Positions 1-20,019 of a DNA stretch of 20,019 bases are shown piece by piece. The stretch is from a virus. Each line of letters starts with the position of its first letter. Position 1 is the first letter of the stretch. The DNA is taken from IMG/VR virus record IMGVR_UViG_3300042516_005580, positions 1-20,019 of that record. One strand, written 5' to 3'. The notes beneath the pieces are model-generated. The model did no database searches and was not told the origin of the DNA. It saw only the letters and a list, made by a program, of their open reading frames with translations. The position numbers were made by a program, and so were the translations under genes.

Positions 1-3
1 TTT

Positions 4-933
4 TCATATTAAAGATAATTTTTTCTCCATAAGTTTATACTGCGTTAGGGGAGAAACAGTTTGTATAAGTTTTGTAAAATGTTCAAATCCCATTTCACTT
101 GGGTCTTTCCCTTGAAGTTCAACCAAATAAACTTCCTTACCAATATCTAAAAGCTGTTCACAAAAGCCAAGGGCTTGTTTCATTGCATCGTTATCTAAAG
201 CAATATATATTTTTTGTACTTTTGATTCAACTAACTTTTTCATTAAAGATGGTTGGATATTTTTTCCAAATAATGGTATAACATTCCGTTTTATAGCTAA
301 AGCATCAAATGGACCCTCACATAATATAATAGGTAAATCCCAGTTAACAAACAATTCAAACGCGATTATATCGCGAGAAACTTCAGGATTGCGGTACTTG
401 ACATAAGGGTCTTTTTCAAATGATCTCGCGGTAAAATAATTTAATTTACCGTTACAATCATATGAGGGTATAACTATCATATTAGCATATGTACCTGAAG
501 TACAGTAGCCTATGTTATACTTTAAAATATCTGTTTTAGATATGTTTCGTTTTTTTAAATAAGATAAAGCATGCCTAGCTGTAATGTCTTGATTGGTAAT
601 AAACGTTTTAAATTCTTTTGGGAGTTTTAGAAGATTTTGTTTTATTTCCCCAATGTCTTCAGAAGAAACATTTTTAACTAATTTACTTAATTCTTGAAAA
701 TAGCTAGCATCTACTTGGATTTGTTTAAATAAACTTCTTATAGTTTTACCTCTTTTACCACATACCCAACATTGCCAAGGGTTATGTCCTTCTTTGTTTT
801 CAGTAAAATTAACTTCTAATTTAGGTTTATGATGGTGGCAAAAAGGGCAAGTATAAGCTTGATTACCTCTAGCGGTACGTTTACCTGCTCCTAATTTAGA
901 ATTTACCAAATTAACTAAAAGTTCATTTACCAT
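4..933 (-). CDS. DNA primase, CHC2-like zinc finger plus TOPRIM (T4 gp61/DnaG type)
   Basis: Makes RNA primers for lagging-strand synthesis in phage DNA replication. The 309-residue protein opens with a zinc ribbon: Cys29-x2-Cys32 and Cys55-x2-Cys58, the second pair in QCWVCGKRG. A DnaG-type catalytic core follows, with IVIPSYDCNGKLNYFTAR at about 153-170. The TOPRIM domain is clear: LCEGPFDALA carries the metal-binding Glu206, ALDNDA carries Asp247 and Asp249, and KDPSEMG carries a further acid near 277. There is no helicase domain, unlike T7 gp4, so a separate replicative helicase must come from elsewhere. The start lies 17 bases after the GIY-YIG gene stops, with no Shine-Dalgarno site. 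It is the only clear replication enzyme in the window. The family call is strong; equivalence to T4 gp61 specifically is inferred. Confidence 0.93.
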   Translation of the reverse strand: MVNELLVNLVNSKLGAGKRTARGNQAYTCPFCHHHKPKLEVNFTENKEGHNPWQCWVCGKRGKTIRSLFKQIQVDASYFQELSKLVKNVSSEDIGEIKQNLLKLPKEFKTFITNQDITARHALSYLKKRNISKTDILKYNIGYCTSGTYANMIVIPSYDCNGKLNYFTARSFEKDPYVKYRNPEVSRDIIAFELFVNWDLPIILCEGPFDALAIKRNVIPLFGKNIQPSLMKKLVESKVQKIYIALDNDAMKQALGFCEQLLDIGKEVYLVELQGKDPSEMGFEHFTKLIQTVSPLTQYKLMEKKLSLI

Positions 934-934
934 A

Positions 935-945
935 TTTTAAATATA
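935..945 (-). promoter_or_regulatory. AT-rich element TATATTTAAAA before the primase start
   Basis: The coding strand reads TATATTTAAAA, ending one base before the primase ATG. The identical 11-mer occurs at 19347-19357, before the 55-residue gene, and both resemble the ATATTTATA sites found before the structural genes. It could be a promoter element, an A/T-rich translation start region, or chance in AT-rich DNA. It lies too close to the ATG for an ordinary -10 box with a leader. Confidence 0.2.
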
Positions 946-950
946 TGAAC

Positions 951-1406
951 TTAATCTACAGAAACAAAGTCTTTTGAGTAAAATTTTCCCAATATATTGT
1001 CGTTAATCCATTCTTCAGGTTTTTCTAATACACCTAGTTGAAATAGATATTTACATTCATAATATGTTAAAAGTTTTTTATTTGGGGCTAGACATAAAAT
1101 TTTTCGAGTAAAATCTTTTTGTTTTCCTTGTTTTAAAAGTTCAAGTATAGGTTTAGCTGAACCATAATAGGTTTTCCAGTCTGATTCTTTAGATGTTAAA
1201 GTAAAAGTAGATTTACGTCCTCTACCAGTTTGTTCTGCTAATTCTTTTTTGGTAAGCTTTTTTTTAAAATTATGATGTAAAGCTTTTTTACCTAAATATG
1301 ATTTACCAGATGGTTCGTGAATTGTAATATAAATAAAACCATATGTTCCTTCAGGAAAATCCTCTATGGATTTTATCCTTTTATTATTGTATAACCAATT
1401 GTCCAT
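951..1406 (-). CDS. GIY-YIG endonuclease, SegE-like
   Basis: A single-domain nuclease of 151 residues. The GIY half appears as YGFIYIT (22-28) and the YIG half as SYLGKK (36-41). A basic segment with RGRK (62-65) follows, then SDWKTYYGS (75-83), a catalytic-type glutamate in YYECKY (Glu117) and an Asn-containing end, NDNILGK. This layout matches phage SegE-type GIY-YIG proteins, which in T4 are free-standing homing endonucleases that cut related phage DNA. No separate DNA-binding domain (NUMOD or HTH) follows. It starts 5 bases after the last structural gene stops and ends 17 bases before the primase, the junction of the virion and replication blocks. It may be a homing enzyme or a domesticated phage nuclease; the sequence does not decide. 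Confidence 0.82.
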   Translation of the reverse strand: MDNWLYNNKRIKSIEDFPEGTYGFIYITIHEPSGKSYLGKKALHHNFKKKLTKKELAEQTGRGRKSTFTLTSKESDWKTYYGSAKPILELLKQGKQKDFTRKILCLAPNKKLLTYYECKYLFQLGVLEKPEEWINDNILGKFYSKDFVSVD

Positions 1407-1411
1407 AAAAA

Positions 1412-2365
1412 TTACATATCTAAATTAACCAATATATTTGTGTCTGTTACTGATGATAAAGGTAAGGGTTGGGCAAGTTTAGCGACTGCTAATAATTCAT
1501 AATTGTTATTATATAAACCTACAGTTGTTACAAACGGATCAAAATATGAACCTGTTGCAAAATCATATATAATTCCACTATTTAAACTTCCTGATATTAG
1601 GGTTGGGTTTTGTGAGAAATTAAATTCGTTTTCTCTAAGGGTACACTTGTATTGAGTTTCATATAAAGTAATAGTACTGTTAAATGAACACGTTACATTT
1701 GTACTATTGATAAATCCTTGAATATATGAGGCATCACCTACTCCATATGTTCCTCCTTCATATGTTACAAATCCATAACCATCTTGTCCAGGAATACCAT
1801 CACTAGTTAAAATAGCCATTCCATGCTCATATATAACATCTCCAACTTTAAGACTTCCTGAAAGTAAATTTCCTTCTCCATCATCTCTTAAAGTAGAAAT
1901 TCCGTTGGATAAAGTAAAAGTTCCAGGTTTAATATATTCCCCAAATAAATTTGAAGGTACAGAAATTACTCCTATTATTTCACCTGATCCTGTAGGGAAA
2001 TATCTGTTTGGGGGTAAAGTATTAGATAAGTAGTTATATGCGTTTGGTGTATAAGAAGAAGTTGTTGTTATAGTCCCATCAGGGTTAAATGAAGGCACTG
2101 TTACCGGAGAACCATCATCATCTAAAAGATAATTGTAATAATATAATTCTCTAATAGAACGATATACTAAAAATTTATCTTGAGTAGAAATATATCCTGT
2201 TGAAGTTGATCCAGAAACCCATAAAGATGGATCAGTGTTTTCTCCTATAAATAAGTCAATACCTGATCCTGTTACAGTTGTTGTCCCTTCAAATGTAAAT
2301 GATTTATTTACCTTGAGTGGAGAGACAGTAACGTCTGAAGTGGTGAATGGTTTGAATACGCTCAT
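1412..2365 (-). CDS. Virion structural protein, paralogue of the upstream 335-residue protein
   Basis: A 317-residue, Ser/Thr/Gly-rich beta-type protein with no signal peptide or membrane segment, as expected of a tail or fibre component. Its C-terminal third matches the preceding gene: ENEFNFSQNPTLISG here against NSEFNYSENPTFISG there, then FVTTVGLYNNNYELLAVAKL against YITTVGMYNDQNELLAVAKL. A looser match runs upstream (VISVPSNLFGEYIKPGTFTL against VISVERARYKESLFPGSLNL) and at the N-termini. The eFNySxNPtf segment is, from memory, a recurring signature of structural proteins in T4-like marine phages. The start lies 6 bases after the 335-residue gene ends, so the pair is cotranscribed and probably arose by tandem duplication. 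The exact position in the virion is unknown. Confidence 0.75.
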   Translation of the reverse strand: MSVFKPFTTSDVTVSPLKVNKSFTFEGTTTVTGSGIDLFIGENTDPSLWVSGSTSTGYISTQDKFLVYRSIRELYYYNYLLDDDGSPVTVPSFNPDGTITTTSSYTPNAYNYLSNTLPPNRYFPTGSGEIIGVISVPSNLFGEYIKPGTFTLSNGISTLRDDGEGNLLSGSLKVGDVIYEHGMAILTSDGIPGQDGYGFVTYEGGTYGVGDASYIQGFINSTNVTCSFNSTITLYETQYKCTLRENEFNFSQNPTLISGSLNSGIIYDFATGSYFDPFVTTVGLYNNNYELLAVAKLAQPLPLSSVTDTNILVNLDM

Positions 2366-2371
2366 TCATTC

Positions 2372-3379
2372 TTAGAAATCTAGTTTTACTCTAACAAGAG
2401 CTTCTTTTGTAAAGTCTTTTATTAATGGTCTTGAAAGTTTAGCAACTGCTAACAATTCGTTTTGATCATTGTACATTCCTACAGTTGTAATATATGTTTG
2501 AGGGTTATTAATAAATTCATCATATATTACTTCACCAGTTGGACCTGAAATAAAGGTTGGGTTTTCTGAGTAGTTAAATTCACTGTTTCTAGCTCTAACA
2601 AACACGTAATCTGAAGTAATAGTTTCTTGGGAATTTAATCCAAAGCTAGCTCCTAAAGATATTGCATTGTATAGTCTTCGAGGGTTAAAACCATCTGAAT
2701 TATTTGAACGGCTAGGTGCTACTCTAATTGATTGTGAAACAGCAGATGGATTTAAAAGAATAGTTCCCAAATCAGGAAAAACTAAACCATATGAACCTGA
2801 TCCAGCAACATATCCACCACCAGTAATAGCTGACCCATTAGATCCTGAAACTAATTGGAATACTCTAGTTGAGCCTATAAATGTATTTACAGATACATCA
2901 TTTGAATTATCTGTTAATTTTAATATTCCTCCTGAACCTGAAAGGGTTAGATTAAGTGAACCTGGGAACAGGGATTCTTTATATCTTGCTCTTTCAACAG
3001 AAATTACCCAAAAATTACTTCCTGTTATAACATTTGTATCTGTTCCAAAAATAAAAGAAGCATTTTCATCCTCTAATATTAATGCTCTATACTGGCCATA
3101 TATTGTTTTAGTATATGAATTTTCAGGTACTGCATTATTGTAAAGATCACTACCACTTCCTAAAATATCAGCATATGCAATATCAAATTGTACAGCAGCA
3201 TTATCATCAGTAGATGCTGTTTGATAAATACTTAAATAATAATTCCCAGAAGAACCAGCTTCTTGAATAGAGGAGGTGAAAAATGTAGTTAATGTAGGTG
3301 AATCCGTTGACCAAAGTGTAGACACAATTGAATCACTACTTACTACAAAATCTTCAGGATCGAATGTTTTAAAGCTCAT
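2372..3379 (-). CDS. Virion structural protein, first of a paralogous pair
   Basis: A 335-residue protein rich in Ser, Thr and Gly with predicted beta character. Segments typical of a family of phage structural proteins are visible: LFPGSLNLTLSG (about 137-148), the YGLVFPDLGTILLNPSA stretch near 197-213, FVRARNSEFNYSENPTFI in the C-terminal third, and TTVGMYNDQNELLAVAKLSRP near the end. It shares most of these with the next gene and looks like the more typical copy; the other is more divergent in the middle. The start follows AAAATAAATAA, an A/T-rich leader without a Shine-Dalgarno site, 11 bases after the 220-residue gene stops. A role in the distal tail, baseplate periphery or fibre attachment is likely from context but unproven. 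Confidence 0.75.
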   Translation of the reverse strand: MSFKTFDPEDFVVSSDSIVSTLWSTDSPTLTTFFTSSIQEAGSSGNYYLSIYQTASTDDNAAVQFDIAYADILGSGSDLYNNAVPENSYTKTIYGQYRALILEDENASFIFGTDTNVITGSNFWVISVERARYKESLFPGSLNLTLSGSGGILKLTDNSNDVSVNTFIGSTRVFQLVSGSNGSAITGGGYVAGSGSYGLVFPDLGTILLNPSAVSQSIRVAPSRSNNSDGFNPRRLYNAISLGASFGLNSQETITSDYVFVRARNSEFNYSENPTFISGPTGEVIYDEFINNPQTYITTVGMYNDQNELLAVAKLSRPLIKDFTKEALVRVKLDF

Positions 3380-3390
3380 TTATTTATTTT

Positions 3391-4053
3391 TTAGTTTATT
3401 CTATTAACAATAATAGGAATAGTTAATCTAGCACCACTATCTAAACCAACAACAGTTAAGGTAGCAGAAATTTGTTGGTTAGAACCAAATAATGTATTGA
3501 TTGTTGTTGCTCTTAAATTAAGTTGAGTTCCAATAATTGTTTTAGATACGTTAGTACCTAAAGTTGTTGTTGCTGATTGATTTGCGGCTTCAGCAGCTGT
3601 AGTATTAATACCAACACCGGTAAATGTACTCATTAAACGTACATCTGAAATGGTGGCTGAATATCCACTGGTTTCAAATGTTTGGGTATTACCTAGGTAA
3701 TTTAATGTTTGAGGAGTAATTGAAAGTGAAGCTCCTTGCTGTAATGTAATTGCAGTGTATCCTAAATCAAGTACAGGTAATTTAGCTGTTCCACGAGGTA
3801 AAGTAGCTAATTTATATTTCATGATTTGGGTTTCTTGAGGAAAAGCCTCAAGTAATGGCATGTTTTGAATTGCTTCACCGTAAAAGGCAGAACCTGATGG
3901 GTGTGTTGGGTTATATAGAGTATAATCTATTTCATCATCAGCTAATGCAAATTGAGTAATTCTAAAAGAACCATCATTTTTAGCTAATAATTCTCTACCT
4001 TTTGTTGTTAAAATAGCATCAACTGTTACTACTTGGTTATTTAAATATCCCAT
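3391..4053 (-). CDS. Phage tail structural protein with conserved N-terminal module
   Basis: A 220-residue protein whose first 45 residues (TTKGRELLAKNDGSFRITQF, then ALADDEIDYTLYN) form a module I recognise from many uncharacterised phage structural proteins, where it may anchor variable C-terminal parts to the tail. The C-terminal half is Thr/Ala/Gly/Ser-rich and ends in a beta-sandwich-like stretch (QISATLTVVGLDSGARLTIP). No enzyme motif is visible. It is the first gene after the 1976-residue giant, separated by a 40-base gap holding a candidate late promoter, so it may be expressed independently and at high level, as an abundant tail component would be. The family assignment is from pattern memory; the precise role is unknown. 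Confidence 0.7.
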   Translation of the reverse strand: MGYLNNQVVTVDAILTTKGRELLAKNDGSFRITQFALADDEIDYTLYNPTHPSGSAFYGEAIQNMPLLEAFPQETQIMKYKLATLPRGTAKLPVLDLGYTAITLQQGASLSITPQTLNYLGNTQTFETSGYSATISDVRLMSTFTGVGINTTAAEAANQSATTTLGTNVSKTIIGTQLNLRATTINTLFGSNQQISATLTVVGLDSGARLTIPIIVNRIN

Positions 4054-4065
4054 GTTTTATTTTAT

Positions 4066-4074
4066 TATAAATAT
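4066..4074 (-). promoter_or_regulatory. Candidate late promoter element ATATTTATA before the 220-residue tail gene
   Basis: The coding strand reads ATATTTATA in the 40-base gap 4054-4093; 12 bases separate it from the ATG. It is one of four exact copies, all in gaps before structural genes. Together with its flank it forms the 15-mer ATATTTATAATAAAA (4060-4074), repeated exactly at 11521-11535. The T4 late box TATAAATA is its reverse complement, and TATATTTA also resembles the Bacteroidota -7 box TAnnTTTG. Function is inferred from recurrence and position. Confidence 0.45.
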
Positions 4075-4093
4075 ATTATATTAATAAATATTA

Positions 4094-7000
4094 TTAAAGC
4101 AAACCTTTACTTGTAAAATCTTCAATATATTTGCCTATGTTTTGTTCCATTTTCTCACTCATGTATTCTGGTTTGATAAGGTATGGTTGATCAAAATTAG
4201 AAGGTTTTAAACCATCTAAAATTAAACCTGCAGGGTTATCAACGTATCTTCTTAAAAGGAATTCATTTACGTTAATGTTTGATCCTGTAATTTGTTTGTC
4301 TAGATAAACAATAAGATAAGGGTCTGGGAGAATAGTTGGGGGGATTATTTCTATTCCTGTAACCATAAATGTTTTGGTTTCATCCCCTTCAAATCTAAAT
4401 TCATCCCCAGTTTGGATAGTAACTGGAAGGGTTATAGGGAAAAATCCTGATCCGGCTATATCTTCTTGGTAGATGTTGGATGAATCTAAATATTGTATAA
4501 ATCTAGAGCTTGTAGTATATATAGCATTAGCGTATGAGGGTACAGAACTAGTTTGCCATAAACCAGAAACATCTAATGGTGGAGTTGGGTATGGATTTGT
4601 AGAAATTTTAAATGTGCTGTTATTTGCATACCAAGTTCCTGTTTGACCTGCTATCATTTGTACTCCAAATACATCATTAGCTTGAAGATCTGTTTTAGGG
4701 ATATTTACCGTAAAATTTATATTTTTACCTACTCCTGTAGGAGTAGAGATTAGTGGATTTGCAAAAGGATTAGTTGGAGGAACTATAATCCCTCCAACAG
4801 CATTAGTTGGGAATGAAGTAATGACTCCTCCTCTATTTCTAACTACTCTAGCAAAAACAGTACCAGGACCAGGGGATAATCTAATTGCATTTAAATTAAC
4901 TTCGAATATTAAATCTAAATTTTCAGCAATTAAAGAAGAAGATACTGTGTATGTGCTAGTGCTAGTGCTTATAGATGCTCCAACACTACTTCCACTAGAT
5001 ATTATTTCCTCTAAATCTATTCCAGACCATGCTTTCTGAACAGGATACAATGTAGACCCATTGTCTGGGCTTTTTGTAGCTGTAAAATCACTTATAGAAG
5101 CACTTGAATATGGGTTTCTATCGGTAAATGTTAATGATTGAGTAAAATCCATTACAGGATTATCATAATGTTTTATCTGGTTATATAAAATAGGTTCAAT
5201 AGAAGATCCTCCTCTAAAAATATTTAATTTTGGATTTTGAGTAAATCCTCCTGCAGTTAAAGATTGCAATTCAACCTTTTCTCCAGATACAAAGGTTTGT
5301 TGATTAATTCCTAATGAATTTAAAGTAGTATTAGGGGCAATTAAATCTCCATCTTCACTAATTAAATATTTAATAGATACTCCTGAAGTGTTCATTTTTT
5401 CAGGGGCATATCCTCCTATGCTATCACTATAAGCTACATATGTTTTTGAAGATTCTACAGAAGGTAATTTACCATATGTTCCTTCATCTCCTAAAGTCCA
5501 TTTATTTAATTCTTGAGATGTAGTTTTACTACCATTATATCTAGGATTAACATGACGAAGAGTAGTGTAATTTGAATCTTGTACTGCTGCTCTAGTAGCT
5601 TCATTATTAATTAATAAATCAAAATTGGTTGGAGTTAATACCCCACTTGAGTAATCAACATCTTGATAAAATTCACTAATTCTATCTATATTAGCATTGT
5701 TTATTAATGGGTTTTGATCACTGTTATAAAAATTAGGTTGAGTAATATATGGTTCAACTATAATAGAATCTTGAACAGATGCTGTTGGGGAGATGCTTTG
5801 GGTATATCTTAGTTGAATTGAATTAAAAGTAATATTTCCCGTATCTGATGGGTTAGTTTCATTGTATAAACGAAGATAATAATTATCCCCATTTAATGGA
5901 ATAAATGATCCCGTGAAAGTTACAGTATTAGCTCCTGAGGCTAATATAAATGTTTGGGATAGTTCGGTACTTCCAGCAAATTCATCAGTTACATCTCCAT
6001 TTTTTATTAAAACTATTGATCCAGTATTATCATTTGTACTTGAATTTAAACTTAAAGAAGCTGTTATTATTATTGGTATGTTTGGAGTATTAGAAAATGT
6101 AAATAAACCTGTTGAAGGAGTAAAATAATTTAAAATATCTATAGATTCGGTTAATGATTGGATTGATGAATTATTTCCTGGGGTTAAAGTAAATGAAGGG
6201 GTTGTTCTAGAAGCTGAGACTCTATAATTTTTAATTTCATTATCTATTCCTAAACCTTCTAAAGGGATATCTTGTCTATTTACTTCATATAGATAATAAT
6301 TAGGATATTCATTTATATTTAAAATTCTATAATTTTCGTATGTTATATCAGTAGTATATTGAATTAATAAATTAGTTAATTGCCCTAAAGCATTAGTATT
6401 ATTTATTCCGTTAGCATCTATTTTATTAATTTTTATAAAAGCTGGTCCTTTAGTAACAGGGAGAGGGAATAATCTATATCTAGGAGCTAGAATTAAAATT
6501 TCACCTTGATTTGGTGTTGTTAAAGAATTTAAAAATTGTCCTTCAGTGAAAGTAGAATTATTACTTTGACTATAAAGGGTATTACTATATAAAATAGGAG
6601 TATACTCAAATGAAGCATTTTCTAAAGGATATGGTTGGTTTAAACTTTGAGTTGTAACCAAAATAACCGAACCTTTAAATTCACCATCATAAAATTCTTC
6701 TTGTGAATCATGTAAAACTGTTACTTCACCTAAAGGTGTAGCATAAGTTTCATTCCAACTTTGAGAAACATTTCCTACATAATTAAATTCTTCAACTGAA
6801 CCTCCTGTTCCACCACTAAAGTTTTCTATAGTTCCTGGGTTGTAATCGTTCCATTGAGGTAAAACTGTACCTGAAACTGTGACATTAGTCCAGTCTAATT
6901 GAGGTTGGGGGTAACGGTTTCTTTCAAGTAAATGTTGTTTAATGGTAACTCCCGAAGCAAGACTTGTACGTGCAGGTACAAAATCTTTTATCATTTTGAA

Positions 7001-10000
7001 TAATGAATTATCAAAGAATTTAATTAAACGTATATAGTCAAATAAATTATAATTTTTAGTATATTTTTCAAAATAACTATCACGTAAATTATCTAAGTTA
7101 GGATATGACTGTAATTGAGATGATCTAAAAGCAGGGTCACCTATATAATCTCCTAAATTAAAAAATCCAAGGGATGAATTTATATCATCATTTATTTCGT
7201 CTTGAGGTGAAAAAGTTACTTCAAGTAAATTAATATTTGGAGTATAACTTGCACTTGCCTCTATTGTTTGAGATAAACTTCTTAATGGTGATAAAACAGA
7301 TCCTGTTGGTAAAGTATTACTTTCTATTCTAATTTTATCAGAAATAGCATTTTTGATACCCGCTATTGGTTGATCATAAAAGAAATATTCTGTGTTTGGT
7401 AAAAACACAGGATTATTTGGGGTATAAAAAGTATTTCCGGTAGAATTAAATGAACTAGTTAGGGACCAAGATCCTGTTACTTTAGGATGAATTGAAAAAG
7501 ATCCAGTATAAAGTTCACCTCCTAAAGATGCTCTAAAAGCAAGTTCATTAGGTCCACTATTTAATAAATTTCCCTCAATTGAATAAGGATTCATTACATA
7601 ATCTTTAAATATACTTTCACTTATAGGATTAGTATAATATCTAATTTCTTGGAATGATCCAGTTGTAGTAGTACCAAAATACATGTCACTAAAACCACTA
7701 CTCCATATTGCTGAGGAGTCAGAAACTGAAGCAGAAGCTATAAATCCTAATAAAGTTCCATTATTACCTCCTTCATATATTTTATTAGCGGCATATAAAG
7801 TAAAATCTACATTACTTGTTGAAATGTCAGAAGAAGCATTTAATAAAACTGACCACCATCCTTCATTGTAAAATGGAAGGTAAATACTAGCTGTTGTATT
7901 AGGAGTAAAAGTATCTGGGTAATAAGTTAAAGTGGCATATTGGTAATATGGGTCTTTTATAGACCCGCTATATGAACCACTTATATATCCTGAACCTGTA
8001 TATGAAATACGTAATTCTTGTTTTCCTTGATCATCGATAAAAATAGTTTGGGTTGATGAGCCTGATAAAGGATTAGGGGTATCAAGTTTAAAACGGAACA
8101 TAACAGCTCCGGGTATATTATCTATAGCTCCCCAATTTGAATCTAATTCCCAAGAAGTAACAACCCAATTATCTGCATCGGTATAAAAAGCATAATTAAA
8201 TTCATTTTGCCAATAATCCCAATCATTCGAATCTACTTTATCTTTACCTCCATATTCATTTATTCTTAATATAGTATCAGGGATACCATATGAAGTAATA
8301 AGGGCGCGTAAACCAGGTAAAGTACCTTTTGATTTAAGCAGGTATGGTAAATTATGATAAATGCGTTTATACAGCGATTTATTAACATCATCTAACGGTA
8401 AATAATCGTTTGATGCAGATATTAAAGTGTTAACATATTCAAATCCACTAGGGGTTGGAAGTGAACCTGTTATATTTGGGAATGGGAATAAAGCACCATC
8501 AGGTGTTAAACCTAAAAATGCTGTGTATAAATCATCGTTTGAAAAATTATTTTGATATAATTTAATTCCAAAATCACGAATTGCATCCGCTACTATATCT
8601 TTTGAAATGCCTGATTCTAAACGGTTATCTGCATTATATTTTTGGGTAACATCTTTATAATAAATCCAAATATTATCAAAATGTTGAGCAACCATATCTA
8701 TGAAAAGTTCATAGTTTTCATTACTTGGATCATCTCTTAAATATTCTGGGATAGATTTAAGAAGGATATCTTTATTTTGTTCATCATATATAGAAGCTGA
8801 AAGTGTAAGTCCTCCATATAAAGGGCTAAATTCATTAATACTCCCTAACCAAGTTATTACTTCATTACTAGTTGTAGAAGCTAAAATATAAGGAGGTTCT
8901 GTGGTTAATTTAGGCCATGCCCAAGAACCACTAGAATAATATAAGTAATAATCATAACCATCAAAGTTTGTTATGATGTTATTTATTTTAGATTCTAAAA
9001 TAGCTTTACTTTCACTAACGGCTAAAGAAGAAGAAGTAGAACCTGTTATATTAGAATTAATAACGGAAATAGAATTGTTATAATCTTCAAGTAATTGAAC
9101 TTTATAATAAAAATTTTCAAGTCTTGTTTTAGCAGAACTAAAATGAATAAACTCTGAAAAATTGGTGTAGTCTATATTAATATCAATTTCTTTTTCTTCT
9201 AGTAAACTACTAAGTTGATTAAAAGAATTAGTTGAGGTTGTTGATGTTATATCATTGTAAGATAAAGCTACAGTTGAGTTATTAACTTGATCTTTTAACT
9301 CTAAATTAAAATTAGGTCCTTTTAAAGGAATAGTATCTTGGATTACTATAAGTTCTTCCTCAAATGTAACTTGATATGCTATAGGTTCTTCAATACTTGA
9401 TACAACCCATAAAGTTGAATTTAAATCATATTCCTCTGGGAGTGGTTCATATAGTTTAATTAATATGGTAGGGTTAGCTGTATCTTCATCTGCTAAAGCT
9501 ATGTTATTAGCTATAAAAAGATTATTATCACCTAAATTGACATAAAAATCAAAAAAATATGTACTACTATTTCTTTCTTGAATAAAATTATTTGTTTTTT
9601 CAATTATATCAAGATCACTTAAAACAGTACTATCTAACCTAATTTCAGTTCTATCAGCTGAAATTTCAGATATATAAAGTAGTTCAATATTTGAACCAAT
9701 ATGTTTATTAAGAAAATTAAAATATGTTATATACTCTCCTGTATCAAATCCTAAATTTAATAAGATTTGTTCAGGGTTAATTTCTATTTGGGATAATTCA
9801 TTGTTATTTCCTGCTGATTGACCATTATTTAAAATATTGTACTGGGTAAAATTATATTCTGTGGTAAGAATATTTTGATTAAGGTCATAAACAAATAATT
9901 CAATATAACTACTTGTTGTAAATAAAGTAACAACATCAAATGTAGGAATTAAATTAGTCTCTTGAGATTCATAGACTTGGGTAGTTAAATCTTCAGTACT

Positions 10001-10024
10001 TATTAATGTGATTTCTGCGGCCAT
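4094..10024 (-). CDS. Giant baseplate/tail protein: tail protein I-like core with LamG-like domain
   Basis: A 1976-residue structural protein, the largest here. Residues about 420-600 look like phage tail protein I (P2 gpI): YELFIDMVAQHFDNIWIYYK (438-457), then a YHNLPYLLKSKGTLPGLRAL motif (556-575) and SYGIPDTILRINEYGG. Residues about 610-815 have the strands and closing motif of a LamG/concanavalin A-like domain (SDMYFGTTTTGSFQEIRYYT). Near 1000-1050 a further conserved-looking stretch reads KFFDNSLFKMIKDFVPARTS, followed by GVTIKQHLLERNRYPQPQ. The rest is Ser/Thr/Asn-rich beta sequence of no family I recognise. P2 gpI is under 200 residues and T4 gp7 about 1030, so this is a strongly enlarged form. 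Its start overlaps the preceding stop by one base (TAATG), so translation is probably coupled. Confidence 0.82.
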   Translation of the reverse strand: MAAEITLISTEDLTTQVYESQETNLIPTFDVVTLFTTSSYIELFVYDLNQNILTTEYNFTQYNILNNGQSAGNNNELSQIEINPEQILLNLGFDTGEYITYFNFLNKHIGSNIELLYISEISADRTEIRLDSTVLSDLDIIEKTNNFIQERNSSTYFFDFYVNLGDNNLFIANNIALADEDTANPTILIKLYEPLPEEYDLNSTLWVVSSIEEPIAYQVTFEEELIVIQDTIPLKGPNFNLELKDQVNNSTVALSYNDITSTTSTNSFNQLSSLLEEKEIDINIDYTNFSEFIHFSSAKTRLENFYYKVQLLEDYNNSISVINSNITGSTSSSLAVSESKAILESKINNIITNFDGYDYYLYYSSGSWAWPKLTTEPPYILASTTSNEVITWLGSINEFSPLYGGLTLSASIYDEQNKDILLKSIPEYLRDDPSNENYELFIDMVAQHFDNIWIYYKDVTQKYNADNRLESGISKDIVADAIRDFGIKLYQNNFSNDDLYTAFLGLTPDGALFPFPNITGSLPTPSGFEYVNTLISASNDYLPLDDVNKSLYKRIYHNLPYLLKSKGTLPGLRALITSYGIPDTILRINEYGGKDKVDSNDWDYWQNEFNYAFYTDADNWVVTSWELDSNWGAIDNIPGAVMFRFKLDTPNPLSGSSTQTIFIDDQGKQELRISYTGSGYISGSYSGSIKDPYYQYATLTYYPDTFTPNTTASIYLPFYNEGWWSVLLNASSDISTSNVDFTLYAANKIYEGGNNGTLLGFIASASVSDSSAIWSSGFSDMYFGTTTTGSFQEIRYYTNPISESIFKDYVMNPYSIEGNLLNSGPNELAFRASLGGELYTGSFSIHPKVTGSWSLTSSFNSTGNTFYTPNNPVFLPNTEYFFYDQPIAGIKNAISDKIRIESNTLPTGSVLSPLRSLSQTIEASASYTPNINLLEVTFSPQDEINDDINSSLGFFNLGDYIGDPAFRSSQLQSYPNLDNLRDSYFEKYTKNYNLFDYIRLIKFFDNSLFKMIKDFVPARTSLASGVTIKQHLLERNRYPQPQLDWTNVTVSGTVLPQWNDYNPGTIENFSGGTGGSVEEFNYVGNVSQSWNETYATPLGEVTVLHDSQEEFYDGEFKGSVILVTTQSLNQPYPLENASFEYTPILYSNTLYSQSNNSTFTEGQFLNSLTTPNQGEILILAPRYRLFPLPVTKGPAFIKINKIDANGINNTNALGQLTNLLIQYTTDITYENYRILNINEYPNYYLYEVNRQDIPLEGLGIDNEIKNYRVSASRTTPSFTLTPGNNSSIQSLTESIDILNYFTPSTGLFTFSNTPNIPIIITASLSLNSSTNDNTGSIVLIKNGDVTDEFAGSTELSQTFILASGANTVTFTGSFIPLNGDNYYLRLYNETNPSDTGNITFNSIQLRYTQSISPTASVQDSIIVEPYITQPNFYNSDQNPLINNANIDRISEFYQDVDYSSGVLTPTNFDLLINNEATRAAVQDSNYTTLRHVNPRYNGSKTTSQELNKWTLGDEGTYGKLPSVESSKTYVAYSDSIGGYAPEKMNTSGVSIKYLISEDGDLIAPNTTLNSLGINQQTFVSGEKVELQSLTAGGFTQNPKLNIFRGGSSIEPILYNQIKHYDNPVMDFTQSLTFTDRNPYSSASISDFTATKSPDNGSTLYPVQKAWSGIDLEEIISSGSSVGASISTSTSTYTVSSSLIAENLDLIFEVNLNAIRLSPGPGTVFARVVRNRGGVITSFPTNAVGGIIVPPTNPFANPLISTPTGVGKNINFTVNIPKTDLQANDVFGVQMIAGQTGTWYANNSTFKISTNPYPTPPLDVSGLWQTSSVPSYANAIYTTSSRFIQYLDSSNIYQEDIAGSGFFPITLPVTIQTGDEFRFEGDETKTFMVTGIEIIPPTILPDPYLIVYLDKQITGSNINVNEFLLRRYVDNPAGLILDGLKPSNFDQPYLIKPEYMSEKMEQNIGKYIEDFTSKGLL

Positions 10025-10386
10025 TATTGTGGATTAGCTATAGGGGTTCCTGTTTGGGCTTCTATTAATTGTCTTTGAGTATCAAGTAATTCTGTTCTTA
10101 ATTGATCTATCTCACGTTGAAGTGCTAAAATTAAATCATTATTTGGTTGAAAATTAATATATTCTGTACTTGTAATAATTAAATATTCATGTGAATTAGT
10201 AGCACCTAGTTCAGGTATATCATAAAACAATTCATCATACATTTGAAAAAATTGTTCAACATTATTTTGTTGTAAAATTAATTCTGGGATAGTTTGTACT
10301 CCTAATTCAGTAAAAGAGGTATCAATTACCTTTTGGTAGTTAGCTTTATTATATACCTGTTTATTAAAATTTACACTTTCACTCAT
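10024..10386 (-). CDS. Small baseplate-region protein with C-terminal coiled coil
   Basis: A 120-residue protein I do not recognise. The first 60 residues are mixed, with aromatic-rich QFFQMYDELFYDIPELG in the middle. Residues about 82-112 (ILALQREIDQLRTELLDTQR and onward) form a clear heptad coiled coil, so it probably oligomerises. It is wedged between two structural genes: its ATG overlaps the upstream stop by 4 bases (ATGA) and its stop overlaps the giant gene's start (TAATG). That tight coupling suggests it is made in step with, and perhaps binds, the giant tail protein, as an assembly factor or small wedge subunit. This role is inferred from context only. Confidence 0.7.
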   Translation of the reverse strand: MSESVNFNKQVYNKANYQKVIDTSFTELGVQTIPELILQQNNVEQFFQMYDELFYDIPELGATNSHEYLIITSTEYINFQPNNDLILALQREIDQLRTELLDTQRQLIEAQTGTPIANPQ

Positions 10387-11519
10387 CCGTTTATAACTTT
10401 AAAGTAATATTGATCATTATAAATAAGTGTAGAACCATTAATTATTGTTTTTATTAAAATTTCATAATATCTTTCAGGTTCTAACCCATTCATATACACA
10501 TCAAAATAATTTCCATTAACATCAGAACTAATTTGAGTGTATTGAGTATCGAAGTTAATAATATATTCATTGGTATCCAAGTCTTTTACTGCATAGTATG
10601 AAGAAGTTGGTAAAAAATATAGATCAGTAAAATATGAAGATGTTTGAAATGTTCTTGGTGGATATAAAGGACTAACATTTACCCTAAATCTATTTATACT
10701 TTCAGGATAGAATATTCCAGAATTTTCACCTAATGCTATTTTAAGATCATTAGTATTAACTATACTTGAGGTAAGTGATCCTGTTAAAATAGTAGAATAA
10801 TCTCTCCATTTAAATTCTAATTGAGGGGGATAAATAGTATTAGTATCAACACTATAATATTTAATTACAGGTTGTACATAAATGCTAGGGTTAAATTCTA
10901 CGCTATCTTCCCATTTAGTTATAAATCCATAATTTGGAAGAGAACCACTATACCATTTAGATACAATTGTTTTAACTCCAATACTTAAATCTTTATCACT
11001 TCTTAAATCAAAAGATTGGGTAACTTTATATGTTGGTACTCCTGAACCTGAATAAAACCAGTTACATCCACCGGCTCCTGCGTAACTAGGATTATATGAG
11101 CTAGTGTATAATTCAGATCCAACAGATCCACTTAATGACCATGTTCCTGATCCTGAATAGAGAGAATATAACCAACATACTCCATCTGTGGTTTGGGGTA
11201 CATCTGCAAATTCTCCAGTTCCATTATTCCATTCTTGGGCTACAGGCCATACTTCTAAATCATATGAAGCTGCTATTCCTTGGGCAGATGCAACAAAAGA
11301 TTTAAAATATACATCCCAATTAGATCCACTAATTTTGTTATTAATTACATCTAAAATTTCAGTTGAATCAAATTGAGTCAAAAAGCGGGAAACGTCAGGA
11401 GTTCCTTCAATAGTTATACTATTGTAAACTTCACTAATGGCGTCTACTCCTGTATTCATAACAGGATAATAGGAATATATAGAAGCGTCCTTGTAAGGAA
11501 ATAATTTATAAACAGCCAT
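10383..11519 (-). CDS. Virion structural protein with DNRLRE-like domain
   Basis: A 378-residue beta-rich protein following gp6. The N-terminus (YKLFPYKDASIYSYYPVMNT, then GTPDVSRFLTQFDSTEI) resembles DNRLRE surface-protein domains, which start with a D-A-x-I/V strand and an R-x-L-x-x-F-D step. The middle is crowded with SGS/TGS turns (YSGSGTWSLSGSVGS). The C-terminus (NGLEPERYYEILIKTIINGS) looks like a fibronectin-type strand pair. No cleavage or catalytic motif and no signal peptide are present. It lies between gp6 and the tail protein I-like giant, so a baseplate wedge or fibre-connecting role is plausible, possibly replacing a T4 wedge protein. The 15-base gap before its start contains a candidate late promoter. 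The domain call is moderate; the role is inferred. Confidence 0.7.
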   Translation of the reverse strand: MAVYKLFPYKDASIYSYYPVMNTGVDAISEVYNSITIEGTPDVSRFLTQFDSTEILDVINNKISGSNWDVYFKSFVASAQGIAASYDLEVWPVAQEWNNGTGEFADVPQTTDGVCWLYSLYSGSGTWSLSGSVGSELYTSSYNPSYAGAGGCNWFYSGSGVPTYKVTQSFDLRSDKDLSIGVKTIVSKWYSGSLPNYGFITKWEDSVEFNPSIYVQPVIKYYSVDTNTIYPPQLEFKWRDYSTILTGSLTSSIVNTNDLKIALGENSGIFYPESINRFRVNVSPLYPPRTFQTSSYFTDLYFLPTSSYYAVKDLDTNEYIINFDTQYTQISSDVNGNYFDVYMNGLEPERYYEILIKTIINGSTLIYNDQYYFKVING

Positions 11520-11526
11520 TTTTTAT

Positions 11527-11535
11527 TATAAATAT
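11527..11535 (-). promoter_or_regulatory. Candidate late promoter element ATATTTATA before the 378-residue structural gene
   Basis: Copy two of the four ATATTTATA sites, with 7 bases between it and the ATG. The motif shares one base with the gp6 stop codon, so the whole gene-to-gene gap is essentially this element plus an A-rich run. The 15-mer at 11521-11535 is identical to the one before the 220-residue gene. If it is a -10 box with T4-like spacing, the transcript would begin about two bases before the ATG. Confidence 0.45.
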
Positions 11536-13388
11536 TATAAAGGTACCACTTTACCCTTAATATCTAAATTAGGATATCTAACTTCAAAAATACTAGGATC
11601 AAGTGAAGGATATATAACTTGATTTTGAGTAGCCCCTACTATATCATAAGCATATTCAGAATATCCTAAAGTAGTACCTGCTTTGTTAGATATATTAATA
11701 GATTTTACAGTTTGAACACCTTTAATTCTATCTAATCTGACGTATAAATCTCGTAAAAATATAGGTTGGTTTATCTGCCAGTTGTTAATATTAAAATATT
11801 CTTGGAAAGATGTTATACATGCTAATAATATTTCATTATTATTATATTCAGGAAGTACTATGATTTCAAAATCAACACTTATATTAATTATAAAAGCATC
11901 TTTTATTTCAATATTATCCCCAATCATTCTATACTGGGATAGGTATGTTCTTAGGTTATTTTTTAATGTGTTTGAAGGATAATCTAATTGACCTGAGGAA
12001 TTTAAGGAAAGGCAATATAAATTTAAAGTTTCAATTGTTGAAACTTGATTGTCTGTTAATTTTGGTTGTTCAATATATGCTTTTGAAATTGAACCAAAAT
12101 CAGAAGGCATACTTAATGCTCTTATTAAATAATCATCAGCAGTAACTGAACGTTGTTGGGATGCAATAAGAGATAAAGTATTTTGTCTAATTTCTTCTGG
12201 GGTATCTCCTCCTTTTCCTCCAGATGCGGCTTCAGGGTTAGTGGCTGCTAAGGAAGAAAAAATATAGTTAGCAGTTGTTGGGTTAAGATTTATATTATTA
12301 AATTGGGAATTATTAGTATTTAAATTAGTTAAGGTATTAGAAGCAACATTTGAATTAACACCCCCACCAGTTAAATATCTTACTGTTAAAGTAGTATTAG
12401 ATGGTGCTATACCATATGTGTTTGTGTAAAGGAAATTTGAAGGAGAATAAGCAGCAGTTAATTTACTTTTAATAAAAGGTAATCCTAATCCTATATTATT
12501 TGGGTTTGGAGTAATTTCTTCATCAGTATCTGATGATGTTCCTGATCCAAATTGGATTTGAAGGTTGGTTTGAGAAGTAAAACGGGTAGCAAATCTTCTT
12601 TGAACTTTTTCTAATTTTAAAATATAAGGAACTAATCCACTATTAGTAACATTATTAGGATCATTTATGTTAGTATTTGTTACTGGGTTGTAAATCATTT
12701 CTTGACCTAAATGGTCTACTTCATACCATATATTCCCATCAGAATCAACAATATCTAAAATACCAATTATATTAGAAGCATTAATATTTACTGTTGTAAA
12801 TGAAATGGGTGCAGTAAAATCAAAAGTGGTGGATTGGATATTTGCTGAAATAGAATTTCTACTCTTTTTTAAGAGATAATATTGGGGGGAAGTTCCTGAT
12901 ATTTGGTAAACTGAAACTTCTGTAGTGTCTTGGGAGCTAGAAATAGAAAAATCTAGTTTATCTTGGATTATAAAAGAGGAACCATTTTGAGATGTTATAA
13001 TACTATTTTCTTTAATAGTAATAGCATAATCAAAATCAGGTACAACTTCACCACCTACTGTTTTAGCAGGTAATTGTTGATAAAAATCAATAGTAGTTTG
13101 GGCTACACCTGTTGTTTTAGGCTTATATCCAAACATATATGCTAATTCATAAATATTATTTGTTTGTTGAGCATACTGGATGAAATTTTCTTGGAATTGG
13201 TTATCTAAATAGAAACTTAAAACATCTCCTACATATGCTGCTTGTTCCATAAATAACATCCCAGGAGATGAAGGAGAAAAATCATTATATGTGTCAGGGA
13301 AATATATTCTAGCATATTCGATTAATCGTTGACGAAAATCAGAAAAATCTCGATTTATATATTTTATGTCTCTTTTAATAGTTGCCAT
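11535..13388 (-). CDS. Baseplate wedge protein, gp6 / Baseplate_J-like
   Basis: A 617-residue homologue of the wedge protein that in T4 (gp6) and P2 (gpJ) forms the ring around the central hub and transmits the sheath-contraction signal. The N-terminus is characteristic: KYINRDFSDFRQRLIEYARI, then FSPSSPGMLFMEQAAYVGDV and SFYLDNQFQENF, the helical region of T4 gp6. The middle holds an ATNPEAASGGKGGDTPEEIR segment followed by VTADDYLIRALSMPSDFGSI, the Baseplate_J core. The C-terminal part (FNINNWQINQPIFLRDLYVR with IKGVQTVKSINI) is the usual alpha/beta end. The length is close to that of T4 gp6 (about 660). The start overlaps the gp25-like stop as TAATG. The family is certain. Confidence 0.93.
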   Translation of the reverse strand: MATIKRDIKYINRDFSDFRQRLIEYARIYFPDTYNDFSPSSPGMLFMEQAAYVGDVLSFYLDNQFQENFIQYAQQTNNIYELAYMFGYKPKTTGVAQTTIDFYQQLPAKTVGGEVVPDFDYAITIKENSIITSQNGSSFIIQDKLDFSISSSQDTTEVSVYQISGTSPQYYLLKKSRNSISANIQSTTFDFTAPISFTTVNINASNIIGILDIVDSDGNIWYEVDHLGQEMIYNPVTNTNINDPNNVTNSGLVPYILKLEKVQRRFATRFTSQTNLQIQFGSGTSSDTDEEITPNPNNIGLGLPFIKSKLTAAYSPSNFLYTNTYGIAPSNTTLTVRYLTGGGVNSNVASNTLTNLNTNNSQFNNINLNPTTANYIFSSLAATNPEAASGGKGGDTPEEIRQNTLSLIASQQRSVTADDYLIRALSMPSDFGSISKAYIEQPKLTDNQVSTIETLNLYCLSLNSSGQLDYPSNTLKNNLRTYLSQYRMIGDNIEIKDAFIINISVDFEIIVLPEYNNNEILLACITSFQEYFNINNWQINQPIFLRDLYVRLDRIKGVQTVKSINISNKAGTTLGYSEYAYDIVGATQNQVIYPSLDPSIFEVRYPNLDIKGKVVPL

Positions 13389-13795
13389 TAGATAAATTCA
13401 ATTTCAAGGTTATCAGTGATGTTAGTATTAATAATACTATATGAAAGTTCTACTTTTAGTTCATTTTGGTCCTCTAAACCAATAACATTTAATGATTCAA
13501 TTTTTATATTAGGGAAATATAAAACTATTTTTTCACTAATATCTTCTAAAAGAAATTCAGTATTTTCAGCTGTGATTTGTTCAAAAATAAATGCTCTTAA
13601 TCCTCCTCCAAATGTTGGATTCAAATATCTTTCCCCAGGGTTTGTAAGAAAAAAATTTATTAAATTATTTTTTATAGCATCTTTAGTTAAATAATTTGAT
13701 TTAAAAACAGCAGGGTCATTAAATGGAATATCTACTCCAACGGCTTTGTTAGGATTTAAATCAATTGGGTATATTTGTTGGGGATTAAATGCCAT
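13388..13795 (-). CDS. Baseplate wedge protein, gp25 / GPW-like
   Basis: A 135-residue protein of the gp25/gpW family, the small wedge subunit that joins the gp6 ring to the first sheath layer in contractile tails and injection systems. The diagnostic stretch TNPGERYLNPTFGGGLRAFI (51-70) includes the conserved E-R pair and the glycine cluster. FFLTNPGER before it and the C-terminal strands (LKVELSYSI) are typical. Length is the family norm (T4 gp25 is 132). It overlaps both neighbours by one base as TAATG: the 111-residue gene upstream and gp6 downstream. The gp25-gp6 adjacency is conserved across contractile tails. Confidence 0.95.
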   Translation of the reverse strand: MAFNPQQIYPIDLNPNKAVGVDIPFNDPAVFKSNYLTKDAIKNNLINFFLTNPGERYLNPTFGGGLRAFIFEQITAENTEFLLEDISEKIVLYFPNIKIESLNVIGLEDQNELKVELSYSIINTNITDNLEIEFI

Positions 13796-14130
13796 TATTT
13801 AGAATTTAATAAACCCATAATTTGATCCATTCCTACTTCACCAGCTCCTAAATTACCATTTACAGGATCACTTACTTGAGGTCTAAAAGGAACAGCATCT
13901 TGAGATGTAAAACTCATAGCTGTTTCACCTAATACTTCAGCATATTTTGATCTAAAATCAATTGATGGAGGAGCATATGTAGGTTGTGAAGGTTGAACAG
14001 GTGAAGAATATGATTCTTTAACTACTTGTTTTGGAGAACGAACAGCTTCCAATAAAATATCCTTCAATTCTTCTTGAATTGCTTCTTTTACTGCTTGTTT
14101 GATTATTTTTTTAAAATCTGTGCTTTTCAT
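13795..14130 (-). CDS. Small protein with N-terminal amphipathic helix, baseplate region
   Basis: A 111-residue protein of no family I can name. Residues 1-32 (FKKIIKQAVKEAIQEELKDI and onward) form a long charged amphipathic helix. A Ser/Pro/Gln-rich linker (SSPVQPSQPTYAPPS, about 41-55) and a C-terminal part ending GEVGMDQIMGLLNSK follow. This helix, flexible linker and short tail are what one expects of an adaptor or assembly chaperone, not an enzyme. It begins a small cluster with gp25 and gp6, joined to gp25 by a TAATG overlap, and the gap before it contains a candidate late promoter. A wedge-assembly role is only inferred from that context. Confidence 0.65.
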   Translation of the reverse strand: MKSTDFKKIIKQAVKEAIQEELKDILLEAVRSPKQVVKESYSSPVQPSQPTYAPPSIDFRSKYAEVLGETAMSFTSQDAVPFRPQVSDPVNGNLGAGEVGMDQIMGLLNSK

Positions 14131-14135
14131 ATGGT

Positions 14136-14144
14136 TATAAATAT
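14136..14144 (-). promoter_or_regulatory. Candidate late promoter element ATATTTATA before the 111aa-gp25-gp6 cluster
   Basis: Copy three of the four ATATTTATA sites, 5 bases from the ATG, in an 18-base gap. With the spacing of a T4 -10 late box, transcription would start on the A of the ATG, giving a leaderless message. Alternatively the site could act in translation initiation. The shorter shared context here is AAATATTTATAACC. Confidence 0.42.
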
Positions 14145-14148
14145 TTAA

Positions 14149-15726
14149 TTATTCTGCTTTTAAATTGTTTTGTTGAATATAAAATACAAGTTCATCTATT
14201 AATATCTGATCAATTGAACTGAATGAATACTCTCCTTTTAACATTACAACTCCCTGTTTATTTCTAGCTATAGCTCTTCTGCGTTTTAAAGGTTGTGTTG
14301 AAATTTCTGTTTCAACACCCATTTCAAATCCATTTACATTTGTAACAACAGGACTTAATTGATTAGATTGTTGTTGAGTTAAAGCTGTTAATTCAGCTGA
14401 TATTTGGTTTTGGGTAAGGTCTCCTTCAGCACAGAATTGGGTTATAAGATCTAAAAAATTTAAAAATGAAAGTACTTGAGTTAATACTTCAACTAATAAA
14501 CCTAATATAGTACTTAATGCACTACTTCCTTGTTTAATTTTTCCAATGTTGTTATTTAAAAATGTTTTAACATCTTGCACTGTGTTAATTACAGATATAG
14601 GAATACCAACACCACCAATTGCTGTAGGGGTAGGTAAAACTTTTAATATTTGAAAAGCAGCATCTATAGTTTGGATTGTTGAATCTGAGATTTGTAAAGT
14701 TTGGGTTACTCCAGAGATTTTGGTTAAAACGCTATTTAATTGGTTTACTAATTTATTTTTTAATTCAACTATCTTTAAAAGAACATCTTGAAAAGGGCAA
14801 ACAATTTGTTGTTTGATATTATCAGTTAATTGTCCCCCGTTTGCTTCAACTTCAGCTATTAATTCTTGAACTTTAGCTAACCCATATTGGGCTACCATAT
14901 TTAAAATTAAAGGTATAACTAATTTTTTTAACTCACTTATGCTTAAATTAAGTTGTTTTTGAATATGAAATTCAAAAGTTAAATCTACAGTAGCATATTT
15001 TTCTACTTGAGCATCTTTAAATGTTAAAAGTTCAGTTATTTCTTGTACTAAATTTGACTCTAAAGGTTGAAGAGTAACAATACCTAAATCAGTTTTAACA
15101 TCTTTTGTAGATGTATAAGGTGTTAATTTAAGAGAAGCAAATTTTGATTTAATGATATTTACTTCAAATTTTTTAGGATCAAAAGGAGTATTTAAAATAT
15201 CAGGTACTTTTATTTCAAATTCCCCTTTAGCATTAGTTCTGGATGGTTTTTTTAGAGGGCTTATTACTCTAGCTCCTTTTATAGGCTCATTTGTAACAGA
15301 ATTTACTACAATACCTTTTATAGGAATTAATTTTAGTTTTTTTGGTGGCTCTGGGAGTTGGGGTAGAGCAATACTCCCGGAAGGAGGAATATTTGGGATT
15401 GAAATATTAGGTATTTCTATTCCTAAAATACTAAGAATAGATGCTATGTCAATATCTAATGGGTTAATATTTTCATCAGTTATACCTAATTCATCTAATG
15501 AAGGGTAATATTCGTTATCAACAGGACTTCTAAATCCTAAAGTTTGAGCTTTAAACTTTAATTCAGCTTGGATTCCTTTTTTAGGATTACCAGTATAATC
15601 AGTTCCATCAACAAAAGCATCATAATCTAAAGGATATATTTGAAAATCAATAATTTTCCCCTCGTAATATATCTCAACTTCCCATACACTATCTGTCTTT
15701 TTTATGTCAAATCTATAAGGACCCAT
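14149..15726 (-). CDS. Baseplate-region protein with carboxypeptidase-regulatory-like domain and helical core
   Basis: A 525-residue protein between the spike and gp25. Residues 1-70 are a mixed domain; about 105-128 is Pro/Ile-rich (IPNIPPSGSIALPQLPEPPK). Residues about 134-218 look like a CarboxypepD_reg or Cna-B type beta-sandwich: PIKGIVVNSVTNEPIKGARV, then RTNAKGEFEIKVP. Residues about 225-440 are helical and notably hydrophobic (ALSTILGLLVEVLTQVLSFL at 403-422). The C-terminus has RRRAIARNKQG followed by SFSSIDQILIDELVFYIQ. There is no signal peptide. It overlaps the spike stop as TAATG and ends 18 bases before the next gene. Candidate roles are a hub or wedge component, or a membrane-contacting part used in injection. 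I know no T4 counterpart with this layout. Confidence 0.72.
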   Translation of the reverse strand: MGPYRFDIKKTDSVWEVEIYYEGKIIDFQIYPLDYDAFVDGTDYTGNPKKGIQAELKFKAQTLGFRSPVDNEYYPSLDELGITDENINPLDIDIASILSILGIEIPNISIPNIPPSGSIALPQLPEPPKKLKLIPIKGIVVNSVTNEPIKGARVISPLKKPSRTNAKGEFEIKVPDILNTPFDPKKFEVNIIKSKFASLKLTPYTSTKDVKTDLGIVTLQPLESNLVQEITELLTFKDAQVEKYATVDLTFEFHIQKQLNLSISELKKLVIPLILNMVAQYGLAKVQELIAEVEANGGQLTDNIKQQIVCPFQDVLLKIVELKNKLVNQLNSVLTKISGVTQTLQISDSTIQTIDAAFQILKVLPTPTAIGGVGIPISVINTVQDVKTFLNNNIGKIKQGSSALSTILGLLVEVLTQVLSFLNFLDLITQFCAEGDLTQNQISAELTALTQQQSNQLSPVVTNVNGFEMGVETEISTQPLKRRRAIARNKQGVVMLKGEYSFSSIDQILIDELVFYIQQNNLKAE

Positions 15727-16988
15727 TACTGTACTTTGGTTGTTAATGATTTAAGATTATTACCATTTAATTGAGTTACAATATCTCCTAAAACAATTAA
15801 AACATTACCTGCAACAGCATTATATCCTGTTTGTAAATTTCCACCGGGCCAATTTCTTTCAACTTCTAATATTGTAGCTAAATCCTTAACTGCTTTAGTT
15901 AATTGTTTTAGTAATTCAATAGTTGTATCACCTTTTAAAACAGGTTCAGTAGCATTTTTAGATCCTAATTTAATATCATTTGAACTAATATAAAATGAAT
16001 TTGCATCTATATTAGCACTACCTTTAGTAGATATCCCAACAGATTTTTGAGCACTTAATAAAACACTATCCGTTTTAGCATTGATTACAATTCTATTAGA
16101 ATTAAGAGCAATTTGTGGTTGGGTAAATAAACTAGGTGCTATTGGTGGAGTAGTATATGAAGAATATAATTCATTTGCTACTTTAAAATCTTGTAAACGC
16201 TGAAATGAGGTTAAATAAATTGATGATAAATCATTTCTAATATCCTCCGTTATAGGAATCCATCCTTCAGATGAAGCTCTTGGAGATTGACCATTTCGTA
16301 AAATCATAATAGGATCTCCATTTTGACCAGCATTTGACCAATTATTAGTAAGTGCACTATTTGATTTTGCTGTAGAACCTAATCTTAAACTTTGACCATA
16401 TCTTCCTTCAAAAATAACATCTCCCATAAAAGGTGCTAATGGGTGGATATTAGATTTTTCAACAAATGTATTTTGGCTAGGATTTAATTTACTATTAAAA
16501 TCAATTTCAATAGACCCTCCAGGATTAATTTTTGGAATTCCTCCTTCAGCTTGTTGATAATCTACTTGTTGGGATGGAAATAATTGAGATTTAGAAGGAT
16601 TAGGAGATGCATTGTGATTAGATGCATTCCATAAATTTATAGGGTTAATATAATAATATTGATTTTTATAAGTATTTGAAGTTGAAGTAGGAACTGGAAG
16701 GGTAAAAATTAAAACTAATTCATTTACTACAGGGAAATACCTATTTTGGGGGAATAATGGTTTTGCTGTTTTAACAGCCCCAGAATTATCAGATGATATT
16801 ATTTCAAACATTATAGACCCTATAGAAGTATATTGTCCCGAAGATTGAAATAAAGGATGTTGTTCATTTAAAATGATATCAGTTACTCTACCTATAATAT
16901 ACGTTTTGGATTTATTTGATTTCCCTCCAAGTGTATTTTTAGAAGTAGAGTTAGAAGTTAAACCTGAACTACCTGCTTTATATATCAT
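15726..16988 (-). CDS. Baseplate central spike, gp5/gpV-like, without lysozyme domain
   Basis: A 420-residue protein with the layout of a contractile-tail spike. Residues about 28-120 fit the OB-fold hub-binding domain (TYIIGRVTDIILNEQHPLF, then NRYFPVVNELVLIFTLP). Residues 180-235 hold a conserved block, GDVIFEGRYGQSLRLGS followed by GDPIMILRNGQ, that I recognise from large myoviruses. Residues about 290-350 are short repeating strands typical of the triple-stranded beta-helix needle (RIVINAKTDSVLLSAQKSVG, then FYISSNDIKLGS). A short helical end follows. Unlike T4 gp5 there is no lysozyme insert between OB fold and needle, so cell-wall cutting must be done by another protein. Its start overlaps the 112-residue gene by 4 bases (ATGA) and its stop overlaps the next start. 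Confidence 0.85.
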   Translation of the reverse strand: MIYKAGSSGLTSNSTSKNTLGGKSNKSKTYIIGRVTDIILNEQHPLFQSSGQYTSIGSIMFEIISSDNSGAVKTAKPLFPQNRYFPVVNELVLIFTLPVPTSTSNTYKNQYYYINPINLWNASNHNASPNPSKSQLFPSQQVDYQQAEGGIPKINPGGSIEIDFNSKLNPSQNTFVEKSNIHPLAPFMGDVIFEGRYGQSLRLGSTAKSNSALTNNWSNAGQNGDPIMILRNGQSPRASSEGWIPITEDIRNDLSSIYLTSFQRLQDFKVANELYSSYTTPPIAPSLFTQPQIALNSNRIVINAKTDSVLLSAQKSVGISTKGSANIDANSFYISSNDIKLGSKNATEPVLKGDTTIELLKQLTKAVKDLATILEVERNWPGGNLQTGYNAVAGNVLIVLGDIVTQLNGNNLKSLTTKVQ

Positions 16989-17323
16989 TCTTTAGAGTTG
17001 AATTTTTTAACCTCTGAAAGTAATTGGGCTTTTTCTTCTTCAGTCATACCAAATCCTTCTTCTTCTGATTTATTAGAGGCTAAAGCACGTTGAACAATAG
17101 TAGCCATTTTAATAAGTTGTTCATCATTTTTGATACCTAGTTCCATATATTCCTTAATTAAAGGAACAATTAAAGTAGCATCACCTATATCATTAATAAG
17201 TGGTTTTAATTCACCTATTAAAGCTGTGATTTGTTGCTCTTTTTTCTTTTGGTTTTCGTAAATTTCTTTGAATATATCAGAAAGTTTTTTCTTACCAAAT
17301 ATGTTAGATTCTAAATGACTCAT
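16985..17323 (-). CDS. Helical protein of the baseplate region, unknown function
   Basis: A 112-residue, almost wholly helical, charged protein. The first half reads as one long helix (KKLSDIFKEIYENQKKKEQQ, 12-31), followed by IGELKPLINDIGDATLIVPL and a second helical pair ending in a Glu/Lys-rich tail. There is no cysteine cluster, membrane span or catalytic motif. It is the first gene after the sigma factor and overlaps the spike gene by 4 bases (ATGA), so it probably heads the virion operon; the gap before it carries a candidate late promoter. A chaperone or assembly role for the spike or hub is a reasonable guess from position only. Confidence 0.65.
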   Translation of the reverse strand: MSHLESNIFGKKKLSDIFKEIYENQKKKEQQITALIGELKPLINDIGDATLIVPLIKEYMELGIKNDEQLIKMATIVQRALASNKSEEEGFGMTEEEKAQLLSEVKKFNSKE

Positions 17324-17336
17324 AATATATTTTGGG

Positions 17337-17345
17337 TATAAATAT
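17337..17345 (-). promoter_or_regulatory. Candidate late promoter element ATATTTATA at the head of the virion block
   Basis: Copy four of the ATATTTATA sites, 13 bases before the ATG of the 112-residue gene, in the 31-base gap after the sigma-factor gene. This copy reads TATATTTATACCC, so it also fits TAnnTTT of the Bacteroidota -7 box. About 20 bases upstream is ATTTTC and no clear TTTG, so a host-type -33 box is not evident. It lies exactly where non-structural genes give way to structural ones. Confidence 0.45.
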
Positions 17346-17354
17346 AGAAAATTA

Positions 17355-18059
17355 CTAAAGTTGAAAATTGGTATATCCTTGATCTAAATAAAATAAATAA
17401 TTTCTTTTAAATATATCATAAAGAATACCCGCAATTTTGGTAATTTTGGGGGTTTTTGCCTCTGGGATGATTTCATGGATATAGATGTAGAGGGCTTTTT
17501 TATTAAAAATATCTATACTATCCCGTTTTCTAAACAATTCTAAAACAGCATCTGCAATTTTAGCATCAAATTCTTTAGGGAAAATGTCATATATATTAAA
17601 ACTAACGAATTCAACCCATTGATCTATAAAAATTGATAAACGGTCATCTACTGGGGTTGTATCTAAAGTATAGGAATATGAATCGTCTTTTAAAAGTTCA
17701 TCAGTTGAAACTTTACTAATTTTACTTTTATAAGTTTTATCGTTATATAATATACACCAACGTTTTACAATAGTGCCAAAATATGAGTATGCCTTAGCAC
17801 CATTATTTGGATTAAATAAATGCATTTTAGATAAAAGAAAAACCTCTATCTCGTGTTGTAAATGCTCTAAATTTTCAACTTCGGTATGATAAAACTTAAA
17901 AGTATGAATTATATTTTGTGTAAGCTTAAAAAAGGCATAATGTATTTTATCTTCATATATTTTACTTTTTAAAACAGTATCCACAGTGTTATTATATAAC
18001 ACTATGGCATCCTCTGTTTCTTGAGTAAAATAATTTCTATTAGTTGCTTTTTTAGGCAT
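17355..18059 (-). CDS. Late-transcription sigma factor, T4 gp55-like
   Basis: A divergent sigma factor of 234 residues that would direct host RNA polymerase to phage late promoters. Helical residues about 35-118 resemble sigma region 2: FKFYHTEVENLEHLQHEIEV, then MHLFNPNNGAKAYSYFGTIV-KRW followed by a basic KSKISKVS. T4 gp55 has a matching order (LHNFDETKYKNPHAY then a basic run). The C-terminal helices (IHEIIPEAKTPKITKIAGIL) might form a second DNA- or polymerase-binding unit. I chose the ATG at 18059, 4 bases after the previous stop within TAAAAAAATG; a longer form starting at 18092 would overlap that gene by 29 bases. The next genes downstream are structural, matching a late regulator. Similarity is moderate. 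Confidence 0.75.
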   Translation of the reverse strand: MPKKATNRNYFTQETEDAIVLYNNTVDTVLKSKIYEDKIHYAFFKLTQNIIHTFKFYHTEVENLEHLQHEIEVFLLSKMHLFNPNNGAKAYSYFGTIVKRWCILYNDKTYKSKISKVSTDELLKDDSYSYTLDTTPVDDRLSIFIDQWVEFVSFNIYDIFPKEFDAKIADAVLELFRKRDSIDIFNKKALYIYIHEIIPEAKTPKITKIAGILYDIFKRNYLFYLDQGYTNFQL

Positions 18060-18063
18060 TTTT

Positions 18064-18351
18064 TTAGTTGAACTTTCTAAGATTAAATTCATTGAGAATG
18101 TCTTGGATTTTTAAAATTGATTGAAATATAACTCCAACTTCATCATCCTTTTCAAAAACACCTCCACGATCTAACTCTTTAAGTTTCTTGTCTGAGATTT
18201 CAATTGTACGGGATAAACGATCTAGGTAGGTTAAGTATCCTGCTACAATATCTTCTTGTTTTTCGTTTTTACGAAGGAGATTAAAAGTCGTAAATCCTAG
18301 AATTACGACTAATACTGCTAAAACACATGTTATAATTATTAAAGCTATCAT
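18064..18351 (-). CDS. Small single-span membrane protein
   Basis: A 95-residue protein starting with a strong transmembrane helix (IALIIITCVLAVLVVILGFT, 2-21, continuing to about 26), directly followed by basic LLRKNEK. By the positive-inside rule this gives an outside N-terminus and a cytoplasmic tail of about 65 residues. The tail is helical and charged (YLDRLSRTIEISDKKLKELD). It is not a classic holin, which usually has two or three spans or a lysis-timing layout. It overlaps the HD gene stop by 4 bases (ATGA) and lies just before the sigma-factor gene. Membrane anchoring of replication, or altering the host envelope, are both possible; nothing in the sequence decides. Confidence 0.65.
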   Translation of the reverse strand: MIALIIITCVLAVLVVILGFTTFNLLRKNEKQEDIVAGYLTYLDRLSRTIEISDKKLKELDRGGVFEKDDEVGVIFQSILKIQDILNEFNLRKFN

Positions 18352-19142
18352 AAACTGTCAAATATGTTTTTTAAACCTTCACTTTTAAACGAACCTAATG
18401 CTTTAGTTTTCGTTGAAGTTTTCTTTGATGTGTTGGGTTTGTTCCCCAATGTAAAATTCCCTTTTGCATTATCCACGGACTTTTTACCTTCTTTTAACTT
18501 AGGTAACCATTCACGTTCAAATTCGATACGTGCTGCCATTAAATCGGCCTGATGGAGGATAAAAGGTAAAGATGTTCTTGGTTTTTGTTCTGGCATAAAA
18601 TTAAGAAGATATTTCTTATTTGCCTCATCATATAGACCATCATGTGTTTGGATAGCAATCATTTCATTAAATGTATACTGAATACCATGTGATTGGAGCA
18701 TAAATAAACCTCTATCAGGGACAGATGAAAATGGGACTTTAGTATTAAACATGTAATCTTCTCCTAATTTTTCCTTTCTCCAATTGTCAGTTTGGGGAAT
18801 ATATGATTCCTCATTTTCATCTCCCATTTTACCTAAATCATGATTTAAAGCAGAAAATACAAGTTCTTCAGTTGTAAATGTAGCCATATCACAACCTTCA
18901 GATTCCCACAATTCAGCCTGTTTAATAGCACATCGAATAACGCGTAAAACATGTTCTACATATCCTCCAGGAAAAGCATTGTGATATTCTTTTTTATGCG
19001 CAGCAGGCATTAACATCAAACGTTCAGAATATTGATCATAAAATTCTAACAATTTTTCTTTACGTGGTTCGGAAATATATTCATTAATATATCCCATTAA
19101 TTCATTCCAATTTTCTTGGATTTGTTCGGCGGTAAGATTCAT
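18348..19142 (-). CDS. HD-domain metal-dependent phosphohydrolase
   Basis: A 264-residue HD-superfamily hydrolase. The metal-binding pattern is visible: His64 in GGYVEHVLRV, His101-Asp102 in ALNHDLGKMG, a further His152 in LQSHGIQY, His167-Asp168 in IQTHDGLY and the closing Asp200 in ILHQADLMAAR. Having extra histidines between HD and the last Asp resembles two-metal HD enzymes. Residues about 215-264 are a Lys/Ser/Thr-rich, probably disordered tail ending FKSEGLKNIFDSL. Such enzymes cleave nucleotides, cyclic nucleotides or nucleotide second messengers; the substrate cannot be read from sequence. It follows the 55-residue gene by 16 bases and overlaps the membrane-protein gene. In this non-structural block, nucleotide-pool or host-signal control is plausible. 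Confidence 0.85.
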   Translation of the reverse strand: MNLTAEQIQENWNELMGYINEYISEPRKEKLLEFYDQYSERLMLMPAAHKKEYHNAFPGGYVEHVLRVIRCAIKQAELWESEGCDMATFTTEELVFSALNHDLGKMGDENEESYIPQTDNWRKEKLGEDYMFNTKVPFSSVPDRGLFMLQSHGIQYTFNEMIAIQTHDGLYDEANKKYLLNFMPEQKPRTSLPFILHQADLMAARIEFEREWLPKLKEGKKSVDNAKGNFTLGNKPNTSKKTSTKTKALGSFKSEGLKNIFDSL

Positions 19143-19158
19143 AACTTATTTAATTTAA

Positions 19159-19326
19159 TTAATTTTCACGTTCAACAATAGATTGAGTATCATCTCTCAA
19201 TTCTAATACTTCTTGTAAAATTTGACGAGCCGCTTCTACATCTCGTTCATTTAAAACGTTTCTCATTCGTTTCAATTTTCCTTCCAAAGACTCCAAGCGT
19301 CTCAATACTAAATCTTTATTTTTCAT
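19159..19326 (-). CDS. 55-residue charged helical microprotein
   Basis: A short reading frame from the ATG at 19326 to a TAA at 19159. The product starts MKNKDLVLRRLESLEGKLKR and continues with an uninterrupted charged helix of heptad character (VEAARQILQEVLELRDDTQS), so it should form a coiled coil. The start has the same A/T leader as other genes here (AAATAAATAAAAATG) and the frame fills the space between two genes, 16 bases before the HD gene. Its composition is protein-like, with far more Arg, Glu and Leu than random AT-rich DNA would give. It is easily missed because of its length. Function is unknown; an adaptor or small regulator is possible. Confidence 0.7.
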   Translation of the reverse strand: MKNKDLVLRRLESLEGKLKRMRNVLNERDVEAARQILQEVLELRDDTQSIVEREN

Positions 19327-19413
19327 TTTTATTTATTTACTTATTTTTTTAAATATAACCTTATATTTTTAAACATTTAAAATTAAAATGTAATTAAAGG
19401 TAATAACTTTTTT
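19327..19413. other. 87-base AT-rich gap with weak regulatory candidates
   Basis: This is the longest non-coding gap in the window. It is nearly all A and T. It contains TATATTTAAAA on the coding strand (19347-19357) and a weak 6-bp inverted repeat, ACATTT...AAATGT, around 19373-19391. Neither is strong enough to call a promoter or a terminator: there is no GC-rich stem and no good TTTG/TAnnTTTG pair. A promoter for the 55aa-HD-membrane-sigma run would be expected here. Confidence 0.35.
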
Positions 19414-19854
19414 TTACTTAGGCAAGTTTTTTTCTACAAAATCTTGTATTTTCTTTAAATGTGCACATTTTTCATATTCTTCTACACCTTCAAAGTAGTT
19501 TATAGACAATTTTACTGCACATAAAAACTCTTCATTTGAATACATTTTTAAGGCCTCATTCCAAAATTTACTTCTAGTTTTACAATCCTGGATCCAAAAA
19601 TATGCTCTAGTATACATCATATATTCTCCTGCACCATCAATCCCATTAACATCTAATTCAGGGTCTGATTTTAAAAAAAATTTTAAAACTTGCTTTTTAA
19701 ACAAAGTACCATTCAGGATAAGTTTTTGAAACATACCTAATTTAAATTGAGGTGTTTCTTTAAATAACTCTAAATCCTTCTCTAAATTTCTTCTTTCCTC
19801 ATTATTTTCTTCGGGAAACCCGAATAATGCAAATATGCTCGTTAAAGACATCAT
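19414..19854 (-). CDS. Helical protein of unknown function
   Basis: A 146-residue, mostly helical protein that I do not recognise. It opens MMSLTSIFALFGFPEENNEE, with two adjacent Met codons so the true start may be three bases further in. Charged helices follow (LEKDLELFKETPQFKLGMFQ), then AYFWIQDCKTRSKFWNEALK, and a C-terminal helical pair ending KIQDFVEKNLPK. The Trp/Tyr/Phe-rich middle and helix-pair spacing are mildly TPR-like, but no repeat is clear. There are no catalytic motifs, zinc clusters or membrane spans. An AGAGG string lies about 20 bases before the ATG, too far to serve as a normal ribosome site. It is the first complete gene from the right and probably belongs to the non-structural block. 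Confidence 0.65.
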   Translation of the reverse strand: MMSLTSIFALFGFPEENNEERRNLEKDLELFKETPQFKLGMFQKLILNGTLFKKQVLKFFLKSDPELDVNGIDGAGEYMMYTRAYFWIQDCKTRSKFWNEALKMYSNEEFLCAVKLSINYFEGVEEYEKCAHLKKIQDFVEKNLPK

Positions 19855-19892
19855 TCTATATGTATATATTTTCCTCTAACAAAATCCACGTG

Positions 19893-20019
19893 TTAATTCG
19901 CAGATTTTAACGTTTGAATTTTTAATTCAATATCACTAAGTTTATTTTCTAATCCCAAAATTGACTTTTTCAATTCATCATATGCTTTGATTGGATTAAT
20001 AAAATCGGGATTAGCGGGA
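19893..20019 (-). CDS. C-terminal end of a truncated gene, helical
   Basis: An open frame runs in from the right edge and ends at a TAA at 19893-19895, giving the last 41 residues of a protein that continues beyond the window. The visible part begins PANPDFINPIKAYDELKKSI and proceeds as a charged helix with heptad spacing (LGLENKLSDIELKIQTLK), probably a coiled-coil tail. A 38-base gap separates it from the 146-residue gene. The fragment is too short to assign to a family. Confidence 0.5.
   Translation of the reverse strand, partial: PANPDFINPIKAYDELKKSILGLENKLSDIELKIQTLKSAN

Follow-up and report, generated by a model that had tools for sequence, protein, structure and literature searches.

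The nine-base word ATATTTATA appears to be a -10-like late promoter box in T4-related tailed phages, probably phages of Bacteroidota. In the proposed mechanism, a phage sigma factor, most likely a 245-aa protein, would recruit the host's RNA polymerase to the box, with no need of a -35 element. Transcription would begin ~3–5 nt past the box, giving leaderless messages where the spacer to the start codon is 3–5 nt, e.g., at a gene for a 111-aa protein, and leaders of roughly 2–20 nt elsewhere. We hold with fair confidence that the box is a variant of the T4 type of late promoter, read by a phage sigma factor and followed by leaders of 0 to ~20 nt in a clade of T4-related phages. Taken separately, and as judged from sequence comparisons, the promoter reading of the box and the near-leaderless nature of the late messages are each likely, and the chances of strictly leaderless messages at genes with 3–5 nt spacers are about even. 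We infer that the 245-aa protein reads the box, that translation is leaderless, and that the timing is late, as well as the host and the precise position of the start.

Placement of the box in the window and in related phages

The window, i.e., the whole 20,019-nt stretch of viral DNA that was analyzed, contains 19 ORFs that were considered, all of them on the minus strand and including genes for T4-type baseplate wedge proteins and a DnaG-type primase. Four copies of ATATTTATA are present on this coding strand and none on the opposite strand. They lie 13, 5, 7, and 12 nt ahead of the ATG codons of genes for 112-, 111-, 378-, and 220-residue proteins, and the coordinates of the initial annotation are correct. 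The boxes, the genes behind them, and the candidate sigma factor gene are as follows:

17355..18092, minus strand: gene for the candidate late sigma factor, 245 aa, with putative sigma region 2 at about residues 16–123
17337..17345, minus strand: ATATTTATA box, 13 nt ahead of the ATG (17323) of the 112-aa gene
16985..17323, minus strand: 112-aa gene with no assigned function; predicted leader ~8–10 nt
14136..14144, minus strand: ATATTTATA box, 4 nt past the stop codon of a 525-aa gene and followed by ACCAT, 5 nt to the ATG (14130..14128) of the 111-aa gene
13795..14130, minus strand: 111-aa gene with no assigned function; start predicted to be leaderless
11527..11535, minus strand: ATATTTATA box, 7 nt ahead of the ATG (11519) of the 378-aa gene
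10383..11519, minus strand: 378-aa gene with no assigned function; predicted leader ~2–4 nt
4066..4074, minus strand: ATATTTATA box, 12 nt ahead of the ATG (4053) of the 220-aa gene
3391..4053, minus strand: 220-aa gene with no assigned function; predicted leader ~7–9 nt

The lack of Shine-Dalgarno (SD) sites noted earlier for the four genes behind boxes extends to the whole window, in which none of the 19 ORFs carries an SD-like word (GGAGG, AGGAG, GAGG, AGGA, GGAG, or AAGG) at positions -20 to -5. Reading by eye found the variant ATATTTAAA 2 nt ahead of the ATG of the primase-like gene (4-933; region 1-945).

The number of boxes in the window is ordinary by itself and carries no significance: four copies on both strands compare with a mean of 2.58 (sd 1.62) in shuffled sequences, and at least four were reached in 29 of 100 shuffles, as expected of a word that arises by chance in AT-rich gaps. 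Because the count was not above chance, placement was analyzed instead, and the placement of the four boxes, unlike their number, is unusual. Sequence not covered by the 19 ORFs amounts to just 414 of the 20,019 bases, and it holds all four boxes, one of which extends over the final base of a stop codon. Among the 18 ORFs with a measured upstream gap, a box precedes four of the seven with a gap of at least 15 nt and none of the other 11, which overlap the preceding gene or lie no more than 11 nt from it.

Relatives of the window were sought with a 617-aa baseplate protein, which was compared with 50,697 phage records and matched best to Flavobacterium phage immuto (45.9% identity), Microcystis phage Mel-JY01 (44.0%), and an uncultured phage (37.4%). 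From scanned viral contigs, the best 80 of 344 relatives were retained, along with the best 80 of 469 for the 220-aa protein. In 80 related loci plus the window, ATATTTATA occurs 227 times on the dominant coding strand vs 17 times on the other, and 186 copies lie within 25 nt ahead of a called start. When 219 partly overlapping sources were combined, after removal of copies with an identical 69-base context or too close to the end of a locus, 319 of 423 distinct copies were located within 40 nt ahead of the ATG of an ORF with 50 or more codons, and these 319 copies span 58 protein families. By the same 40-nt measure, the reverse complement scored 11 of 431, and four permuted words scored 9/221, 29/313, 6/121, and 10/215. 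This placement and strand bias in the relatives, set against the controls, refute the explanation by a chance word, which retains next to no credibility.

The strand bias recurs in individual genomes. Sense:antisense counts of ATATTTATA in six large contigs are 33:3, 25:3, 31:3, 22:2, 19:2, and 23:1 (153:14 in total), and in immuto the ratio is 16:1. Further contigs gave 21:1 (G002, which overlaps G001), 6:1 (G003), 12:0 (G004), 6:1 (G006), and 5:2 (G007), with G005 as an exception (5:5). The immuto boxes stand ahead of genes annotated as terminase, tail sheath, tail tube, baseplate hub, and tail spike, as well as several hypothetical genes.

The T4 late consensus TATAAATA has the opposite distribution, with 141 sense and 307 antisense copies in the 80 loci plus the window; the enriched word is ATATTTATA and not TATAAATA. 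The exact presence of TATAAATA on the strand opposite the box raises the idea of T4-type promoters that face the other way and drive antisense RNA. The position of the box nevertheless tracks sense start codons, as the 11 of 431 for the other strand attests; A-rich bases occupy its sense-downstream side, with no bias on the other side; and the window ORFs all share one strand. Such opposite-facing promoters are thus very improbable.

A different role in expression would be served if AUAUUUAUA were an untranslated-region element that aids the ribosomes of hosts lacking SD pairing, with the promoters further upstream. In seven genomes, however, the exact box precedes just 126 of 1287 genes at a box-to-ATG spacing (d) of 3–30 nt (a total in which 100-base overlaps between sequence pieces may count a few genes twice), vs one gene in the gene-body control. 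It is nearly absent from closely packed genes, which would need such an element too: the upstream gap is 11 nt or less for four of the 126 genes with a box and for 607 of 1132 others. Boxes wholly within the preceding ORF numbered three in the seven genomes. The spacing is also broad for a ribosomal signal, and no other conserved word was found in the 40 nt ahead of the box in family representatives. A translation signal would suit the constant nearness of the box to an ATG, its AU-richness, and the lack of SD sites at these genes; on balance, it is improbable.

The next most common upstream forms were ATATTTAAA (28), ATATGTATA (24), and ATATTTATT (23). In 50 kb of Mel-JY01, the box occurs once in sense orientation, and SD-like words accompany 24 of 51 genes. 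Its ortholog of the 220-aa gene (L006, 31837), inspected by eye, has ATATTTATT 39 nt upstream with CGGAG between, vs a spacing of 12 nt and no SD-like word in the window, a contrast that concerns a single gene. Other repeated words were encountered as well. In G001 (L090-L098), TCGTATATT is enriched ahead of genes (22 upstream regions; 33 copies in sense and 2 in antisense orientation) and is a candidate for a second promoter class. In immuto (L087, L005, L088, L089), overlapping words that spell approximately ATATTTAGGTATCAATAATTAAAACA lie upstream of 10–18 genes and are candidates for an early or middle promoter. ATGCTGAAGG is also repeated (L090-L098, L206-L241; 49 sense copies across the G001 pieces), and its repeats code for reiterated SHAEG peptides, which resemble those of repetitive fibre-like proteins.

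Spacing of the box and predicted leaders

The distance between box and ATG ranges overall from 3 to ~30 nt. The median of the family-median spacings is 13 nt, with values <3 in one family, 3–5 in nine, 5.5–10 in eight, 10.5–15 in 24, and >15 in 16. The distribution has an edge at d = 3, with one family below it (an immuto gene with d = 1) and 15 families at 3–6 (P = 0.00026 assuming equal density). This edge fits a transcription start 3–5 nt past the box, because an AUG located upstream of the start could not be part of the message. The initial annotation had assumed T4-like spacing. With the box accordingly ending at -6, its arithmetic is right: the message of the 111-aa gene would begin with the A of the ATG, and those of the other three genes would have leaders of 2, 7, and 8 nt. 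Families with d = 3–4, for which a T4-spaced start would fall within the ATG, imply that the start is closer or flexible or that these genes are read from other RNAs. With the start placed 5 nt past the box, seven families would have it inside or past their ATG. The register of the start is probably 3–5 nt after the box, and strict T4 spacing suits d = 5, not d = 3–4.

Starts assumed 3, 4, and 5 nt past the box predict median leaders of 10, 9, and 8 nt and leaders of 10 nt or less in 32, 36, and 42 of the 58 families, respectively. The proposal that the late messages are leaderless or nearly so is likely in its second form, with short leaders predicted for 32–42 of 58 families, but not in its first as a general statement: strictly leaderless spacing belongs to a minority of families (9/58 with a median d of 3–5), and the predicted median leader is 8–10 nt. 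A Kozak-like A at -3 or -6 was considered as a mark of a missing leader and was rejected, since, across families, genes with short spacers and genes with long ones were not clearly distinguished by the bases at these positions. Position -3 is C or T in 54 of 58 copies of the 111-aa family, which is a single family.

In the 111-aa family, the spacing is 5 nt in 53 of 58 copies, 6 nt in four, and 7 nt in one. The N-terminus of the protein is conserved from residue 1 among relatives, with K2 kept in 54 of 55 members and K7, I10, and K11 in 55 of 55. In 42 of 55 members, codons 2–30 include an in-frame ATG, GTG, or TTG that may formally serve as the start instead, although residues 2, 7, 10, and 11 are conserved. 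Several proteins behind boxes, including that of 13795-14130 and its relatives, begin with a pattern like MKxxxLKKLIKE, often after short spacers, which may represent a common targeting or assembly peptide.

The constant spacing of this family was initially attractive as proof of coupling between promoter and ATG. It is no such proof, because the distance from the upstream stop codon to the box is just as constant, at 4 nt in all 53 cases measured. This constancy, together with a stop codon just 18 nt ahead of the 111-aa ATG and downstream genes that adjoin or overlap by one base, would also suit a promoter that is not leaderless. In that arrangement, transcription would start at least 6 nt past the box, the RNA lacking the first AUG would serve downstream genes (e.g., gp25-like and gp6-like), and the short-spaced gene would be translated from read-through RNA by coupling to the upstream stop. 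However, an RNA that can do without the AUG gives no reason to expect the edge at d = 3. Moreover, the family of the 378-aa gene (374–378 aa) has retained its starts at box spacings of 5, 7, 12, 13, and 14 nt. We regard the non-leaderless arrangement as unlikely, and a promoter that may start the message at or shortly before the AUG remains the preferred reading.

A candidate sigma factor and comparison with T4

The 245-aa gene, which directly precedes the box at 17337..17345, is a likely sigma-region-2 protein on the combined sequence and structure comparisons, and it is probably the sigma factor that matches the box. Weak matches to phrog_234, which represents the late sigma factors of T4, came from G004 (E 0.0021), immuto (0.0083), and G003 (0.0117); G001, G005, and Mel-JY01 had no match to it. 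Sigma70_r2 matched G001 at 0.0223, below its cut-off. All four of these weak matches, three to phrog_234 and one to Sigma70_r2, lie on orthologs of the 245-aa gene. By itself the phrog_234 search lacks specificity, as 7 of 14 control genomes also gave matches. When members of the sigma family were searched instead, 11 of 29 matched phrog_234 weakly (best E 0.069), which placed it second to the unannotated phrog_11747 (18/29); the 245-aa protein of the window had no PHROG match. The immuto ortholog, gp118, is annotated "hypothetical protein," and phrog_12791 found no match in G001, immuto, or Mel-JY01.

Alignment of the family profile with eight gp55 sequences paired residues 14–115 with gp55 residues 3–108 (E 0.0021, hhalign probability 13.5%). 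The 45 sigma-family loci yielded two alignments, A1 (28 plus the window, 29 rows) and A2 (23 plus the window, 24 rows), from which duplicates and partial or over-long ORFs were dropped, as were loci from other tools in the case of A2. A structure model based on 24 sequences had a mean pLDDT of 73.7 and a pTM of 0.44. Foldseek placed sigma factor or polymerase entries at ranks 1–14 in the PDB (best E 0.41); among viral models, the top match (E 1.6e-5) carries no name and several named lower ones are phage sigma factors. Structural realignment with 439 chains gave sigma factor or RNA polymerase in the 50 rows listed, including entries named RPSH, RPSB, and RPSD, which we take to be sigma factors. 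These rows cover about residues 16–123 with Z scores of 10.7 to 8.0, in a range (below ~13) that, where proteins are helical, may reflect no more than a common arrangement. The name of T4 gp55 is absent from these 50 rows and may appear further down. When solved structures were searched by sequence with members of the sigma family, one match at chance level resulted, and bacterial genomes encoding the family were not found. The family is present in six of seven large genomes with the box, the one without it being the 129-kb contig G011, and the Mel-JY01 member is 36.6% identical. Two members contain a long insertion close to the middle of the sigma-region-2 part (L029:374-1384, 336 aa; L086:2628-3503, 291 aa).

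Transcription of T4 late genes is a textbook system, in which the promoters leave room for an SD-containing leader. In 100 kb of the 169-kb T4 genome, 18 TATAAATA sites have a start no further than 120 nt away, at 13 nt or more in each case, and an SD-like word accompanies 17 of the 18, as scored with ORF calls on both strands and a laxer SD pattern than in the window (GGA included). Excerpts of published accounts describe the T4 late promoter as a TATA box of 8 bp that lies roughly one turn ahead of the start, with AT-rich sequence downstream and an unconserved -35 region (PMC2988020, PMC7892883). The box of the present clade is likewise strand-specific (9 bp), stands ahead of structural genes, has A-rich sequence downstream, and lacks a conserved -35 signal, with no position from -40 to -1 ahead of it above 0.17 bits in 43 family representatives. 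As far as these excerpts describe the T4 system (gp55, gp33, and the gp45 clamp), the two share a short -10-like box, an unconserved -35 region, AT-rich downstream sequence, a phage sigma-like protein with region 2 (here a candidate), and use at structural genes. They differ in the box, which is ATATTTATA rather than TATAAATA (TATTTATA agrees with TATAAATA at 6 of 8 positions), in the ATG spacing of 3 to ~30 nt (median 13) vs at least 13 nt in T4, and in the sigma candidate, which is weakly similar to gp55. A gp45-like clamp (phrog_223) was found in G001 (E 2.7e-7) and not in immuto or Mel-JY01. The initial proposal of a promoter with very short leaders has thus gained from the strand bias, the unconserved -35 region, the sigma-like gene, and the spacing, but its strict T4 spacing is contradicted at d = 3–4.

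Hosts and meaning of a box adjoining the start codon

The virus group probably infects Bacteroidota, a host assignment that derives from the Flavobacterium phage immuto. Where hosts do not depend on SD pairing, a phage would need no room for a leader, and the box could directly adjoin the ATG. Excerpts of two papers (PMC9723704, PMC6847099) report that Flavobacterium psychrophilum has its sigma-A box at -12 to -5, a median leader of 24 nt, and 5.5% leaderless messages, and that in Flavobacterium johnsoniae sites with 4–5 nt between the -7 element and the start are probable promoters and 87% of leaders exceed 10 nt; a similarly excerpted account gives ~3.7% of leaders as <10 nt in Bacteroides thetaiotaomicron. 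As presented in the same excerpts, flavobacterial sigma-A promoters share with the phage box an end 4–5 nt ahead of the start, about as the spacing edge suggests here, and translation without SD pairing; they differ in their consensus, TAnnTTTG, and in the longer host leaders. By this comparison with T4 and with Bacteroidota hosts, the predicted late leaders of the phages are shorter than both.

Other systems offer partial parallels, as far as excerpts of the sources describe them. Leaderless genes of other bacteria with a -10 box just ahead of the start codon (PMC3160421, PMC4633059) are similar in that promoter and start would make up one unit; unlike theirs, the present box is phage-specific and presumably late, with starts predicted from sequence. 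Freshwater Bacteroidetes phages that encode bS21 (PMC9723584) have a similar habitat and similar predicted hosts, and their structural genes are strongly transcribed; unlike in those phages, bS21 did not exceed the cut-off in seven large genomes of the present clade. A passing remark in an excerpt of PMC5312081 holds that phage transcripts are often leaderless. Among the literature matches listed, titles and abstract openings do not describe this motif or the late promoters of T4-like phages of Bacteroidota.

A broader proposal, which we put forward tentatively and with somewhat less than even confidence, is a fusion of late promoter and start codon throughout the clade, in which a single nine-base box, when recognized by a diverged gp55-like sigma factor, would fix both the RNA start and the choice of AUG. 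By design, late messages would then have no leader or almost none, and as infection proceeds to its late stage the host ribosome might favour them over host mRNA that has a leader. If leader room does vanish in phages of hosts without SD pairing, the layouts of promoter and ribosome-binding region would evolve together. For a large group of environmental phages, the analysis also yields candidates for both the promoter and the sigma factor, and with a cultured phage, leaderless translation in Bacteroidota becomes testable.
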